Shown in pieces: positions 1-64,000 of a DNA stretch of 64,000 nt. The translations under genes and the position numbers were made by a program. Position 1 is the first letter of the stretch. Each line of letters begins with the position of its first letter. This DNA is from Clostridiales bacterium (lineage in GTDB: Bacteria > Bacillota > Clostridia > Christensenellales > Aristaeellaceae). The stretch covers positions 186,001 through 250,000 of the forward strand of contig JALFVL010000042.1 of NCBI GenBank assembly GCA_022787165.1. Reading direction: 5' to 3'. The notes under the pieces are model-generated. The model did no database searches. It saw only the letters and a list, made by a program, of their open reading frames with translations, and was not told the origin of the DNA.

Positions 1-852
1 GTGCATGATCAGGCCGGTCACGCAGATGTCCTCCACGCTGCCGCCCCGACCCCGGCGCGTCTTGATGCGAATGCCCCTGTCCGTGCCGTCAAATACGCAG
101 CCGGTGATCGAAACCCGGCGGATGGAGCCGCTCATCTCGCTGCCCAGCACGACGCCGCCGTGGCCGTGCACCATCGTGCAGCCGGTGATGGTGATGTCCT
201 CGCAGGGCATCAGCCGGTCGCAGTCCTCCGTGCCCGCCTTGATGGCGATGCAGTCGTCGCCGACATCCACATAGCAATCCGAAATCCGCACGCCGCGGCA
301 GCTCTCCGGGTCGATGCCGTCGGTGTTGGGCGAGTCATAGGGGTTGATGATGGTCAGGCCGCGCACGCCGACGTTCTCGCAGGCCACCGGATGAATCGAC
401 CAGGCCGGGCTGTTGCGCAGCGTGAAATCTGCCATCAGCACATGCCGGCATTCCTCAAAGCAGACAAAGCAGGGCCGGGCCGCCTTCATTTCGCCCGCGC
501 GGAACGCCGTCCACCATTTCCGTCCCTGGCCCTCAAGCGTGCCCGGGCCCGTGACGCTGACATGCTCCTCACCCCGCGCGTAGATCAGCGGGCGATGGCT
601 GTCCTGCTCCCAGCCCTCCCAGCGCAGGCGAAGGACGGGGTACGCGTCAAAATCGTCCGTAAAGCGCAGCGTGCTGCCCGCCTCCAGATGCAGCTCGACG
701 TGGCTGCGCAGCACAAGCCCGCCGGTCAGATACTCGCCCGCCGGCACGACAACGCGGCCGCCTCCCTGCGCTGCCGATTCGTCAATCGCGCGCTGGATGG
801 CCTGCGTGCAGAGCCTGCCGTCCGCCGCGGCCCCGAATTCCGTAATCAACAT
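1..852 (-). CDS. Glycoside hydrolase family 28 (polygalacturonase-like), 3' end cut by window edge
   Basis: The 284 visible residues form a GH28 parallel beta-helix enzyme, a family that hydrolyses galacturonide bonds in pectin. All four GH28 signature motifs are present in order: NTD at residues 176-178, GDD at 198-200, GHG at 230-232 and RIK at 262-264, so the general acid and base aspartates and the substrate-binding Arg and Lys are intact. No signal peptide is visible, so the enzyme probably acts on imported oligogalacturonides in the cytoplasm. The ATG at 852 has an AAGGAG box eight or nine bases upstream. The frame is open to the first base, so the C-terminus lies outside the window. 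The divergent pectinesterase supports a pectin role. Endo versus exo action cannot be told. Confidence 0.93.
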   Translation of the reverse strand, partial: MLITEFGAAADGRLCTQAIQRAIDESAAQGGGRVVVPAGEYLTGGLVLRSHVELHLEAGSTLRFTDDFDAYPVLRLRWEGWEQDSHRPLIYARGEEHVSVTGPGTLEGQGRKWWTAFRAGEMKAARPCFVCFEECRHVLMADFTLRNSPAWSIHPVACENVGVRGLTIINPYDSPNTDGIDPESCRGVRISDCYVDVGDDCIAIKAGTEDCDRLMPCEDITITGCTMVHGHGGVVLGSEMSGSIRRVSITGCVFDGTDRGIRIKTRRGRGGSVEDICVTGLIMH

Positions 853-923
853 GGTCAAGCCTTCTCCTTTCCGTCTGTGGTTTTCTTTTTTGCGCGGGCG
901 GCGCGTTCCGTCGGGATGCGCGC

Positions 924-952
924 TTGCCCGCAGGCGCATTCCATGCTACAAT
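924..952 (+). promoter_or_regulatory. Sigma-A promoter of the pectinesterase
   Basis: TTGCCC (924-929) and TACAAT (947-952) are separated by exactly 17 bases and are preceded by the ATGC context seen at many promoters in this window. The predicted transcript starts near 959, about 40 bases before the pectinesterase ATG. The 145-bp divergent gap is shared with the GH28 gene, whose own promoter I could not place. Confidence 0.7.
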
Positions 953-997
953 ATCTCCATACAATTCAGTATATGCGATGCTGCACAGGAGGTCAAT

Positions 998-1972
998 ATG
1001 TTAATCGAGAATATTTGTACTGTTTCACCAAATTTGGAGGAATGTGCCCTGCAGCGTGCCCTCTCCGCCCTGCCGCAGGACGGCTCTCCCGCCGTGCTGC
1101 GCCTTGCGCCCGGCGTCTACCGCGAGAAGGTCGTGCTCGCGCGGCCCAACACGACGCTCGAGGGCGCCGGCGCGGACTGCACGCGCATCGTCTGGGGCGA
1201 CGCCGCCTACACCCTTCTGGCGGATGGGCGCAAGCGCGGCACCTTCCGCACGGCGACGCTGCGCACGGATGCGCCCGGCATCACGCTGCGCGGCCTGACG
1301 ATCGAAAACGACGCCGCGCCCCGCGAGGCGGCGGGCCAGGCCATCGCGCTCTACGCCGACGGCGACGGCCTGCTCTGCGAGGACTGCCGTCTGCTGGGCG
1401 CGCAGGACACGCTCTTCACCGCGCCGCTCCCGCCCAAAGAGATCGAGAAGGACGGCTTCATCGGCCCCAAGCAGCATGCGCCGCGCGTTGCGCAGCATCA
1501 CGTCTACCGGCGCTGCCTGATCTGCGGCGACGTCGACTTCATCTTCGGCGGCGCGGCCGCATGGTTTGACCGCTGCACGATCAAGAGCATCGACGGCCGC
1601 AGCGACCGCAGCGCGCCCTACGTCGGCTATGCGACCGCCGCCTCCACGCCGGAGGGGCAGCGCCTTGGCTACGTCTTCTCCCATTGCCGCTTTGTTGGCG
1701 AGGGCGTGCCCGAGGGCAGCGTCTACCTGGGCCGGCCGTGGCGCGAATTCGCCAAAACGGTGCTGATCGACTGCGAGCTGGGCGCGCACATCGCCCCCGC
1801 AGGCTTTCACGACTGGAACAAGCCCGCCGCGCATGACACCGCCTTCTACGCGGAATGCGGCAGCTTCGGCCCCGGCGCTGCCGGGGAGCGCTGCGCCTTC
1901 TCCCGCGCGCTCAGCCGCGAGGAGGCCGGCTCGCTCACGCTTTCCGCCTTCCTCGCGCACTGGCAGGCGTGA
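998..1972 (+). CDS. Pectinesterase (carbohydrate esterase family 8)
   Basis: This 324-residue protein removes methyl esters from pectin, giving acidic galacturonan that GH28 enzymes can cut. The CE8 signatures are clear: GQAIAL with the oxyanion-hole Gln, GAQDTLF with catalytic Asp137, GDVDFIFG with nucleophile Asp180, and LGRPW with Arg246 and Trp248. No secretion signal is seen, which fits an intracellular enzyme acting on imported methylated oligomers. The chosen ATG follows an AGGAGG box by six bases. A longer open frame exists upstream but overlaps the GH28 gene on the other strand and lacks a ribosome site. The gene is convergent with the following isomerase-like gene, with only three bases between them. 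Confidence 0.93.
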   Translation: MLIENICTVSPNLEECALQRALSALPQDGSPAVLRLAPGVYREKVVLARPNTTLEGAGADCTRIVWGDAAYTLLADGRKRGTFRTATLRTDAPGITLRGLTIENDAAPREAAGQAIALYADGDGLLCEDCRLLGAQDTLFTAPLPPKEIEKDGFIGPKQHAPRVAQHHVYRRCLICGDVDFIFGGAAAWFDRCTIKSIDGRSDRSAPYVGYATAASTPEGQRLGYVFSHCRFVGEGVPEGSVYLGRPWREFAKTVLIDCELGAHIAPAGFHDWNKPAAHDTAFYAECGSFGPGAAGERCAFSRALSREEAGSLTLSAFLAHWQA

Positions 1973-1975
1973 CGG

Positions 1976-2797
1976 TCATTCTCCGATCCAGCGATGCAGA
2001 ATCGCGCATTCCTCCCGCGCCATGCCGGGCCAGACGTCCTCGCGCAGCGCGCAAAGACCGTCATTGTTCGCCCGGAGCACAGGCAGGAGGCTCGCCCAAT
2101 CCATGACGCCCTGGCCGAGGGGCCGGTTCTCCCATTTGCCCTCACTGTCAAAGACGCCGTCCTTGACATGCAGCACGAGAATCTTCTCGCCAAACAGCGA
2201 CAGCGCGCGATCGAGCAGCTCTCTTTGCGCCTGCGGCGAGGCCGTCTCCCGCGTCACGAGATTGGCCAGATCCAGCACGACACCCAGATGCTCGCTGCCC
2301 ACGTCGTCAAGCAGGCGGCGGGTCAGCTCCGGCGTGTTGAGCGTGTGATAGGAAACCGGCTCGATGCCCACCCGCGCGCCGCACGACTCCGCCACAGCAA
2401 CCGCGCTTTTCACAAAGCCAAGCAGGCGCTGATACGCCTCCTCCCGCTCCTCCTCAGGGAAGGTGAAATGGGTCGTCTCCGTGCCCACGCAGTGCGCGCC
2501 CAGCAGCACGCTGGCACGCAGGCAGCGGGCAAAGGCCGCCTTCGCGTCCGCCAGGCGCTGCGGATCCCTGTCGCTCGCGCTGACGTAGCAGCCCATGATG
2601 GGCAGCGCGATATTCTGGGCCTTAAACGCCGCGCGGATATCCGCGAGCGCCTCCGGCGTCATATACTGCTCTGCCGGCGGCGGAAAGGCCTTTGTGAAGG
2701 CCAGCTGCGTCGCGCAAAAGCCCGCCTCCGCAATCCGGTGCGCCAACTCCTGTGGGCAGAGCCGGCCAAAGTCATGTCCCCGCATTCCGATTCTCAT
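1976..2797 (-). CDS. Sugar phosphate isomerase/epimerase family protein (xylose isomerase-like TIM barrel)
   Basis: The 273-residue protein belongs to the AP endonuclease 2/xylose isomerase-like TIM barrel family, whose members isomerise or epimerise sugars and polyols using a divalent metal. Likely metal ligands are the Glu in GIEPV, the Asp in VVLDLAN and the His in VLHVKDG, followed by a late Glu in LREDVWPG. It starts MRIGMRG behind a GGGAGGAATC ribosome site. Its own promoter and the citF terminator separate it from the citrate genes, so it is probably a single-gene unit linked in function to the pectin or uronate genes. The substrate cannot be deduced; dehydratase or epimerase activity is equally possible. 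Confidence 0.8.
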   Translation of the reverse strand: MRIGMRGHDFGRLCPQELAHRIAEAGFCATQLAFTKAFPPPAEQYMTPEALADIRAAFKAQNIALPIMGCYVSASDRDPQRLADAKAAFARCLRASVLLGAHCVGTETTHFTFPEEEREEAYQRLLGFVKSAVAVAESCGARVGIEPVSYHTLNTPELTRRLLDDVGSEHLGVVLDLANLVTRETASPQAQRELLDRALSLFGEKILVLHVKDGVFDSEGKWENRPLGQGVMDWASLLPVLRANNDGLCALREDVWPGMAREECAILHRWIGE

Positions 2798-2828
2798 CGT
2801 GATTCCTCCCGTTATTCAAGGTGATTTC

Positions 2829-2857
2829 ATCTTAATCCCGCCGGGAAGGGCCGTCAA
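2829..2857 (-). promoter_or_regulatory. Promoter of the TIM-barrel isomerase gene
   Basis: Read on the minus strand, TTGACG (2857-2852) and TAAGAT (2834-2829) are 17 bases apart, placing a transcript start about 25 bases before the ATG at 2797. Confidence 0.55.
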
Positions 2858-2974
2858 GAGCGTTTTTGCCTGCAGGGCCTCTTTTGGGCCCGCCGCAGCG
2901 GATGCTGCCGGTTAGGACTTCCCTGCGCCGCGCGCCATGAACGGCTTGTCCGGGGCTTTTGCGCATCCAAAAAC

Positions 2975-3013
2975 TCAGCCGCCGCAGGGGAACGGTCCCC
3001 CTGCGGCGGCTGA
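2975..3013 (-). terminator. Terminator of the citrate lyase operon
   Basis: A nearly perfect stem of about 16 base pairs (TCAGCCGCCGCAGGGG and its complement) with a short loop is followed on the minus strand by GTTTTTGG. It lies directly downstream of the citF stop codon. Confidence 0.85.
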
Positions 3014-3039
3014 ATTCAGATTGGGAAGAGGTGGTCAGG

Positions 3040-4602
3040 TCAGTCCTCAAAGGTATACGGCTTGATCTGCCGCACAACGTCGAGGATCGTGCCGTCGCGC
3101 GCCTCGAGCACGGCGACGACCTTGTCCTCAAACTGCACGTCGTCCGGACGGCCGACGATGCTGTACGCCTTCTCCTTGAGGCTCTCGATGGTGACATGCG
3201 GGATGCCCGCGTCATCCAGGCATTTGATGAGGTCGGGGCGAAGCGGATTGACCGCGATGCCATAATCGGTGACGAGCACGTCGACGCAGTCGCCCGGGGT
3301 CGTGACGGTGACGACCTTTTCGCAGACCGTCGCCATGCGCCCGCGGATCAGCGGCGTGACGATGATGCAGACCTTGCTGCCTGCGGCGGTATCCGGATGC
3401 CCGCCCGGCGCGCCGCGAAGCACGCCGTCCGAGCCGGTCAGCACGTTGACGTTGAAGCCCGTGTCGATCTCCAGCGCGGCGAGCACGACGAAGTCGAGCT
3501 TGTTGACGAAAGCGCCCTTGTTCGCCGGGTTGGCGTACTGGCTGGCGCTCATCTCGTAGTGGCCCGGCGTCTGGTTGATGGAGTTGACGGCATCCAGGTC
3601 AAAGTCCTGCACGTCGATGACCTTGCCGACCTTGCCCTTCTTGAGCAGCTCAACCATCGGGCCGCAGATGCCGCCGATCGCCCAGCCCATCTTGATGCCG
3701 CGCTCGTCCATGTATTTTTCCAGGAACAGGTTGGCGGCGAGGCTCGGGCCGCCGACGCCGGTCTGGAAGGAGAAGCCCTCCTTAAAGTACGGCGTGGAGG
3801 CGATGACCTTGGCGACGTTTTCCGCCATCATCAGGTCGCGCGGGTTCTGGCTGATGCGCGCCGCGGCGGAGGCGATCTTCTTCGGGTTGCCGATGGAATC
3901 GACGACGACCACGGCGTCCACGTCAATCGCCTCGACGGAGGCGGGCATGTTCGGGAAATCGACGAGGCAGTCCGTGATCACGACGACGTGGTCGGCGTAT
4001 TTCGCGTCCGTCATCGCGTAGCCCAGGCTGCCGCAGTTGCTCTTGCCGCCAATGCCCCGGCTGTTGCCGACACAGTCGCTCGTCGGCGCGGCGACGAACG
4101 CGATATCGATGTGCACCTCGCCCGCCTCGATGGCGCGCGGACGGCCGCCGTGGCTGCGGATGATTGCGGGCGTTTTGAGCTTGCCCTCGGAGACCACCTG
4201 GCCCATGCGGCCGCGGATGCCGGAGGTCTGGATACCGACGACCTTACCCGCCTCAATGTAATCTGCGATGGGATCATGCGCCTCGCCCAGCGACGTCGCG
4301 GCGATGGTCAGCTCCTTGAGCCCGAGCTCCTCGATTGCGGCCTTCATGACCATGTTGACCACGAAGTCGCCGTTGCGCAGATGATGATGGAAGGAGAAGG
4401 TCATGCCGTCCCGCGCGCCGCACTGGCGCAGCGCGTCGGCAATCGTCTCCACGATCTTGCTCTCCTTCGGACGCTCGTAGATGCGCGTGCGCGGGGCGGC
4501 CTTCTGCACATACCGGCCGTCCATGTAGTTCTTGCCCTGGTAGACCTCCTTGCCGCCCTCGAGCAGGAAGTCCGGGATTTCACGTCCGACTGCGTTTTTC
4601 AT
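3040..4602 (-). CDS. citF: Citrate lyase alpha subunit (citrate:acetyl-ACP transferase)
   Basis: The 520-residue CitF exchanges the acetyl group on the CitD cofactor for citrate, giving citryl-ACP and acetate, the first half-reaction of cytoplasmic citrate lyase. Length and sequence match the family throughout, starting MKNAVGREIPDFLLEGG and including the glycine-rich SRGIGGKSNCGSLGYAM stretch. It is the last gene of citD-citE-citF: its ATG overlaps the citE stop by four bases (ATGA), which implies translational coupling, and a strong terminator follows. No citrate transporter or oxaloacetate decarboxylase lies in this window. Confidence 0.96.
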   Translation of the reverse strand: MKNAVGREIPDFLLEGGKEVYQGKNYMDGRYVQKAAPRTRIYERPKESKIVETIADALRQCGARDGMTFSFHHHLRNGDFVVNMVMKAAIEELGLKELTIAATSLGEAHDPIADYIEAGKVVGIQTSGIRGRMGQVVSEGKLKTPAIIRSHGGRPRAIEAGEVHIDIAFVAAPTSDCVGNSRGIGGKSNCGSLGYAMTDAKYADHVVVITDCLVDFPNMPASVEAIDVDAVVVVDSIGNPKKIASAAARISQNPRDLMMAENVAKVIASTPYFKEGFSFQTGVGGPSLAANLFLEKYMDERGIKMGWAIGGICGPMVELLKKGKVGKVIDVQDFDLDAVNSINQTPGHYEMSASQYANPANKGAFVNKLDFVVLAALEIDTGFNVNVLTGSDGVLRGAPGGHPDTAAGSKVCIIVTPLIRGRMATVCEKVVTVTTPGDCVDVLVTDYGIAVNPLRPDLIKCLDDAGIPHVTIESLKEKAYSIVGRPDDVQFEDKVVAVLEARDGTILDVVRQIKPYTFED

Positions 4603-5513
4603 ACCAACTCCCCCTCGTACATGCCGCAGGCCTTCGCCAGGCGGAGCGTGCGCTCAGCGCCCGGAATAAAGGCAATGTCGATCATCTTGCCGTTGACGGT
4701 GAACACGCCCACGCCTGCGGCGCTCTGCTCGCGGTAGGCGCGCACGATGGCTTCGGCCTGCGCGACCTCCTTCTCGGTCGGCGCGAAGAGCTCATGCACC
4801 AGGCGGATCTGCTTGGGATTGATCAGGCTCTTGCCGTCAAAGCCCATCGCCTTGTTCTGGCGCACCTCGGCCTCGAAGCCCGCCTCGTCGTCGAGATCGG
4901 TGAACACCGTGTCAAAGCACTGCACGCCCGCCGCGCGCGCCGCCAGCAGCATCTGTCCGCGCGCCGCCAGCATATCGATGCCGCTCGGGTCAAACTTCGT
5001 CTGCATGCACTTGCGGAAATCGCCGCCGGAGATCGCGACGCCGAAGAGGCGCTCGCTCGCGCAGCAGATCTCGTAGGCATGAAGGATGCCCTTCGGGCTC
5101 TCAAGCGCGGCCATCAGCAGCGTGCGGCCGACCTCGACGCCAAATTCCTTCTCCGCCGCCTCGACGGCCGCCTCGACGGTCTTGACGTCGTTTGCGCTCT
5201 CGCATTTCGCGATGCGGATGCCATCCGCCCCGCCGGCGACACAGACGCGGATATCCTCCTGCCAGTGCGGCGTGTCAAGGCCGTTGATGCGCACGATGAC
5301 CTCCGTGCTGCCATAATCGATGGTCGTCAGCGCGTGATAGAGAGAGAAGCGCGCGGCGTCCTTCTGGTTTTCCGCGACGGCATCCTCCAGATCCAGCATG
5401 ATGGAGTCGCAGCCATAGATGTAGGCGTCCTTGATGAGGCCCGGCTTCTGCGCGTTCATGAACATCATGGTGCGGCGCAGGCGGAAGCGCTCAGGCTTGG
5501 GTCGCTTGATCAT
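4599..5513 (-). CDS. citE: Citrate lyase beta subunit (citryl-ACP lyase)
   Basis: CitE (304 residues) is the CitE/HpcH aldolase-type TIM barrel that splits citryl-ACP into oxaloacetate and acetyl-ACP. The conserved LRRTMMFMNAQKPG start, SIMLDLEDAV with the metal-binding aspartate, VIVRINGLDTP, and GKSLINPKQI near the C-terminus are all visible. The ATG at 5513 was chosen because it overlaps the citD stop as ATGA and gives the family's usual N-terminus; the frame is open 63 bases further upstream only inside citD. It sits between citD and citF with four-base overlaps on both sides. Confidence 0.96.
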   Translation of the reverse strand: MIKRPKPERFRLRRTMMFMNAQKPGLIKDAYIYGCDSIMLDLEDAVAENQKDAARFSLYHALTTIDYGSTEVIVRINGLDTPHWQEDIRVCVAGGADGIRIAKCESANDVKTVEAAVEAAEKEFGVEVGRTLLMAALESPKGILHAYEICCASERLFGVAISGGDFRKCMQTKFDPSGIDMLAARGQMLLAARAAGVQCFDTVFTDLDDEAGFEAEVRQNKAMGFDGKSLINPKQIRLVHELFAPTEKEVAQAEAIVRAYREQSAAGVGVFTVNGKMIDIAFIPGAERTLRLAKACGMYEGELV

Positions 5514-5812
5514 CGAATGACACCTCCCCACGGGATGCCGGCGTCGCTCTTGCCGCAGCTGCGCAGCACGGCGCATTCCACGCGCGCCTTGAGGGTGCAG
5601 TCCAGCGCGCCCTTGTCCACCACGGTCACCCTGCCGCCGGTCACGCCCAGGCGGTCAAGCGTTGCCAGCACGGTCGCGCGAATCTGCCTGCCGTACTGGT
5701 TCATGACGCTCGAGGAGATCTCCAGCTCAACGCTGCCCTCGCCCGGCTCGACGGTCACCAGCGCGTCGCTGGACTCGAGCGTGCCAGCCATTGCATTCTT
5801 TTCAATCCGCAT
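5510..5812 (-). CDS. citD: Citrate lyase acyl carrier protein (gamma subunit)
   Basis: CitD (100 residues) carries the 2'-(5''-phosphoribosyl)-3'-dephospho-CoA prosthetic group of citrate lyase. The attachment region AGTLESSD near residue 14 and the C-terminal DKGALDC block match known CitD proteins. The start at 5812 gives the normal MRIEKNAMAGTLES N-terminus; an in-frame ATG at 5986 would add 58 residues with no family match. It is the promoter-proximal gene of citDEF. The divergent LysR gene upstream is the probable regulator, and the CitX-CitG and CitC enzymes that mature this carrier are encoded nearby. Confidence 0.95.
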   Translation of the reverse strand: MRIEKNAMAGTLESSDALVTVEPGEGSVELEISSSVMNQYGRQIRATVLATLDRLGVTGGRVTVVDKGALDCTLKARVECAVLRSCGKSDAGIPWGGVIR

Positions 5813-6117
5813 AATCTGTTCCTGCCCTCTCTTGTTTTTCCCGACTTCCAAGCGTCTGCACCGCCAGACTCCCTCAGCAGCGTCCATGATGAAGCAGCCA
5901 ATTGCGCTGGGCGCGATCAGAATCACCGTTTGATCCGGCAGCCGGATCTGCCCCGGCCAGCGCCGCACAGACATCGACAAATCCATGTGGAATCATTTTG
6001 TGCTTCTTGCGCTTTTCTTGCTGACATGATAATATAAGACAAGCCATAATGCAAATATCGTTTTATGTATATTCCCCATAACACCAGGATTATGGAAAAG
6101 CACGGAGGCGTGGCCTT
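5813..6117. promoter_or_regulatory. Divergent control region between citDEF and the LysR gene
   Basis: This 305-bp gap has an AT-rich core (about 6020-6100). It holds two inverted repeats: CATAA at 6045-6049 facing TTATG at 6063-6067, and CCATAA at 6076-6081 facing TTATGG at 6090-6095 across an 8-base spacer. Both share the CATAA half-site and resemble LysR-type T-N11-A boxes. On the minus strand TATATT near 6033 could serve as a citD -10. The LysR ribosome site GGAGG is at 6104-6108. Nothing else is recognised here. Confidence 0.5.
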
Positions 6118-7032
6118 ATGAACATCCGTCACATTCAGTATGTTCTCTCCATCCTGCGCGAGGGATCCATCACCGCGGCCAGCAAGAAGCTCTTCGTCTC
6201 CCAGCCCGCGCTCTCCCAGACGCTCAAGCAGATCGAGCAGGACCTGGGCGCGCCCATCTTCGACAGGACGACCGACCCGATCTCCCTGACCTACGCGGGC
6301 CAGCAGTATGTCGACGCGGCGCTCCAGGTGCTGGATATCGACCGCAACCTGCGCGCGCGTATCGCCGAAACCAGGAAGGAGCAGCACGGGCACCTCCGCC
6401 TGGGCATTTCCATGCAGCGGGGGCTTCAGATTCTTCCGCAGGTCATCCCGGATTATTCCCGGCTGTATCCCTATATCCGCATCGAGCTGATCGAGCACGG
6501 CAGCGCGACGCTGGAGCACATGACCGCCGAGGGCCAATGCGACCTGGCGCTGATTACGACCAACGAAAAGCCCAACAAGCTGCACTATGAGCTCATCGAA
6601 AGCGAGGAGGTCGTGCTGATGGCCGCGCGCTCCACGGAGCTCGCCCATCGCTTCGCGGACGGCGAGCCCATCGAGATCACGCAGGCGCAGAACGAAAAAT
6701 TCGTCTCCATGCGCGAGGGGCACAGCGTGCGCACCATTCAGGACAGGCTCTTCGAGCGCCATCACCTCGCCCCGACGATCCTGATGGAGACGACCAACAT
6801 GGAGGCCGGCAAGCACGTCGCCGCGCGCGCCAACGCCGTCATGCTCCTCCCCCAGGTCTATGTGACGTCCGATCTGCAATACCGCGTTCAGTGCCACCCC
6901 GTGCTCAACAACGACTATGAGCGTCATTTCTACCTCTGCTACCGCCGGGGAATGTATCTGACGCGCTACATGTCGGATTTTGTGCGGCTGGTCTGCGAGA
7001 AGCTCGGCGTCCCGTTTCATCTGGGCGAATGA
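6118..7032 (+). CDS. LysR-family transcriptional regulator, probable citrate lyase regulator
   Basis: The 304-residue protein has an N-terminal LysR winged helix-turn-helix (about residues 1-60, with SITAASKKLFVSQPALSQ as the recognition region) and a C-terminal periplasmic-binding-protein-like effector domain (about 90-300). Its position, divergent from citDEF and between those genes and the cofactor gene, makes it the likely activator or repressor of citrate fermentation, responding to citrate or a related acid. Paired palindromes with a shared half-site lie in the divergent gap. The last 16 bases overlap the convergent citXG 3' end. Effector identity is not visible in the sequence. Confidence 0.9.
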   Translation: MNIRHIQYVLSILREGSITAASKKLFVSQPALSQTLKQIEQDLGAPIFDRTTDPISLTYAGQQYVDAALQVLDIDRNLRARIAETRKEQHGHLRLGISMQRGLQILPQVIPDYSRLYPYIRIELIEHGSATLEHMTAEGQCDLALITTNEKPNKLHYELIESEEVVLMAARSTELAHRFADGEPIEITQAQNEKFVSMREGHSVRTIQDRLFERHHLAPTILMETTNMEAGKHVAARANAVMLLPQVYVTSDLQYRVQCHPVLNNDYERHFYLCYRRGMYLTRYMSDFVRLVCEKLGVPFHLGE

Positions 7033-8408
7033 TCCGAAAAATGCGCCAGCAGCGTCAGCGCCAGCATGTCCGCGCAGCCGCCCGGGCTGATGCCCTGCAC
7101 GGAGAGCTCCGCGTCCCACTGCAAAAGCGCGCTGCGAATGCGCTCGCCTTCCGCATCGGCGTCCACCGGTCCCGCCTCAAGCCGGGCGCAGAGCGCTTCG
7201 TCCATCTGCGCAGCCCGCGCGCGAAGCCGCCGCGCCCCTTCCACGCCGCCGCGGCGCAGGGCGTTGGTGTCCTGCGCGCGCGCCATGAGCGCCACCAGCG
7301 CGCACAGTGCCGCCGCCTCGAAATCCATGCCCGCCGCCAGACAGCCGCGCAGCCGGGGCAGACCCGCCTCGCGCACGCTGGCAAAGCCGCCTGCGGCCTC
7401 CGCGCGCACGCCGCCCACTCCCTGCTCCCGGTACAGGCGCTCTCCGGCTGAGCCTCCCTCGCCCCGCGCGCAGCGCGAGAGCTCCTGCGCCATGCGCGTG
7501 CGCGTCATCGCCGCGCAGCGCAAAAGCGCTGCCTGCGCGTCGCTCCCCTCGCCGTCAAAGCCCATGCCCAGCGACGCGCAGAGGATGCCCATCGAAAAGA
7601 CCGCGCCCTTGTGGGTGTTGACGCCGCCCGTCGCCTCGCGCATCCTCGCCTCGGCCAGCAGCCCCGGTACGCGCAGACTGTCAAAGCAGCGCTCCTCCTC
7701 TCCCTCGCCGTGGGCCATGCCGGTGCGCACGCATTCCTCAAAGTACGGCCGCAGCGCGCAGGCGCTGTCGATAAACGTAAACAGATCCATATCCCTGTGC
7801 GCGCCGGGGCCCAGGCGGTCGACCAGGCCGGGCTTGGGCGCGAGCGCCGCCTCCGTCAGCAGGGCACGCTGGGCAAGCTGCGCGGTTTTCTGCGCAAACG
7901 CGTCGGCAAAGTGCTTGCGGATGATCGCCTTGGCGCGCTCAAAGAGGACGTCCGCGCTGTGCGCGCGGCTTCTCGCACAGACAGCCGCGACCTCGCCGCA
8001 CAGCAGGCATCGCCTCGGCGGCAGGCCAAACGCCGTGCGTGAGAGCTTCTCCCCGCCCGTCGCGAGCACGTCGATGTCCAGCAGCCGGCCCATCGGGCAG
8101 CCGTCCTCCAGCGCGCAAAGCCGCCGCTTGATCTCCCCTGCGTCGCCCCGGACAGCGAAGACGGCCTCCGGGCCCGTCTTCTCGTGAATCTCCGCTTCAA
8201 AGCACGACGTCTGCGGCGCGAGAATCGCGCGAATCTGCGCCTTTCCCCAGTCAAACGCGCGCTCGATCTCCGCGTCCGTCTTGACCGGCCCGGCGATGTT
8301 CATCGTCAGACACACGAGCACCGCACCGGGATAGCGCGAGAGCAGCGTCCGCTGCATCTGCGCGCGCGCCTCCCGCGCCGCCATCATCTCCGCAACCGTC
8401 ACCTGCAT
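7017..8408 (-). CDS. citXG: CitX-CitG fusion: holo-citrate lyase synthase and triphosphoribosyl-dephospho-CoA synthase
   Basis: The 463-residue protein joins two enzymes of citrate lyase maturation. Residues about 1-175 are CitX, which transfers the phosphoribosyl-dephospho-CoA group to apo-CitD (EKTGPE and GRLLDIDVLA motifs). Residues about 180-463 are CitG, which makes the triphosphoribosyl-dephospho-CoA precursor from ATP and dephospho-CoA (EAALAPKPGLVDR, GAHRDMD, GGVNTHKGAVFSMG). The same fusion is known in other bacteria. Four cysteines near residues 136-146, at the end of the CitX part, are unusual. The ATG is preceded by AAGGAGG, and a TTGTCC-TACAAT promoter lies upstream, so it is its own transcription unit, convergent with the LysR gene. 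Confidence 0.93.
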   Translation of the reverse strand: MQVTVAEMMAAREARAQMQRTLLSRYPGAVLVCLTMNIAGPVKTDAEIERAFDWGKAQIRAILAPQTSCFEAEIHEKTGPEAVFAVRGDAGEIKRRLCALEDGCPMGRLLDIDVLATGGEKLSRTAFGLPPRRCLLCGEVAAVCARSRAHSADVLFERAKAIIRKHFADAFAQKTAQLAQRALLTEAALAPKPGLVDRLGPGAHRDMDLFTFIDSACALRPYFEECVRTGMAHGEGEEERCFDSLRVPGLLAEARMREATGGVNTHKGAVFSMGILCASLGMGFDGEGSDAQAALLRCAAMTRTRMAQELSRCARGEGGSAGERLYREQGVGGVRAEAAGGFASVREAGLPRLRGCLAAGMDFEAAALCALVALMARAQDTNALRRGGVEGARRLRARAAQMDEALCARLEAGPVDADAEGERIRSALLQWDAELSVQGISPGGCADMLALTLLAHFSDHSPR

Positions 8409-8438
8409 GCCCGTTTGCCTCCTTCTTTCTGTTTCTTC

Positions 8439-8467
8439 ATTGTAGCAGAACCCCCGCGCGGGGACAA
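8439..8467 (-). promoter_or_regulatory. Promoter of citXG
   Basis: On the minus strand TTGTCC (8467-8462) and TACAAT (8444-8439) are 17 bases apart, with the TGC context directly before the -10. The start would be about 25 bases before the citXG ATG. Confidence 0.7.
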
Positions 8468-8529
8468 GGACGTTTTTCCCTATGCCCGCGATAAGCCAAT
8501 TTCTATAACCGCCGTGCGCGCTTTCATGC

Positions 8530-8535
8530 TATAAT
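8530..8535 (+). promoter_or_regulatory. Extended -10 element of citC
   Basis: TATAAT at 8530-8535 is preceded by ATGC, giving an extended -10 (TGnTATAAT). No good -35 lies 17 bases upstream. The ribosome site CGGAGG and the citC ATG follow within 30 bases. Confidence 0.6.
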
Positions 8536-8564
8536 CGATTCATTCCAACCTGACGGAGGCTTTC

Positions 8565-9611
8565 ATGAGCGAATATACCCTCTGCCCCATCTCCCCGAGC
8601 GACCGCCGCGCCTGCCAGGCGATGGACGCGCTGCTCGCGCAGGAGGGCATCTCCCGCGACCAAAACCTGACCTACAGCGTCGGCCTCTTTGACGGGGACG
8701 GCGCGCTGGCGGCGACCGGCTCGCTCTACGCCAACACGCTGCGCTGCCTTGCCGTCTCCCGCGAGCATCAGGGCGAGGGGCTGATGGCGCAGATCGTCTC
8801 CCACCTCACCGAGGTGCAGCTCGGGCGCGGCAACGCGCATCTGTTCCTCTACACGAAGTGCGAGAGCGCCAAATTCTTTGCTCCGCTTGGCTTTTACGAG
8901 ATCGCCCGCGTCGACGGCCGCCTCGTCTTCATGGAAAACCGCCGCACGGGCTTTGCCCGCTACCTCGACGGCCTGCGCGCGCAGCTGGGGGATACGCAGA
9001 CGCCCGCCGCCGCGCTGGTCATGAACGCCAACCCCTTCACGAACGGGCATGCCGCGCTGCTGCGCCAGGCCGCGCATGAAAACGGGCGCGTCGTGCTCTT
9101 TGTGCTCAGTGAGGACTGCTCGCTCGTCCCCTACGAGGATCGCCTCGCGATGGTCAGGGCCGCCGCCGCGGCGTATGGCAACGTGACCGTCGTCCCCTCC
9201 GGCAGCTACATGATTTCCTCCGCGACCTTCCCTTCCTACTTCTTAAAGGACGATGCGCTCGTCACGCGCGTCCACGCGGCGCTCGACGCGACGCTCTTTG
9301 CCAGAATCGCCGCCGCGCTGCACATCGTCTGCCGCTACGTTGGCGAGGAGCCGTTTTCCCAGACCACCCGCGCCTACAACGAGGCGCTCGCGCGCATCCT
9401 GCCTGATGCCGGCGTTAAGCTGCGCGTCATCCGCCGCGCGGAGCATAACGGCGAGGCCATCAGCGCCTCGCACGTGCGCCAGCTCATCCACGACGGGCCC
9501 CTGGAGGCCATCCGTCCGCTCGTGCCCGAGACGACCTACGCCTACCTCTGCGGGCCCGGTCAGCGCGCCGTGGCACGCATCCGCGCCTGCGCAGACGTCA
9601 TCCATCACTGA
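8565..9611 (+). CDS. citC: [Citrate (pro-3S)-lyase] ligase
   Basis: CitC (348 residues) uses ATP and acetate to acetylate the thiol of the citrate lyase cofactor, switching the enzyme on. The N-terminal third is a GNAT-like domain (EHQGEGLMAQIVSHLTE, CESAKFFAPLGFYEI). The C-terminal part is a nucleotidyltransferase: NANPFTNGH near residue 147 is the HxGH-type ATP site and ISASHVRQL near 302 corresponds to the ISSTxxR motif. It is divergent from citXG and has its own extended -10 promoter. Together with citDEF and citXG it completes a working citrate lyase set. Confidence 0.95.
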   Translation: MSEYTLCPISPSDRRACQAMDALLAQEGISRDQNLTYSVGLFDGDGALAATGSLYANTLRCLAVSREHQGEGLMAQIVSHLTEVQLGRGNAHLFLYTKCESAKFFAPLGFYEIARVDGRLVFMENRRTGFARYLDGLRAQLGDTQTPAAALVMNANPFTNGHAALLRQAAHENGRVVLFVLSEDCSLVPYEDRLAMVRAAAAAYGNVTVVPSGSYMISSATFPSYFLKDDALVTRVHAALDATLFARIAAALHIVCRYVGEEPFSQTTRAYNEALARILPDAGVKLRVIRRAEHNGEAISASHVRQLIHDGPLEAIRPLVPETTYAYLCGPGQRAVARIRACADVIHH

Positions 9612-9966
9612 TTTTCCGGCAAACGCCGGAATGCCTCCGATCCTCGCGGCTTTTTTATCAGGTTTATCCAATCATGCGAATGGTCTTTTTTCCCTTCCGT
9701 ACCGTTCTTGGCGTATGCGGGGCGTTTCTGCCCGAGTTTTCGTCTCGGGTTTTGTGCGCTCTGAACGACAGGCCGCCAAAGCCCGCCATCTTGCGGCTCC
9801 GCGCATAGAAAACGGTTGTCTTTCAGGTGTTGCCTTTTGAAAAGATTTATGCTATGATACCTTTGTACAGGGAATTTTCCCTTGAAAATCCTCAAAAAAG
9901 ATCAACAATACACCGTCAGGCGGTGCGCATGGCGCATGCCTGCCCTTGAAAGGAATCATCATCATT
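9612..9966. other. Intergenic region after citC with hairpin and downstream promoter
   Basis: Directly after citC lies a perfect hairpin (TTCCGGC-AAAC-GCCGGAA, about 9613-9630), then CGGCTTTTTT about 20 bases later, which together may end citC transcription. The rest up to 9829 shows no gene. A promoter for the next small gene sits at 9830-9858 and leaves an untranslated leader of about 100 bases. Confidence 0.5.
9830..9858 (+). promoter_or_regulatory. Promoter of the 78-residue protein gene
   Basis: TTGCCT (9830-9835) and TATGAT (9853-9858) are 17 bases apart, with an ATGC extended -10 context. The predicted start is near 9865. Confidence 0.65.
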
Positions 9967-10203
9967 ATGAAAAAGCTGATTTGCAAGGTCGAATACGACA
10001 CCGAAACCGCCGAGCTGATCAAGAAGCGCGCGCACGGCGCCTTTGGCGATCCCGCCGGCTATGAGGAGACCCTCTACAAGACGCCGGACGGCAAGTTCTT
10101 CCTCTACGCCTTCGGCGGCGCCGAGTCCCCGTTCACCGCAGAGACCATCAAGCGCATGTCCGCCGCAAAGGCCGACGAGTGGCTCGCCGCCGAGAAGGCC
10201 TGA
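9967..10203 (+). CDS. Small conserved protein of unknown function (78 aa)
   Basis: A soluble, acidic 78-residue protein with the pattern KVEYDTETAELIKK, YEETLYKTPDGKFFLYAFGG and SPFTAETIKRMSAAKADEW. I recall similar small proteins of the 'YEETLY...G.FFLY..GG' type in many Firmicutes, with no established function. The start MKKLICK follows an AAAGGA box by about 13 bases; a TTG seven codons upstream is less likely. It has its own promoter and a strong terminator, so it is monocistronic. No catalytic or metal-binding motif is apparent. Confidence 0.75.
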   Translation: MKKLICKVEYDTETAELIKKRAHGAFGDPAGYEETLYKTPDGKFFLYAFGGAESPFTAETIKRMSAAKADEWLAAEKA

Positions 10204-10222
10204 GCCGCTTCCGCAGCAAAAG

Positions 10223-10270
10223 AAAAAGCGCATCCCTTCCGCCCGATTCGGGCAGGGGGATGCGCTTTTC
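10223..10270 (+). terminator. Rho-independent terminator
   Basis: The stem AGCGCATCCC pairs with GGGATGCGCT around a loop that contains a second small hairpin, flanked by AAAAA on the left and TTTTCTGTT on the right. It directly follows the stop of the 78-residue protein gene. Confidence 0.85.
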
Positions 10271-10313
10271 TGTTCAAGCCTTGTCCAGAGATTGCGCTGC
10301 TATGCGGAATCGG

Positions 10314-10441
10314 CCCGTCTCAATCGTAGGCTGCTGCGCAGCCTGCTCTGAGACTGCTTTTGCATGTGGGAGACAATAGGGCTGCCGCCCTGTGACCTGC
10401 CTGAGGGATTTCATCCCTCAGACTCCCTTCTTCGCTTCGCG
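10314..10441. repeat. Dispersed intergenic repeat, copy A
   Basis: Part one is a hairpin module (GTCTCA...AGGCTGC/GCAGCCT...TGAGAC, about 10317-10354). Part two contains GGCTGCCGCCC, the CTGAGGGA/TCCCTCAG hairpin and TTCTTCGCTTCGCG. Both parts recur in inverted orientation at 44833-44952 (copy B), the first with only two mismatches over about 43 bases. A related but different element lies at 15223-15350. It sits between convergent transcription units. Confidence 0.8.
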
Positions 10442-10471
10442 CCTGTATAAGTAGCTCTGTCAGGCTGGAGA

Positions 10472-11320
10472 TTACACGCCGGAATACGCGCTGTAGCCGC
10501 CGTCCACCGGCAGCACGATGCCGGTCACGAAGCCCGCGGCGCGCTCGTCGACGAGGAAGAGCATCGCGCCGATGAGCTCATTGAGCTCGCCGTAGCGGCC
10601 CATGGGCGTGCCGTTGATGATCTTCTGGCGGCGCGGGGTGGGCGTGCCGTCCGGGTTGAACTGCAGCGCATGGTTCTGCTCCGTCGCGAAGAAGCCCGGC
10701 GCGATCGCGTTAACGCGCACGCCGGAGCGCGCCAGGTAGGTCGCCAGCCACTGCGTGAAGTTCGAGACGCCGGCCTTCGCCGCGGAATAGCCCGGAATCT
10801 TCGTCAGCGGGCCAAACGCGCTCATCGAGGAGATGTTGATCACGCAGGCGCCCTCCTGTCCCAGCATCAGCGGGGTCAGGATCTTGCTGGGCATCCAGGT
10901 GCCGCGCAGGTTGAGGTCGAGCTCCTTCTGAATCTCGCTGGCCGGCACGTCAAAGAACGTCGTCTCCCCGCCGTCGGCCATCTGCTCCTGCGGCACGGTC
11001 GCGCTGCGCACGTTGCCGCCCGCGGCATTGATGAGGATGTTGAGCTTGCCGTATTTGCGCCCGACCTCCTCCTTGACGCGCAGCATCGCGGCCTCGTCCG
11101 TCACATCCGCGCTGATCGCGTCCGCCTCGCCGCCGCCCGCGACGATCTCGTCGACGACCTTCTGGCAGCGCTCCAGGTTGCGTCCCAGAACGATGACCTT
11201 CGCGCCGCAGGCCGCCAGCGCGCGGCAGAACATGCCGCCGATGCCGCCGTTGCCGCCCGTGACCAGCGCGACGCGCCCGCTCAGGTCAACATGAAAGGGA
11301 ATGTCATACTGATATGCCAT
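10472..11320 (-). CDS. SDR-family oxidoreductase, probably D-mannonate (fructuronate) oxidoreductase
   Basis: The 282-residue protein is a classical short-chain dehydrogenase: TGGNGGIGG at residues 21-29 binds NAD(P), INAAGG follows, and the catalytic Ser-Tyr-Lys is seen in ISSMS and YSAAK. The ending LPVDGGYSAYSGV and the PMGRYGELNELIGAMLFL block resemble the SDR-type D-mannonate oxidoreductases (YjmF/UxuB type) of Firmicutes, which reduce fructuronate in hexuronate catabolism. That fits the pectin and sugar-acid genes in this window. It is monocistronic, with a GAGGAGG ribosome site before the ATG. Other sugar-acid or polyol SDR activities cannot be excluded. Confidence 0.8.
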   Translation of the reverse strand: MAYQYDIPFHVDLSGRVALVTGGNGGIGGMFCRALAACGAKVIVLGRNLERCQKVVDEIVAGGGEADAISADVTDEAAMLRVKEEVGRKYGKLNILINAAGGNVRSATVPQEQMADGGETTFFDVPASEIQKELDLNLRGTWMPSKILTPLMLGQEGACVINISSMSAFGPLTKIPGYSAAKAGVSNFTQWLATYLARSGVRVNAIAPGFFATEQNHALQFNPDGTPTPRRQKIINGTPMGRYGELNELIGAMLFLVDERAAGFVTGIVLPVDGGYSAYSGV

Positions 11321-11490
11321 AAAAGTTCCTCCTCGCCGTCATGCCGTATGCTTCTGTTTGTTGGCTCAAGCCCTGTGCGCGCCCTCCGCCAAGGCAGAGA
11401 AAACGCGCGAATCCGTAACCTTTCTCTATTTCTCCGCCGGGCGCATAAATCCTTCATTGTTATTTATTTATCTCTGTTCCCCGCCCGCTG

Positions 11491-11519
11491 TTGAAAATTC
11501 TGGGCAAACCCGGTATAAT
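11491..11519 (+). promoter_or_regulatory. Promoter of the ABC exporter operon
   Basis: TTGAAA (11491-11496) and TATAAT (11514-11519) lie 17 bases apart, a near-consensus sigma-A promoter. The leader to the first ABC gene is about 55 bases. Confidence 0.8.
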
Positions 11520-11581
11520 AAGCGTGCCCCACGGCAGCGGGGAATCGCCGCAGAAAAGGAAACGCGCGGCAGGGAAGGCGG

Positions 11582-13342
11582 ATGGTTTTGAAAAAGCTTT
11601 TGGTGTATATGAAGGGCTTTGGCCGCGAATGCGTGCTGGGGCCGCTGTTCAAGCTGCTCGAGGCGTCCTTTGAGCTGATCGTGCCGCTGATCGTCGCGGC
11701 GATCATCGACAGGGGCATTCCCACGCTCGACCGCGGGTACATCGTGCGCATGTGCCTCTGGCTCGTCGCGCTGGGCGGCGTCGGCCTGCTCAGCGCCGTG
11801 ACGGCGCAGTATTTCGCCGCCAAGGCGGCCATCGGCTTCTCCGCGCGCCTGCGCCACGCGCTCATGGAGCACATCGGCCGTCTGGGCTACACGGAGCTCG
11901 ACCGCATCGGCACCTCCACGCTCGTCACGCGCATGACCAGCGACGTCAACCAGGTGCAGACGGGCGTCAACATGACGCTGCGCCTGCTGCTGCGCTCGCC
12001 GTTCGTCGTCTTCGGCGCGATGATCATGGCGTTCACCATCGACGTCTCCTGCGCCGCAATCTTTGCCGGCGTGATCGCCGTGCTCTGCGTCATCGTCTTT
12101 GGCATCATGCTGGTGACGATTCCGATGTACCGGCGCGTGCAGGGGCAGCTGGACAGCGTGACCGCCGCAACGCGGGAAAACCTGACGGGCGTGCGCGTCG
12201 TGCGCGCGTTTGGCAAGGAGCAGGCGCAGGAGCAGCGCTTCCAAAAGCTCAACCGCCTCCTCACGCGGATGCAGCTCGCCGTCGGCCGCGTCTCCGCCGC
12301 GATGAATCCCGTCACCTACGTCGTCATCAACGCCGCCGTGATCCTGCTGATTTACAGGGGCGCGATGCGCGTGCAACTGGGCGACCTCTCGCAGGGCCAG
12401 GTCGTCGCGCTCTACAACTACATGAGCCAGATTCTCGTGGAGCTGGTCAAGATGGCCAACCTGATCATTCTGCTGACGAAGGCCGCCGCCTGCGGCGACC
12501 GCATCGCGGGCGTGCTCGACGTGCAGCCCGGTCAGGAGGAGGGCGGTCTCGTTCCGGCGGCGGATGCCCCACGCGGCCGCGTCGTCTTTGACCACGTCTG
12601 CCTGACCTATCAGGGCGCGGGCGCGGAATCGCTCACGGACGTGAGCTTTACCGCCGAGCCCGGCCAGACCATCGGCATCATCGGCGGCACGGGCAGCGGC
12701 AAGACGACCCTCGTCAATCTCATTCCCCGCTTCTACGACGCGACACGGGGCCGCGTGCTCGTCGACGGCATTTGCGTAAACGACATGAAGCGCGAGGCGC
12801 TGCGCCAGCGCATCGCCGTCGTGCCGCAAAAGGCCGTGCTCTTCAAGGGCACGATCCGCAGCAACCTGCTCTGGGGCAACCCGGAGGCAAACGAGGAGGC
12901 GCTGCGCCGCGCGCTTGAAACCGCGCAGGCGCTCGACGTCGTCGCCGCCAAGCCGCTGGGCCTCGACGAGCCCGTCGAGCAGGGCGGGCGCAACTTCTCC
13001 GGCGGCCAGCGCCAGCGCCTGACGATTGCTCGCGCGCTCGTGCGCGATCCGGAAATCCTGATTCTCGACGACAGCGCCTCCGCGCTCGACTACGCGACGG
13101 ATGCCGCGCTTCGCCGCGCCATCCGGCAGATGGAAAACCCGCCGACGACGTTCATCGTCTCCCAACGCGCCGCGTCAATCCGCTTCGCGGACCTGATCCT
13201 CGTGCTCGACGACGGCAAGGTCGTGGGGATGGGCACGCACGACGAGCTGCTCGCCGCCTGCCCGGTCTATCAGGAGATCTATCGTTCCCAGTTCAGGCAG
13301 GACAGTGCGCCCGCCGCCAGGGAGGTGACCGCCCATGCCTGA
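11582..13342 (+). CDS. ABC exporter, degenerate-site half-transporter
   Basis: This 586-residue half-transporter has an N-terminal six-helix exporter membrane domain (about 15-320) and a C-terminal ATPase domain. Walker A is GGTGSGKTT and the signature is FSGGQRQR. Walker B reads ILILDDSASALD, with Asp where the catalytic Glu should be, and the H-loop reads IVSQR with Gln for His. These substitutions are typical of the non-catalytic partner in heterodimeric exporters such as TM287/288 and BmrCD. Its partner gene starts inside its last eight bases. Substrates of such pairs include drugs, lipids and peptides; none can be named here. Confidence 0.92.
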   Translation: MVLKKLLVYMKGFGRECVLGPLFKLLEASFELIVPLIVAAIIDRGIPTLDRGYIVRMCLWLVALGGVGLLSAVTAQYFAAKAAIGFSARLRHALMEHIGRLGYTELDRIGTSTLVTRMTSDVNQVQTGVNMTLRLLLRSPFVVFGAMIMAFTIDVSCAAIFAGVIAVLCVIVFGIMLVTIPMYRRVQGQLDSVTAATRENLTGVRVVRAFGKEQAQEQRFQKLNRLLTRMQLAVGRVSAAMNPVTYVVINAAVILLIYRGAMRVQLGDLSQGQVVALYNYMSQILVELVKMANLIILLTKAAACGDRIAGVLDVQPGQEEGGLVPAADAPRGRVVFDHVCLTYQGAGAESLTDVSFTAEPGQTIGIIGGTGSGKTTLVNLIPRFYDATRGRVLVDGICVNDMKREALRQRIAVVPQKAVLFKGTIRSNLLWGNPEANEEALRRALETAQALDVVAAKPLGLDEPVEQGGRNFSGGQRQRLTIARALVRDPEILILDDSASALDYATDAALRRAIRQMENPPTTFIVSQRAASIRFADLILVLDDGKVVGMGTHDELLAACPVYQEIYRSQFRQDSAPAAREVTAHA

Positions 13343-15095
13343 CAGGAAGAAAAAGCCGTCGAACCAGCGCGCCGTGCTGCGCCGCGTGCTCGCCTATATC
13401 CGCCCGCACATGCCGCTCGTGGCGCTCTCGCTGCTGCTCTCGCTCGTCTCCGTCGCGCTGACGCTCTACGTGCCGATCCTCGTCGGCCGCGCGATCGACT
13501 GCCTCGTCGGGCCGGGAGCGGTGCGCTTTGATTCGCTCGTGCCGATCCTCAAAACCATCGCCGTCTGCGTCCTGGTGACAGCGGGCGCGCAGTGGCTCCA
13601 AAACGAGCTCAACAACCGCGTGACCTACAACACCGTGCGCGATATCCGCCGCGACGCCTTCGCGCATATCCAGACGCTGCCGCTCAAGTATCTCGACGCG
13701 CATCCGACCGGCGACATCGTCAGCCGCATGATCTCGGATGTCGACACGTTTGCCGACGGCCTGCTGATGGGCTTTACGCAGCTCTTTACCGGCGTCATGA
13801 CGATCCTGGGCACGCTGATCTTCATGCTCACGCTCAGCGCGCCGATCACGCTGGTCGTCGTGCTGATCACGCCGCTGTCGCTGTTCGTCGCCAACTTTAT
13901 CGCGCGGCGCACCTACGACATGTTCCGCCTGCAGACAAAGACCCGCGGCGAGCAGACCGCGCTGATCGACGAGGCCATCGGCGAGCAGAAGCTCGTTCAG
14001 GCCTTCGGCCACGGCGCACAGACGCTCTCCGAGTTTGACGAGGTCAACGAGCGCCTGCGCCAGTGCTCGCTGCGCGCGACGTTCTTCTCTTCGCTGACCA
14101 ACCCCTGCACGCGCTTTGTCAACGCGATCGTCTACGCGGGGGTCGGCCTGACCGGCGCGCTTGCCGCCGTCAGCGGCGCGCTGACCGTCGGCGGGCTCTC
14201 GAGCTTCCTCTCCTACGCCAACCAGTACACCAAGCCCTTCAACGAGATCTCCGGCGTCATCACGGAGCTGCAAAACGCGCTGGCCTGCGCGGGGCGCATC
14301 TTCGAGCTGATCGACGAGCCGTCGCAGACGCCCGATCCCGAGCCGGCAAAGGCGCTTGGCGACGTGCGCGGCGAGGTAGCGCTTGACCACGTCTGCTTCT
14401 CCTACACGCCCGAGCGCAAGCTGATCGAGGACTTCACGCTTCGCGTCAGACCCGGCCAGCGCGTGGCGATTGTCGGCCCGACGGGCTGCGGCAAGACGAC
14501 GCTCATCAACCTGCTGATGCGCTTCTACGACGTAAACAGCGGCGAGATCCGCGTCGACGGGATCGAGACACGCGAGGTCGCGCGCGGCGCGCTGCGCCAG
14601 AATATCGGCATGGTGCTCCAGGACACCTGGCTCTCCTCCGGCACGATCCGCGACAACATCGCGATGGGCAGGCCGGACGCGAGCTTTGAGGAGATCGTCG
14701 AGGCGGCGAAGGCCGCGCATGCGCACAGCTTCATCCGCCGCCTGCCCGACGGCTACTCGACCGTCATCAGCGAATCGGGCGGGCAGCTCTCCCAGGGACA
14801 AAAGCAGCTTCTGTGCATCGCGCGCGTCATGCTCTGTCTGCCGCCGATGCTGATCCTCGACGAGGCGACCTCCTCCATCGACACGCGCACCGAGCTGCGC
14901 ATCCAGTCTGCCTTTGCGCAGATGATGCAGGGCCGCATGAGCTTCATCGTCGCCCACCGCCTCTCGACGATCCAGAGCGCGGACGTCATCCTCGTCATGC
15001 GCGACGGGCACGTCGTCGAGCAGGGCACGCACGAGGAGCTGCTCGCCCGCGGCGGCTTCTACCATCAGCTCTACGAGAGCCAGTTCGCGCAGTAA
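13335..15095 (+). CDS. ABC exporter, catalytic half-transporter
   Basis: The second half of the exporter is also 586 residues: membrane domain about 20-330, then ATPase domain with Walker A GPTGCGKTT, Walker B MLILDEATSSID with the catalytic Glu, and H-loop IVAHR, all canonical. Its signature motif is LSQGQKQ instead of LSGGQ, which would complete the degenerate ATP site formed with the first subunit. The ATG overlaps the upstream gene by eight bases and has a GGGAGGTGA ribosome site inside it, so the two subunits are translationally coupled. Confidence 0.92.
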   Translation: MPDRKKKPSNQRAVLRRVLAYIRPHMPLVALSLLLSLVSVALTLYVPILVGRAIDCLVGPGAVRFDSLVPILKTIAVCVLVTAGAQWLQNELNNRVTYNTVRDIRRDAFAHIQTLPLKYLDAHPTGDIVSRMISDVDTFADGLLMGFTQLFTGVMTILGTLIFMLTLSAPITLVVVLITPLSLFVANFIARRTYDMFRLQTKTRGEQTALIDEAIGEQKLVQAFGHGAQTLSEFDEVNERLRQCSLRATFFSSLTNPCTRFVNAIVYAGVGLTGALAAVSGALTVGGLSSFLSYANQYTKPFNEISGVITELQNALACAGRIFELIDEPSQTPDPEPAKALGDVRGEVALDHVCFSYTPERKLIEDFTLRVRPGQRVAIVGPTGCGKTTLINLLMRFYDVNSGEIRVDGIETREVARGALRQNIGMVLQDTWLSSGTIRDNIAMGRPDASFEEIVEAAKAAHAHSFIRRLPDGYSTVISESGGQLSQGQKQLLCIARVMLCLPPMLILDEATSSIDTRTELRIQSAFAQMMQGRMSFIVAHRLSTIQSADVILVMRDGHVVEQGTHEELLARGGFYHQLYESQFAQ

Positions 15096-15113
15096 GCGCA
15101 CAGCTCAAAAAGC

Positions 15114-15143
15114 AGCCGCGCCGGAAAAGCATCCGGCGCGGCT
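15114..15143 (-). terminator. Hairpin terminator between convergent units
   Basis: A perfect 12-base-pair stem (AGCCGCGCCGGA and its complement, 6-base loop) is followed on the minus strand by CTTTTTG, fitting termination of the membrane-protein operon arriving from the right. It may also stop the ABC operon from the left. Confidence 0.7.
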
Positions 15144-15222
15144 GTCCTATACCGATTCAATTCACAGAACATTTATGTCTGATACTGTCCTCAAATCAAA
15201 TCGATCCTTCAACAAATTCCCC

Positions 15223-15350
15223 CGTCAGGTAACGCTTCGCTCCCTGACTGCCTTTAGGAAATGGCTTCGCCACCAGGGAAACGTTGGGCTGCCGCCCAAG
15301 CCTGCCAAGGGACTTCGCCCCTTGACCCCATGTTCGCTTCGCGGCTGTAC
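15223..15350. repeat. Intergenic repeat related in layout to copies A and B
   Basis: The segment shows the same order of modules as copy A (GGGCTGCCGCCC, CCTGCC, a GGG...CCC hairpin, then TTCGCTTCGCG) but with different hairpin arms (CAAGGG/CCCTTG). The left part holds two further inverted pairs around TCAGG and GGCTTCGCC. No gene is seen in this 280-bp gap. Confidence 0.55.
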
Positions 15351-15375
15351 TCCAGCCCATCGATCATTGACCGCG

Positions 15376-16950
15376 TTATTCCCCGCTCAGCCTGACGACG
15401 ATGGTGCCGTCGATCATCTGGCAGCTGCCCTCCGCCGGGAAAACCGGCATCGCCTGCACGTCCTCACGCAGGGCGAGCATTTCCGCCTCATAATAGCTGA
15501 CCAGATTGCAGGGATAGCCCATGATCTCCCACATGTACCAGGTGAGCTCCTCCTGATTGGTCGCGGCAAAGTTGTTCTGCGCCGCGTCGAAGTCCGCCAG
15601 AGGCTCAAAGCCCGCGCGGTTCATCGCCAGCGGCAAATCCTCCAGCGAACCCAGCAGCGCGACAGGCGTCACGCCCGGGTCGTAGCCCTCCGTCCGCTCC
15701 ACACGGTCGAGCACGCGGGTCATGACCGAGAGCGTGCTCTGCTGCTCGAGGTTCTTCTTGAGATAGACCTGGTTGGAGAAGATCACCGCGCTCAACAGCA
15801 GCACCCCTACGCCCGCGCCCAGCGCGACGCCAGCCGCCCGGCCCAGGGACTGCCTCTTCTCCCGCAGGTCAAAGAGCATCAGCACGCCGGCCGTGAGCAG
15901 CCAGTAGGCGCCGGTCTGCGCCGTCGTCGAGGGCGCTTCGCTGGCGAAGACGGGCAGATTGACCGCCAGCGGCAGCCCCAGCGCCAGCAGCGCCGCAAGC
16001 GCGCAGACGCCCCTTCCGCGGCCCCGCAGCAGCAGGATCAGCAGCGCGGCGCCGCCCGCCAGAAGCAGCGCTCCCAGCACGCCGCCCAGCGCGCGATAGG
16101 CCGTCATCGGCTGCACCAGCTGCCGCAGCGGCTCCAGCCAGGCGCCCGCGAGGCCCCCCTGTGCCGCGCCCAGCGGCCCTTGCAGCGTCGCCTGCCAGTC
16201 AAGGCCCAGACGGCGCGTCATCACGGCATACCCGGCGACATGCAGCGCCGCTCCAGCCAGGAGCGCGAGCGCACCCCTTCCAAGGACGCCCAGCGCAGCA
16301 CGGGGCCTTTCCTCCTCCAGCAGCGTGCGCAGCGCGATGAGCACCAGCAGCGCCGCCCCGGCGGAGAGCATCGGCGCGCGCAGTGCGGCGCCTGCGCCGA
16401 AGAGCACGGCAGCGGCCGCCGCGCCAGGCCAGCCCCGGCCCGCAAGCGCCGCGCCCAGCACGCACAGCAGCAGCGCCAGGAAGCAGGCGTCGGCGATGTG
16501 AAGCTGCGACGCGTTGATCGCCGTCACGCAGGCGTTCAGACTGAGCACGCCGCACAGCAGCGTCAGCGTCAGTCGCGTGCGGATATGCAGCGCCTGCGCC
16601 GCGACCACCGCCGTCAGCGCGAGATACAGGCAGCTCAGCAGCCCAACGAGCATCGGCGCGGAGAGCTTGCCCCGCAGCGTCCAGTACAGCGGCTGCGCCC
16701 AGCTGCCCGAGCTGATCTGCTCCGAGCGCAGCACGGTTGGGTTGAGCGCCACGCCGCTGCCCGAGTAACCGATGTTGAACCAGCAAAAGGCGTGGCCGAT
16801 CAGCAAAAATGCCAGCGTGCAGAGCGCCGCATACAGCGCTGTGCGCCTGGACGGCTCCGTTTTCAAAAGGTCTTTCAAGGTTTCAAGGCTCCTTCCATCC
16901 TCGCAGGCAGGCCGCGCGGCCTCTGTCTCCGCTTTACCGGGATCTATCAT
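15376..16950 (-). CDS. GtrII-like glucosyltransferase-domain membrane protein (second of a tandem pair)
   Basis: The protein has about 524 residues with roughly 10-12 membrane helices and a short soluble C-terminal domain. Layout and motifs (SGSWAQPLYWTLRGKLSAP, CGVLSLN) resemble the Glucos_trans_II family, whose founder GtrII adds glucosyl groups to surface polysaccharide from a lipid carrier. It is a paralog of the upstream gene, sharing QSTLSVMTRVL and EGYDPGVTPVALL in the C-terminal part. Start 16950 was chosen because it overlaps the upstream stop as ATGA; a start at 16992 would lie inside that gene. Substrate and acceptor are unknown. Confidence 0.7.
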   Translation of the reverse strand: MIDPGKAETEAARPACEDGRSLETLKDLLKTEPSRRTALYAALCTLAFLLIGHAFCWFNIGYSGSGVALNPTVLRSEQISSGSWAQPLYWTLRGKLSAPMLVGLLSCLYLALTAVVAAQALHIRTRLTLTLLCGVLSLNACVTAINASQLHIADACFLALLLCVLGAALAGRGWPGAAAAAVLFGAGAALRAPMLSAGAALLVLIALRTLLEEERPRAALGVLGRGALALLAGAALHVAGYAVMTRRLGLDWQATLQGPLGAAQGGLAGAWLEPLRQLVQPMTAYRALGGVLGALLLAGGAALLILLLRGRGRGVCALAALLALGLPLAVNLPVFASEAPSTTAQTGAYWLLTAGVLMLFDLREKRQSLGRAAGVALGAGVGVLLLSAVIFSNQVYLKKNLEQQSTLSVMTRVLDRVERTEGYDPGVTPVALLGSLEDLPLAMNRAGFEPLADFDAAQNNFAATNQEELTWYMWEIMGYPCNLVSYYEAEMLALREDVQAMPVFPAEGSCQMIDGTIVVRLSGE

Positions 16951-18488
16951 TTCAGCCGGACAAAGGCAATCCCGTCGATCATCTGCACGCAATCCGGATC
17001 CGGGAAGGCCGGAATGTCCTGCGTGATCGGATCCTTCGTATAATCCATGCAGACCTCCCAGCGGATCAAATTGACCCGATACCCCAGCAGCGTCTGCAAA
17101 TACCAGGCGTGCGAGCGGTCATAGGCGTCCGCGTAGGTCGAGCGCATGCCCTGAAACTCGGAGATGTCCTCAAAGCCCGGGCGGATCATCGCCACCTTGG
17201 ATGCGGTCAGATAGTTCAGCAGCACGACCGGTGTCTCGCCCGGCTCATAGCCCTCTTCCCTCTCAAGCAGATTCAGCACGCGGGTCATGACAGAGAGCGT
17301 GCTTTGCAGCTCGAGGTCGCGCTTCATGTAGAGTGTTTGGGCCGTCAGGATGCTGACGCCCATCACGCCCGCAAGCAGCATGGGCGTCGCCGCGCGCAGC
17401 ACAGCCGGGCGAATGGCAATCGTCTCCCCCGCGCGCTCCGCCAGCAGGATGCAGAGCACATAGAAGAAGAAATACGCGTAGTTCATCAGCATGTGGACGA
17501 TGCCCTTGGAGATGAACGTCACGAAGTTCATGCCAAAGGGCAGCATTGCGAGAATCAGCACGATCAGCCCCCTGGACGCCAGCGGGAGCTTGTGGGCCAG
17601 GCCGATCAGCGCGCCGAGCGCCAGCACGGCCAGCAGCACGTTGACCGCGGGCGGGAGAAAGGTCGCGTCCTGCGGCGCAAAGAAATAGCGAATTGGCTCC
17701 CAGCAGGTCTTTTTGAGCAGGTCGGGAATTGCGGAAAGCGTATAATGGCCCACCTCGGCCACCGTGTTGTATTCCGTGGAGACCGACGTGCCGTAGAGCG
17801 CAATCGCAAGCCGGTAAACGAGCGCATAGAGCAGCAGACCCGCAAGCATCGCGCCCGCATGGCCCAAGCCCTCGATAAGCAGCGCGCCGGGCCGCTCCCC
17901 GTCAAGCGCGCGGGCAAGCAGCATCAGCATCACCAGCGTGGCCGCGGCCTGCAGATAGCTCTGATACAGCCCCAGCGCCATGCAGTAGAGCAGCGGGCTG
18001 AGCAGAAAGCCCCGGCGAAAGCGCGTCTGCACGAAGACCGCCGCTACACACAGCAGCAGCGAGAGCATGTACACATCCACCCAGGGCAGGTAGGAGGCAT
18101 AGGACACGCAGAGCGTCTCGTTGACCGCGAGCACCCCGCAGGTCAGCGCAATGCCCAGTCGGCTGCGAATACCCGTCAGCGCGAGCACGATCAGCACGGC
18201 GCCGGCCAAAAACGCCGTCGCGAACAGAGCGACGACGGGCGGCGCGGTGATATAGCCGCGCACCAGCCAGTACAGCGGCTGCATGAACCGGCCCAGGGAA
18301 ATCTGCGTCTCGATGTCCACCTGCTCGGCGATGAGCATCGCGTCGAGCCCAAAGCCCGCGTTCAAAAAGCGGTACGCATGCGCCAGCAGCGTCAACGCCA
18401 CCGTGCAGGCGGCGGCAAAGCACATGTCCTGTGCCGTCAGCGGACGCCTGCGCGGCGCCGGCCGATGCTCAACGATCCCAATCCTCAT
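16947..18488 (-). CDS. GtrII-like glucosyltransferase-domain membrane protein (first of a tandem pair)
   Basis: A 513-residue polytopic membrane protein of the same type as the following gene. Near the N-terminus FLNAGFGLDA and ISLGRFMQPLYWLVRGY match the GtrII-like pattern; many hydrophobic helices follow, and the C-terminal soluble part holds the shared QSTLSVMTRVLNLLEREEGY block and ends in MIDGIAFVRLK. The start at 18488 has an AGAGGTG ribosome site and overlaps the acetyltransferase gene by 20 bases. The operon acetyltransferase - GT - GT suggests decoration of a cell-surface glycan. Confidence 0.7.
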   Translation of the reverse strand: MRIGIVEHRPAPRRRPLTAQDMCFAAACTVALTLLAHAYRFLNAGFGLDAMLIAEQVDIETQISLGRFMQPLYWLVRGYITAPPVVALFATAFLAGAVLIVLALTGIRSRLGIALTCGVLAVNETLCVSYASYLPWVDVYMLSLLLCVAAVFVQTRFRRGFLLSPLLYCMALGLYQSYLQAAATLVMLMLLARALDGERPGALLIEGLGHAGAMLAGLLLYALVYRLAIALYGTSVSTEYNTVAEVGHYTLSAIPDLLKKTCWEPIRYFFAPQDATFLPPAVNVLLAVLALGALIGLAHKLPLASRGLIVLILAMLPFGMNFVTFISKGIVHMLMNYAYFFFYVLCILLAERAGETIAIRPAVLRAATPMLLAGVMGVSILTAQTLYMKRDLELQSTLSVMTRVLNLLEREEGYEPGETPVVLLNYLTASKVAMIRPGFEDISEFQGMRSTYADAYDRSHAWYLQTLLGYRVNLIRWEVCMDYTKDPITQDIPAFPDPDCVQMIDGIAFVRLK

Positions 18489-19110
18489 TGATCCGCACAC
18501 CTCTGCGAGCGTAGAGAAGGTCCTCATCCGTGATCCTGCGCACCGGACGGCAGGGCACGCCGAAGGCCACCGTGTTGGCCGGTACGTCATGCGTGACGAC
18601 GCTGCCCGCGCCGATGACACTGTTTTCCCCGATCGTCACACCGGGCAGGATGACGGCGTTGGCGCCGATCCAGACATGCGCGCCGATGCGCACGGGGAGC
18701 GAAAACTGCGCGCCCTTGTCGCGAAACGACGGATGCACGGGATGCCCGGTCGTCGAGATCGTGACATTCGGCGCGAACATCACATGGTCGCCGATCTCGA
18801 CCACGCCGTCATCGACGATGGTCAGGTTGAAATTCGCGTAGACGTCGTCGCCGACATGCGTGTTGCAGCCATAGGCAAAGTGAATCGGCGCCTCCATCCA
18901 GAGATTTTTACCCATGCTGCCCAGCAGGCGGCGCAGGATGTCGTTTTTGCGCGCCATATCCGAGGGCGGCGTCTGGCCGTAGGCGAAGCAGAGCTCCTTG
19001 CAGGCCCTGCGCTGGCGGTCGATCTCCTGCTCGTAGGCGATATCCTCCGGGGATGTATGGCCGAACTCCACATAGACCTGACCGGTCTTCATCTGCTTTT
19101 CAAGGCTCAC
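18469..19110 (-). CDS. Sugar O-acetyltransferase (maltose/galactoside acetyltransferase type)
   Basis: The 213-residue protein is a left-handed beta-helix acetyltransferase that moves acetyl from acetyl-CoA to a sugar hydroxyl. The N-terminal helical Mac domain (ARKNDILRRLLGSMG), the catalytic His in STTGHPVHPSFR, and the hexapeptide repeats (IGAHVWIGANAVILPGVTIG, GAGSVVTHDVPANTVAFGVP) are clear. A GTG at 19110 is preferred as start because GGGAGG lies seven bases before it; an ATG 15 bases further in has no such site. It heads an operon with two GtrII-like genes, so its sugar may belong to a surface polysaccharide. Confidence 0.88.
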   Translation of the reverse strand: MSLEKQMKTGQVYVEFGHTSPEDIAYEQEIDRQRRACKELCFAYGQTPPSDMARKNDILRRLLGSMGKNLWMEAPIHFAYGCNTHVGDDVYANFNLTIVDDGVVEIGDHVMFAPNVTISTTGHPVHPSFRDKGAQFSLPVRIGAHVWIGANAVILPGVTIGENSVIGAGSVVTHDVPANTVAFGVPCRPVRRITDEDLLYARRGVRINEDWDR

Positions 19111-19159
19111 AGCTCGTTCCTCCCGCGTGTCGTTGTTTTGCGGCCCCTTCGGGCCAAAA

Positions 19160-19191
19160 GGCCGCCGGTGGGACATGCCCGGCCGGCGGCC
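19160..19191 (-). terminator. Terminator after the M18 aminopeptidase
   Basis: The stem GGCCGCCGG pairs with CCGGCGGCC across a 14-base loop and is followed on the minus strand by TTTTGG, directly downstream of the M18 stop. Confidence 0.75.
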
Positions 19192-19200
19192 TGAATCACA

Positions 19201-20598
19201 TTACTCCCCGATCGGCCCCGCATCCCGCAGGAAGGCGCAATAGCAGCGATAGCCCTCATAGAGATCCACCTTGCTGATGACCTCGTAGGGCGCATGCATC
19301 GAGAGCACCGGGATGCCGGAGTCGATGACGTTCATGCCGTACTTGGCGCACATGTAGGCAATCGTTCCGCCGCCGCCGACATCCACGCGGCCCAGCTCCG
19401 CCGTCTGGAACGCCACGCCGGCGTCATCCATGATCCGGCGCAGCGCCGCGATGTATTCAGCGTTGGCGTCGTTGGAGCCGCCCTTGCCGCGGCTGCCGGT
19501 GAACTTGTTGAAGCAGACGCCGCGGCCCAGGAACGCCGCGTTCTTCTTCTCAAAGACCTGCGCAAACGCCGGATCAAAGCCCGCGCTCACGTCGCTGGAG
19601 AGCATGCGGCTGTTGCCAAGCGCGCGGCGCAGCGCGAGATCGCCCGGCTCCCCGGCAAGCGCGCAGAGCTCGGCGACGATATTTTCAAAGTAGCGGGAAT
19701 CCATGCCCGTCGCGCCGACGCTGCCGATCTCCTCCTTGTCGGTCAGCACGCAGCAGAGCGCATACTCCGGCACGCCCTCGAAGTCGAGCACGGCCGCCAG
19801 GGACGGGTAGGCGCAGACGCGGTCGTCGTGGCCATAGGCCAGAATCATGCTGCGGTCAAGGCCCGTCTCTCTTGCGCGGCCCGCCGGCACGACCTCCAGC
19901 TCGGCGGAGAGGAAATCCTCCTCCTCCACGCCATACTGCTCCCGCAGCAGCTTCAGCACGCCCGCCTTGACAGGCTCCTTCTCCTCACCCTCCAGCGGTC
20001 TGCCGCCGACGAGCACGTTGAGCGCCTCGCCCTCGATCAGATCCTTCGCGGTCTTGCCCATCTGCTCCGCCGCCAGATGCGGAAGCAGGTCGGTGATGCA
20101 GAACACGGGCTCGTCGTCGCGCTCGCCGATGCTGACGGTCACGACCGTGCCGTCCTTTTTGGCGATCACGCCGTGAAGCGCGAGCGGCGAGGCCAGCCAC
20201 TGGTATTTCTTGATGCCGCCGTAATAATGGGTATCCAGGTAGGCAAAGCCCTCCTCCTCGTAGAGCGGGTTCTGCTTGATGTCAATGCGCGGGGAATCGA
20301 TGTGCGCGCCGACGATGTTCATGCCCTCGCTCAGCGGATGGCGGCCCAGGACAAAGGCCACAAAGCATTTGCCCATCCAGGCGCGGTAGACACGGTCGCC
20401 CGCGGCGAGCTTGCGGCCTTCGCGGATGCAGTCCGCCAGATTCTCGAAGCCCTTCTCTGTGGCCAGCCTTTCAGAAACCGTCACGCATTCGCGCTCGGTC
20501 TTGCCCGCGTCGATATAGGCGCAATACGCCTTGCTCATCGCCTCAATCTGAGCGAGCTCCGCCTCGCTGCGGCCCGCCCATGCGTTTTTTCTCTCCAT
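19201..20598 (-). CDS. M18-family aminopeptidase
   Basis: A 465-residue cytosolic zinc aminopeptidase of family M18 (aspartyl aminopeptidase-like), which trims N-terminal residues from peptides. Metal and catalytic motifs appear in the family order: GAHIDSPR, GHDDRV, TDKEEIGS, SSDVSAGFDP and the C-terminal LSMHAPYEV. Length matches bacterial M18 enzymes, and ALGNSRMLSSDVSAGFDP is a typical block. It is monocistronic, with a promoter at 20670-20698 and its own terminator. Confidence 0.94.
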   Translation of the reverse strand: MERKNAWAGRSEAELAQIEAMSKAYCAYIDAGKTERECVTVSERLATEKGFENLADCIREGRKLAAGDRVYRAWMGKCFVAFVLGRHPLSEGMNIVGAHIDSPRIDIKQNPLYEEEGFAYLDTHYYGGIKKYQWLASPLALHGVIAKKDGTVVTVSIGERDDEPVFCITDLLPHLAAEQMGKTAKDLIEGEALNVLVGGRPLEGEEKEPVKAGVLKLLREQYGVEEEDFLSAELEVVPAGRARETGLDRSMILAYGHDDRVCAYPSLAAVLDFEGVPEYALCCVLTDKEEIGSVGATGMDSRYFENIVAELCALAGEPGDLALRRALGNSRMLSSDVSAGFDPAFAQVFEKKNAAFLGRGVCFNKFTGSRGKGGSNDANAEYIAALRRIMDDAGVAFQTAELGRVDVGGGGTIAYMCAKYGMNVIDSGIPVLSMHAPYEVISKVDLYEGYRCYCAFLRDAGPIGE

Positions 20599-20669
20599 TC
20601 CGGTTCATCCTCTCTTCCGTCTCTTCGATCTGCGACCGCCGCACTTTGGATCCGGCCGTCAACATTCTT

Positions 20670-20698
20670 ATTATAGCCGATCTTTCCTCCCGCTTCAA
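20670..20698 (-). promoter_or_regulatory. Promoter of the M18 aminopeptidase
   Basis: On the minus strand TTGAAG (20698-20693) and TATAAT (20675-20670) are 17 bases apart. The leader to the ATG at 20598 is about 65 bases. Confidence 0.75.
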
Positions 20699-20725
20699 GC
20701 CTTCCCGGCTGAGAGCAGCAGAAAA

Positions 20726-20901
20726 GGGCTGTCAGACGCATTCCGTACACTCCAGAAAAACATTTCTCTGAACCACTTGACCTTTGGGCTTGGGGCTCTG
20801 CCCCAAACGCCCCGCCAAAGGGCTTTCCGATCGCCCTTTGGAAACCTTCGGGCGCCCGGCATTCGTTTTCCTGAATATTTGGATTCTTCTTCTGACAGCC
20901 C
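20726..20901. repeat. Small element bounded by 11-bp inverted repeats
   Basis: GGGCTGTCAGA at 20726-20736 faces TCTGACAGCCC at 20891-20901, a perfect 11-bp inverted pair 154 bases apart. Inside lie a GGGGCTCTGCCCC hairpin, a CCAAAGGG/CCCTTTGG hairpin and CCTTCGGGCGCC. No open frame or clear target duplication is seen. This fills most of the 326-bp gap between the M18 gene and the truncated M20 gene. Confidence 0.6.
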
Positions 20902-20924
20902 ATATCGCCTGATTCTGTTTGGCC

Positions 20925-21935
20925 TCAGGCCCTCTTCTTTGCCTCCTCAAAATCGGCCCACATCCTCCTGAGCAGCGCAGGGTCGCTCAGGATATCGCAG
21001 GCTGTGCCGGCCAGCGTCTTGGCGCCGTAGAGGATGGCATCATGCCCCGCCTGCGTCTTGCCCGCGTCCACGAAGGCCTGCGGGCTCGACGTTCCCTCGG
21101 GGACGAACTTGACGCGGATGCAGCAGCCCGGCATGTGGTTGGTCACATTGCCAAAGTCCGTGCTGCCCGTCTTTTTGCGCACGGGGCCCAGGCCCGGCGC
21201 GCCGCAGGCGCGCGCGTTGTCCATGATGACGTCGTTGAGCGCGTAGCAGGGCACCTTGTTGTCCAGCGACTTCTCCTGCTCGATCTCAAAGTCGACGTCC
21301 GCCATCATCGCCGCGCCCTTGATGATCTTCTTAAAGCGCGCGCAGACGTCGTTGAGCACGTCGCGCGAATAGCTGCGCAGCGAGAATTCGCCGATCGCCC
21401 GCGCGGGCACGACGTTCGTCGGCCCCGGGCTCTCCTTGATGGTGTAATGCATGCGCGTATCCTCGCGCACATGCTCGCGCAGAAATTCGATGCCGTTGAA
21501 CGCGAGCAGAAGCGCATCCAGCGCGCTGCGCCCCTTCTCCGGCGCGAGCGCCGCATGCGCGCCCACGCCCCGGAAGGTGACGAGGAAATTGGAGAGGGCG
21601 AGGCTCTTCTCGTCCACACAGGTATCCGGCCCGCCGTGCATCATCAGCGCGACGTCGATATCCCGGAAATAGCCGTCCTCCCACATGAAGACCTTCGCGC
21701 CGCGCGTCTCCTCCGCCGGCGTGCCGTAGACGACCACGCTGAAGGGCTGCGCAAAGCCCGCCTCCCTGAGCGCGACGGCCACCGCGCAGATGCAGGGGCC
21801 CTGCAGATGATGGCCGCAGCCATGGCCAAGTCCGCGAAGGGCGTCGTATTCGCAGAGCAGGCCGATGCGCGGCCCGCCCTCGCCCTGCCTGTACACGGCG
21901 CGGAAAGCCGTCGGCCAGCCCTTGAGCCCGCGCCC
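20925..21935 (-). pseudogene. 5'-truncated M20-family amidohydrolase
   Basis: The sequence encodes the greater part of an M20 metallo-amidohydrolase (AbgB/HmrA-like group, which cleaves amide bonds of small N-acyl compounds). Metal-site motifs are present: LCEYDAL, GHGCGHH, TPAEET and MMHGGPD, plus a late His in TQAGHDAILYGAK. Full-length relatives have about 390-400 residues, and the first 55-65, with the HPELG-type start, are missing. Family-like sequence (GLKGWPTAFRAVYRQGEGG) continues upstream of the only plausible start, a GTG at 21896 without a ribosome site, and stops at the hairpin of the upstream gene. A shortened but functional protein cannot be excluded. Confidence 0.65.
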
Positions 21936-21942
21936 AACGCAA

Positions 21943-21975
21943 GAGGCGACACCCGGGCAAGCCGGATATCGCCTC
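21943..21975 (-). terminator. Hairpin after the first FMN-binding-like gene
   Basis: GAGGCGA pairs with TCGCCTC, with an inner CCGG/CCGG stem, 33 bases after the stop at 22009. No T-run follows. Truncated M20 sequence begins within about ten bases of its base. Confidence 0.5.
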
Positions 21976-22008
21976 CTTCTTTTGTGGAATCGCTTTCCTG
22001 TTGCGCAA

Positions 22009-22521
22009 TTACTTCGCCGCGGCGGCAGCCTTCGCCAGCGCAGCGAGCTGATCGGTGATGTGCACAGTGCAGCCGCTGACCAGGTCGGCGTCGGTCGCCA
22101 CGCCCGCCTCCAGCGTCATGCCGGTGATCTCCTCGACGGTCTTGCCGATGCACCAGGCCTCCAGGGCCTCCATCTGCTCGTCATACTCCTTGCCGATGGG
22201 GGAATACTTGCCCATGCCGTAGCCCTCGCCCAGCTCCTTCTTGCTCTGGGGCGCCATGGTGGCCTCGCAGGTCAGCGCGCCGGTCGCGTCGAAGGTGCCC
22301 TTGCTCTGCACGACATCGAAGCTGATGGAGGTGATCTTGCCCTCCTCGTCGATCGTCACGGCGCACACGGTGGTGTCGACCTCGACGGAGCCGGCCGCGT
22401 CGGCGGTGGCGGCGGTGCAGGAGACGGCGGTCACGGTGCCCAAGCCGGTGGCGGCGAGCGCGCCGGTCGCGACGGTCAGCAGCAGCGCAGCGAGGATGAT
22501 GGCAGAGAGAATCTTCTTCAT
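22009..22521 (-). CDS. Secreted FMN-binding-domain-like protein 1
   Basis: The 170-residue protein starts with a signal peptide (MKKILSAIILAALLLTVATG, cleavage near ALA-AT) and lacks a lipobox Cys. The mature part resembles an FMN_bind domain: it ends with DLVSGCTVHITDQL, like the flavinylation motif D-x-x-[ST]-G-A-[ST] of secreted flavoproteins but with Cys in place of Ala. It has four further cysteines, many for an exported protein. It is probably anchored by partners or free in the envelope. It is its own unit, with a promoter carrying the CACACTTTTG box shared with the next two genes. Flavin binding is inferred; no ApbE flavin transferase gene lies in the window. Confidence 0.75.
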   Translation of the reverse strand: MKKILSAIILAALLLTVATGALAATGLGTVTAVSCTAATADAAGSVEVDTTVCAVTIDEEGKITSISFDVVQSKGTFDATGALTCEATMAPQSKKELGEGYGMGKYSPIGKEYDEQMEALEAWCIGKTVEEITGMTLEAGVATDADLVSGCTVHITDQLAALAKAAAAAK

Positions 22522-22596
22522 GGTGTCTTTCCTTTCTTTCCATTTGAAGTCGTATCCTGGCGGCCTCCCGCTTGAAGCCGCCTGTCGATAGCTCGC

Positions 22597-22632
22597 ATTA
22601 TAGGCGGCACTTATGTCAAAAGTGTGGTTTTT
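22597..22632 (-). promoter_or_regulatory. Promoter with shared CACACTTTTG box, FMN gene 1
   Basis: On the minus strand TATAAT (22602-22597) is preceded, after exactly 14 bases, by CACACTTTTG within AAAAACCACACTTTTGAC (22632-22615). The same box at the same distance precedes the two other FMN-domain genes. No sigma-A -35 stands at the normal 17-base distance. Confidence 0.7.
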
Positions 22633-22719
22633 CGACAGAAAGTTTTTCCCAAATGACTTTTCATCGATTCCATCTTGGAAAGTGACTTGGCAGTGGTTTG
22701 TTGTGCCGCAAACAGAAAG

Positions 22720-22741
22720 AAGGCTCCCGGATGGGAGCCTT
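22720..22741 (-). terminator. Terminator of FMN-binding-like gene 2
   Basis: The stem GGCTCCC/GGGAGCC with a 4-base loop, followed on the minus strand by TTCTTTCTG, lies 16 bases after the stop codon at 22757. Confidence 0.75.
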
Positions 22742-22756
22742 CAGGCCATTTGCGGT

Positions 22757-23272
22757 TTACTGCGCAGCCTTCGCAGCCTCGATCAGGCCGTTGACATAGC
22801 CCAGCGTGTCCACCAGCGTGCAGCCGGTGACAGCGTCGACCATCTCCTCAGCGGTCTTGCCCTCGACAGCAGCCTCAAGCTCGGCAATGGTCTTGCCGGT
22901 CACAAAGGCTTCAATCGCGGCGTAGTTCGCGTCGAGCGCGACGGTAGAGCCGGCCTTCTCGGCCATGTTCGCGCTGTACTGCGCGGCGTTGACCTTCTTG
23001 GAGGCCAGCACCTTGCCCTCGGGATAGCTCGTGCCGAAGTCGGCGTCGCTGTTGGGCACGCCCACGCTCGTGTCGGCAGCCATGAACTGGAACTCGTCGA
23101 TGTAGGCGTCGGCGATCACGCCGTCCTGCATCGCCACGGTCAGCACCGCAAAGCACTTCGTGCCATGCGCGGCATATTCAACCTGACCGATCTGAACGCC
23201 CTCAGCCATCGCCGGGATGACCAGGCACAGCAGCAGCGCCGCCAGCACAGCGGCAGAAAGGATCTTCTTCAT
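22757..23272 (-). CDS. Secreted FMN-binding-domain-like protein 2
   Basis: A 171-residue exported protein: signal peptide MKKILSAAVLAALLLCLVIP ending PAMA-EG, then a compact domain with VIADAYIDEFQF and the C-terminal DAVTGCTLVDTLGYVN, again a D-x-x-[ST]-G-[AC]-T flavin-attachment-like motif with Cys before the Thr. Two ADAxxx-type stretches and the FGTSYPEGKVLASKKVN segment resemble electron-bifurcation-independent FMN_bind proteins of the envelope. It is transcribed from its own promoter with the same box as its neighbours and ends in a clean terminator. It is a paralog of protein 1 in signal peptide, size and motif. Confidence 0.75.
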   Translation of the reverse strand: MKKILSAAVLAALLLCLVIPAMAEGVQIGQVEYAAHGTKCFAVLTVAMQDGVIADAYIDEFQFMAADTSVGVPNSDADFGTSYPEGKVLASKKVNAAQYSANMAEKAGSTVALDANYAAIEAFVTGKTIAELEAAVEGKTAEEMVDAVTGCTLVDTLGYVNGLIEAAKAAQ

Positions 23273-23335
23273 GGATCATCTCTCCTTTTCCCACTCATCC
23301 TCCGCCCCGCATCGGGGGCTTTGGATTTTTTTTAC

Positions 23336-23371
23336 ATTATAATGGGGATTTGTGGCAAAAGTGTGTTTTTT
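23336..23371 (-). promoter_or_regulatory. Promoter with shared CACACTTTTG box, FMN gene 2
   Basis: On the minus strand TATAAT (23341-23336) is preceded after 14 bases by CACACTTTTG, in AAAAAACACACTTTTGCC (23371-23354). Spacing and sequence equal those at 22597 and 24251. Confidence 0.7.
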
Positions 23372-23412
23372 TGGACAAGAATCAAAAGAAACACATTTTA
23401 TTTATGCGCCGT

Positions 23413-24219
23413 TCAGTCAATTCTGTAGGTATGCCGCCCCAGCCCATCCCAGATGGCGGAGATGACCTTCGGTGCGCGCAGTGTCGCGCCGCTGGAGACA
23501 TCCGTGTCCGCGACAATCTCGCCGGGCAGATAGAGGTCGTTCACACTGGCAACCGGCCGGCCAACCAGATACGCAATCAGCTCCTCAAACTGTGCGGCAA
23601 CCTGGCGTACGCCGTCAGGCGCCTCCTCGCTCAGGTAATCCTCATTCTTATAGGAAAGCGTCCGGTAGTGAATCTCCGTGAAGCGGTTGTCCTCGACGGT
23701 GAATTCCAGCGCGACCTGCTCGCCGCCGTCCTCCATGTAGGAGCCGCGGTAGACGCCGTCCGCATAGGGCTCAGCCGCGGGCAGCTTCGTCGTATCCACC
23801 AGCTTGTAGGGATGGCGGTTGAGCCCGTCCCAGAGCGCGGAGATGAGCTTGGAGGACTGCATCGTCGCCGTCGTGACCGCGTCGACGTCCTCGACAATGT
23901 CGTAGGGGCTGTACAGATCGTCAATCGCGTCGACGCCCTTGCCGATCAGATAGTCCGCCAGCTGACGGTACTGGTCAAGCGTCGCCTTCTGCGCGTCGCT
24001 CGCGTCCTCGCTCATGTAGTCGCCGTCCTTGTATTTGACGCCCCTGTAGACGATGGAATCAAACACCCCGCCCCGCAGCTCAAACTGGATCGCGATCTGT
24101 TCGATGCCGCCGTCGTAATAAAAGCCGCGGTAAATGCCGTCGGAATAGACGGCCTCGCCGGCCGCCGCGCTGCCCATCAGCACGCACGCAAGGAGCACGG
24201 ACACAAAAAAAAGTTTCAT
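23413..24219 (-). CDS. Secreted protein with two tandem FMN-binding domains
   Basis: The 268-residue protein has a signal peptide (about 1-21, no lipobox) and two repeats of about 120 residues. Each repeat begins YSDGIYRGFY or YADGVYRGSY and ends in a motif plus ISA-LWDGL-type helix: DAVTTATMQSSKLISALWDGL in the first, DVSSGATLRAPKVISAIWDGL in the second. The second carries the consensus S-G-A-T flavin attachment site; the first has lost the Gly. It is the promoter-proximal gene to the divergent two-component system, with a leader of about 25 bases and an AAGGAGG ribosome site. A role in extracellular or envelope electron transfer is inferred from the domain. Confidence 0.82.
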   Translation of the reverse strand: MKLFFVSVLLACVLMGSAAAGEAVYSDGIYRGFYYDGGIEQIAIQFELRGGVFDSIVYRGVKYKDGDYMSEDASDAQKATLDQYRQLADYLIGKGVDAIDDLYSPYDIVEDVDAVTTATMQSSKLISALWDGLNRHPYKLVDTTKLPAAEPYADGVYRGSYMEDGGEQVALEFTVEDNRFTEIHYRTLSYKNEDYLSEEAPDGVRQVAAQFEELIAYLVGRPVASVNDLYLPGEIVADTDVSSGATLRAPKVISAIWDGLGRHTYRID

Positions 24220-24250
24220 TTAAAAAGCCCTCCTTCCGGATGGTCTCTTG

Positions 24251-24287
24251 ATTGTAGCGTTCGATTATGGCAAAAGTGTGGCTTTTT
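24251..24287 (-). promoter_or_regulatory. Promoter with shared CACACTTTTG box, tandem-domain FMN gene
   Basis: On the minus strand TACAAT (24256-24251) is preceded after 14 bases by CACACTTTTG, in AAAAAGCCACACTTTTGCC (24287-24269). The box lies about 30 bases from the divergent two-component promoter. Confidence 0.7.
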
Positions 24288-24302
24288 GGGCGCTTTCCCG
24301 AA

Positions 24303-24345
24303 ATTGTCAATCAAAATTGACAATCCCGCGCAAAGCCCCTACAAT
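24303..24345 (+). promoter_or_regulatory. Promoter and overlapping inverted repeat of the two-component operon
   Basis: TTGACA (24317-24322) and TACAAT (24340-24345) are 17 bases apart. A perfect inverted repeat, ATTGTCAA (24303-24310) and TTGACAAT (24317-24324) with a 5-base spacer, covers the -35, so a bound protein would block or gate this promoter. Confidence 0.75.
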
Positions 24346-24497
24346 AACATTGCCAGTCCGGGCTTTTTGTCCGCAGCCGGGGCGCACAAAACCGCTCCGG
24401 CCCGGGAAGGATAGAAACGCCCGTCCCCTGCTCAAACCCCTGCCCGGCGGCCTGGAAGCATCCCTCGCCCGCCCTTCAGGAAACGGAGGCCCTGCGC

Positions 24498-25181
24498 ATG
24501 AACCCGATTCTCGTCGTCGACGATAACGAACAGATTCTCGAAATCCTGACCCGATATATCAAGGCCGAGGGCTGGACCTGCCTGCCCGCGCGCAGCGGCG
24601 AGGAGGCGCTCTCCCTCTTTGACGCCGCCGCGCCCTCGCTCATCCTGCTGGACATCATGCTTCCGGGCATCGACGGCCTGGAGGTCTGCCGGCGCATCCG
24701 CAGCGTGTCGAGCGTGCCCATTCTGATGATCACCGCGCGCGACGAGGATGCCGACCGCATCCTCGGCCTGGACATCGGCGCGGATGATTACATCATCAAG
24801 CCGTTCTCGCCCGGTGAGGTCATGGCGCGCATCCGCGCCGTGCTGCGCCGCCTGCCCGCCGCATCGACCGATGAGACGCTCGTCATCGGCACGCTCTCCA
24901 TCCACCTGCCCTCGCTGAGCGTTTCGCTGGATGGGCACAAGCTCAGCCTCACGCGCCGGGAAATCGAGCTGCTCTACACGCTCGCCTCCTCCCCGGGACG
25001 CGTATTCACGCGCGACAACCTGCTCACCCTTGTCTGGGGCTATGAGCACGTGGGCAACTACCGGGCCGTCGATTCCCACATCAAGCGCCTGCGCCAGAAG
25101 CTCGACGCCTATCCGCACGACTTCTTTACCATCGCGACAGTCTGGGGCGTTGGCTACAAATTCGAGAGGACACTGCCATGA
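24498..25181 (+). CDS. OmpR/PhoB-family response regulator
   Basis: The 227-residue regulator has a receiver domain (about 1-115: acidic pocket VVDDNE at residues 6-11, phospho-acceptor Asp52 in LLDIMLPG, Lys in KPFSPGEV) and a C-terminal winged helix (about 130-225: RREIELLYTLASSPGRVFTR, RAVDSHIKRLRQKL). It starts MNPILVVDD behind GGAGG. Its 3' end overlaps the sensor kinase gene as ATGA. It stands divergent from three FMN-domain genes that share a promoter box, which are its most likely targets. Confidence 0.95.
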   Translation: MNPILVVDDNEQILEILTRYIKAEGWTCLPARSGEEALSLFDAAAPSLILLDIMLPGIDGLEVCRRIRSVSSVPILMITARDEDADRILGLDIGADDYIIKPFSPGEVMARIRAVLRRLPAASTDETLVIGTLSIHLPSLSVSLDGHKLSLTRREIELLYTLASSPGRVFTRDNLLTLVWGYEHVGNYRAVDSHIKRLRQKLDAYPHDFFTIATVWGVGYKFERTLP

Positions 25182-26650
25182 CAGAGCGTATCAAGCACCG
25201 CCGCTCCATGACGGTTCGCCTCTTCCGCCTCTTTGCGCTGCTGCTCATCGCCTTTACCATCATCCTGAATCTGCTCTATACCGCGCTGATGCGCCGGCAG
25301 ATGATCACGCATTACAGCCAGTCGATGCAGCGCGACGCCTACGCCATCTCGCAGAATCTCTCGGAGCTGATCGCGCCATCGAGCTATGAGTCGCTCGACG
25401 ACACGCGCTTCATCGTCAGCGAGGACACGCTTGCGCCCTACATGGCGCTCATCGAGCAGATCACGAGCTGCAACGTCTACCTGATCGACACGAGCCACAA
25501 TGTCACCGGCTATTTCGACGGCGTCGTGCAGAAGCTGACCAATCCGCTCCTGCCCGCCTATATCGAGCAGACCATCGCGCTGGGCTTTATGGGAAAGACC
25601 CCCTTTATTCAGGCCGAGGACGGCGGTGAAACGCACCTGACGGCCTGCATGCCGATCATGAATGCGCAGAGCCGTGTGCTCGGCGTTGTGCTGCTGGAAT
25701 CGACGCTGCGCGAGCTGGGCTTCACGCAGGCGCCCAGCCGCACCACGCTGTTTGTCAGCTGCTCGGCGGCGTTCCTGCTCTCCGCGCTGCTGGCGCTCGT
25801 CTTCTCCCATCAGTTCACCAGGCCGATCTCCTCGCTGCAAAAGGTCGCCCTGGAGCTGGCAAGCGGCCGCTACGAAACGCGCACCCGCGTGCGCCAGAAG
25901 GACGAAATCGGTTCTCTCGCCCGCTCGATGGATATCCTCGCCGAGCGGCTTGAGGAATCCCGCCGCCGCGACGAGCAGCTGCGCAGCCAGCAGCAGGCAT
26001 TCTTCTCCAACATCTCCCATGAGCTCAAGACCCCGGTGACGGTCATCCGCGGCTCGCTTGAAGCGCTCAGCGACGGCGTGATTTCGGATGAAAAGAGCGT
26101 GCGCGCCTATTACGCGCAGATGATCGAGGAAAGCCGCTGGCTCCAGCGCCTGATTCAGGATCTGCTCGAGCTTTCCCGGCTGCAAAGTCTCGAGTTTTCG
26201 CTCACGATGGCCGATCTCGATCTGCGCGAGCTGCTGGGCGACGTGGCGATGAGCGCCAACGCGCTGTGTGAGCGCAAGGGCGTGCTGCTCTCCTGTGAGG
26301 AGCCCGACCGCGCCTATCCTTTCCGCGGCGACTACACGCGCCTGCGCCAGATGCTTCTCGCCGTCGTGGACAACGCCGTCAAATTCACGCCGTCCGGCCG
26401 GCATGTTCGGCTATCCATTCAGGGCGAAAACCCGGAAATTCACATCTCTGACGAGGGTACAGGCATTGCCGCGCAGGATCTGCCGCACATCTTCGACCGG
26501 TTCCATCATACCCACGATGCCTCCCGCGAGAGCACGGGCCTCGGCCTGGCCATCGTCCAGGAGATCGCCCGGCGTCACGCCATCAGGATCGACGTCCACA
26601 GCAAGGAGGGTGAAGGCACGACCTTCATCTTCCGCTTTCCGAAAGCCTGA
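25178..26650 (+). CDS. Sensor histidine kinase
   Basis: A 490-residue membrane kinase: TM1 about residues 13-35, an extracytoplasmic sensor of about 150 residues, TM2 about 188-210, HAMP about 211-265, then HisKA (SHELKTPVT with the phosphorylated His) and HATPase_c (N-box VVDNAVKF, G1 ISDEGTGI, G2 STGLGLAI). The G1 box has Glu where Asn is usual (DEGTG for DNGxG). The sensor region belongs to no family I can name. It is co-transcribed with the response regulator and followed by a hairpin. It probably senses an envelope or redox signal relevant to the secreted flavin-domain proteins. Confidence 0.93.
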   Translation: MTERIKHRRSMTVRLFRLFALLLIAFTIILNLLYTALMRRQMITHYSQSMQRDAYAISQNLSELIAPSSYESLDDTRFIVSEDTLAPYMALIEQITSCNVYLIDTSHNVTGYFDGVVQKLTNPLLPAYIEQTIALGFMGKTPFIQAEDGGETHLTACMPIMNAQSRVLGVVLLESTLRELGFTQAPSRTTLFVSCSAAFLLSALLALVFSHQFTRPISSLQKVALELASGRYETRTRVRQKDEIGSLARSMDILAERLEESRRRDEQLRSQQQAFFSNISHELKTPVTVIRGSLEALSDGVISDEKSVRAYYAQMIEESRWLQRLIQDLLELSRLQSLEFSLTMADLDLRELLGDVAMSANALCERKGVLLSCEEPDRAYPFRGDYTRLRQMLLAVVDNAVKFTPSGRHVRLSIQGENPEIHISDEGTGIAAQDLPHIFDRFHHTHDASRESTGLGLAIVQEIARRHAIRIDVHSKEGEGTTFIFRFPKA

Positions 26651-26655
26651 GCACC

Positions 26656-26692
26656 TTCCGGAGACGGCGTCCAGTAACGCCGTCCCCGGAAA
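26656..26692 (+). terminator. Hairpin terminator of the two-component operon
   Basis: TTCCGG-GACGGCGT pairs with ACGCCGTC-CCGGAA around a short loop, followed by ATTTCAATTTC, starting five bases after the kinase stop. Confidence 0.65.
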
Positions 26693-26707
26693 TTTCAATT
26701 TCAGGGG

Positions 26708-26736
26708 TTGACTTTCTCTTTTCTGCATGCTATAAT
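26708..26736 (+). promoter_or_regulatory. tRNA-Val promoter
   Basis: TTGACT (26708-26713) and TATAAT (26731-26736) are 17 bases apart with an ATGC extended -10, 21 bases before the tRNA. Confidence 0.8.
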
Positions 26737-26757
26737 CTATTCTGTTCTCAGCGATAT

Positions 26758-26833
26758 GGTCTGTTGGCTCAGTTGGTAGAGCACATCGTTCACATCGATG
26801 GGGTCACTGGTTCGAGTCCAGTACAGACCACCA
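26758..26833 (+). tRNA. tRNA-Val (anticodon CAC), CCA encoded
   Basis: The 76-nt gene folds as a cloverleaf: acceptor GGTCTGT/ACAGACC, D-arm GCTC...GAGC, anticodon stem CATCG/CGATG with loop TTCACAT (anticodon CAC, reads GTG), T-arm ACTGG-TTCGAGT-CCAGT, and an encoded CCA end. A consensus promoter precedes it and a terminator follows. Broken copies of its anticodon arm and 3' half lie just downstream. Confidence 0.97.
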
Positions 26834-26837
26834 AATA

Positions 26838-26870
26838 GCCACCCTTCACGGGTGGTGTTTTCTTTTCTTC
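26838..26870 (+). terminator. tRNA-Val terminator
   Basis: The stem GCCACCC/GGGTGGT with a 5-base loop is followed by GTTTTCTTTTCTT, starting five bases after the tRNA. Confidence 0.85.
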
Positions 26871-26879
26871 AAATCTTGT

Positions 26880-27096
26880 CCGTTGCCGCGTCTCGCCTCA
26901 CATCGATGGAGGTTGACCACTGGCCGCCGCCTGTGGCGGTTTCAGGCCGTGGGCAACGGTTCGAGTCCAGTACAGACCACCAAAAGGCGCTGTCTCTCAT
27001 GGCTTGATTCAGCCATTTTGAGACGGCGCCTTTTGATCTTGTCTCCGAATCCGGCCCGTTGCCGAGCCGCCACTTGCTTCACATCGATGACACCTC
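26880..27096 (+). repeat. Decayed partial copies of the tRNA-Val gene
   Basis: A 27-base exact copy of the tRNA 3' half and flank (26809-26835) recurs at 26958-26984. The anticodon-arm string CACATCGATGG recurs at 26899-26909, separated from the 3' half by about 35 unrelated bases. A third fragment, TTCACATCGATG, is at 27078-27089. Fragments two and three are both preceded by CCGTTGCCG (26880-26888 and 27056-27064). No complete cloverleaf can form. Either tandem tRNA duplication and decay, or scars of integration at the tRNA end, explains this. Confidence 0.75.
26982..27034 (+). terminator. Terminator behind the second tRNA fragment
   Basis: AAAGGCGC, GTCTC and ATGGCT pair with AGCCAT, GAGAC and GCGCCTTTT in one long stem with a TTTTGATCTT tail. 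Its position relative to the copied tRNA 3' end mirrors that of the intact tRNA's terminator. Confidence 0.8.
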
Positions 27097-27109
27097 GCGC
27101 TCTCACCCC

Positions 27110-28351
27110 TCAGTGAATCGCCTCTAAAATCGGCCGTCCTTCCCCCGGTTCAATGCCGCTCCAAAGCGCGGCGAGGAGGGCGGCATCATGCGCCTGCCAC
27201 GCTTCGTCGTCAAGGTCAAACGTCTCGTCATAGACGGTCTGCCACGCGCCGCGGACAAGCCTCTCCGCCTTCGCCTGGAGCTTGTCGCTGGTGATACCGG
27301 CTTCCGGGGGCAGCATCGATGCGCGCGCAAGCTGCACAAGCAGCCCGTTTTGCCACTGGTACAGCGCATAGCTACCGGTCGCCGCGCCGTCATGCAGATA
27401 GTTGAGCACATAGCCCGTCTGCGGGTAGAGCGTGCAGCGATAGACAGAGAAATCCGCCAGCTCGCCATGCTCGACAAACCGCCCCGAGACAGGCTCGTAG
27501 AGGTAATGCGTGCCGAAGGCGTCCGACGCCCCCGCGATGCCCATCAGCAGCAGGTCGGGGTAACCGTCCATGTTCACGTCGGTCGGATACACCGCCTTCC
27601 AGTATTCATCCATGCGCCCGCCCGTGTAGACAAAGCTCTGCGTGGTCGTGCCCTGCGTCTCCACGCGCACGCTGTACGTCGCCTCGCCGTATCCGGGATT
27701 CTCGCCGAGCCGCGTCACCTCGACGAGGATGCGGCGGCCGCCCTCGTCAAGCGTCAGCGTCTGCACAAGCTGCGCGCCGCCCGAGGAAGCCGTTCCGCCC
27801 TGCGCGCTGCCCGGGTAAGGCGCGTCTCCCGCAGAGACCGCGTCTCCCGCAGAGACCGCGTCTCCAAGCGTCACGAGCGTGTTTTTGATGTAGCCCTGTC
27901 TGCCGCCCGCGTCAACGAAATACCAGCCGCCCTTCGTCTCGCCGTAGACCCTCACGGCTGCGCCGTCCTTCAGCGTCCCCAGCACGGGCGCGTCCGCAAT
28001 GGGCTCGCCGCGCAGATTGACCCGTGAGCCGGCATTTCTGGGCGAAATGATGCCCGTCGGCATCAGCGAGTCGACCGGCGTCCCACTCAGGTAGCGGGTC
28101 ATCATGTAGCCGTTCTGCGTGCCGATGACGACCGCCGACCAGCCGTTCCCCGCATCCCCCGTGACCTCAACCGGCGTCCCCGTGAAATACAGGCCCATCG
28201 ACGTTCCCTGCGTCGAGCACTCCGCGCGCAGATGGACGCGGTCCGCGCTGCCGCCCGCGACATACGCCGTCCCCTGCGCCAGCGCCAGGGACGTCCAGGC
28301 CAGCAGCAGCCCAAGCGCCGCCAGCGAAGCAATACCTTTCTTCCTGTTCAT
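27110..28351 (-). CDS. Secreted protein with two bacterial SH3 domains
   Basis: The 413-residue exported protein has a signal peptide (MNRKKGIASLAALGLLLAWT...ALAQG), two SH3b domains (about 27-90 and 100-160; VNLRGEPIADAPVLGTLKDG in the second), then a domain of about 250 residues containing DVNMDGYPDLLLMG, an integrin/VCBS-like calcium-binding pattern. Bacterial SH3 domains bind cell wall peptides, so it likely sits in the wall. A linker repeat GDAVSA comes from an 18-bp tandem repeat. The start at 28351 has a GGGGAGA ribosome site and gives the signal peptide; earlier in-frame starts do not. The C-terminal function is unknown. Confidence 0.8.
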   Translation of the reverse strand: MNRKKGIASLAALGLLLAWTSLALAQGTAYVAGGSADRVHLRAECSTQGTSMGLYFTGTPVEVTGDAGNGWSAVVIGTQNGYMMTRYLSGTPVDSLMPTGIISPRNAGSRVNLRGEPIADAPVLGTLKDGAAVRVYGETKGGWYFVDAGGRQGYIKNTLVTLGDAVSAGDAVSAGDAPYPGSAQGGTASSGGAQLVQTLTLDEGGRRILVEVTRLGENPGYGEATYSVRVETQGTTTQSFVYTGGRMDEYWKAVYPTDVNMDGYPDLLLMGIAGASDAFGTHYLYEPVSGRFVEHGELADFSVYRCTLYPQTGYVLNYLHDGAATGSYALYQWQNGLLVQLARASMLPPEAGITSDKLQAKAERLVRGAWQTVYDETFDLDDEAWQAHDAALLAALWSGIEPGEGRPILEAIH

Positions 28352-28527
28352 TTCAATCTCTCCCCTTTCTGATCGTACCCTGGAAACGACGAAAGCGACC
28401 GCCCCTTTCTTCCCATTTTGGGAAAATCTTTGCCGGTGCCTCTGCCGCTCCATGATCGCCGCGCCCGTCCCTCGCATCTTTTCGCCGCCAGAGGCATACG
28501 CTTGTGCAGGCATGTCCCGATTTGCCC

Positions 28528-28556
28528 TTGTCTTTGCGGCTGACTTCGGGTACAAT
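28528..28556 (+). promoter_or_regulatory. Promoter of murB-rapZ
   Basis: TTGTCT (28528-28533) and TACAAT (28551-28556) are 17 bases apart; the murB ATG follows 33 bases later. Confidence 0.7.
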
Positions 28557-28589
28557 GAGGATACTTGTTTGCGAAATCAGGAGGCTTTC

Positions 28590-29513
28590 ATGGACGCGCT
28601 GATCAAGTCCCTTGTGCAGTCCGGCTTCGCGCCGGATCGCATTCTCCCCCGCGCTCCCATGTCCCGCTATACGACCTTCCGCGTCGGCGGCGAGGCGGAT
28701 GTGCTGGTCAACATCGCTTCCGTGGAGGAGATCGGCATCGCGCTGCGCGCCGCGCGCCGCTGCGGCGTGCCCGCGACGGTCATCGGCAACGGCTCCAACC
28801 TGCTCGTGCGCGACGGCGGCATCCGCGGGCTCGTGCTGCGCGTCGCCTCGCCGTTTTCCGCCATCCGCCGCGAGGGCGACTGCCTGATCGCGCAGGCCGG
28901 CGCGACGCTGGGCGCCTGCGCGCAGATGGCGCTGCGCGAGGGCCTTGGCGGCCTCGCCGAGCTGGCAGGCATCCCCGGGACGGTCGGCGGCGGCGTCATC
29001 ATGAACGCGGGCGCCTACGGCAGTGAGCTCGCCAACGTTGTCACACGGGTGCAGACCCTTGCGCTTTCCGATCTCAAGCCGCTGAGCTTTGAGGGCGACG
29101 CGCTCGGCTTTGCCTACCGCCGCAGCGCCATGATGGACGCGCGCGTCGTCGTCACGGAGGTGACGCTGCAGCTTTCGCCCGGCGACCCCGGGGCCATCCG
29201 CGCGCGGATGGAGGCGCTCGCCGCCGCCCGCCGCGACAAGCAGCCGCTCGAATACCCCAGCGCCGGCAGTACGTTCAAGCGGCCGGAGGGGCTCTTTGCC
29301 GCCAAGCTGATCGACGACTGCGGCCTGCGCGCTCTTCGCGTGGGCGACGCGCAGGTGAGCGAAAAGCACGCCGGCTTCATCGTCAACCTCGGCCATGCCT
29401 CGGCGGCAGACATTCTCGCGCTGATGCAGACCGTCGCAGAGCGCGTGTACAGGGAAACCGGCGTCATGCTGGAGCCGGAGGTCCGCATTCTCGGCGAGGA
29501 CGCTCGTGCCTGA
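28590..29513 (+). CDS. murB: UDP-N-acetylenolpyruvoylglucosamine reductase
   Basis: MurB (307 residues) reduces UDP-GlcNAc-enolpyruvate to UDP-MurNAc with NADPH and FAD in cytoplasmic peptidoglycan synthesis. FAD-binding YTTFRVGGEAD and VIGNGSNLLVRDGGI, GIPGTVGGGVIMNAGAYG, the catalytic Ser in PSAGSTFKRP and the Glu in EPEVRILG are all present. The spacing of FAYRRS before the serine is that of type IIb MurB. The ATG has a CAGGAGG ribosome site. It is followed by rapZ, the usual neighbour in Firmicutes; the often linked yvcK and whiA are absent here. Confidence 0.96.
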   Translation: MDALIKSLVQSGFAPDRILPRAPMSRYTTFRVGGEADVLVNIASVEEIGIALRAARRCGVPATVIGNGSNLLVRDGGIRGLVLRVASPFSAIRREGDCLIAQAGATLGACAQMALREGLGGLAELAGIPGTVGGGVIMNAGAYGSELANVVTRVQTLALSDLKPLSFEGDALGFAYRRSAMMDARVVVTEVTLQLSPGDPGAIRARMEALAAARRDKQPLEYPSAGSTFKRPEGLFAAKLIDDCGLRALRVGDAQVSEKHAGFIVNLGHASAADILALMQTVAERVYRETGVMLEPEVRILGEDARA

Positions 29514-29565
29514 GCGCCGCCGCCACTTCATACGGAGGAAACCCGTCAGGGGAAAGGAACACTTC

Positions 29566-30483
29566 ATGAGATTTCTGATTGTCACCGGTCTTTCCGGCGC
29601 GGGCAAGACGAGCGCCCTGCGCCACCTGGAGGATATCGGCTTTCTGTGCATGGACAATCTGCCGCCGATGCTCCTGGAGCAGGCCTTCCTGCTGTGCGAG
29701 AAGGTCGAGCCGGACAAGCCCGTCGCCCTGGGCGTCGACTCGCGCAGCGGCGCGCTGTTTGATCCGCAGGCCGTGCTGCGCGCCATCGAATCGGGCTCGG
29801 GCAGCCATGAGGTCTCCATCGTCTTCCTGGAGGCGGACGACGAGACGCTGATTGACCGCTACAAGGAGACCCGCCGCGAGCATCCGCTCGCCCGCGAAGC
29901 CCGCTCGCTGGAAAGCGCGATCCGCCTGGAGCGTGAGCTGCTTCAGCCGCTGCGCGAGCATGCCAGCTTCGTGCTCTCCACAGGCGGCTTGCGCACCAAG
30001 GAGCTCTTTGCGCAGCTGGACGACCTGGTTCTGCGCGGCGAAGCCGCACAGGCCATGCGCGTGGAGATCATGTCCTTCGGCTACAAGCGCGGCATTCCCC
30101 GCGAGAGCGACCTCGTCTTTGACGTGCGCTTTCTGCCCAATCCTTATTACATCCGCGAGATCCGCGCCTGCACGGGGCTTGAAGCGCCCGTGCGCGACTA
30201 TGTGCTGGGCAAGCCGGAAACCGCTGAATTTCTCACGCATCTTTACGGCATGGTCGACTACCTGATTCCGCTGTATCAGCGCGAGGGCAAGCGCCGGCTG
30301 ATGATCGCCGTGGGCTGCACGGGTGGCGCGCATCGCTCCGTCGCCATCAGTGAAGCGCTCGGCGCGCATCTTCGCCAGCTCGGCCAGACCGTCAATGTCA
30401 CCCACCGCGACATCGCCATTGAGGAGGCGAGCTGGCCATTCCGGCGCACGATCGGCGACGCCGCAGAGGAATCAAGGGCCTGA
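29566..30483 (+). CDS. rapZ: RNase adapter / nucleotide-binding protein RapZ (YvcJ)
   Basis: RapZ (305 residues) is a P-loop protein: TGLSGAGKTSAL near residue 7 is Walker A, DNLPPMLLEQ near 29 follows, and the conserved C-terminal domain carries FDVRFLPNPYY, GCTGGAHRSV and VTHRDI. In E. coli it controls glmS sRNA turnover; in Bacillus YvcJ hydrolyses GTP and affects competence and cell-wall metabolism. The start at 29566 matches the family and has a GAAAGGA box. It is co-transcribed with murB, 52 bases downstream. Confidence 0.94.
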   Translation: MRFLIVTGLSGAGKTSALRHLEDIGFLCMDNLPPMLLEQAFLLCEKVEPDKPVALGVDSRSGALFDPQAVLRAIESGSGSHEVSIVFLEADDETLIDRYKETRREHPLAREARSLESAIRLERELLQPLREHASFVLSTGGLRTKELFAQLDDLVLRGEAAQAMRVEIMSFGYKRGIPRESDLVFDVRFLPNPYYIREIRACTGLEAPVRDYVLGKPETAEFLTHLYGMVDYLIPLYQREGKRRLMIAVGCTGGAHRSVAISEALGAHLRQLGQTVNVTHRDIAIEEASWPFRRTIGDAAEESRA

Positions 30484-30554
30484 CGCCGCGCAGGGCGCGG
30501 CATAAAACCGCATCAAAACGCGCAAGATGAGACCATCCGAAAGGAGGCCGCACC

Positions 30555-32351
30555 ATGCGCGTTTCTTCTGTTCCCCCTTCCACGGGCATGCCCGTCCTTC
30601 CTCCCGAGCAGCCCATAAGCGCCGCGCCCGCTCAACAGGAGGCGCCGGGCGGTCTGCCGCCGTTTTCGCCGTTTGACACGGCCGCCTTCGAGGCGGCCTA
30701 TCGCCGAAGCGTGCCCGTCTTCCTCGTCATCGGGGAGCTGACGGAGGCCTTCGCCGATCCCGCCGTCGCGGCGCATCTCGCCGAGCGGACGATCCCCGTG
30801 CGCCTGCTGCCCGGCGAGCGGCCCGATGTGGAGCTGCTCTGCCAGCGCGCCGGCGTGCTCTTCTCCCAGGAGGGCGCGCTGCCGCTGTGCGCGCTGCTGC
30901 TCAGCGACGGCCGGCCGTTTCTCGCCGCGCCGCTGCCGCCGCCCGGTTTCGCGCTCGACCCCGCGCGCCTGTTCGTCTGGCTCACGCAGGCGGACAGGCG
31001 CTTTTCGCAGAACCTGCCCGCGCTGACCGGTCAGGCCGCGCAGGTCATCCGCTCCCTGCGCGCACAGCCGCTGCGCAAGCCCTATACGCCTTCGGACGCC
31101 GCGCACGACCTCTCCCGCGCGCTTCTGGCCGTGGAGGACAAGGCGAGCGGCGGCTTCGGGCAGACCAAGACGCCCTTCGTCTGCGGCCTGCGCTTTTTGC
31201 AGCATGAGGCTGTCCGGGGCAGCCACGCGGCGCACGGCGCGCTCTCCCGCTCGCTTGACGCGATGCTCACCTCCGCGCTCTACGACCCGCTCGACGGCCT
31301 CTTCTTCCGCGCGACGCTGACGGACGACTGGCGCGTCTTCGTCCCGGAAAAGCCGCTGGGCGTCAACGCGATGCTCGCGCTGATTCTGCTGGAGAGCGGA
31401 CGGCGCAGCGAGGCCCTGCTCACGCTCGGCTCGGTCATCAGCCTCTTTCCCGCAACAGGAGGCGCGTTCTCCCCCTTCCTGCACGCCGAAAGGGAGACGT
31501 ATGCCTTCTCGCCCCAGCAGGTCTGCGCCGCGCTGGGCAGTGAGGATGGACTGCGCGCCTGCCGTCTGCTCGGCCTGCTTCGCCAGCACACGCCGCCCGA
31601 GCCCGACGTCACGCCCAGCCGCTTTTCCCCCGTTCCTGAAACGGGCCGCCGTCCCTCGCCACAGGAGGAGGCGCCGCTTTGCCCGACGCTCAGCCCCTCG
31701 CTCACGCCGGAGGATGCCGCGTTTCTTCGGCGCGTCTCCCCCGCGCTGCTGCGCGTGCGCGCGGCCCGCGCCCGGCAGACGCCCGCGCCCTGGCTGCTCG
31801 TCGCGGACGCCGCCCTCGCCGCCGCCGTCCTTGCCCAATGTGGGCAGAAGCTCGGCGAGCCGCGCTATCTGCTCGCCGCCCAGCGCGCCGTCACGCAGCT
31901 TTCCGGTCTGCCCACGGCGCGGGGCGCGCTCACGGGGCTGCCCGCCTCCATTTCCCCCGTCAGCCCGCTGCTGGCGCAGGCCACCTGCGCGGCAAGCGCC
32001 GCGCTTGCGCTGGCGATGCTCTCCCTTGGGCGCGGGGAGGGCATGGGCGACTATGCCGCCGGCGGGCTGCGCCTGCTCAGCGCGGCGCTCCATGCGTTCG
32101 TCCGCCCGGACGGGCTGGTCATGCATACGCCCGAGGATGCCGCCGCGTGGTTTCCCCGCGTGCCGGCGCTGTGCGACAGCGAGCTGCCCTCACCCGCCGC
32201 GCTGCTCGTGCATGCGCTGCGCATCGCGCAGGCGCTTCGCCCACAGGGGCGCTTTGACGAGGCCATCGAAACGATCTGGCAGGCCGCTGCACCCCATGTG
32301 CGCGAGCGTCCGCTCGAATGCGCCGCGCTGATCGACGCGGTCAGCCTTTGA
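30555..32351 (+). CDS. Diverged YyaL/DUF255-family protein lacking the thioredoxin cysteines
   Basis: The 598-residue protein aligns in layout with the YyaL/SPATA20 family: an N-terminal thioredoxin-like domain, then an (alpha/alpha) six-hairpin barrel. VPVFLVIGELTEAFADPAVA matches the family's 'IFLSIGYSTCHWCH...DEEVA' start but no CxxC is left. GGFGQTKTPFVCGLRFL matches 'GGFGxAPKFP', and LDGLFFRATLTDDWRVFVPEKPLGVNAMLAL matches the 'GGGFHRYSVDxxWxVPHFEKMLYDNA' block. The protein is very rich in Ala, Leu and Pro. It lies 71 bases after rapZ and may share its transcript. Function is unknown; a redox role looks unlikely. Confidence 0.72.
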   Translation: MRVSSVPPSTGMPVLPPEQPISAAPAQQEAPGGLPPFSPFDTAAFEAAYRRSVPVFLVIGELTEAFADPAVAAHLAERTIPVRLLPGERPDVELLCQRAGVLFSQEGALPLCALLLSDGRPFLAAPLPPPGFALDPARLFVWLTQADRRFSQNLPALTGQAAQVIRSLRAQPLRKPYTPSDAAHDLSRALLAVEDKASGGFGQTKTPFVCGLRFLQHEAVRGSHAAHGALSRSLDAMLTSALYDPLDGLFFRATLTDDWRVFVPEKPLGVNAMLALILLESGRRSEALLTLGSVISLFPATGGAFSPFLHAERETYAFSPQQVCAALGSEDGLRACRLLGLLRQHTPPEPDVTPSRFSPVPETGRRPSPQEEAPLCPTLSPSLTPEDAAFLRRVSPALLRVRAARARQTPAPWLLVADAALAAAVLAQCGQKLGEPRYLLAAQRAVTQLSGLPTARGALTGLPASISPVSPLLAQATCAASAALALAMLSLGRGEGMGDYAAGGLRLLSAALHAFVRPDGLVMHTPEDAAAWFPRVPALCDSELPSPAALLVHALRIAQALRPQGRFDEAIETIWQAAAPHVRERPLECAALIDAVSL

Positions 32352-32414
32352 TGCCTGTTCCATGCCAATCTGCAAAGCAGGATCAACCATCTCTTTTTCG
32401 TCATGCCGGCGCAC

Positions 32415-35400
32415 TCAGCCTTTGAGCAGCCCGCGAAGCACCTCGGTATCGAGGTTGAAGAGCGTCTCCTCGCCGGAGAGGACGCCGTCGCTGAGCTCCG
32501 TCTTCGCCTGCTGCAGCTTGAGGATGCGCTCCTCGACCGTGTCCGCGGCGATGAGGCTGAACACCTGAACGCCCCGGGTCTGCCCAATGCGGTAGGCGCG
32601 GTCGGTTGCCTGATTCTGCGCGGAGGTGTTCCACCAAGGGTCGTAGTGGATGACGACGTCCGCGCCGGTCAGGTTGAGGCCGGTGCCGCCCGCCTTGAGC
32701 GAGATGAGGAAGACGTCGCCCTCGCCGGCGTTGAAGGCGTTCGCCAAGCGCAGGCGCTCCTCCTTGGGCGTCTCGCCGGTCAGCAGCAGAACATGATGCC
32801 CCTGCTCGGTCAGCGCCTGGCGCAGCAGCTCGAGCATCGAGGTGAACTGCGAGAAGAGCAGAATTCTGTGCCCGCCCGCAAGGCTGTCGCGCACCAGCTC
32901 GACGCATTGCTCCAGCTTGCCCGAGCCGCCCGCATAATCCTCCAGACACAGCCGCGGATCGCAGCAGAGCTGGCGCAGGCGCGTCAGCCCGGCGAGCATG
33001 CGCATGCGGTCCTGCGCGTCGGCCAGACCGCCCTCGGCCTCGTCCATCAGCCGCGCGGCGTAGGCCGCGTAAAGCCTGCGCTGCTCTGCGGTCATCTCGC
33101 TGGTCATCAGGGTTTCGACCTTTTCGGGCAGGTCGTCAAGCACGTCCCGCTTCATCCTGCGCAGGATGAACGGCGCGACGAGCAGCCGCAGATGGCGGCG
33201 CGCCTCCTCGTCGCCGTCCCGGACGATCGGCCCCTCGAAGCGCTCCTTGAATTTCTTGTAGCTTTGCAGATAGCCGGGCATCAGGAAATCAAAGATCGAC
33301 CAGAGCTCGCTGAGCCGGTTTTCCACCGGCGTGCCGGTCATCGCAAACCGGTGGCGGGCGTGCAGCGTCTTGACCGATCTGGCTGCCTGCGAGGCGGCGT
33401 TTTTGATGTACTGCGCCTCGTCGAGCAGCACATGGGACAGCTCGATGCCCTCATACAGCGCCGCGTCCCGGCGCACCTGATCATAGGAGGCGATCGTCAG
33501 CTCCGCCGGCTGCTCCGCCTGAATGAGCGCCCGTCGCTCCGCCGCGCCGCCCATCAGCGCACAGGCCGTCAGCTCCGGCGCGAATTTGCGCGCCTCGGCG
33601 AGCCAGTTGAGCTGAAGCGACGCCGGGCAGACGACCAGCGCGCGCAGCCTCTCGCCGCGCTCCTTTTCGCACAGCAGCAGCGCCAGCGCCTGCACGGTCT
33701 TGCCCAGGCCCATGTCGTCGGCCAGGATGCCGCCGAAGCCCTCGCCGCTGAGCGCGCACAGCCACGAGAGCCCTTCGAGCTGATAGCCGCGCAGCGTGCA
33801 GGCCAGCCCCGCGGGCTGCTGCGCCCGCGCCGTCTGCGCGCTCTTGAGCTTGTCCATCCAGGAGCGCAGCTCGCCCGGGGCACTCAGCTTCATCTCCGGC
33901 CTGTCCTTGAGCGCCTCCTCCAGGTACATCGCCCGGCTCGCGGGCAGGTCGGCGCCCGCCTGCGCCTGCTCTGCCGTCGTGTCCAGCCCGTCGAGCAGCT
34001 GCGCGGCCTCCGCCGCCTGCGAAAGCGCCTCGCCGGAGAGGAAGGTGCCGTCCTCCAGGCGGACAAAGCGGCGCTTTTGCCGGTAGGCCGTATAGGCGCT
34101 CCCCAACTCCTCCTGCGTAAAGCCGCCCAGATCGGCCTTCAGGATCAGCGCTTCTCCCGCCGCCGAGAGGCCGAAGGTCATCGTCCGCGGCCGCTGCACG
34201 TTCATCTTCGCCAGACGCTCGGCGATGAGCACCTCGCCCCAGGCGCACAGCGCGGAGAGCTCCTGCGTCAGCAGCGCGTAGACCGCCTCGTCGTCGCCCT
34301 CAAACGCCCGCTCGCCGGTAGGCAGAGCAATCGGGAAGCGCGCGCTTACGGCCTCCATCGCCTCCTGCTCGGCATAGCGGTCGCGGCGGATTTCTCCATC
34401 CTCGCTTGTGGGCAGCAGCACGCGCCCGCCGTAATCAAACTCCGTGCGGCAGGTCAGCCGGCCCTCGTCATCCATGTCGACGCGAAAGCGCACGGCCAGC
34501 GCCATCGGTGTGTGCTCGGCCAGCAGCGCCGCTCCCTCCGCCAGGTCAATCCGCCCTGCGACAGGCAGAAGCAGCCGCGTGCAGACGGCATCCAGCTGCT
34601 CCCCCTCCAGCGGCAGTCCGTCGGGATAGCTCTCGCGCACGGCCAGCAGGCTGCGCAGGCCGTCAAAGCGCTCGCCCCAGGCGCACAGAAGCTTCCCCTC
34701 CTCCGGAAGGAGAAAATACGCGCCCGCCGCGCCGGTAACCACCCGCTCTGCGCCGACTTGCAGGATCGTCCTCCCGTCCTGCTCCCGCAGGGCGACGCGC
34801 AGCGCACCCTCGCCCGCCTCCACCGTCATGCGGCGGTTCTGCCCGCCAAATTCGCAGTCGACCTCCCGCCCGCACAGCAGGCGCATCACCTGATCGAGGT
34901 TCGTGCCCTGAAGCAGCAGCCGGCCCGCGCGCGTCTCCATGCGCTCGGAGAGCGCGACGATCTGCCAAAGCAGCGCCCTGTCCCGCTCCTCGACATCCGT
35001 CTCCTTGTGGGAAAAGGTCAGCTCCTTGCCGTAGACCGCCGCCTGTCCGTCGCGCATCCGCTGCGCAAATTCGTCAAAGTTTCGCACGACATAGGCGCGC
35101 CTGCGGCCGATGCGCAGCTCCAGCTGAACCTTATCCTCCGAAACGTGCAGCGTCGGAAACAGGCGCACGCTCTCCTGGCTCTGCGCGCCCCTTCGCATGC
35201 CGCCCGCCACAAGGCCATCCACAAAGCGGCGGCGCTGCTCCTCCTTAAGGCGCAGGCGCTCCTCCTCCTCGCGGCGAATCCGATCCCGCCGCTCGCGCTC
35301 CTCCTGCAGGCGGCGCTGCTCAAGCGCCTGTTCTCGCTCCTCCTTCATGCGGCGGTACTGCTCCAGCCGTGCCCGCAGGCCGCCGGATCCCTCGCGCCTG

Positions 35401-35729
35401 GAGGCGGCGGTCGGTCCTGCCGACACGCTCTGCTGTTCCCCCCGGCACAGCGCGATCATCGCCGCCGCGACGTGCTTGCAGCCAAATTCGGCGCGCATAT
35501 ACGCGGGACAGTCGCATTCGCAGGAAGGGAACGTCTCCGTCTCCTGGTCGTAGACAAACGAGACGCTGTAATACTCGCCGTGGCCGCGCACGGTCGCGCT
35601 GCATTCAAGCCGCGAGCCTATCGTGTCGACGCGCAGATTCCGAACGCGCCCCTCGTCCGCATAGGCGCGCCCGCGCGCAAAGAACGCCGTATTGTTGATA
35701 GCCCTGCGGGCCTGCGTGAGTGTAAACAT
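32415..35729 (-). CDS. SWIM zinc-finger and SNF2-family helicase-like ATPase
   Basis: The protein has about 1,104 residues. The N-terminal SWIM zinc finger (CECDCPAY...GCKH, about residues 80-105) is followed by a charged coiled coil rich in Arg/Glu (about 115-210), a middle region, and a C-terminal SNF2 motor (motif I DDMGLGKTVQAL, motif II LLDEAQYIKN, MTGTPVENRLSELW, DPWWNTSAQNQATDRAYRIGQ). Such proteins move on or remodel nucleic acid-protein complexes. The start at 35729 is preferred: the ATG at 35837 lies inside the probable -10, upstream of transcription. It is convergent with the YyaL-like gene and has no visible partner. Confidence 0.9.
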   Translation of the reverse strand: MFTLTQARRAINNTAFFARGRAYADEGRVRNLRVDTIGSRLECSATVRGHGEYYSVSFVYDQETETFPSCECDCPAYMRAEFGCKHVAAAMIALCRGEQQSVSAGPTAASRREGSGGLRARLEQYRRMKEEREQALEQRRLQEERERRDRIRREEEERLRLKEEQRRRFVDGLVAGGMRRGAQSQESVRLFPTLHVSEDKVQLELRIGRRRAYVVRNFDEFAQRMRDGQAAVYGKELTFSHKETDVEERDRALLWQIVALSERMETRAGRLLLQGTNLDQVMRLLCGREVDCEFGGQNRRMTVEAGEGALRVALREQDGRTILQVGAERVVTGAAGAYFLLPEEGKLLCAWGERFDGLRSLLAVRESYPDGLPLEGEQLDAVCTRLLLPVAGRIDLAEGAALLAEHTPMALAVRFRVDMDDEGRLTCRTEFDYGGRVLLPTSEDGEIRRDRYAEQEAMEAVSARFPIALPTGERAFEGDDEAVYALLTQELSALCAWGEVLIAERLAKMNVQRPRTMTFGLSAAGEALILKADLGGFTQEELGSAYTAYRQKRRFVRLEDGTFLSGEALSQAAEAAQLLDGLDTTAEQAQAGADLPASRAMYLEEALKDRPEMKLSAPGELRSWMDKLKSAQTARAQQPAGLACTLRGYQLEGLSWLCALSGEGFGGILADDMGLGKTVQALALLLCEKERGERLRALVVCPASLQLNWLAEARKFAPELTACALMGGAAERRALIQAEQPAELTIASYDQVRRDAALYEGIELSHVLLDEAQYIKNAASQAARSVKTLHARHRFAMTGTPVENRLSELWSIFDFLMPGYLQSYKKFKERFEGPIVRDGDEEARRHLRLLVAPFILRRMKRDVLDDLPEKVETLMTSEMTAEQRRLYAAYAARLMDEAEGGLADAQDRMRMLAGLTRLRQLCCDPRLCLEDYAGGSGKLEQCVELVRDSLAGGHRILLFSQFTSMLELLRQALTEQGHHVLLLTGETPKEERLRLANAFNAGEGDVFLISLKAGGTGLNLTGADVVIHYDPWWNTSAQNQATDRAYRIGQTRGVQVFSLIAADTVEERILKLQQAKTELSDGVLSGEETLFNLDTEVLRGLLKG

Positions 35730-35835
35730 GTGCTTCCCCATTGAGCCGGCGCAGGGCCGGCCGCCCTTCCAGTCAGATTCATTCCGAACGCCGCCCCAGC
35801 CCGGCGCGTCCCTCTCGGCGCGATAAAGTCGCTTC

Positions 35836-35877
35836 ATTATAACATACTTGTCCGCAGCAGGCCAGCCGTGCTACAAT
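35836..35877. promoter_or_regulatory. Divergent promoters of the SNF2 and ThpR genes
   Basis: On the minus strand TATAAT (35841-35836) serves the SNF2 gene, with no clear -35. On the plus strand TTGTCC (35848-35853) and TACAAT (35872-35877), 18 bases apart, serve thpR. The two overlap within 42 bases and must interfere. Confidence 0.6.
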
Positions 35878-35920
35878 ATCCGCAACTGCAACTTTCCCGT
35901 TTTCAAAGGAGGCGCTGCGC

Positions 35921-36466
35921 ATGCGGCTTTTCTTCGGCCTCTCCCTGCCCGATCCGGCCCGCCGGGCCGTCGCCGCCTTCGCCGCGCAGGCGCAGTCCGC
36001 CGTGCCCGGGCGGTATGTCCCCGCAGAGAATTACCATGTCACGCTGGCGTTCCTGGGCGAGGTGGAGCCCCAGCGCCTTTGGCAGGCGCAGCAAACGCTT
36101 GCGCGCTGCGCGCAGGCCTTTCCCGCGCCCTGTCTCACGCCCACGGGCGCCGCGCTCTTTGGCCGGAGCCAAAACGGCATCCTCGTGCTGCGCTATGACA
36201 GCATGCCCTGCCTCGACACGCTCCACGACGCGCTCATCAGCGCGCTGCGCGCGCAGGCTCTGCCCGCCGACCCCGGGCCATTCACCCCTCATGTGACGCT
36301 GGCGCGACACGCCTGGGCGCAGGAGGATACGCTGTGCGCGCTCGGCGCGCCAGAGACTGCGCTCTTTTGCGCCGCGCAGGCGCACGTCTTCCTCAGCGCG
36401 CGCGACGCAGACGGTGTTTTGCGCTATTCGCCGCTGTTTTCGACACCCTTTCGCCAAAATCTGTGA
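35921..36466 (+). CDS. thpR: RNA 2',3'-cyclic phosphodiesterase (2'-5' RNA ligase family)
   Basis: A 181-residue 2H phosphoesterase: the two catalytic HxT motifs are YHVTLAFLG near residue 39 and FTPHVTLAR near 124, set in the usual bilobed fold. Family members open 2',3'-cyclic phosphates on RNA ends or ligate 2'-5' in vitro. Starts MRLFFGLSLP behind AAAGGAGG. Monocistronic. Length equals that of typical bacterial ThpR. Confidence 0.92.
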   Translation: MRLFFGLSLPDPARRAVAAFAAQAQSAVPGRYVPAENYHVTLAFLGEVEPQRLWQAQQTLARCAQAFPAPCLTPTGAALFGRSQNGILVLRYDSMPCLDTLHDALISALRAQALPADPGPFTPHVTLARHAWAQEDTLCALGAPETALFCAAQAHVFLSARDADGVLRYSPLFSTPFRQNL

Positions 36467-36495
36467 ATTCGCGTCTTCAATTCTTAAAATTCATC

Positions 36496-36535
36496 TTGAC
36501 AAATGTTACAAGCTGTAATAAACTGGTTACACAGT
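36496..36535 (+). promoter_or_regulatory. Promoter and palindromes before the peptidoglycan-binding protein gene
   Basis: TTGACA (36496-36501) and TAAACT (36519-36524) are 17 bases apart. TTACA-AGC-TGTAA lies in the spacer and ACTG-GTTACA-CAGT follows the -10; both contain GTTACA or TTACA, suggesting operator sites. Confidence 0.55.
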
Positions 36536-36561
36536 TGAGATGAAAGGAGACGCATGCCCTC

Positions 36562-38145
36562 ATGAAATTCGGTGCGTCTAACAAAAAGTGGTTCATTGTC
36601 GTTTTCGCGGCGCTCATGATGAGCGTATGCGTCCTTGCATACGCGCAGAGCTATACGCTCGGCGACGAAGCCGATGAAATCGCGACGATTCAGACTGCGC
36701 TCAAGCAGCTCAAGCTCTATTCCGGCGAGATCACCGGCCATTACGGCAGCAAGACGCAGGCCGCCGTCAAGGCCTTCCAGAAGAAATACGCGCTGAATGA
36801 CGACGGCATCGCCGGCGAGGACACGATCAAGGCCCTCTTCGAGGCCTCCGGCATCACCGCCTCGTCCTCCTCCGGCTCCTCCTCTTCCTCCTCCGCCGCG
36901 GCGGACAGCTCCATCCTGCGCTATGACAGCCAGGGCGATGCCGTCCGCAAGCTTCAGCAGGATCTGACGGCGCTGGGCTATTACAACGGCACGGTCAGCG
37001 GCCACTTTGGCTCCAAGACCGAAGCCGCCGTCATGAATTTCCAGAAAAAGAACGGCCTGACCGCCGACGGCATCGCCGGCGCGAAGACCCTGGCGAAGAT
37101 CGCCACGGCGCTGAGCGCGTCGTCCTCCTCGTCGGGCACCTCCTCCTCTTCTTCGAGCACCTCGAGCTCCTCTGTGCTCAAGTATGGCACGCAGTCCGAC
37201 GCCGTGCGCACGCTGCAAACCAACCTCAAGGCGCTGGGCTACTACACCGGCTCCGTCACCGGCAACTTCGGCAACCTGACCAAGGAGGCCGTCTATAACT
37301 TCCAGCGGGCAAACGGCCTGTCCGCCGACGGCATCGCCGGCGCGAAGACCCTCTCCGCAATCCAGAGCAAGCTCTCCGGCTCCTCGTCCTCCGGCTCAAC
37401 TTCTACCGGCTCGTCCTCCTCGTCCAGCTCTTCTGCGAAGCTGGATACGACGGTCACGCTGCAGAAGAATTCCTCCGGCAGCGAGGTGCTCAAGCTGCAG
37501 ACCATGCTCACGACGCTGGGCTTTTATAACGGCAACAAGACCGGCAACTTCGGCGACAAGACGCAGGAGGCCGTCGTGGCCTACCAGAAGTCGAAGGGCC
37601 TGACCGCCGACGGCATCGCCGGTGCCCGAACGCTCGCCGCGATCAACGCGGACATCAGCAACGGGACAGGCTCCTCCTCTAGCGCCTCGTCCTCCGGCTC
37701 CAGCCTCACCGCGAAGGCCTCGAGCGTTCTCTACTCCAACTTCTACACCTGGCGCACCAAGTACAGCAACGGCGAATACTGCACCGTGTACGATCCCAAG
37801 ACCGGGTACTCCTGGCGCCTGCGCATCATGACGAAGGACGCACATATGGACGCCGAGCCCGCCACGGCCGAGGATACCGCGATCATGCTCAAGGCCTTCG
37901 GCGGGCAGACGACCTGGACGCCCAAGGTGGTCTGGGTCACCTTCTCCGACGGCAAGACCTATATCGGCTCCACCCACGACGTGCCCCACTCGCCGCAGCA
38001 TCTGAGCGACAACAACTTCGACGGCCACCTCTGCGTCCACTTCCCCATCTCGATGGACGCGGCCAAGGCGATCGGCCCCTACGCCACCAGTCATCAGGAG
38101 GCCATCCTCGATGGCTGGGAGGCCATCCAGAAGCTGCAGTACTGA
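36562..38145 (+). CDS. Secreted protein with four peptidoglycan-binding repeats and a conserved C-terminal domain
   Basis: The 527-residue exported protein has an N-terminal signal or anchor (about 8-29), four PG_binding_1 domains (about 30-95, 115-180, 205-268 and 295-360; each with GxKTxxAVxxFQKxxGLxxDGIAG), and serine-rich linkers (runs such as SSSGSSSSSS). The last 150 residues form a domain with VYDPKTGYSWRLRIM, AEDTAIMLKAFGG, THDVPHSPQ and DGHLCVHF, a pattern I recall at the C-terminus of other Firmicute wall proteins and possibly an enzyme with His/Cys residues. It probably acts at the cell wall. It has its own promoter with palindromes and its own terminator. Confidence 0.88.
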   Translation: MKFGASNKKWFIVVFAALMMSVCVLAYAQSYTLGDEADEIATIQTALKQLKLYSGEITGHYGSKTQAAVKAFQKKYALNDDGIAGEDTIKALFEASGITASSSSGSSSSSSAAADSSILRYDSQGDAVRKLQQDLTALGYYNGTVSGHFGSKTEAAVMNFQKKNGLTADGIAGAKTLAKIATALSASSSSSGTSSSSSSTSSSSVLKYGTQSDAVRTLQTNLKALGYYTGSVTGNFGNLTKEAVYNFQRANGLSADGIAGAKTLSAIQSKLSGSSSSGSTSTGSSSSSSSSAKLDTTVTLQKNSSGSEVLKLQTMLTTLGFYNGNKTGNFGDKTQEAVVAYQKSKGLTADGIAGARTLAAINADISNGTGSSSSASSSGSSLTAKASSVLYSNFYTWRTKYSNGEYCTVYDPKTGYSWRLRIMTKDAHMDAEPATAEDTAIMLKAFGGQTTWTPKVVWVTFSDGKTYIGSTHDVPHSPQHLSDNNFDGHLCVHFPISMDAAKAIGPYATSHQEAILDGWEAIQKLQY

Positions 38146-38163
38146 TTGCCGGTTCTTTTCCCG

Positions 38164-38188
38164 CCCCGGGCCTTGCCCGGGGCTTTTT
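38164..38188 (+). terminator. Terminator of the peptidoglycan-binding protein gene
   Basis: CCCCGGGC pairs with GCCCGGGG around CTT, then CTTTTTCG. Confidence 0.85.
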
Positions 38189-38190
38189 CG

Positions 38191-38219
38191 TTGCGTCCGC
38201 GCGCGTCCCATGCTATAAT
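38191..38219 (+). promoter_or_regulatory. Promoter of the HIT gene
   Basis: TTGCGT (38191-38196) and TATAAT (38214-38219) are 17 bases apart with an ATGC extended -10, directly after the preceding terminator. Confidence 0.75.
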
Positions 38220-38268
38220 AGAGGCAGCATTCGGCCCTATCCGGCCGCCAACAAGGAGGATATTACCC

Positions 38269-38688
38269 ATGAAAGACGCAAACTGCGGCTACTGCATGCG
38301 CGGCGAGCTGCTCGACGCCTTCGGCATCGTCATCTGCGAGCTCAGCGTCAGCACGCTGATTCTCTTCAAGGAGCAGAGCCATCCCGGCCGCTGCATCGTC
38401 GCCTACAAGGATCACGTCAGCGAGATCGTGAACATCAGCGATGAGGAACGCAACGCCTTCTTCGCGGACGTGAATCGCGCCGCCAAGGCGATTCACGCCG
38501 CCTTCCACCCCGACAAGGTCAACTACGGTGCCTACGGCGATACCGGCTGCCATCTGCACATGCACCTCGTGCCCAAGTACAGGGACGGCTATGAGTGGGG
38601 CGGCGTGTTCGCCATGAACCCCAGCAAGACCCTGCTGACCGACGAGCAGTATGCCGAAATGATCGAGAAAATCAAGGCAAACCTCTGA
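38269..38688 (+). CDS. HIT-family nucleotide hydrolase/transferase
   Basis: A 139-residue histidine-triad protein. The triad GCHLHMHLVPK near residue 90 carries HxHxH; the middle His region acts as nucleophile on the alpha-phosphate of nucleotides in this family (AMP-lysine, Ap4A or adenylyl sulfate types). The N-terminal CGYC pair could bind zinc. The start at 38269 has an AAGGAGG site. It is monocistronic between two terminators. The natural substrate is unknown. Confidence 0.9.
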   Translation: MKDANCGYCMRGELLDAFGIVICELSVSTLILFKEQSHPGRCIVAYKDHVSEIVNISDEERNAFFADVNRAAKAIHAAFHPDKVNYGAYGDTGCHLHMHLVPKYRDGYEWGGVFAMNPSKTLLTDEQYAEMIEKIKANL

Positions 38689-38717
38689 GCGCGCGCCCTG
38701 ACCCGCTCTGAAGCGCC

Positions 38718-38771
38718 AAAAAGCAATCCGCCAAAGCAGCCTGATCGCCGCTTTGGCGGATTGCCTTTTTT
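38718..38771. terminator. Bidirectional terminator between HIT and AlaX genes
   Basis: A long stem (AAGCAATCCGCCAAAGC with its complement, about 17 base pairs) has AAAAA to the left and TTTTTTT to the right, serving both converging genes. Confidence 0.9.
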
Positions 38772-39922
38772 TATTTTGTCAGCTCGACGAACCTTTCGCG
38801 GATTTCCTTCTCGCTGCCGCCCTCGAGCACGCCCTGCGCCATGTCCTTCGGGCCGCCGCCCTTGCCGCCGAACGCGGCGCACAGCCCCTTCACCACGGGG
38901 CGCACGTCCTCCGTCTGAGCGCAGAGCGCAAAGCTCCAGCCCACCTCGCGCGGGATCAGCACGAGCGCATAGCGCGCGCCCTGCGCAAGCTGCCCGGCGG
39001 CCTTGCGCGCCTGGGACGGCGCCAGCGCGTCGCAGACGACCACGCGGACAGCCTCGCCCGCCTGCGCTTGCGCGAGCATCTCAAACAGCCGCATGCCCAG
39101 CGCCTCGCTGCGCGCGCGCAGCGCATCCCGCTCGGCGAGCAGCCGCTCCGCCGCCTCGCCGATTTCATGCTGCCTGGCCGAGAGCGCGACGCTCACGCGG
39201 CGAACCTGCTCCATCAGCGCGTTCTCCTCGCCCAACGCCCTGCCGCCGCAGAGGATTGACACGCGCACGCCGCTCTTGTATTTCTGCCAGCCGATGACCT
39301 TGATCTGCCCGATGCAGCCCGTGGATTTGACGTGCGTCCCGCAGCAGGCACAGGTGTCCGCCCCCGCGATGCGCACGATGCGCACGTCGCCGTCGATCGC
39401 CTTCTTGCTGCGATAGCTCATCTGCGCCAGCTCCTCGCACGGCGGCACGAAGGCCTCCACCGGGATATCCGCCCAGACGGCCTCATTGGCCAGCAGCTCG
39501 ACGCGAAGTATATCCTGCGCAGTCATCGGGCCATTAAAGTCCATCGTGACGGCCTCCGTGCCGATGTGGAAGCCGACATTGTCGTAGCCAAAGAGCCTGT
39601 GAACGATGCCGGAGAAGATGTGCTCGCCGCTGTGCTGCTGCATCATCGCGCGCCGGCGCGCCACATCGATGCGCCCCTCGACCTGGCTGCCCACCTCGAG
39701 CGGCGCATCCGTCGTATGCACGACCTCGCCCTGCACCTCATGCGCGTCGAGCACATGCGCAGCGCCCAGCGTGCCATGGTCGGCGCCCTGACCGCCGCCC
39801 TCCGGGAAGAAGGCCGTTCTGTCGAGCACGACGGCATAGCCCTCTCCCCTGCGCTCGCAGGAGCGCACCGTCGCCGTAAATATCATCAGCTCCGCATCCT
39901 GATCATACAAGCGAATTGTCAT
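38771..39922 (-). CDS. Alanyl-tRNA editing protein, AlaX-L type with DHHA1 domain
   Basis: A 383-residue free-standing editing enzyme that removes wrongly attached Ser (or Gly) from tRNA-Ala. The AlaRS-like second additional domain has zinc ligands in QQHSGEHIFSGIVH and in CACCGTHV near residue 191. A coiled stretch and C-terminal DHHA1 domain (RYALVLIPREVGW, FGGKGGGPKDMAQG) follow. The ATG at 39922 is preceded by CGGAGGAG. An upstream in-frame start at 40075 would overlap the divergent promoters. Monocistronic. Confidence 0.92.
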   Translation of the reverse strand: MTIRLYDQDAELMIFTATVRSCERRGEGYAVVLDRTAFFPEGGGQGADHGTLGAAHVLDAHEVQGEVVHTTDAPLEVGSQVEGRIDVARRRAMMQQHSGEHIFSGIVHRLFGYDNVGFHIGTEAVTMDFNGPMTAQDILRVELLANEAVWADIPVEAFVPPCEELAQMSYRSKKAIDGDVRIVRIAGADTCACCGTHVKSTGCIGQIKVIGWQKYKSGVRVSILCGGRALGEENALMEQVRRVSVALSARQHEIGEAAERLLAERDALRARSEALGMRLFEMLAQAQAGEAVRVVVCDALAPSQARKAAGQLAQGARYALVLIPREVGWSFALCAQTEDVRPVVKGLCAAFGGKGGGPKDMAQGVLEGGSEKEIRERFVELTK

Positions 39923-39954
39923 CCATATCGTCTCCTCCGTGTCGTATGCTCCAG

Positions 39955-39983
39955 ATTGTAGCACATTTCGCGAAAAAAAACAA
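39955..39983 (-). promoter_or_regulatory. Promoter of the AlaX gene
   Basis: On the minus strand TTGTTT (39983-39978) and TACAAT (39960-39955) are 17 bases apart, with TGC before the -10. Confidence 0.65.
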
Positions 39984-40006
39984 ATTCTATGGAGGCGGTT
40001 TTGTGC

Positions 40007-40012
40007 TATAAT
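40007..40012 (+). promoter_or_regulatory. Extended -10 of the cytidylate kinase-like gene
   Basis: TGTGCTATAAT ends at 40012, a TGn-extended -10 without a good -35; AAAGGAGG and the ATG at 40063 follow. Confidence 0.6.
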
Positions 40013-40062
40013 GAAGAAAAGCCGGGCAGGCATACCCGGTTCCCAAAAAGGAGGTACCCCCC

Positions 40063-40686
40063 ATGAGCAATCCATTGATCATCACCATCGGCCGCGAATA
40101 CGGCAGCGGCGGCCACCAGATTGGCGAAATCGTCGCCAAGAAGCTGGGCATCGCCTTCTACGACAAGCAAATCATCAGCCTCGCCGCGCAGAAGAGCGGC
40201 CTCTCCGATGAGTTCATCGCCAACAACGAGCAGCGCGTCAAGAGCGGGCTGATGCAGAATCTCGCAGCCTCCGCCGCGTATTCCAGCGGCTTCTTCTCCA
40301 GCCAGTATCTGCCCCTCTCCGAGTCGATCTTCATCTCCCAGGCGCAGGTCATCCGCGACATCGCCGCCAAGGAGAGCGCCGTCATCGTCGGCCGCTGCGC
40401 GGACTACGTTCTCGCCGGCCGCCAGAATACGATCAACGTCTTCATCCACGCCCCGAAGGAGGCGCGCGTCCAGCGCATCATGGCGCTGTACCACCTGGAC
40501 GAGGCTGCGGCGCTCAAGGCCATCGCCACCTCCGACAAGGAGCGCGGCAACCACTATTTCCGCTACACCGATCTCAAATGGGGCAAGGCGCAGAATTACG
40601 ATATCTCCATCAATTCCGCTCTGATGGGCATTGAGAAGACAGCGGAGATGCTGATCAGCCTTGCCAACATCGAGGAGCGTGCCTGA
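40063..40686 (+). CDS. Cytidylate kinase-like family protein
   Basis: A 207-residue P-loop kinase-like protein of the cytidylate kinase-like family (AAA_26), with TIGREYGSGGHQIG near residue 8, FYDKQIISLAA, and VIVGRCADYVL in the middle. Members resemble CMP kinases but their substrate is often unproven. Its stop codon overlaps the start of the patatin gene by one base (TGATG), so the two are co-translated. Confidence 0.9.
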   Translation: MSNPLIITIGREYGSGGHQIGEIVAKKLGIAFYDKQIISLAAQKSGLSDEFIANNEQRVKSGLMQNLAASAAYSSGFFSSQYLPLSESIFISQAQVIRDIAAKESAVIVGRCADYVLAGRQNTINVFIHAPKEARVQRIMALYHLDEAAALKAIATSDKERGNHYFRYTDLKWGKAQNYDISINSALMGIEKTAEMLISLANIEERA

Positions 40687-41978
40687 TGCGGGCGTTCGTT
40701 CCCTCCGAAACGGCGCTCGTGCTCGGCGGCGGCGGCGCGAAGGGCGCCTATGAAATCGGCGCCATTGCCGCGCTTGAATCGCTGGGCATCCGCGCGCTCA
40801 GCGTATACGGCACGTCCGTCGGCGCGCTCAACGCGGCCATGTATGCGCAGGGCAGCATGGAGGCCGCGCAGGAGCTCTGGAACAGCATCCGCCTGAGCGA
40901 CGTCGTCAGCGAGGAAAGCCTGTCCATCGCGGACGACGCGGAAAACATCTTTGACCACCCGGACAAGCTCCTCGAGTTTGTCACCCGATACGCCCAGAAG
41001 AAGGGCATCGACGTTTCGCCCCTTTCGGGCATCATCCAGCGGGTCGTCAACGAGGACGCCGTGCGCAGGAGCACGGTGCGCCTCGGTCTGGTCACGACGC
41101 GCTTCCCGACGCTGGCCATGGTCGAAAAGCGCATTGAGGATATGGAAAGCGGCACGCTGCACAGCTGGCTGCTGGCCAGCGCCTCCTGCTTCCCCATCTT
41201 CCCCATGACCGTCATCGGCGGAGACCGCTACATCGACGGCGGCTTCTGCGACAACACGCCCGTGGAGATGGCGGTGCGCGACGGCGCGCGGCATATCATC
41301 GCCGTGGACATCGGCAAGCACCGCTCCCACGCGCAGTTTTCCCGCCGCCCGAACGTCACCTATATCCGCACGAGCCATCCGCTCGGCGGGCTGCTGACCT
41401 TCGACCCGGCGCTGTCCCAGCGAAACCGCATTCTCGGCTACAACGACACCCTGCGCGCCTTCGGCAAGATGCGCGGCACGAAATACGCCTTCGATCCGGT
41501 CGACGCGCAGGGGCTTTATTCGCGCGCGGAGGACTTCATCGTCCATCTGACGCGGGCCGAGGCGGATTTGCGCCTCCCCAACGCGATGACGGCGCATGCC
41601 GCCGGCTCGCCGCTGTTCTCCCTGCTCGAGGAAGAGCTCGCGCCCGGGGCGGATGGCATCGACTATTTCCTGCGCGCCTGCGAGCTCTGTGCCGAGATCG
41701 CCCAGATCAACCCGGCGCAGGTGTTCACCTTCAGCGCCTTTGTCGACGAGCTGCACGCCCATCTGCCGCTTGACAAGGCGGAATCGATGCTCGGCTCGCT
41801 GCTGGGCGGGCGCATCGGCGTGCTCTTCGCCTCGCCGCAGCCGGACAGGCGGCTGATCATCTCCTGCCTCTACCATCTGCTTCAAAGGGAAAACACGTTC
41901 TCCTCGCTGGCGATGCACACGCTTTCCGCGTTTCCGCGCGATATGCTCTGCGCGATCACGCTCAAGGAAATCCTCTGA
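40686..41978 (+). CDS. Patatin-like phospholipase
   Basis: A 430-residue protein with a patatin domain in the first 230 residues: oxyanion hole GGGGAKGAYEIG, nucleophile Ser in YGTSVGALNA near residue 45, and catalytic Asp in YIDGGFCDNTP. It probably hydrolyses acyl chains of membrane lipids in the cytoplasm. The C-terminal 200 residues have no recognised domain. Coupled to the upstream kinase-like gene and ended by a strong terminator. Confidence 0.92.
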   Translation: MRAFVPSETALVLGGGGAKGAYEIGAIAALESLGIRALSVYGTSVGALNAAMYAQGSMEAAQELWNSIRLSDVVSEESLSIADDAENIFDHPDKLLEFVTRYAQKKGIDVSPLSGIIQRVVNEDAVRRSTVRLGLVTTRFPTLAMVEKRIEDMESGTLHSWLLASASCFPIFPMTVIGGDRYIDGGFCDNTPVEMAVRDGARHIIAVDIGKHRSHAQFSRRPNVTYIRTSHPLGGLLTFDPALSQRNRILGYNDTLRAFGKMRGTKYAFDPVDAQGLYSRAEDFIVHLTRAEADLRLPNAMTAHAAGSPLFSLLEEELAPGADGIDYFLRACELCAEIAQINPAQVFTFSAFVDELHAHLPLDKAESMLGSLLGGRIGVLFASPQPDRRLIISCLYHLLQRENTFSSLAMHTLSAFPRDMLCAITLKEIL

Positions 41979-42018
41979 GCCGCGCTTTTCCCGCCGTAAA
42001 GCCATTCCAGTCAGGCAA

Positions 42019-42051
42019 AAAACCCTCCCGCGGAGGGAGGGCTCTTTTCTT
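42019..42051 (+). terminator. Terminator of the kinase-patatin operon
   Basis: CCCTCCC pairs with GGGAGGG around GCGGA, with AAAAAA before and CTCTTTTCTT after. It may also serve the minus-strand HAD gene. Confidence 0.85.
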
Positions 42052-42082
42052 ATGGCCGCGCAAAACGGCGTTTGGGGCCGGC

Positions 42083-42745
42083 TCACGCCAGCTCGTCATA
42101 CGAATCGATCACAATGTCGCAGGTATCCTGCATCTGCGCGCGGACATGCGCATTCGTGCTGTCCGTGATGCCGACGACGCCCAGGCCCGCCGCCCGCGCG
42201 CCCTGCATCGCGTAGAGCGAATCCTCGAACATGACGCAGCGCTCCTTCGGCACGCCGATCATACCGCAAAGCCGGTCATAGAAGCCCGTCTCGCCCTTGT
42301 TGCCGCCGACGAGGTCCGTGCTGAAGATGTAGTCAAGTCGGCGAACGAGATCCATCCGGTTGAGAGCGATGAGCGCCTGCTTCGCGGGCGTCGCCGTCGC
42401 CAGCACACAGAGAACGCCCTGCTCGCGCAGGCGATCCAGATACGCGCCCGCGCCGCTCTTGAGCGGCACGCCCGCCGCATAGATGGGCTCCATCGCGCGG
42501 CATGCCTGTGCGCAGAGCGTTTCAAAGTCGCTCTCCAGCCCGAAGCGCTCCTTGAAATACGACACGACCTGCATGCCGGTCAGGGCGAACATCTCCTTTT
42601 CCTGCTCCGGCGTAGGTTCAATCCCCCGGCTGCGGACGAATTCCGCGTTCAGCTGCCGCCAGCAGGGCATGGAGTCGATCAACGTGCCGTCCATGTCAAA
42701 GATGGCGGCCTTCATCGTTTGAAGCTTTTCGTTCAAAATCATCAT
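42083..42745 (-). CDS. HAD-superfamily hydrolase (beta-phosphoglucomutase-like)
   Basis: A 220-residue HAD phosphatase or phosphoglucomutase relative: motif I FDMDGTLIDS with nucleophile Asp near residue 17, a helical cap domain (about 25-95), motif II ATATPAK, and motif IV MFEDSLYAMQGARAAG. Substrate unknown. The first ATGs (42745 and 42742) directly follow AAAGG, so either may be used; the MKAAIF start ten codons in lacks a ribosome site. Confidence 0.9.
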   Translation of the reverse strand: MMILNEKLQTMKAAIFDMDGTLIDSMPCWRQLNAEFVRSRGIEPTPEQEKEMFALTGMQVVSYFKERFGLESDFETLCAQACRAMEPIYAAGVPLKSGAGAYLDRLREQGVLCVLATATPAKQALIALNRMDLVRRLDYIFSTDLVGGNKGETGFYDRLCGMIGVPKERCVMFEDSLYAMQGARAAGLGVVGITDSTNAHVRAQMQDTCDIVIDSYDELA

Positions 42746-42822
42746 CCTTTCACAGCTGTTCCATTATACCCGTCCCGCCGCGCCCGGTCAAGTGCGCGCC
42801 GGGGAATCGATCGGAGGCCGCC

Positions 42823-43323
42823 ATGACAAAAGACCAGTATACCCGCATGACGCAAGCCGTCCGCCGCGTCTGCGACCGCCTGCCCGGCGGCGCCGCCTGG
42901 CTGCGCGTACCGACCTATTGCTGCGCCGCGGCGTATCTGTTCGCGTTGACAACGCTGATGCTTCGACGCGACGGGCGGCTTCTTCGCCTGCTGCTCGTGC
43001 CCGCCGCCTGCTTCCTGGTGGTGACCGTGCTGCGCCCGCTCATCGGCCGCCAGCGCCCCTATGACCGCTATGGCGCGCCGCCCGTCGGGCGCTACCGCCC
43101 GGGCAAGGGCAAGAGCATGCCCTCCCGCCACACGGCCAGCGCGGCGGCCATCGCCTTTGCCGTCATCGCCGCCTTTCCCAGCGTTCCCTGCGCGGCGGTC
43201 ATGCTGCTGCTGTGCGCCATGATCGCGGCGCTGCGCGTGCTCTCCGGCCAGCATTACGTCAGCGATGTGCTCGCCGCGCTCGCGCTGAGCTTCGTCCTCT
43301 CCGCCATCGGCTACCTGCTCTAA
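42823..43323 (+). CDS. Phosphatase PAP2-family membrane protein
   Basis: A 166-residue membrane phosphatase with about five helices. The three PAP2 motifs are seen: RPLIGRQRP (near residues 70-79), PSRH (near 105) and the SGQHYVSDV block (near 143). Such enzymes remove phosphate from undecaprenyl pyrophosphate or phosphatidyl lipids at the outer membrane face. The gene lies 129 bases before the MATE gene on the same strand and has a GGAGG-like ribosome site. Confidence 0.88.
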   Translation: MTKDQYTRMTQAVRRVCDRLPGGAAWLRVPTYCCAAAYLFALTTLMLRRDGRLLRLLLVPAACFLVVTVLRPLIGRQRPYDRYGAPPVGRYRPGKGKSMPSRHTASAAAIAFAVIAAFPSVPCAAVMLLLCAMIAALRVLSGQHYVSDVLAALALSFVLSAIGYLL

Positions 43324-43452
43324 CCCTCACGGCGCCAAACCGGCAGGATGCCGGCTGCGTCTTCGACGAAATGCTGTGAATCCCGATGCTTTGCGGCCGA
43401 GGCCGGAGCTTTATACGAGCATTTGCAGCGTCATACAGAAGGAAGTGAACCC

Positions 43453-44808
43453 ATGACACCTCAGCAGCGAAGCGACATGCTGCTTCATGAGCCTGTGAGC
43501 CGCGTCATCCCGAAGATGGCGATTCCGACGATCATCTCCATGCTCATTACGAACATCTACAACATGGCCGACACGTTCTTCGTCAGCCAGATCGGCACCT
43601 CCGCCTCCGGCGCGGTCGGCGTCATCTTCTCCGCGATGGCCATCATCCAGGCCATCGCCTTCACCATCGGCATGGGCAGCGGCACGAACGTCAGCCAAGC
43701 CCTGGGCGCGGGCGACGAGGAGCGCGCCAAGCGCTTCGTCTCCACCGGCTTTTTCACGGCCTTTCTCGTCGGCGTGGCCATCGCCGTCCTCGGCCTGAGC
43801 AGCATCGACTGGCTCGTCCGCTTCCTCGGCGCGACGGAGACGATCGCGCCCTACGCCAAGGATTACGCGACCTACATCTTCTACGCCGCGCCGTTTATGA
43901 TGTGCTCGTTCGTCATGAACAACCTGCTGCGCTTTGAGGGGCTGGCGGCCTACGCGATGGTCGGCATCACGACCGGCGGCATTCTCAACATGGTGCTCGA
44001 CCCGATCCTGATCTTTGGCCTCGGCCTGGGCACGGCGGGCGCGGCCATCGCCACGGCGATCTCTCAGCTCGTCAGCTTCACGATTCTGCTGCTGATGACC
44101 TGCCTGCGCCCCGACGCCATCTCGATTGATCCCCGGCGCTTCAGCCCCAGCCTCAAAATCTACGGGCGCATCCTCTACAATGGCTTCCCCTCCCTCGGAC
44201 GCCAGGGCATTGCCAGCGTCTCGACGATTCTGCTCAACACGACCGCCGGCGCCTATGGCGACGCAGCCATCGCCGCCATGTCGATCGTCAGCCGCTTCGT
44301 GCTCTTCATCAACTCCTCCGTCATCGGCTTTGGTCAGGGCTTCCAGCCCGTCTGCGGCTTCTGCTACGGCGCGGGGAAATACAGCCGCGTCCGGGAAGCC
44401 TTCTGGTACTGCGTCAAGGTGACGACGGGCATTCTGCTCGTGCTCTGCGCGATTTCGCTGATCCTCTCCCGGCCGATCGTCACGGTCTTCCGCCGCGACG
44501 ACCCGCTCGTCATCAGCATCGGCACGCTCGCCCTGCGCCTCCAGCTGTGTACGCTGCCCCTGTGGGGCTTCATCACGATGAGCAACATGTTCACCCAGTC
44601 GATCGGCTACGGCGTGCGCGCGACGCTCATCTCCGTTTCCCGTCAGGGCATCTTCCTGATTCCCGCGCTGCTGATCCTTCCGCGGCTGCTGGGGCTGGCG
44701 GGCATACAGCTCGCCGCCCCGGTCAGCGACGTCTGCGCGTTTGTGATGTCGCTGCTCATCGTGCGCAGCATCCTGCGTCAGCTCGAGCGGACGCCCGACA
44801 GGGTGTGA
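43453..44808 (+). CDS. MATE-family efflux transporter
   Basis: A 451-residue, 12-helix multidrug and toxin extrusion transporter using Na+ or H+ gradients. Typical features are the N-terminal half PKMAIPTIISMLITNIYNMADTFFV and the repeat half with LGRQGIASVSTILLN and GFGQGFQPVCGFCYGA. The start at 43453 has a GAAGGAAG site; an in-frame start 105 bases upstream gives a hydrophilic, family-alien tail. Substrates unknown. Confidence 0.93.
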   Translation: MTPQQRSDMLLHEPVSRVIPKMAIPTIISMLITNIYNMADTFFVSQIGTSASGAVGVIFSAMAIIQAIAFTIGMGSGTNVSQALGAGDEERAKRFVSTGFFTAFLVGVAIAVLGLSSIDWLVRFLGATETIAPYAKDYATYIFYAAPFMMCSFVMNNLLRFEGLAAYAMVGITTGGILNMVLDPILIFGLGLGTAGAAIATAISQLVSFTILLLMTCLRPDAISIDPRRFSPSLKIYGRILYNGFPSLGRQGIASVSTILLNTTAGAYGDAAIAAMSIVSRFVLFINSSVIGFGQGFQPVCGFCYGAGKYSRVREAFWYCVKVTTGILLVLCAISLILSRPIVTVFRRDDPLVISIGTLALRLQLCTLPLWGFITMSNMFTQSIGYGVRATLISVSRQGIFLIPALLILPRLLGLAGIQLAAPVSDVCAFVMSLLIVRSILRQLERTPDRV

Positions 44809-44832
44809 TCCAATTCAAGGTCGCTTTCATTC

Positions 44833-44952
44833 GCGCGAAGCGAAGAAGGGAGTCTGAGGGATGAATCCCTCAGGCAGCCCTATCGTAATGATCATCAAGC
44901 TCAAGAAATCAGTCTCAGAGCAGGCTGCAAAGCAGCCTACGATTGAGACGGG
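44833..44952. repeat. Dispersed intergenic repeat, copy B
   Basis: Inverted copy of the element at 10314-10441. The CGCGAAGCGAAGAAGGGAGT end, the TGAGGGAT/ATCCCTCA hairpin, GGCAGCCC, and the GTCTCAGAGCAGGCTGC/GCAGCCTACGATTGAGAC hairpin all recur. The middle differs, so the two hairpin modules are conserved while the linker is not. Confidence 0.8.
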
Positions 44953-44981
44953 TTGGATGCGCAAAAACATCATGCTTTTTG

Positions 44982-45020
44982 AAAAACAGGAATGGCCACC
45001 CCTGGGCAGCCATTCCTGTT
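44982..45020. terminator. Bidirectional terminator
   Basis: ACAGGAATGGC pairs with GCCATTCCTGT around 12 bases, with AAAAA on the left and TTTT on the right; it separates MATE from the convergent nucleoid-associated protein gene. Confidence 0.85.
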
Positions 45021-46025
45021 TTATTCCGTCCTGAGCTCCTGCACGCGGCTGATGATGATGGAAATCGTCCCATCGTCATTGCTCACGACGGCAAAGCTGT
45101 TTTCGTCGTCCGCCAGCGTGCGCGGCAGCGTGATGGAGATGCCGTTATCCGTCTTGATCTTCACCTTCTGCAGCTGCGCCATGACGCGCTTGTTCTCCAC
45201 CGGGATGACCGGCTCAAGCGCCTCCTCCTGCATCTGCCGTCCGACCTGCTCGATGATCGCCTCGCGCTCAGGATCGCTGCGGAAGACCTCCTGCGCGACG
45301 TCCTGCACGTCGATGACGCCCTTCTCCTCGATGGATTTGCTCATCGCGCGCTTGACCGCGGGGCGCAGCTCCTGGGGCGTCATGTCCGGCGGGGCCGCCT
45401 GCTCGATCATCTCCGTCACGGCGGCGACGGCCTCCTTCGTCGTGCGCGTCGCAGCCATCGAGAAGAGCGCCTCGCCAAAGAGCTGGCGGTTGCCCACGTT
45501 TGTCAGCACGGCCGTGTCGCGCAGGCGGATATCCCCCGTAGAGAGGTTGACCACAAAGCCGGCCGTGCCCTTGCTGCCCGCAAGCGGGAGCACCGTGCCA
45601 TGCGCCAGCAGCTGCGTGAGCACGCCGTTTTCCCCATCCGGCTCCACCTGATGCACGACCGCCGCGCGGTAGGGCAGCATCGCGACGCACAGATGCGGCT
45701 CATTGTCCCTGTCAAAGGAAAAGACCGCCAGGTCAAAGCCCTCGCGCGGGATCTCCAGCGTCTGCATCGCCTCGTCCATGCTCGCAAGCAAGGCCGACGC
45801 CGCCTCCCCAAAGGGCAGCGTCAGAAACCGGCGGAGCAGCTCCTCCTGCGCGCCGCCCGGCTCGACGCAGGTCGTCCGGCTGCCGTCGGAGCTCATCAGC
45901 TTGTCCGCCACAGCGGAAAGATAGGCGCAGGCCCCTTCGTCCGGCTTGGCGGGCCGGGCCGGGAAGATGGGCGAAAGCGCGCTCCCGTCGTAGACCGCGA
46001 TGGCCGCGCGCGCAATGATGTTCAT
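45021..46025 (-). CDS. Nucleoid-associated protein (NdpA/YejK family)
   Basis: A 334-residue protein of the 37-kDa nucleoid-associated family. The N-terminal MNIIARAAIAVYD, central FDLAVFSFDRDNEPHLCVAMLPY and C-terminal GISITLPRTLADDENSFAVVSNDDGTISIIIS fit the family of Firmicute relatives. The start at 46025 follows GAGGTGA; an earlier ATG adds 11 residues without support. It comes 57 bases after azlD on the same strand, with a small hairpin (CGCGAA/TTCGCG) between. DNA binding is inferred from the family. Confidence 0.82.
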   Translation of the reverse strand: MNIIARAAIAVYDGSALSPIFPARPAKPDEGACAYLSAVADKLMSSDGSRTTCVEPGGAQEELLRRFLTLPFGEAASALLASMDEAMQTLEIPREGFDLAVFSFDRDNEPHLCVAMLPYRAAVVHQVEPDGENGVLTQLLAHGTVLPLAGSKGTAGFVVNLSTGDIRLRDTAVLTNVGNRQLFGEALFSMAATRTTKEAVAAVTEMIEQAAPPDMTPQELRPAVKRAMSKSIEEKGVIDVQDVAQEVFRSDPEREAIIEQVGRQMQEEALEPVIPVENKRVMAQLQKVKIKTDNGISITLPRTLADDENSFAVVSNDDGTISIIISRVQELRTE

Positions 46026-46082
46026 GTCGTTCACCTCGTCATGGTTCTCCGCGAACACAGTTTCGCGGATGCAAAGGGCTCT

Positions 46083-46400
46083 TTACAGCCGGATCAGGAG
46101 CATATACAGCGCCGTTCCCACGCCGATGCTCAGCAGCGTGTTGCGCCTCCACAGATGCAGCGCGACAACTGCGGTAGCCGCGAGCAGCTGCGCCGCGCCC
46201 GCTTCAAATGTGCCATAGGGCACGCCCTTGAGGCAGTAGACGACCAGCGCCGCCATAATCGCGGCGGGCAGCGTCCGCCCCAGCGCGAGCACGAGGCGCG
46301 GCGCGCCCCGCTTCCCGCCGAAGCAGACAAACGGCAGCGCGCGCAGCAGAATCGTCACCAGCGCGCAGATGGCCACCACGGCCAGCGCATGGATGCTCAT
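46083..46400 (-). CDS. azlD: Branched-chain amino acid exporter subunit AzlD
   Basis: A 105-residue membrane protein with four helices, the small partner of AzlC in branched-chain amino acid (or azaleucine) export. Pattern VVAICALVTILLRALPFVCFGG and ALPAAIMAALVVYCLKGV-like stretches fit the family. Its ATG overlaps the azlC stop as ATGA, so the two subunits are made together. Confidence 0.92.
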   Translation of the reverse strand: MSIHALAVVAICALVTILLRALPFVCFGGKRGAPRLVLALGRTLPAAIMAALVVYCLKGVPYGTFEAGAAQLLAATAVVALHLWRRNTLLSIGVGTALYMLLIRL

Positions 46401-47077
46401 GCCTTCGCCCCCTTGTGTGCGTCCATGACGGTCAGCAGCAGCGCCGTCGCCGCCAGCGCGGGCGCGAGGAACTGCTCCGGCCCGAGCAGCAGCAGGCTCA
46501 GCAGCGCGCAGACCGCGCCCAGCGCCATCGGCAGCCGTTCGCTTTCGTTCATTGCCCGCTCGACGCAGATCACGACGAACAGCGCCGTCATTGAAAAATC
46601 GATGCCCGTCAGATCGAAGGGCAGCTGCTGCGCCAGCACGGCGCCGATCAGCGAGCCCGCGATCCAGTAGAGCTGGTCGTACAGCCCGACGCGCAGCATC
46701 ACGCCGTCGCTCTCCTGCCCGTTCATGCCGCAATAGACCGAGTATGTCTCATCGCTGAGGGAAAAGATCATGTACGGCCGCATCGCGCCCATCGCCGAAA
46801 ACCGCTCGATCAGCGAGAGGCCATAAAAAAGATGCCGCGCGTTCACCATCAGCGCGGTCAGCGCGACGGTCACCAGCGACACGCCCGAGGCCAGAAACGG
46901 CACCATCACAAATTGCAGGCTGCCCGCGTAGACGAAGGTGCTGATGAGCAGCGCCCAGGATGGGCCAAAGCCAGCCTGCGCGAGCGTCGCACCGAAGGCG
47001 ATGCCCAGGAAAATATAGCCGCAAAGCACGGGCAGCGTCAGCTTCGCCGCCCGGCGCGCGGCGTGGATGTCAGGCAT
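46397..47077 (-). CDS. azlC: Branched-chain amino acid exporter subunit AzlC
   Basis: A 226-residue membrane protein with about five to six helices: LPVLCGYIFLGIAFGATLAQAGFG, MVNARHLFYGLSL and SLSDETYSVYC are typical of AzlC. It forms the exporter with AzlD. The start at 47077 lies inside the last eight bases of the DUF1653 gene. The whole operon is headed by a PucR-type regulator and may respond to amino acid or nitrogen supply. Confidence 0.93.
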   Translation of the reverse strand: MPDIHAARRAAKLTLPVLCGYIFLGIAFGATLAQAGFGPSWALLISTFVYAGSLQFVMVPFLASGVSLVTVALTALMVNARHLFYGLSLIERFSAMGAMRPYMIFSLSDETYSVYCGMNGQESDGVMLRVGLYDQLYWIAGSLIGAVLAQQLPFDLTGIDFSMTALFVVICVERAMNESERLPMALGAVCALLSLLLLGPEQFLAPALAATALLLTVMDAHKGAKA

Positions 47078-47318
47078 CGCCGCCCGCCTCCCCGATGCGC
47101 TCAAAGCGCCAGGTCTGCCGCGCCTGCGGATACTTCTCCCTGTCGACGGGCGAAAAGAACATGGCCTTCGGCCTGACCCAGACGCCCCGCTCGCCGTAAA
47201 GCGCGCGATAGACGACCAGCTCCTCCTGCGTCTCCGAATCCCGGGCAAAGCAGAGGATTTCATAGCGGTTTCCCTTGAAATGCCGGACGACATCGCCCGG
47301 CTGCATGCGTTCCTCCAT
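47070..47318 (-). CDS. DUF1653-domain protein
   Basis: A small soluble protein (82 residues) with the DUF1653 pattern: GDVVRHFKGNRYEIL, SETQEELVVYRALYG and VWVRPKAMFFSPV, ending near RFERIG. The fold is a small beta-barrel of unknown function. The ATG at 47318 has an AGAGGAG box ten bases upstream; a GTG at 47345 overlapping the PucR stop is the alternative. It is the second gene of the PucR-DUF1653-AzlCD operon. Confidence 0.85.
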   Translation of the reverse strand: MEERMQPGDVVRHFKGNRYEILCFARDSETQEELVVYRALYGERGVWVRPKAMFFSPVDREKYPQARQTWRFERIGEAGGDA

Positions 47319-47341
47319 CTGGTTGTATCTCCTCTGGGCGC

Positions 47342-48508
47342 TCACGCGCCGCCCTTGTCCTCCTCGCCCAGCACACGGGAAAAGCTGAAGAGCAAACAGA
47401 GCATTGGCTCAAAGAGCGCGTCGCCTTCCATGTCCATCAGCCGCTGAATCTTGCTCAGGCGGTAGCGGATGGTGTTGGGATGCTGATACAGCGCCCTGGC
47501 CGTGGCGCTGACCTCCATGTGCTCGCGGACGTAGACGCGCGCCGTCTGCTCCAGCGCAGCGTGATTCTGCGCGTCATAGGCGCGGATGCTCGCGAGACTG
47601 CGGCGGCATTGCTCACAGACGAATGCGTTTTCGCTCATCGGAAACAGCCAGGCATAAAGGCCCAGCTCCTGCGCGCCCAGACAATTCCTGCCCTCCAGCT
47701 TTGCCGCCCGCGCGGCGTAGACGCCCTCGCTGAACGCGATGCCCAGTTCGGCCTGATCCTCCCGGGCTCGGCTCAGGCCGATCAGCAGCCTGTCCGCAGG
47801 AAGCTGCGCGCGCTCCAGCAGCGCGAGAATCTCCTCCTGCGCGGCCTGCTCCCCTTCGCCCGCCTCCAGACGGCAGAGCATGAGCATCATCCGCCGCCAT
47901 TCCATGACGACGAGACGGCGCGCGGCCTTTGCGTCGCCGCACAGCAGCGCATAGAGCTTCTCATCAAGCTCCGGCATCCGTTCCCGAGGATACAGCGCGC
48001 AAACGAGATACGCGCCCTCGCCGCTCGGATCGATCCGCGCAGCCCGCTCCCGCGCCTGCTCCGGCGTCAGTTCGCCGTGCATGAGCGCGTCGATCTCCTG
48101 CTCAAAGCCCGCAAAATGGCGCTTGCCGCGGATGAGATCCGTCACCTCGAGGATGGCCTCCTCGATATAGGTGTCATCAAACAGGAACAGCGGCGCGCCC
48201 AGCTCGTCCGCCCGCTCGATCACGGAATGCGGCAGCTCGCTGAAGTACGCCGTCTTGACCAGCAGGCCCGCGATGCCCTGATTCATCAGCGCCAGCAGCG
48301 ACTGCGTCATGAGCTGCTCGTCGCTTCTGGCGTAAGCCAGCGTCGTCACAACCAGATCGCCGCGGTAAAAATCGGCCAGCTGCATCCGCGAAGGGTCATA
48401 TTCAAAGAGCACAGCGGCCGTGACCGTGCGCTCCAGTCCCTCCCGCCCCGCAATCAGGCGAAGCCCCTTGAGGGTTTGCAGCCGATACAGCTCCCGAATC
48501 CGAATCAA
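47342..48508 (-). CDS. PucR-family transcriptional regulator
   Basis: A protein of about 388 residues. The N-terminal PucR domain (about 5-125: LYRLQTLKGLRLIAGREGLERTV) senses a small molecule, and the C-terminal PucR helix-turn-helix (about 320-375: EVSATARALYQHPNTIRYRLSKIQ) binds DNA. The TTG at 48508 is preferred as start because GGGAGG stands eight bases before it; the ATG at 48568 lies at or before the predicted transcription start. As first gene of its operon it probably controls azlCD and itself. Confidence 0.88.
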   Translation of the reverse strand: MIRIRELYRLQTLKGLRLIAGREGLERTVTAAVLFEYDPSRMQLADFYRGDLVVTTLAYARSDEQLMTQSLLALMNQGIAGLLVKTAYFSELPHSVIERADELGAPLFLFDDTYIEEAILEVTDLIRGKRHFAGFEQEIDALMHGELTPEQARERAARIDPSGEGAYLVCALYPRERMPELDEKLYALLCGDAKAARRLVVMEWRRMMLMLCRLEAGEGEQAAQEEILALLERAQLPADRLLIGLSRAREDQAELGIAFSEGVYAARAAKLEGRNCLGAQELGLYAWLFPMSENAFVCEQCRRSLASIRAYDAQNHAALEQTARVYVREHMEVSATARALYQHPNTIRYRLSKIQRLMDMEGDALFEPMLCLLFSFSRVLGEEDKGGA

Positions 48509-48573
48509 ATTCCCAGCCTCCCACACCGTGAACCGCTGCCCGCCCCGAAGGACAACCAGCGTCACCATGTCTT

Positions 48574-48602
48574 ATTGTAGCATTCTGTCACTTGATTGGC
48601 AA
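48574..48602 (-). promoter_or_regulatory. Promoter of the PucR-DUF1653-azlCD operon
   Basis: On the minus strand TTGCCA (48602-48597) and TACAAT (48579-48574) are 17 bases apart with an ATGC context. The expected start near 48567 leaves a leader of about 60 bases to the TTG start. Confidence 0.75.
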
Positions 48603-48653
48603 GCGGGAGGACGTGTGTTTTCCACATTCCTGTGCGCGGTTTTCTGCGAAATG

Positions 48654-48679
48654 AAAAAAGCGGGGGAAGCACCCCGCCG
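48654..48679 (-). terminator. Terminator of the hemolysin III-like gene
   Basis: GGCGGGG pairs with CCCCCGC around a 5-base loop, then TTTTTTC on the minus strand. Confidence 0.85.
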
Positions 48680-48694
48680 GAAAAGCCGCGCGTC

Positions 48695-49363
48695 TTAGAG
48701 CACAAAGAGCAGAATCGCTATCGTATGCAGCACGCTGCCCAGGATCACAAACAGATGGAAGATGCTGTGCATATACCGCTTCGTGCGGCCCATGCCGTAA
48801 AGCACCGCGCCGGCCGTATAGCTGACGCCGCCCAGCAGAATCAGCCAGAACCCGCCCCAGCCGATCGCCTCGATCAAAAGCGGCACCTTGAAGATGATCG
48901 TCCAGCCCATGCCGATATAGCAGATCATCGAGAAGACGCGGAATTTATGCAGATCGATCGCCGTCAGCGTGATCGCGACCGCGGCCAACGCCCAGATCAC
49001 GCCCAGCAGCACCCACGAGGCTACCGGGTCAATCGGGCGCATGGCGCTGAGCAGGATCGGCGTATAGGTGCCCGCGATGAGGACGTAGATCGTGCAGTGA
49101 TCCAGCACCTGCAGCACCTTCTTCGCCATGCCCTCATGCAGCCCGTGGTAGATGCTGGACATCGTGTACAGCAGGATCATCGAGACGCCGAAGACGATTG
49201 AGCCGGCCAGGCCGAAGCCATTGTGATGCAGCGCCGAGCGCACGATGCACAGCACGAGCGCCGCGACGCCGATCGCCCCGCCGACGATGTGGGAAATCAT
49301 ATTGAAGCGCTCCTCCCCCTTGGTATAGGTGGGGAGCACACGGTCCTTGAGCTTGGTGCGCAT
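48695..49363 (-). CDS. trhA: Hemolysin III / TrhA-family membrane protein
   Basis: A 222-residue protein with seven helices, of the PAQR-related hemolysin III family (YqfA/TrhA), tied in other bacteria to membrane lipid and energy balance. Conserved EERFNMISHIVGG, SSIYHGL, LDHCTIYVLIAGTYTP and HSIFHLFVILGSVLH hold the putative metal-binding histidines. It stands alone with its own promoter and terminator, with AAGGAGG before the ATG. Confidence 0.92.
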   Translation of the reverse strand: MRTKLKDRVLPTYTKGEERFNMISHIVGGAIGVAALVLCIVRSALHHNGFGLAGSIVFGVSMILLYTMSSIYHGLHEGMAKKVLQVLDHCTIYVLIAGTYTPILLSAMRPIDPVASWVLLGVIWALAAVAITLTAIDLHKFRVFSMICYIGMGWTIIFKVPLLIEAIGWGGFWLILLGGVSYTAGAVLYGMGRTKRYMHSIFHLFVILGSVLHTIAILLFVL

Positions 49364-49414
49364 GGAAAAGCCTCCTTGAACCCGCGTATAATCTGGTTTT
49401 CATTTCTAGATTGC

Positions 49415-49443
49415 ATTGTATCACGAACCATGATTGTTGTCAA
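49415..49443 (-). promoter_or_regulatory. Promoter of trhA
   Basis: On the minus strand consensus TTGACA (49443-49438) and TACAAT (49420-49415) are 17 bases apart. Confidence 0.8.
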
Positions 49444-49582
49444 CACCACCGGGCGCTTTTTTACGCCGGGACGGTATCCGCCGCGCGGGCGCCGGCACAG
49501 GGCCGCCTTGCCCGCCTCAGGAGCATGATCGCACAGAAGCTTCGCCGCCGCAAGCATCACTGCGGACGTCCAAAACGCAAAC

Positions 49583-49622
49583 GCTCCCGCCCTCCGGCCT
49601 GCGCAGCCGGAAGGCGGGGAGC
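49583..49622 (-). terminator. Terminator of the TRAP/sugar-acid operon
   Basis: GCTCCCCGCCTTCCGGC pairs with GCCGGAGGGCGGGAGC around a short loop, then CGTTTGCGTTTT on the minus strand, just after the dctM stop. Confidence 0.85.
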
Positions 49623-49627
49623 AGCGC

Positions 49628-50914
49628 TCAGTAGATCAGGTTGACCAGGAAGGTCGAGTAGACAGGTACAAAGGTCAGGAACAGGAGATCGACCGCGCAC
49701 AGCAGATAGAACGGCACGGCCTCCCGGATGAAATCCTTCGTCTTGCACTCCGTCACGCCGCAAACGACGAACATCAGCGTGCCCATCGGCGGGGTGAACG
49801 CGCCGATCATGTTCGCGAAGATGAACATGACTGCGAAGTGAATCGGATCGATGCCATAGGCCGCCGCAACCGGCGCGAACAGCGGCACCAGGATGATCAT
49901 GGAGGCGTTGCCCTCGATGAACATGCCCACAATGATCAGGAAGATGTCCACGGCGACCATGAAGACCCACTTGTTGTTGATCGTCGCGACCATCCACTGC
50001 GTCAGGCGCTGGGGGAGCTGCTCCTTGGTCAGGATCCAGGAGAACGTGCTCGCCGCCGCGACAATCAGCAGGATGGAGCAGGTCGTCAGCAGCGTCTCCT
50101 GCACGGCCTTGAGGAAGTCCTGAAACGACAGCTCACGGTACAGGATGCCCAGCAGCAGCGCGTACATGCAGGCCACGGAGCCGGCCTCGGTCGCCGTGAA
50201 GATGCCGATGCGGATGCCGCCGATGATGATGACGGGCAGCAGCAGCGGCAGGAACGCGGGCCTGAGCGCGCCCATGAGCATCCTCGAGCTCATCTTCTCC
50301 CTGCGGATGGAGCCATAGCCGCGCTTTTTCGAGATCACGGAGACGATTGCCATCATGGAGGCGCACAGCAGCACGCCCGGGCCGATGCCCGCGACGAAGA
50401 GCTTGCCGATGGAGATGTTGGCGATGCAGCCATAGAGGATCAGGCAGATTCCCGGCGGGATGAGCGGCGTGATCATCGAGGAGGCCGCCGTGACGACCGC
50501 GGAGAAGGGCTTGGAGAAGCCGCCGCGCTCCATCTCGGGCACGAGCATCTTGGCCTCCATCGCGGCATCCGCCAGCGCGGAGCCGGACAGGCCGCCCATC
50601 AGCGTGGAGAGCAGGACGTTGACCTGCGCCAGACCGCCGTGCATCCTGCCGGTGAGCACCTTGCAAAAGTCCATGATGCGGCGGGTCACGCCGGTGTAAT
50701 TCATCAGCGCGCCCGCGCAGACGAAGAACGGAATCGCCAGCAGCGAGATGCCCTCGCAGCCCGTGATGGCCTGCTGAGCGAAGACCATGAAGTTTGTGCT
50801 CGGCGTCAGCACAAAATACGCGGCGGACGCGCCGAGCACGGCGATGAACACCGGCACCTTGAGAAAGAGCAGCGCCAGCAGAAGGACGATCATGACAAGG
50901 ACTGCTGTACTCAC
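49628..50914 (-). CDS. dctM: TRAP transporter large permease, DctM type
   Basis: The 428-residue, about 12-helix subunit of a TRAP transporter performs Na+-coupled uptake of an acidic substrate. Typical features are FIAVLGASAAYF, GLSGSALADAAMEAKMLVPEM and ITPLIPPGICLILYG, with FIEGNASMIILVPLFAPV later. The ATG overlaps the dctQ stop by four bases. It is the last gene of the dehydratase-dehydrogenase-dctPQM operon, so the substrate is probably a hexuronate or aldonate. Confidence 0.95.
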   Translation of the reverse strand: MSTAVLVMIVLLLALLFLKVPVFIAVLGASAAYFVLTPSTNFMVFAQQAITGCEGISLLAIPFFVCAGALMNYTGVTRRIMDFCKVLTGRMHGGLAQVNVLLSTLMGGLSGSALADAAMEAKMLVPEMERGGFSKPFSAVVTAASSMITPLIPPGICLILYGCIANISIGKLFVAGIGPGVLLCASMMAIVSVISKKRGYGSIRREKMSSRMLMGALRPAFLPLLLPVIIIGGIRIGIFTATEAGSVACMYALLLGILYRELSFQDFLKAVQETLLTTCSILLIVAAASTFSWILTKEQLPQRLTQWMVATINNKWVFMVAVDIFLIIVGMFIEGNASMIILVPLFAPVAAAYGIDPIHFAVMFIFANMIGAFTPPMGTLMFVVCGVTECKTKDFIREAVPFYLLCAVDLLFLTFVPVYSTFLVNLIY

Positions 50915-51414
50915 GGGGTTTCCTCCTTCCGCGTTCTGCGCTCCTTCACCCTGCGCCAGAGCATGACCGCGTAGCTGATCATCATCAGCACGGCGGACAC
51001 GGGGCCGATGCCGTAGATGTAGGCATAGGGAATGCCCAGCATCGGGGTGCAGCGCCGCGTCTTCAGGAAGAGCTGAACATATTTGATGGACGAGCGCAGG
51101 AAATAGATCAGCACCGCATAGACGACGATTGCGATCAGCACCTCAACCACCCGCTGCGCCTTCTCGGGGAGCGAATCGACGACAATCTCGATGGCCACAT
51201 GGCTGCCCCGGCGGAAGGCCACGCCCGCGACGAGGAAGGCGATCCAGACCATCGCGGCAAGCTGCATCTCCTCCAGCCAGTTGAACGGCGCGTTGAACAG
51301 ATAGCGCGCAAACACGCCCAGGAAGGTGCTCAGCACCAGCGCCGTCAGGATGACGCCCGCCAGAACCATCTCGATATTGTCAAGGATCTTCCACAGGATG
51401 TTTTTCTTTTTCAC
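50911..51414 (-). CDS. dctQ: TRAP transporter small permease, DctQ type
   Basis: A 167-residue protein with four helices, the small membrane subunit of the TRAP system. FARYLFNAPFNWLEEMQLAAMVWIAFLVAG and FRRGSHVAIEIVVD are family hallmarks. A GTG at 51414 is taken as start because GAGGTGA stands about five bases before it; the ATG at 51474 lies inside the strong hairpin region after dctP. Confidence 0.92.
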   Translation of the reverse strand: MKKKNILWKILDNIEMVLAGVILTALVLSTFLGVFARYLFNAPFNWLEEMQLAAMVWIAFLVAGVAFRRGSHVAIEIVVDSLPEKAQRVVEVLIAIVVYAVLIYFLRSSIKYVQLFLKTRRCTPMLGIPYAYIYGIGPVSAVLMMISYAVMLWRRVKERRTRKEETP

Positions 51415-51435
51415 TTGCGTCACCTCGGAAAAGAG

Positions 51436-51481
51436 CGGCGGCCCGCCCGGGAACGAATGCATGTTCCCGGGCATGCCGCCG
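51436..51481 (-). other. Long hairpin between dctP and dctQ
   Basis: CGGCGGC pairs with GCCGCCG and CCCGGGAAC with GTTCCCGGG in one stem without a T-run. Such structures often protect the upstream mRNA or partly stop transcription, so that the binding protein exceeds the permease. Confidence 0.75.
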
Positions 51482-51494
51482 CCTCATGTTTCGT

Positions 51495-52490
51495 TTACTT
51501 GCCCATCGCGGCGCGGACGGTCTCGTAAAGGTTCTCGGACCAGCCGAACTCGTCGCCCAGGTCGTAGAAGGAGAGCGCGGCCTCCTGCCAGAGCGCCATC
51601 TGCTCGTCGGTCAGCTCGGTGATCTCAACGCCCGCCTCGATCATCTTCTGCTTGTAGCCGTCGATGGCCGCCTCCTGCAGCTCGTTGTTGTACAGGCCCG
51701 CCTCATTGCCGGTCTTGACCAGCAGCTCCTGCTGCTCGGCGGTCAGGCTGTTGAACCAGTCGGCGCCCGCGCACCAGGTCGTGAAGTTCTTGATGTGGCC
51801 GGTCATCAGGATGTACTTGTTGACCTCCTGGAAGCTGCGGCCGTAGAGCGTGGACAGCGGGTTCTCGACGCCGTCGATGGTGCCCATCTGCAGCGCCTGA
51901 TAGACCTCGCCCAGATCCATGCCGATGGCGGTCGCGCCCAGCGCGTTGAAGCCCTCCATGTAGATCTTCGCGTTGGCCAGGCGGATCTTCATGCCTTTGA
52001 GGTCCTCAGGCAGGACGACCTTCTTGTTGGTCATCAGCTCGCGCTCGCCATAGATCCAGTTGGAGGAGATCAGCTTGAGACCGCAGGCCTCGAGCTTCTC
52101 GCTCTGCTCGGCATACCAGTCGCTGTCAAGCAGCGTCCAGACGTCGTCCCAGCTGCCGAAGAAGAACGGGCCGTACATGATGCCCATATCCGGCACGCCG
52201 TAGTCCGCGTAGAACGCGCCGTCGGCGATGGTGATGATGTTTTCGCCCATGACCATCTGGTCGATCAGCTCGTTCTTGGAGCCGAGCGCGCTGTTGGCGA
52301 AGAGGTTGATGTGCATCGTGCCGCCGGACTGCTCGTCAAGCAGCTCCTGCCACTTGACCAGCGCCTGGCCGATCGGCTCCTCGAGCGTGTTCTCGAAGCC
52401 GATGTTGATCTCGAGGACGTCATCCGCCAGGGCGAGGGCGCACGCAAGCGCCATCACGAGGGCCAGCACGAGAGTCAGGGTCTTTTTCAT
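51495..52490 (-). CDS. dctP: TRAP transporter substrate-binding protein, DctP type
   Basis: The 331-residue exported binding protein starts with a signal peptide (MKKTLTLVLALVMALACALA); the Cys at 17 does not sit in a good lipobox. The DctP fold is shown by GMKIRLANAKIYMEGFNALGATAIGMDLGEVYQALQMGTIDGVENP, which contains the conserved Arg that binds the substrate carboxylate. It is followed by a stabilising hairpin and the two permease genes. Neighbouring enzymes suggest a sugar-acid ligand. Confidence 0.95.
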   Translation of the reverse strand: MKKTLTLVLALVMALACALALADDVLEINIGFENTLEEPIGQALVKWQELLDEQSGGTMHINLFANSALGSKNELIDQMVMGENIITIADGAFYADYGVPDMGIMYGPFFFGSWDDVWTLLDSDWYAEQSEKLEACGLKLISSNWIYGERELMTNKKVVLPEDLKGMKIRLANAKIYMEGFNALGATAIGMDLGEVYQALQMGTIDGVENPLSTLYGRSFQEVNKYILMTGHIKNFTTWCAGADWFNSLTAEQQELLVKTGNEAGLYNNELQEAAIDGYKQKMIEAGVEITELTDEQMALWQEAALSFYDLGDEFGWSENLYETVRAAMGK

Positions 52491-52511
52491 AGAGAATACC
52501 TTCCTTTCTTT

Positions 52512-53525
52512 TTAAAACTCAAGCTCCATCTTCACGATTGAGCCTGCATTTTCATGGAGACAGGCAAACGCCTCAGGCGCCTGCGCCGCAGGGAACGTGC
52601 GCGTGATCAGGCTGCTCAGATCGACCCGGCCCTCCCGGACGTATTGCATGGTCTGCGCGAAGTCCGCGCGCGTCGCGGCGCGCGAGCCCATCAGGCACAG
52701 TTCCTTCTTCTGGAGCAGCGTGAAATTGAATTTGGCAGGCTGCTTGCTCACGCCAATCTGCACCATGCGCCCCCTCGGGGCAGCCGCGTCGACGCATGCG
52801 CAGAACGACGCCGGCACGCCCGCCGCCTCGACGGTCACGTCAAAGCCATCGCCCCGTGTGATGTCCGCGGCGGCCGCGGCGATGCTGCCGTCGCCCTCAT
52901 TGAGCAGGCAGCCATCCACAGGGAAGTGGTCGCGGACAAACGCCAGCTTGTCCGGCGCGATGTCGGCGATGTATACCCTGGCGCCCTGCAGCTTCGCCGT
53001 GACCGCCGCGAGGATGCCGATGGCGCCCGCACCCATCACGAGCACGCGCTCACCGGGGACGATCTCCGCCCGAGAAACGCCGTGATGACTGATGCAGAAC
53101 GGCTCCACGAGCGCCAGCTCGCGTGGGTCGATGCCCTCGCCGCCGTAGACGCGCTCCGTCGGCACGGTGATGTAGTCCGCGAAAGCGCCCTCGCGCTGCA
53201 CGCCCATCGTCTGGTTGTTCGCGCAGCAGTGGACGAAGCCGCGGCGGCAGGCATAGCAGGTTCCGCAGTTGAAGTAGGGATTGCAGGTCACGAGCTGGCC
53301 GGGGCGCAGGGATGGGCTGTCCGTCTCCACGACGACGGCGGAGAACTCATGGCCAATGGTCCGGGGATAGGTGATGTAAAAGTTCGCCCCGCGATAGGCG
53401 CCCAGATCGCTGCCGCAGATGCCGCCGTAGAGCAGCCTCAGAAGGGTTTCCCCCTCGCGCCGCTTCGGCATCTCCGCCTCCTGCACCTGGATATGGCCGG
53501 GCTCCGTGAGCACAATGCGTTTCAT
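52512..53525 (-). CDS. Zinc-dependent alcohol dehydrogenase family, sugar-acid dehydrogenase-like
   Basis: A 337-residue medium-chain dehydrogenase. Catalytic zinc ligands are in GGICGSDLGAY (Cys) and IGHEF (His-Glu), structural zinc Cys in NPYFNCGTCYACRRGFVHCC, and the NAD site is VLVMGAGAIGILAA. It resembles L-gulonate or L-galactonate 5-dehydrogenase types (LgoD/YjjN), and its place between an enolase-superfamily dehydratase and a TRAP transporter fits oxidation of a hexonate. Substrate not proven. Confidence 0.88.
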   Translation of the reverse strand: MKRIVLTEPGHIQVQEAEMPKRREGETLLRLLYGGICGSDLGAYRGANFYITYPRTIGHEFSAVVVETDSPSLRPGQLVTCNPYFNCGTCYACRRGFVHCCANNQTMGVQREGAFADYITVPTERVYGGEGIDPRELALVEPFCISHHGVSRAEIVPGERVLVMGAGAIGILAAVTAKLQGARVYIADIAPDKLAFVRDHFPVDGCLLNEGDGSIAAAAADITRGDGFDVTVEAAGVPASFCACVDAAAPRGRMVQIGVSKQPAKFNFTLLQKKELCLMGSRAATRADFAQTMQYVREGRVDLSSLITRTFPAAQAPEAFACLHENAGSIVKMELEF

Positions 53526-53545
53526 GGCCTTGCTTCTGCCCTCTC

Positions 53546-54640
53546 TCAGTCCTTCACCGGCACAAGCGCCTCCGGCTTAAAGCGGAAGCCCCAGCCCGCG
53601 CCCTCGCGCGGATAGGCAAAGCCGTTCTCGATGCGCATCGTGTTGTCGATGATGTCGTCGATCCAGTCAAAGGACTCCGCGCCATAGGGCTTGCGCACCG
53701 TGCAAAGCAGCGGCACATCGTAATCCTTGTAGTAATGCGGCAGGACGGGGATGTTGTAGGCCTCTGCCAGCGCCGCGCTGTCGCGCCAGGCGTCCACGCC
53801 GCCCAGGCGAATGAGGTCGGGCTGCCACAGATCAAGCGCGCGGCGGCCGATCAGCTCGCGCAGCGCCACGGTGCTGTACTCGCGCTCGCCCATCGCCAGC
53901 GAAATCTTTGTCTTGCTGTGAATGGTCGCGTAGCCCTCGAAGTCGGTGTTGACGACCGGCTCCTCGAACCAGAAGATGCCCAGATTCTCCGCCTGATGGA
54001 TCAGCTTGACTGCGCTGGGCACGTCCATGCCCTGGTTGGCGTCCATCATGATCTTCACATCCGGGCCCAGCGCCTCACGGCACTTGGTCAGGCGCTCGAT
54101 GTCCCGGCCAATGCCGTCAGGATGGCCGACCTTGATTTTGACCGCCGTGAAGCCGCGGGACTTGTAATCAAGCACCTCGTCAAGCAGCTCCGCGTCGGTA
54201 TAGCTGATCCATCCGCCGCTGCCGTAGACCGGGATTTTCCGGGCGCTGCCGCCCATGACCTTCCAAATCGGCTGGCCCAGTGTGCGGCACCAGGCATCCC
54301 ACATGGCGGTATTGAGCGTCGCCAGCGCCCAGCGCTGGATGCCCACGATGCCGAAATACTCGCTCTCGATCTCGTAATCCTTCTGCACGCGCAGCATCTC
54401 GTTGATGTGATAATCGCGCGCGAGGATGAAATGGCGCAGATCCTTGAGCGCGCCCTCAATGGCGTTGGGGCTATAGTGGAAGGAGAGCAGGTTGCCCTGT
54501 CCGACCACGCCGCCCTCTGTCTCGACCTCGACCACATAGAACGCAATCTTGGAAATGTCGTGTGTGGAATCTGCGATCGGCTTGGAGATTTTGGAAATCG
54601 CCGAGTAGATGCGCATGTCCTTGATCCGGGTTGTCTCCAT
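53546..54640 (-). CDS. Enolase-superfamily sugar-acid dehydratase (mandelate racemase/muconate lactonizing enzyme family)
   Basis: A 364-residue TIM-barrel enzyme that abstracts a proton alpha to a carboxylate. Metal ligands are MMDANQG (Asp), FWFEEPV (Glu) and AMGEREYS (Glu); catalytic Lys residues are in AVKIKVG (KxK) and the base His in LPHYYKDYD. Such enzymes dehydrate mannonate, galactonate, gluconate, gulonate or similar acids. The start at 54640 has GGAGG eight bases upstream. It leads the operon with the dehydrogenase and TRAP genes. The exact acid cannot be named. Confidence 0.9.
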   Translation of the reverse strand: METTRIKDMRIYSAISKISKPIADSTHDISKIAFYVVEVETEGGVVGQGNLLSFHYSPNAIEGALKDLRHFILARDYHINEMLRVQKDYEIESEYFGIVGIQRWALATLNTAMWDAWCRTLGQPIWKVMGGSARKIPVYGSGGWISYTDAELLDEVLDYKSRGFTAVKIKVGHPDGIGRDIERLTKCREALGPDVKIMMDANQGMDVPSAVKLIHQAENLGIFWFEEPVVNTDFEGYATIHSKTKISLAMGEREYSTVALRELIGRRALDLWQPDLIRLGGVDAWRDSAALAEAYNIPVLPHYYKDYDVPLLCTVRKPYGAESFDWIDDIIDNTMRIENGFAYPREGAGWGFRFKPEALVPVKD

Positions 54641-55055
54641 AAAAACCGCCTCCATAACTGATATATCTATTTTCCGGCATCTGCGATTTGCTGCCGCAGG
54701 ATTCGGCGCTTTATCGGGAATTAACCGACGATTTTCTTGCATCTTGCGGTCGTTTTCCCGCGCCCCTCATTCAATTTCCCCTTCTCTGATATGTCAGTAG
54801 CATCATAGCATATTATTGGACGTATTGCAATATTATTCTGAAATTTTTTATCAAATTTCTTCTCCTCTCCTTCCAGTTGCCAACCTTTTGAATGATTTTA
54901 CGCTCATTTTTTTATTATCGCTTTCGTCACCATTTAATATGATATATCAGTATCGGCAGGATGTCAGAAGGATTTCCGTCTTCGCCATCGAATTTGTATA
55001 AAATCCGGCTTTTTTTGCTGCCGGACGAGCCATCCCTTGACACAGGAGGTTGCCC
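54641..55055. promoter_or_regulatory. AT-rich divergent region with repeated GATATATC-like sites
   Basis: This 415-bp region is far richer in A and T than its surroundings. The dehydratase promoter is TTGCAA (54830-54825) and TATGAT (54807-54802) on the minus strand, 17 bases apart. Three similar sites occur: CTGATATATC (54658-54667), palindromic CTGATATGTCAG (54786-54797, covering the predicted start) and TGATATATCAG (54940-54950). They are likely operators for the divergent GntR protein. The gntR ribosome site CAGGAGGT is at 55043-55050. Confidence 0.65.
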
Positions 55056-55700
55056 ATGCCAGAGCTCTCGCAGGAATGCGCCACGCAGTCCCAGCAGGTT
55101 TACGTCTACCTCAAAAACGCGATCTACAACTGCAAATACATGCCCGGTCAGGAGATTTCGGAAAAGAAGCTCTTTGCCGAGCTGCCCTTTGGACGCACGC
55201 CCATCCGCGAGACGCTGCTGCAGCTGCAAAAGGAGGATCTCGTGGAGATCTATCCGCGCCGCGGCATGCGCATCTCCCCGATCACAGACGAGCTGGTCAA
55301 CAACCTCTATCAGACGCGCAAGCTGATTGAGCCCAACGTGGCGGTCGCCTACTGCTCGCTCTATCCCAAGCGCAGGCTGTTTGAATATGAGCAGTCGCTG
55401 CGCTATTCCGGCAATATGACGGACGAGGAGTTTTACGCGCTGGATATCGAGTTTCACACCTTCCTGATCGATTCCACGCAAAACAAGATGCTCTCCTCCA
55501 TCTTTTCCAACCTGATGTGGCATCAGTACCGGCTCGCCATCTACGCCGCCATGCTCCACAAGAACAAGCGCGAGGCCAACGACCCCGAGCATCTGCGCAT
55601 CATCCATGCCATCCTCGAGGAAAACCCTGCCGAAATCCGCAGCGCCATCATCCAGCACATCAACAGCTCGATGATCGCCTCGCTCAAATCTCTGGAGTGA
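55056..55700 (+). CDS. GntR-family regulator with FCD effector domain
   Basis: A 214-residue regulator: N-terminal GntR winged helix (about 12-75: VYVYLKNAIYN, FGRTPIRETLLQLQKEDLVEIYPRRGM) and a helical FCD domain (about 80-210) in which the conserved Asp and His residues (LDIEFHTFLID, HLRIIHAIL) bind a metal and an organic acid. It is divergent from the dehydratase-TRAP operon and is its likely regulator, with three similar sites in the intergenic region. The ATG at 55056 follows AGGAGGT. Confidence 0.92.
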   Translation: MPELSQECATQSQQVYVYLKNAIYNCKYMPGQEISEKKLFAELPFGRTPIRETLLQLQKEDLVEIYPRRGMRISPITDELVNNLYQTRKLIEPNVAVAYCSLYPKRRLFEYEQSLRYSGNMTDEEFYALDIEFHTFLIDSTQNKMLSSIFSNLMWHQYRLAIYAAMLHKNKREANDPEHLRIIHAILEENPAEIRSAIIQHINSSMIASLKSLE

Positions 55701-56148
55701 AGCAGCGCTGTCCTGCCGCAGCTTCAGCGCGCAGGCAGAAGGAAAGCCGCAAAAGATTGCGCCGCAGGGCTTGCAGCCTTCGGCCCTTTTCCCGATGACA
55801 GGAGCGCCAAGGGACCACATGAGGTTCATCATGGGCTTTCGCGAGGATTTTATTTGAAGCGCGGCGTCTGCGTCCCAGCATGTTGAGACGGTCCGCCTGA
55901 TGTCCGCAAAAGAGAAATACATGGCGAAAAGTATCGTATTTACGGGCTTTTTTGAGATTAGACAATAGCTCATGAAAGTCCGTATTTCTTATATTGAAAC
56001 ATGGCTGCTGTAAAACAGGTCAGAGGGTTTGGGCTGTGGATTCGATGTCGTGGGTTGTGACACCAGGATGACCGTTAAGCAGGTCGCCTGGCACATGGAT
56101 GTACCTGTTGATTATGTAAATGATTGTTTTAATATAGAGGAGAAGACC
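55701..56148. other. Intergenic region with competing inverted repeats
   Basis: This 448-bp stretch has no convincing gene. At 55914-55988 GAAATAC can pair either with GTATTT (55936-55941) or with GTATTTC (55982-55988), and ACGGGCTTT (55942-55950) with AAAGTCCGT (55975-55983), giving mutually exclusive stems. From 56068 the frame of the next gene is open and would read MTVKQVAWHMDVP, without a ribosome site, possibly a gene remnant. Confidence 0.45.
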
Positions 56149-56358
56149 ATGAGCAAATATGATAAACTCTGGAAAAGTATTCAGAATAGACAAGAAAAAT
56201 CTTTCAAATTGACTTTTGACGAGATTGCCGAGATTTCCGGAGTTCCTCTAGACCATTCATTTTTGAGGTATAAAAAGGAACTTTTGGAGTATGGTTATCA
56301 AGTTGGAAGGATTTCAATGAAAGAGCAAACAGTTATATTCAGCAAACTTGAAGGGTAA
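56149..56358 (+). CDS. Small conserved protein of unknown function (69 aa), AT-rich
   Basis: A 69-residue basic protein: YDKLWKSIQ, SFKLTFDEIAEISGVPLDHSF and KKELLEYGYQVGRISMKEQTV. I recall similar small proteins in Clostridia with the 'FKLTFDEIxxIxGxPxDHSFLxYKKEL' pattern, without known function; a small winged-helix-like fold is possible. GAGGAGA stands before the ATG. Its base composition (many AAA, AAT, TTT codons) differs sharply from neighbouring genes, pointing to recent acquisition. Confidence 0.75.
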   Translation: MSKYDKLWKSIQNRQEKSFKLTFDEIAEISGVPLDHSFLRYKKELLEYGYQVGRISMKEQTVIFSKLEG

Positions 56359-56389
56359 AAACTGGATAAAGAAACAATTCCTTACGTCG

Positions 56390-56521
56390 ATGGAAGCATT
56401 GGTAATAAACCAATACAACGAGCGCTCCGTCCATGTGGACTGTCAGACGCAGAAGCGCGCCGTCAAAGACTCCGCCCTCTGGTACATGCGCGTCATGGAG
56501 AGCAATGGCACCCTCCCCTGA
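56390..56521 (+). CDS. Possible 43-residue ORF or gene remnant
   Basis: An ATG frame reading MEALVINQYNERSV, DCQTQKRAVKDSALWYMR and MESNGTLP with codon use like the GC-rich background. No ribosome site is seen and I do not recognise the sequence; it may be the C-terminal end of a lost larger gene. It begins 31 bases after the AT-rich gene. Confidence 0.35.
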   Translation: MEALVINQYNERSVHVDCQTQKRAVKDSALWYMRVMESNGTLP

Positions 56522-56552
56522 TCGGTCGGAGGAGGAATCCCGCCCATGCAAA

Positions 56553-56580
56553 GGACGCCCGGGCAACTGCCCGGGCGTCC
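56553..56580 (-). terminator. Hairpin after the small membrane protein gene
   Basis: GGACGCCCGGGCA pairs with TGCCCGGGCGTCC around a two-base loop, 15 bases after the stop at 56596 and followed by TTTGC on the minus strand. Confidence 0.6.
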
Positions 56581-56595
56581 CATATGATTTCTGCA

Positions 56596-56718
56596 TTATT
56601 TCTGCGCGGCCTGTTCCTCTCGCATCTGCATCACCCCTGCGCAGACGACAAACGCAAAGCTCAGCACCACAATCGGCAGACCCAGGCCGAACATCAGACA
56701 CATTTCAAGCGCACTCAT
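56596..56718 (-). CDS. Single-span membrane miniprotein (40 aa)
   Basis: A 40-residue frame: MSALEMCLMFGLGLPIVVLS then a hydrophobic stretch to about residue 28, and a charged tail QMREEQAAQK. The ATG follows a GGAGGG box by eight bases and lies inside the last 14 bases of the upstream HTH gene in another frame, so it is translationally coupled. The good ribosome site, single transmembrane span and overlap make it a likely real gene. Function unknown; it could anchor or modulate the HTH protein. Confidence 0.65.
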   Translation of the reverse strand: MSALEMCLMFGLGLPIVVLSFAFVVCAGVMQMREEQAAQK

Positions 56719-57112
56719 GACCATTTCCCTCCGTCTTTTTCCCTTCGTCCTTCCCGGCTTCCCGGGCCTTTTCCGCCCGTCCCCCGCGCGTGTGCGCGCC
56801 GGGCTGCCGGGTCGTCAGATACCGCGCGATGCTGCGCACGTCCACGCGCCGCCCCTCGCATCCGCCCAGAATCCTGCCGTCGGCGAGCATGGCATACACC
56901 GTCACCCGGGTGACGCCGAGGATCCGGGAAGCGACCGTCTTGTCCACGTATTCGCCGTAGCGCACAAGCAGCTCCTTTTCCTTGTCGCTTCGGGCCTTCT
57001 CGCTCTCGGAAAGCGTCTGACGCGCGCGTTCCTCGAGTTCAAACACGCGCCGCTCCAGCTCTTCCATCCGCCTGTCGTTTGCCTCATCCATCTTTCTTGC
57101 GATTGCTTCCAT
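56705..57112 (-). CDS. Coiled-coil protein with excisionase-like helix-turn-helix
   Basis: A 135-residue protein: a charged coiled coil (about 1-60, rich in Glu, Arg, Lys), then a MerR/excisionase-like DNA-binding segment (TVASRILGVTRVTVYAMLADGRILGGCEGRRVDVRSIARYL, about 63-105), and a basic tail (AHTRGGRAEKAREAGKDEGKK). Start 57112 has GGAAAGGGG upstream. It is divergent from the LexA-like repressor and overlaps the miniprotein gene. The combination suggests an accessory element regulator rather than a true Xis. Confidence 0.7.
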   Translation of the reverse strand: MEAIARKMDEANDRRMEELERRVFELEERARQTLSESEKARSDKEKELLVRYGEYVDKTVASRILGVTRVTVYAMLADGRILGGCEGRRVDVRSIARYLTTRQPGAHTRGGRAEKAREAGKDEGKKTEGNGHECA

Positions 57113-57284
57113 GATCCGTCCCCTTTCCTCCCGAGATTGAGTATTCGCTTGGGTGATTCTATTCATCCACATTTTCCGTTATTTGAGTGATTTTCATTCG
57201 GCGATTCTCCATTTTCATCAAATATATGCTGAAAATCCGCTATAATTCTCCACCGATTGCGAATCGCGGTTCTTTTCCGCCGAA

Positions 57285-57405
57285 TTCGTCACTCGTTTGG
57301 CGACGAATTCATTCTAGCACGGGAACGCACGTTCGTCAATCATTTGGTGACAAATTTTGTTGGAGTTTTTTTTGTGTTGCATTTGGCGACTTGCTCGGGT
57401 ATAAT
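57285..57405 (+). promoter_or_regulatory. Three related operators and the promoter of the LexA/CI-like repressor
   Basis: Two 23-bp sites follow one pattern, TTCGTCA-N-TC-R-TTTGGYGACRAA: 57285-57307 and 57332-57354. A weaker third at 57371-57393 keeps the TTTGGCGAC half and overlaps the -35. The promoter is TTGCAT (57377-57382) and TATAAT (57400-57405), 17 bases apart. Autorepression by the downstream XRE-S24 protein is likely. Confidence 0.72.
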
Positions 57406-57468
57406 GAAGCTGTCAGAGACTGCCGGCCGTCGGCTGTGTATTCCGTTTTGCCGCAAGGAGGGATTGAG

Positions 57469-58104
57469 ATGGAATTCGGCGATATTCTCCGCCAGATCCG
57501 CAAGGAGCGCGGCCTCTCCCAGGATGAGCTCGCCGCCATGCTGGGCACCACCAAGCAGGTGCTCAGCCGCTATGAGACCAAGAAGCGCGTGCCGCGTCTC
57601 TCCGTCGTCGCGGACTATGCCAAAAAGCTGGGGCTTCCGCTCTCCGTCCTCTCCGGCGAGGCAGCAGAGCCTCTGCCGCCCGGCCTGCAGGCCGTGGGAA
57701 GCCGCCGTCGCGTCCCCGTGCTCGGCGCGGCCGCCTGTGGCGAGCCGATTTACAGCCCCGGCGACGGAACGGACTTCGTCAGCGTCGAGGATGACCTCCC
57801 CTGCGACTTTGCGCTGATCGCGGAGGGCGACTCCATGACTGGCGACCGCATCCATTCGGGCGACATCGTCTTCATCCGCAGCACGGATCACGTCGAGGAT
57901 GGCGAAATCGCCGCCGTCGCGCTGGACAATGAGCTGACGCTCAAGCACGTCCGCCGTCTTCGCGGGCCGGATGGCAGCGTCGTCTTCACGCAGCTGCTTC
58001 CCTCCAACCCCAGCTTCTCCCCCATCGATATCGGCGGCGAGGATGAAACGCGCTGTGTGCGCATACTGGGCAAAGCCGTCGCCGTGCGCTTTTCCCTTCG
58101 CTGA
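57469..58104 (+). CDS. XRE-family repressor with LexA/CI-like S24 peptidase domain
   Basis: A 211-residue phage-CI or LexA-like regulator: N-terminal XRE helix-turn-helix (about 3-58, GLSQDELAAMLGTTKQVLSRYE) and C-terminal S24 domain (about 80-205). The self-cleavage region AAACGEP, catalytic Ser in EGDSMTGDRIHSGD and Lys in LTLKHVRR are present, so it can probably cut itself when RecA is activated. The ATG follows AAGGAGGG. Three operator-like sites precede it. No phage structural genes are nearby. Confidence 0.9.
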   Translation: MEFGDILRQIRKERGLSQDELAAMLGTTKQVLSRYETKKRVPRLSVVADYAKKLGLPLSVLSGEAAEPLPPGLQAVGSRRRVPVLGAAACGEPIYSPGDGTDFVSVEDDLPCDFALIAEGDSMTGDRIHSGDIVFIRSTDHVEDGEIAAVALDNELTLKHVRRLRGPDGSVVFTQLLPSNPSFSPIDIGGEDETRCVRILGKAVAVRFSLR

Positions 58105-58110
58105 CCTCTG

Positions 58111-58137
58111 CCCCGGCCGGGTTCTTTCCCGCCGGGG
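58111..58137 (+). terminator. Hairpin after the repressor gene
   Basis: CCCCGGC pairs with GCCGGGG around a 13-base loop; the following T-run is short. The next promoter begins two bases later. Confidence 0.5.
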
Positions 58138-58138
58138 C

Positions 58139-58167
58139 TTGTCCCGTCCTCATCCCAATGCTATAAT
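58139..58167 (+). promoter_or_regulatory. Promoter of the phosphofructokinase gene
   Basis: TTGTCC (58139-58144) and TATAAT (58162-58167) are 17 bases apart with an ATGC extended -10. Confidence 0.75.
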
Positions 58168-58217
58168 TCAGATGATGATTTCGCTTCATTAGAAGCTGTA
58201 CAAAGGAGAGATTACAC

Positions 58218-59441
58218 ATGGGAGCCAATGCCATCGTCGGGCAGAGCGGCGGTCCAACCTGCGTCATCAACGCGAGTCTCGCGGGCGTCTACAGCGTCTG
58301 CCGCAAGCGCGGCGTCCAGACTGTCTACGGCATGCGTCACGGCGTGCAGGGCCTGCTGCGCGGCCAGCTGATCGACCTGTCCGCCGAGCTTTCCTCGCCC
58401 CTCGCGCTCGAGCTCCTCGAGCGAACCCCCGCTTCCTATTTGGGAAGCTGTCGCTACAAGCTGCCCGACTTCCGGGTCGATCCCGCGCCCTACGAGGCGC
58501 TCTTCTCGATCCTGAAGCAGTATGACATCGGCTATTTCTTCTACATCGGCGGCAACGACAGCATGGATACCATCCTCAAGCTGAGCGACTATGCCGCCAG
58601 CGTCGGCAGCGACATCCGCTTCATGGGCGTCCCCAAGACGATCGACAACGACCTCATGATGACCGATCATACGCCGGGCTACGGCTCCGCCGCCAAGTAT
58701 ATCGGCGTGACGGTCAAGGAGCTCGTGCGCGACAGCACGATCTACGACCTCAAATCCGTCACCATCGTGGAGATCATGGGCCGCAACGCCGGCTGGCTGA
58801 CCGCCGCCGCCGCACTGGCGGAGGATGAGGACTGCGAGGGCGCAGCGATGATCTGTCTGCCGGAGACGCCGTTTGACCCGGACGCCTTCCTCGCGCACGT
58901 CAATGCCCTGCAGCAGAAGACGCCCTCGCTCGTCGTCGCCGTTTCGGAGGGCATCCGCACTGCGGACGGGCGCTATGTCTGCGAGCTGGGCGACGATCTG
59001 AGCGTCGACGCCTTCGGTCACAAGAACCTGACCGGCACAGCCCGCTGGCTCTGCGATCTGCTGGGCAGCCGTCTGAACACGAAGACGCGCGCCGTCGAGC
59101 TCTCCACGCTCCAGCGCTGCGCCTCCCACATCGCCAGCCTGACCGACGTGCGCGAGGCGCGCCAGGCCGGCGCCGTCGCCGCCCACGCTGCGCTCGACGG
59201 AAAGACCGGCATGATGGTCGGCTTCACGCGCCTGAGCGCGGATCCCTACGTCTGCGGCACGGAGCTGCACGACATTCACAGCGTGGCCAACCTGGAAAAG
59301 GCCGTCCCGCTGGAGTGGATCGACACGGCCAACGCGCGCATGCGCCAGCCGTTTATCGACTATGCCCTGCCCCTGATCCAGTCCGAGATGACGCAAACCG
59401 TCGTTCGCGGCTTGCCGCGTCACCTGCGCCTCCCGGACTGA
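58218..59441 (+). CDS. pfp: 6-phosphofructokinase, probably pyrophosphate-dependent
   Basis: A 407-residue phosphofructokinase that phosphorylates fructose 6-phosphate in glycolysis. QSGGPTCVINASLAG begins the nucleotide or PPi site, and YIGGNDSMDT replaces the ATP-type GGDGS with an Asp at the second position; PKTIDNDL has the Lys seen in PPi-dependent enzymes, and IMGRNAGWL follows. These features indicate PPi rather than ATP as donor, allowing a reversible step. The gene is monocistronic, with its own promoter and terminator. Biochemical donor specificity is inferred from motifs only. Confidence 0.88.
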   Translation: MGANAIVGQSGGPTCVINASLAGVYSVCRKRGVQTVYGMRHGVQGLLRGQLIDLSAELSSPLALELLERTPASYLGSCRYKLPDFRVDPAPYEALFSILKQYDIGYFFYIGGNDSMDTILKLSDYAASVGSDIRFMGVPKTIDNDLMMTDHTPGYGSAAKYIGVTVKELVRDSTIYDLKSVTIVEIMGRNAGWLTAAAALAEDEDCEGAAMICLPETPFDPDAFLAHVNALQQKTPSLVVAVSEGIRTADGRYVCELGDDLSVDAFGHKNLTGTARWLCDLLGSRLNTKTRAVELSTLQRCASHIASLTDVREARQAGAVAAHAALDGKTGMMVGFTRLSADPYVCGTELHDIHSVANLEKAVPLEWIDTANARMRQPFIDYALPLIQSEMTQTVVRGLPRHLRLPD

Positions 59442-59491
59442 CCCGGCTTCCTCTCCCCTTTCCGGGAGGAAACGCCCCTATCCGATGCCCT

Positions 59492-59525
59492 GAGCCCTTT
59501 CTCCTCCCGGAGAGAGGGCTTTTTC
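59492..59525 (+). terminator. Terminator of the phosphofructokinase gene
   Basis: AGCCCTTTCTCC pairs (one mismatch) with GGAGAGAGGGCT around TCCC, followed by TTTTTCC. Confidence 0.85.
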
Positions 59526-59719
59526 CATCCGTCAGCCAGTCCGCTTCAAAGCGGTTTTTCCATACCGGCGCTCAGACAGCCCTGTCGCGGCCTTCTCCCA
59601 TCCGTTCTCTCGCGTCTATCTCTGAAAACTAAACTTTAAAATTATTCACTTCCCTTTTTATTATTCATTGAATTCCTTGAAATTTGAATCTTTTATTTGA
59701 ATTGAATTGCATTTTTGTC

Positions 59720-59748
59720 TTGCTTTTTTCATCACATGCCGCTATAAT
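59720..59748 (+). promoter_or_regulatory. Promoter of the liv operon
   Basis: TTGCTT (59720-59725) and TATAAT (59743-59748) are 17 bases apart; the livJ ATG lies 70 bases further, behind CAGGAGGG. Confidence 0.7.
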
Positions 59749-59817
59749 AAGGCAATACAGCAGGGCGAAGCCCAAAACGCTTGGCCTTGCCAACATCTTT
59801 CAGGAGGGAAATACCGT

Positions 59818-60936
59818 ATGAAAAAGGTTTTGGCTCTTGTTTTGGCTCTGGCCGTGCTTTGTCCCGTGCTGGCGCTGGCGGAGGACACCATCAAGATCGG
59901 CGTCTTTGAGCCGATGACCGGCGCGACCGCTGCCGGCGGCGCAATGGAAAAGGAAGGCTATGACCTGGCCAACGAGCTTTACCCCGAGGTGCTGGGCAAG
60001 AAGATCGAGCTGGTCTATGGCGACAACAAGTCTGACCGCGCCGAAGCGACGCTGGCCGCGCAGTCCCTGGTGGACAAGGGCGTCGTCGCCGTGCTGGGCT
60101 CCTACGCCTCCGGCCTGACGATGGCGGGCGGCGAGGTCTTCGGCGAGGAGGAGATTCCCGCGCTGACGGCGACCGCCACCAACCCGACCGTCACCCTCGA
60201 CTGCGAGTGGTACGCCCGCATCTGCTTCATCGATCCCTTCCAGGGCACGATGCTCGCGCGCTACGCCGTCAAGAACGAATACAAGAAGATCGCCATCATG
60301 CGCGAGAAGGATTCCGAATACGCTGTCGGCCTGGTCAAGTATTTCCAGGACGAACTGGCCAACCACGAGGGCTTTGAGGTCGTCGAGCTGTGCGACTTCA
60401 TGAACAAGGACGAGGACTTCTCCGCGCTGCTGGGCGCCGTGCTCGACGCAAAGCCGGATGTCATCTTCACCTCTGTCTCCTATGCCGACAAGGCTGCGCA
60501 GATCATGAAGCAGGCCCGCGCGCTGGGCTATGAGGGCCCGTTCTTCGGCGGCGACACGCTCGACGCGCCGGAGCTGTTCAACATTGCCGGCGCGGCTGCC
60601 GAGGGCGCCGTGTTCACCACCTTCTACGACGCGGCGCAGCCGGCGACCGAGAAGACCAGCGAGTTCCTCGACGCCTACCGCGCCAAGTATGGCAAGGAGC
60701 CCGCTGCTCCGACCGTCATGGCCTATGACGCCTACCTGACGCTGCGCAACGCCATCGAGACCGCCGGCACCACCGATGCCGAGGCCATCCGCGACGCGCT
60801 CTTCGCCACCGAGGGCTTTGTCGGCGCCGCCGGCACGATCACGCTCGACGAGAACCACGACGCTGTCCGCCCGGTCGTCTTCAAAGAGGTTCAGGCTGAC
60901 GGCTCCACGGCGTTCAAGGACATGATCGAGCCGTAA
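59818..60936 (+). CDS. livJ: Branched-chain amino acid ABC transporter substrate-binding protein
   Basis: A 372-residue exported binding protein: signal peptide MKKVLALVLALAVLCPVLALA without a lipobox, then a type I periplasmic-binding fold (IKIGVFEPMTGATAAGG; LVYGDNKSDRAEA; VVAVLGSYASG). It delivers leucine, isoleucine, valine or related compounds to LivHMGF. It is the first gene of the operon and is separated from livH by a 290-bp gap with hairpins, which may keep its expression above that of the membrane parts. Confidence 0.95.
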   Translation: MKKVLALVLALAVLCPVLALAEDTIKIGVFEPMTGATAAGGAMEKEGYDLANELYPEVLGKKIELVYGDNKSDRAEATLAAQSLVDKGVVAVLGSYASGLTMAGGEVFGEEEIPALTATATNPTVTLDCEWYARICFIDPFQGTMLARYAVKNEYKKIAIMREKDSEYAVGLVKYFQDELANHEGFEVVELCDFMNKDEDFSALLGAVLDAKPDVIFTSVSYADKAAQIMKQARALGYEGPFFGGDTLDAPELFNIAGAAAEGAVFTTFYDAAQPATEKTSEFLDAYRAKYGKEPAAPTVMAYDAYLTLRNAIETAGTTDAEAIRDALFATEGFVGAAGTITLDENHDAVRPVVFKEVQADGSTAFKDMIEP

Positions 60937-61036
60937 TCCCGCCCCATTTCAACAAAGGAAGACCCGCGCTCACTGCAAAGACGCTCTGGCGCGTCGCCGC
61001 CCATGCGGCGCAGCAGAAGAGGCCCGGGGACTCACG

Positions 61037-61204
61037 GGGCTGTAAAGCGAGGGCTTTACAGCCCTTCCTTGTTGGAAGGACACAGACAGCCAGCAAAGCG
61101 TCTCCTCTCCCTGGAGAGGAGAGGACAGTCAAGGACTCAAGACTTTCCTGAATTCGTGAGGGCGGCTTATTGCGGCAAGCTGCGCCCCTCCTTGTTGGAA
61201 GGAC
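61037..61204. repeat. Hairpins and 16-bp direct repeat between livJ and livH
   Basis: GGGCTGTAAA pairs with TTTACAGCCC (61037-61064), followed by TTCCTTGTT, a partial terminator or mRNA stabiliser. TCCTTGTTGGAAGGAC occurs exactly twice, at 61066-61081 and 61189-61204. Between them lies CTCCTCTCC/GGAGAGGAG (61102-61121). The direct repeat flanks a 107-bp segment. Confidence 0.65.
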
Positions 61205-61226
61205 GTTTCAGATTGGGAGTGAAACC

Positions 61227-62123
61227 ATGTTCGAACCGACCCGCCTGCTTCAGACGCTCACCGACGCGCTGAGCCTGGGCAGCCTCTACGCGCTCATCGC
61301 CATCGGCTACACGATGGTCTACGGCGTACTGCGCCTGATCAACTTTGCGCATGGCGAAATCTTCATGATCGCCATGTACATCGTTTTCTACGGCATTTCC
61401 CTCTTCACCCTGCCCTGGTATATTACCTTTACCGTGACCATCCTGTTCACGGCGCTGCTGGGCACGCTCGCCGAGCGCCTGGCCTACCGGCCGCTGCGCA
61501 GCGCGCCGCGCATTTCGATTCTCGTCTCGGCGATCGGCGTATCCTACTTCCTGCAGAATCTGGCGACGGTCATCTTCGGCGGCCGCCCGCTCAACTTTCC
61601 ACAGATTCCGCTCTTTACGGATGTGCTCGTCATCGGCGACGTCTACATTCAGCGCCTCTCGCTGATTGTGCCGGTCGTCACGGCCGTGCTGCTGCTCCTG
61701 CTGCTCATGCTCATCAAGCACACGCGCACGGGCATGGCGATGCGTGCCGTCTCGCGCGACTATGACGCCGCGAGCCTCATGGGCATCGACCTCAACCAGA
61801 CCATTGCGATCACCTTCTTCATCGGCTCTGCGCTGGCAGGCTTCGGCGCGATCATGTGGGGCATGAAATACACCCGCATCAGCCCGACCATCGGCGCGAT
61901 GCCCGGCATCAAATGCTTCATCGCCGCCGTTCTGGGCGGTATCGGCAATACGGCCGGCGCCGTGCTCGGCGGCCTCATGATTGGCTTCATTGAGATCGTG
62001 ATCGTCGCGCTCTTCCCCTCCCTTTCCGGCTATCGCGACGCCTTCGCGTTTATCGTGCTGATCGTCGTGCTGCTCGTCAAGCCGACCGGCCTGCTCGGCG
62101 AAAAAACAACGGAGAAGGTGTAA
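61227..62123 (+). CDS. livH: Branched-chain amino acid ABC transporter permease LivH
   Basis: A 298-residue permease with about eight helices. LGSLYALIAIGYTMVYGVLRLINFAHGE is the LivH signature and AVLGGIGNTAGAVLGGLMIG the inner EAA-like loop region. Forms the membrane channel with LivM. The start at 61227 has GGGAGTG upstream; an earlier in-frame start at 61170 lies inside the repeat. Three bases separate it from livM. Confidence 0.95.
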   Translation: MFEPTRLLQTLTDALSLGSLYALIAIGYTMVYGVLRLINFAHGEIFMIAMYIVFYGISLFTLPWYITFTVTILFTALLGTLAERLAYRPLRSAPRISILVSAIGVSYFLQNLATVIFGGRPLNFPQIPLFTDVLVIGDVYIQRLSLIVPVVTAVLLLLLLMLIKHTRTGMAMRAVSRDYDAASLMGIDLNQTIAITFFIGSALAGFGAIMWGMKYTRISPTIGAMPGIKCFIAAVLGGIGNTAGAVLGGLMIGFIEIVIVALFPSLSGYRDAFAFIVLIVVLLVKPTGLLGEKTTEKV

Positions 62124-62126
62124 GCC

Positions 62127-63206
62127 ATGACCAAGATCAAAAAGACTTCCGTCCTCCTGTCCTGCCTGATGCTCGCTGTGCTCGTGGGTCTGCTCGCCTA
62201 TATCGACGGCAGCGCGAGCAGCTACATCGTGCGCATCACGCGTCTTTGCGCGATCAATATCGTGCTCGCGCTGTCGATGAACCTCGTCCAGGGCTTCACG
62301 GGCATCTTCTCTCTCGGTCACGCGGGCTTCATGGCCATCGGCGCATACAGCGTCGCGCTGCTGACGATCCCGGTCGCCAAGAAGGAGACGCTCTTCATGC
62401 TCGAGCCGCTCATCGCCCCGTTCAACACGCTGACGCTACCCTTCGGCGTCGCGCTGATCATCGGCGGCGTGCTTGCCGCGGGCATCGCGTTCCTGATCGG
62501 CCTGCCCTGCCTGCGCCTGCGCGGCGACTATCTCGCCATCGCGACGCTCGGCTTTTCGGAGATCATCCGCATCCTGATCACCAACGCGCAGTCCCTGACC
62601 AACGGCGCGCAGGGCCTCAAGTCCATCCCCAAGACAGCGGACATCTGGTGGTGCTACGGCATCGCGCTGCTCGTCATCGTCTTCATCGCCCTGCTCATCT
62701 CCTCGAGCTACGGGCGTGCGTTCAAGGCCATCCGCGAGGATGAAATCGCCGCGGAGTCGATGGGCATCTCGCTGCTCGGGCACAAGATGCTCGCTTTCAT
62801 GATCAGCGCCTTCCTCGCCGGCGTCGGCGGCGGCCTCTATGCCAGCTACATCGGCACCATCGGCCCCGATGTCTTCCAGATTTCCCGCACCTACGACATT
62901 CTGATGATCGTCGTCATGGGCGGCATGGGCTCCATCACGGGCTCCGTCGTCGCCGCCTTCCTCGTGACAATCGGTCAGGAATGGCTGCGCGTGCTCGACG
63001 GTCCGCTGCCCTTCCTGTCCTTCTGGCCTGAGAACGGCGTTTCCGGCATGCGCATGGTCGTCTTCTCGGTCCTGCTGCTGATCGTCATTCTCTTCTTCCG
63101 CAACGGCCTGTTCGGCCATCGCGAGGTCACCTGGAGCAGCATCGGCAGCCGCCTCTCCGCGCTCGCCGGTCATCGCCCCGCGAAGGAGGTGCGCGAGCAT
63201 GAATAA
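62127..63206 (+). CDS. livM: Branched-chain amino acid ABC transporter permease LivM
   Basis: A 359-residue permease: NIVLALSMNLVQGFTGIFSLGHAGFMAIGAY near the N-terminus and GISLLGHKMLAFMISAFLAGVGGGLYA plus MGGMGSITGSVVAAF in the C-terminal half are LivM hallmarks. Works with LivH. Its last eight bases overlap livG, coupling permease and ATPase synthesis. The C-terminal tail of about 30 residues is hydrophilic. Confidence 0.95.
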   Translation: MTKIKKTSVLLSCLMLAVLVGLLAYIDGSASSYIVRITRLCAINIVLALSMNLVQGFTGIFSLGHAGFMAIGAYSVALLTIPVAKKETLFMLEPLIAPFNTLTLPFGVALIIGGVLAAGIAFLIGLPCLRLRGDYLAIATLGFSEIIRILITNAQSLTNGAQGLKSIPKTADIWWCYGIALLVIVFIALLISSSYGRAFKAIREDEIAAESMGISLLGHKMLAFMISAFLAGVGGGLYASYIGTIGPDVFQISRTYDILMIVVMGGMGSITGSVVAAFLVTIGQEWLRVLDGPLPFLSFWPENGVSGMRMVVFSVLLLIVILFFRNGLFGHREVTWSSIGSRLSALAGHRPAKEVREHE

Positions 63207-63981
63207 GCGCGTTCTCGAGGTCAACCATGCAACCATGCGCTTTGGCGGTCTGGTCGCCGTCAACGACCTCTCCATGCACATCGACCATCAGGAGATCGTC
63301 GCGCTCATCGGCCCCAACGGCGCCGGCAAGACGACTGCCTTCAACATGATCACAGGCGTCTATACACCCACCAGCGGCACGATTGCCCTCGGCAGCCGCA
63401 GCATCACGGGGCTCCGCCCCGACCGCATCGCCCATGAGGGCATCGCGCGCACGTTCCAGAACATCCGCCTGTTCAAGGCGCTGACGGTGCTGGACAACGT
63501 CGTCATCGCGCAGCATCTGCGCCTGACCTCCTCATGGCCCGCCGCCGTGCTTCGCCTGCCGCGCTACCGCAAGGAAAACGAGCAGATGTATGAACGGGCC
63601 AAGGCGCTGCTCACCTACATGGGCCTGTGGGAGGTGCGCGGCGAGATCGCCAGCTCGCTCCCCTACGGCATGCAGCGAAAGCTGGAAATCGCCCGCGCGC
63701 TCGCGACGCAGCCGACGCTGCTGCTGCTTGACGAACCGGCCGCCGGCATGAACCCCGCCGAATCCGAGGAGCTGACCGGCCTCATCCGCGGCATCCGCGA
63801 CCAGTTCCACCTGACCATCCTGCTCATCGAGCATCACATGGATGTCGTCATGGATATCTCCGACCGCATCTACGTCCTCAACTACGGCAGCCTGATCGCC
63901 GAGGGCACGCCCGAGGAGATTCAGCAGAACGACGATGTCATTCGCGCATATCTGGGAGGTGACGAAGAGGATGAAGCTTGA
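63199..63981 (+). CDS. livG: Branched-chain amino acid ABC transporter ATP-binding protein LivG
   Basis: A 260-residue ATPase: Walker A GPNGAGKTTAF near residue 37, signature region LPYGMQRKLEIARAL (variant of LSGGQ), Walker B LLLLDEPAAGMN, H-loop LIEHHMDVV. ARTFQNIRLFKALTVLDNVV is typical of LivG. Its 3' end overlaps the livF start by 11 bases. Confidence 0.96.
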   Translation: MNKRVLEVNHATMRFGGLVAVNDLSMHIDHQEIVALIGPNGAGKTTAFNMITGVYTPTSGTIALGSRSITGLRPDRIAHEGIARTFQNIRLFKALTVLDNVVIAQHLRLTSSWPAAVLRLPRYRKENEQMYERAKALLTYMGLWEVRGEIASSLPYGMQRKLEIARALATQPTLLLLDEPAAGMNPAESEELTGLIRGIRDQFHLTILLIEHHMDVVMDISDRIYVLNYGSLIAEGTPEEIQQNDDVIRAYLGGDEEDEA

Positions 63982-64000
63982 AATCAAGAATCTGCATGTC
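63971..64000 (+). CDS. livF: Start of livF, ATP-binding protein (cut by window edge)
   Basis: The ATG at 63971, preceded by GGTGACGAAGAGG, opens MKLEIKNLHV, the usual beginning of LivF, and overlaps the livG end in another frame. Only ten codons are visible, so the call rests mainly on operon order. Confidence 0.7.
   Translation, partial: MKLEIKNLHV

Follow-up and report, generated by a model that had tools for sequence, protein, structure and literature searches.

The closest described counterparts of the operator analysed here are the PHO box (PMC4415409) and the PhoP sites of M. tuberculosis (PMC4832192), in which a 7-bp motif plus 4 bp gives an 11-bp period; PhoB, in addition, keeps a strict spacing to the -10 (PMC10294691). 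For its target genes, the closest are the ApbE-flavinylated FMN_bind proteins (PF04205), with an [S/T]GA[S/T]-like flavinylation motif and with flavinylation machinery encoded in roughly half of the 31,910 genomes surveyed (PMC11334425), and the flavin-based extracellular electron transfer (FLEET)/PplA system of Listeria and Lactiplantibacillus; in L. plantarum, DHNA plus iron induces ndh2 and pplA (PMC8837199). The term “two-component” occurs 0 times in the main text of the latter paper, and no dedicated regulator of flavinylated secreted proteins was found in parts of the open-access literature that include PMC8238504, PMC11334425 and PMC8837199, although its absence there is not proof. In the locus described here, which lies in a 64,000-nucleotide stretch (the window) of an uncultured gut bacterium with a searched genome of 2,487,313 bases in 42 contigs (90% complete), the regulon is new and the regulatory design is of a known kind (OmpR/PhoB class II).

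The decamer CACACTTTTG occurs at 22617-22626, 23356-23365 and 24271-24280, always on the minus strand and exactly 14 bases before the -10 of genes starting at 22521, 23272 and 24219, as stated in the initial annotation, which was also right that the sequences surrounding the three boxes differ (judged by eye) and that a -35 at the usual distance is lacking (best match at 16-18 bp, 2/6 in each promoter). A fourth box is absent from the window, where CACACTTTTG matches these three places only, even with one mismatch allowed. The decamer alone is unremarkable, since at least three matches with one mismatch were obtained in 22 of 100 shuffles. The genome-wide search suggested earlier for box plus -10, run as CACACTTTTG-N14-TANAAT, returned three exact matches, all inside the window, and none for the reversed control pattern in the same genome; by chance, the whole genome would be expected to yield between about 0.0001 matches (trinucleotide model of the window) and 0.005 (iid). 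When the genome was searched with a profile at E<=0.1, the same three boxes and no others were recovered (150 of 408 first-look candidates scored). Two other candidates were discarded: the palindrome ATTGTCAAT-CAAA-ATTGACAAT at 24303-24324, which outside its -35 part is not kept in relatives, and the Spo0A box motif TGTCGAA, which lies shortly before the box of gene A and is absent at the equivalent place in other sites.

Table 1. Coordinates of genes, boxes and promoter elements at the locus, numbered from the first letter of the window.
Feature	Position	Strand	Basis
Gene A; secreted, 170 aa, PplA-like domain; flavinylation candidate with motif DLVSGCT	22009..22521	-	
-10 TATAAT, gene A promoter	22597..22602	-	pattern search and site alignment
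Box of gene A, AAAAACCACACTTTTGACATAAG; half-sites ACCACA / GACATA, 11 bp apart	22610..22632	-	profile E 1.1e-7
Gene B; secreted, 171 aa, related to A; flavinylation candidate with motif DAVTGCT	22757..23272	-	
-10 TATAAT, gene B promoter	23336..23341	-	pattern search and site alignment
Box of gene B, AAAAAACACACTTTTGCCACAAA; half-sites AACACA / GCCACA	23349..23371	-	profile E 4.0e-8
Gene C; secreted, 268 aa, FMN_bind-like repeat twice in tandem; motifs DAVTTAT and DVSSGAT	23413..24219	-	
-10 TACAAT, gene C promoter	24251..24256	-	pattern search and site alignment
Box of gene C, AAAAGCCACACTTTTGCCATAAT; half-sites GCCACA / GCCATA	24264..24286	-	profile E 1.7e-8
Promoter of two-component operon, TTGACA-N17-TACAAT, no box	24317..24345	+	
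Response regulator, OmpR/PhoB family, proposed activator	24498..25181	+	
Sensor histidine kinase; external domain in N-terminal region (by eye), HAMP, HisKA, HATPase	25178..26650	+	

Comparison of the same locus in related genomes, also proposed at the outset, yielded 27 aligned sites from 12 genomes, located ahead of orthologues of these genes. Because the orthologues carry the box at an unchanged distance from the -10, it is a real cis-element. The A and the last T of the -10 are invariant in 27/27 sites, TANNNT is found at one offset in 26/27, and the search for a -35 in the aligned sites gave nothing above 3/6. This last observation bears on the possibility that the response regulator, or another factor, uses the box to repress: the box does overlap the polymerase-binding position, but promoters that have no recognisable -35 in the absence of an activator would leave little to repress, making this option very unlikely.

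A profile (R1) trained on 26 of the 27 sites found, at E<=0.0031, 32 sites in 29 genomes of the genus, namely the 26 training sites and 6 others (150 of 408 first-look candidates scored). Genes of the A, B, C or D type follow 29 of the 32, and a secreted flavodiiron protein follows one; another is followed by the next box with no gene in between, and one is at a contig end. The D-type genes, coding for a larger FMN_bind protein (PF04205 E 5e-16 to 1e-15, above the Pfam cut-off, in the three tested), lie in relatives on contigs other than that of the two-component system. The “small regulon for envelope flavoproteins” envisaged at first is thus well supported, and in relatives it includes genes on other contigs. 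Outside the genus there were 20 sites at E<=0.001, of which 16 were inspected (all except those in G253, G193, G034 and G005); the box is also present in genera g20/g30, g35 (G117) and g2 (G001). One match (G093:C76), directed at convergently oriented genes, is probably due to chance. A site in G133 has no clear gene and is roughly 300 bases away from the end of its contig. Since genes A and B are paralogues (27.7% identity over 159 aa, tblastn), the box might be viewed as a functionless residue of gene duplication; such an origin is, however, extremely improbable, as the flanks of the three boxes are unalike by eye, the box is kept throughout the aligned sites, and it also stands before a flavodiiron gene and before D-type genes located on other contigs.

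The element has the form AAAAGCCAYACWTTTGMCAYAAA-N7-TANNNT and occupies the -35 position, replacing the -35 at a fixed distance from a housekeeping -10; with about 23 conserved bp, it is long for a -35. The initial annotation had offered an alternative sigma factor as a second possible driver, with the box as its unusual -35 element. The fixed -10 distance and the missing ordinary -35 would agree with this, but the -10 (TAnAnT) does not differ in type from those of neighbouring ordinary promoters, and no sigma factor is encoded among the eight neighbouring proteins scanned. Moreover, C promoters without the box have a sigma70-like TTGAxx-N17-TARAAT instead in 5/7 relatives, although the contrast between box-less and boxed C promoters on scores is not significant (Mann-Whitney P=0.087). 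The housekeeping -10, the length of the element and these sigma70-like replacements lead us to consider the sigma factor highly improbable.

Two GMCAYA half-sites at an 11-bp period can be read in the element, the first being one letter off GMCAYA in 8/27 sites, including those of genes A and B in the window. Offset 11 is the best of offsets 3-17 for a direct repeat in the 27 sites; its score was reached by 734 of 20,000 column shuffles at offset 11 and by 3592 of 20,000 over offsets 6-12, so that, within the genus, the direct repeat appears modestly supported statistically. Per column pair, the direct repeat scores 0.220, compared with 0.374 (centre 5.0) and 0.349 (centre 14.0) for inverted symmetry of the aligned element, which is based on fewer pairs; the value of 0.374, over 7 pairs, was reached at any centre in 716 of 20,000 shuffles, a level of support similar to that of the direct repeat. 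We prefer the direct repeat over a palindrome because the regulator is of OmpR type and because of a site in Anaerovorax described below. Like the pho box and other OmpR-family sites, the box can then be read as direct repeats with an 11-bp period that replace the -35, and, as with PhoB, its spacing to the -10 is strict. It differs from the pho box in its half-site (GMCAYA versus CTGTCAT), in the second 7-bp repeat ending 8 bp before the -10, and in its targets, which are secreted flavoprotein-like genes and not phosphate genes.

The three genes had been described as divergent from the regulator pair, which is directly true of the gene starting at 24219, whereas the other two follow behind it on the same strand with boxes of their own. 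The response regulator has Response_reg and Trans_reg_C domains (OmpR family), and the promoter of its operon retains 10-11 of 12 consensus letters in 17/17 loci examined. In genera g14 and g26, the regulator, the kinase, C, B and/or A and the box recur together. The regulators of these loci fall into a single clade (19 rows, 100/99), and the box and this clade are found together in g1, g14 and g26. The box is present in 12/14 cases with the two-component system and in 1/15 without it (Fisher 2e-5), a co-occurrence to be expected in part from the location of most boxes in the two-component locus itself, and taken as weak evidence for the regulator; the two positive exceptions are a box-less C gene (G209) and a contig that ends near the regulator (G165).

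A different transcription factor encoded elsewhere could nevertheless use the box, with the divergent pair merely a conserved neighbour. In G071 (93% complete), three boxes were found but no orthologue of the regulator or kinase, although the contig stops 280 bases past gene B and the pair may have been lost in assembly; the boxes in g20/g30 accompany regulators of 52-55% outside the clade, no regulator was found at E<=1e-70 in the box-bearing G117 and G001, and the partial inverted symmetry of the site would fit another dimer. Against this, the box and the regulator clade travel together in three genera, and in G147 (g20) a box-driven gene (site E 0.00245) adjoins a regulator gene, directly upstream of it on the same strand. 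Furthermore, a distant regulator in Anaerovorax odorimutans, 54% identical to that in the window, faces a C homologue with GCCACA-N5-GACACA-N9-TAATAT upstream, in which the half-sites, the 11-bp period and the -10 distance are all as in the box, at a locus that was outside profile training. We therefore judge an outside factor unlikely. The adjoining two-component system, named as the driver in the initial annotation, is the best-supported regulator on synteny, phylogeny and site anatomy, and its binding to the box is predicted.

The same Anaerovorax locus also encodes the partner histidine kinase, an Ndh2-like oxidoreductase, a polyprenyl synthase and a DHNA-prenyltransferase-like protein, and we take it to be FLEET-like. 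The FLEET gene list in PMC8837199 aided this naming. The two-domain lipoprotein of this Anaerovorax locus is homologous to gene A in each of its domains (28% and 30%) and has a weak match to the PplA NCBIfam model (16 bits, cut-off 325); the window proteins have none at E<=0.001. In the neighbourhood scanned, the window locus differs from FLEET, with no linked Ndh2, quinone synthesis genes or PplA lipoprotein among eight neighbouring proteins; a search of the genome with the Anaerovorax Ndh2-like protein gave no match, to which little weight can be attached, as the search had no positive control.

The genes had been called FMN-domain genes, a designation that holds for their flavinylation-like motifs and less well for Pfam. 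None of the three products matches a Pfam family at E<=0.001; with a raised limit, C, in which one strand/helix pattern occurs twice, reaches FMN_bind at E=0.011 (16.8 bits vs cut-off 22), and A and B have no FMN_bind match even so. Motifs with an invariant Thr are nevertheless present in all three, [S/T]GA[S/T]-like in C and a G-C-T variant in A/B, where Cys replaces Ala in most rows and Asp and Thr are invariant in 27/27. Each has a hydrophobic signal-like N-terminus (by eye), and the genome has one ApbE. A and B show a weak sequence-profile match to 2kzx. Fold searches found nothing at E<=0.001, with weak best matches to IscU-type folds for the B model (pLDDT 83.5; 1.9e-3, 2kzx at 0.074) and to IscU for C (4.8e-3, 2kzx at 0.057); these fold matches carry no weight in our reading. 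By motif and homology, A, B and C are flavoprotein-like, and they are probably flavinylated by ApbE.

What the sequences show is a conserved box of fixed geometry, with further copies before the same gene class and with linkage to the regulator clade. We consider it likely that the three promoters are activator-dependent housekeeping-sigma promoters run by the adjacent two-component system, with secreted electron-shuttling flavoproteins as the output. On detecting an extracytoplasmic signal, which is probably an extracellular electron acceptor (its presence or its state), the kinase would phosphorylate the response regulator. The latter would bind the two half-sites at the -35 position as a head-to-tail dimer and, acting as an activator and not a repressor, recruit RNA polymerase to the -10 through contact with sigma region 4, like PhoB at pho boxes. 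The predicted output comprises the PplA-like/FMN_bind-like proteins A, B and C, to which relatives add D and, in one case, a secreted flavodiiron protein; they would shuttle electrons outside the membrane.

More tentatively, and with rather more doubt than confidence, the two-component system may be an old and widespread regulator of extracellular flavin electron transfer in Clostridia, in which one regulator lineage with a GMCAYA-N5-GMCAYA operator senses the availability of extracellular electron acceptors and controls FLEET-type operons in lineages such as Anaerovorax and, elsewhere, dispersed PplA-like, FMN_bind and flavodiiron genes and, via sister regulators, ferritin-like envelope proteins.

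Secreted flavoproteins of such kind support respiration-like electron export, and the box-driven proteins probably carry electrons via a flavin cofactor. Most likely, the adjoining sensor-regulator pair works the shared box. A regulator dedicated to secreted flavoproteins would, if true, be useful and is testable, even if the design itself is familiar: a candidate with a defined operator predicts further pathway members from sequence, and Anaerovorax odorimutans SL.3.17 is a named strain that carries a related one. The external part of the kinase is conserved, and its ligand could reveal what such bacteria sense.

The three boxes stand before genes A, B and C, which are minus-strand genes for putative secreted proteins, at the positions and in the form given by the initial annotation, and as claimed there a -35 element is missing at all three promoters (best match at most 2 of 6 letters). 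A genome-wide search, which the same annotation had called for, confined the strict form, CACACTTTTG-N14-TANAAT, to the window locus, with three matches in the 2.49-Mb genome, 0.0001 to 0.005 expected by chance, and none for a reversed control pattern. The strict form is present in three of 200 family genomes (the window genome, G177 and G093, where the match is probably due to chance), and the control pattern in none of the 200. The decamer alone, with one mismatch allowed, is not significant within the window, since 22 of 100 shuffles reach three matches, and weight is therefore placed on exactness, spacing and conservation.

Response regulator (RR) orthologues, 78-91% identical and in the same neighbourhood, occur in other genomes of the genus, and histidine kinase (HK) orthologues were found at E<=1e-80 in 14 of 29 genus genomes. 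The proposed comparison with related genomes bore out the box, which recurs at 27 aligned sites from 12 genomes with the consensus AAAAGCCAYACWTTTGMCAYAAA-N7-TANNNT; the hexamer lies at a single offset in 26 of them, and all 27 share the A and the final T of the -10. A sequence-only profile (R1) trained on 26 of the 27 sites yielded 32 sites at E<=0.0031 in the 29 genus genomes, the next E-value after a gap being 0.036; these comprise all 26 training sites plus six more, listed in the table. An A, B, C or D-type gene, D being a larger FMN_bind protein type of relatives, lies downstream of 29 of the 32, including one C gene with in-frame stops, that of G212. FMN_bind is well matched in the three D-type proteins tested. 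No D-type orthologue was found in the window genome, just the shared domain in other proteins, and the regulon there therefore seems to consist of A, B and C alone. Since the relatives' assemblies are fragmented, except G025 (3 contigs) and a few others, location on other contigs is no proof of chromosomal distance.

Features of the window locus and of related loci
Feature	Genome or locus	Coordinates	Strand	Remarks
Gene A	window	22009-22521	minus	signal-like N-terminus by eye
Gene B	window	22757-23272	minus	signal-like N-terminus by eye
Gene C	window	23413-24219	minus	signal-like N-terminus by eye
Perfect 9-bp inverted repeat	window	24303-24324		ATTGTCAAT-CAAA-ATTGACAAT; spans -35 of the RR-HK operon; in relatives, no conservation outside the -35 part
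RR	window	24498-25181	plus	
HK	window	25178-26650	plus	
tRNA-Val(cac)	window	26758-26833		sole tRNA gene found within 26600-27200
Apparent partial, interrupted copy of tRNA-Val 3' part	window	~26900-26985		same terminal letters (by eye)
R1 extra site	G208			before gene C; already seen by eye
R1 extra site	G200			contig end
R1 extra sites (three)	G187, G071, G096			before D-type genes, on other contigs
R1 extra site	G071			before flavodiiron protein that carries a TAT signal and a rubredoxin-like domain
C orthologue	L016 (G212)	4245-5057		two in-frame stops, box intact; gene disrupted or assembly at fault
Box with -10	L015	6467	minus	next box follows after 206 bases with no gene between; gene B stands there in some other species; either a tandem promoter or a remnant of lost gene B
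Paralogous RR-HK pair near FMN_bind gene	L015	11395-14596		
Paralogous RR-HK pairs near FMN_bind genes	L023, L025, L026			

When 250 family genomes, genus members included, were searched with R1, 20 sites were found outside the genus in 16 genomes at E<=0.001, with about 0.25 expected from nominal, rough E-values. Among the 16 of these sites that were inspected, eight stand before A, B, C or D-type genes (genera g14 and g26), three precede small proteins with DxDNDGxCD repeats, three precede DUF2202/rubrerythrin-like proteins (two by Pfam, one by eye), one precedes an RR paralogue, and one, near a contig end, has no gene assigned. In g14 and g26 the layout is kept, with RR-HK divergent from C, followed by B and/or A, and boxes stand before at least one of the three. 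The RRs of these genera and of the window's own genus, g1, form one clade (19 rows, 100/99). The g14 RRs are not one group and are scattered among those of g1, a hint, with weak support for the forks there, that the module has moved horizontally. In other genera the same box precedes a family of small proteins with DxDNDGxCD repeats, which have a signal-like N-terminus and R/G/Q-rich stretches (L143, L151, L157, L160); the one tested (L134) had no Pfam match at E<=0.1.

A scan of named genomes returned 16 loci, 15 of them apparently counted already and thus no new evidence; the sixteenth, from Anaerovorax odorimutans, had no part in building R1. Its RR is sister to the g1/g14/g26 clade (95/84, with a long-branch warning), and its RR/C intergenic region contains GCCACAAAAAAGACACAGAATGGTGATAATAT, in which the half-sites GCCACA and GACACA lie 11 bp apart and the second begins 15 bases before a -10, TAATAT, a geometry identical to that of the window. 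This site was spotted by eye, the regular expression matching it was composed afterwards, and R1 did not recover it at E<=1. Both domains of a two-domain Anaerovorax protein, 340 aa long and lipoprotein-like, align with gene A (28% and 30%); this protein matches the PplA NCBIfam model weakly (16 bits; cut-off 325). Its cluster, which we take to be a FLEET-type locus, also has the C homologue, a polyprenyl synthase, a DHNA-prenyltransferase-like protein and a pyridine-nucleotide oxidoreductase, whose match to DoxD is marginal (E 0.025).

The description of the three products as FMN-domain proteins holds only loosely, because Pfam finds no FMN_bind in A and B and a sub-threshold match in C. In alignments with relatives, A and B carry a D-x-x-x-G-C-T-like motif with invariant Asp and Thr (27 of 27 rows), and C carries two motifs, DAVTTAT and a DxxSGAT-like one, again with both residues invariant (15 rows); they look similar to the ApbE target motif, [S/T]GA[S/T] (PMC11334425). 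The window genome has one ApbE match and 18 PF04205 matches, two of the latter being flavocytochrome-c-like reductases by NCBIfam scan. Across the motif, the A/B profile matches 2kzx (E 0.0038) and, at E 0.092, the 'FMN4 domain' entry 8p2b; the models predicted for B (pLDDT 83.5) and C (pLDDT 76.9) gave only weak fold matches.

OmpR/PhoB-family regulators are described as binding direct repeats as tandem dimers, with 7-bp motifs and a 4-bp spacer (PMC4832192), the PHO box as two 11-nt units (PMC4415409), and PhoB-activated promoters as requiring strict spacing to core elements (PMC10294691). The box fits such sites, with two half-sites at 11 bp and the -35 missing, and its second 7-bp unit ends 8 bp before the -10. 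The second half-site has the full consensus, GMCAYA, in 27/27 sites; the first has it in 19/27 and is one letter off in 8/27, including window A and B. Within the genus the 11-bp repeat is modest: column shuffles reach its score in 734 of 20,000 cases at offset 11 and in 3592 of 20,000 over offsets 6-12, and short inverted symmetry over all centres, reached by 716 of 20,000, has about equal support. The RR-HK operon has a near-consensus TTGACA-N17/18-TACAAT-type promoter (10-11 of 12 letters) at all 17 loci examined, where ten C genes have a box and seven have none. Five of the seven box-less C genes have a sigma70-like promoter with 9-10 of 12 letters, against 7-9 of 12 in the ten box-bearing ones (P=0.087), which suggests, short of proof, that the box substitutes for the -35. 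The regulatory logic of such promoters is already known; a link of the two-component system to PplA-like flavoproteins, the regulon and the operator were not found in the open-access publications searched.

One relative, G071, has three boxes, and the two-component system was not found in it. The nearest RRs of g20 and g30 are 52-55% identical and lie outside the clade, and none was found at E<=1e-70 in G117 (g35) and G001 (g2); the operator may thus be common to sister regulators. The RR of one g20 genome, G147, has a box-driven gene directly upstream of it. HK residues 30-185 are conserved like the catalytic part (mean identity to the window 0.68 vs 0.69 over 19 other rows, that of Anaerovorax aligned from residue 159 on only), and judging by this conservation the kinase signal is probably shared among orthologues. 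Paralogous RR-HK pairs (RR identity ~50-54%) stand near other FMN_bind genes in the genus with no R1 box, and the pairing of two-component systems with FMN_bind genes may recur with other operators.
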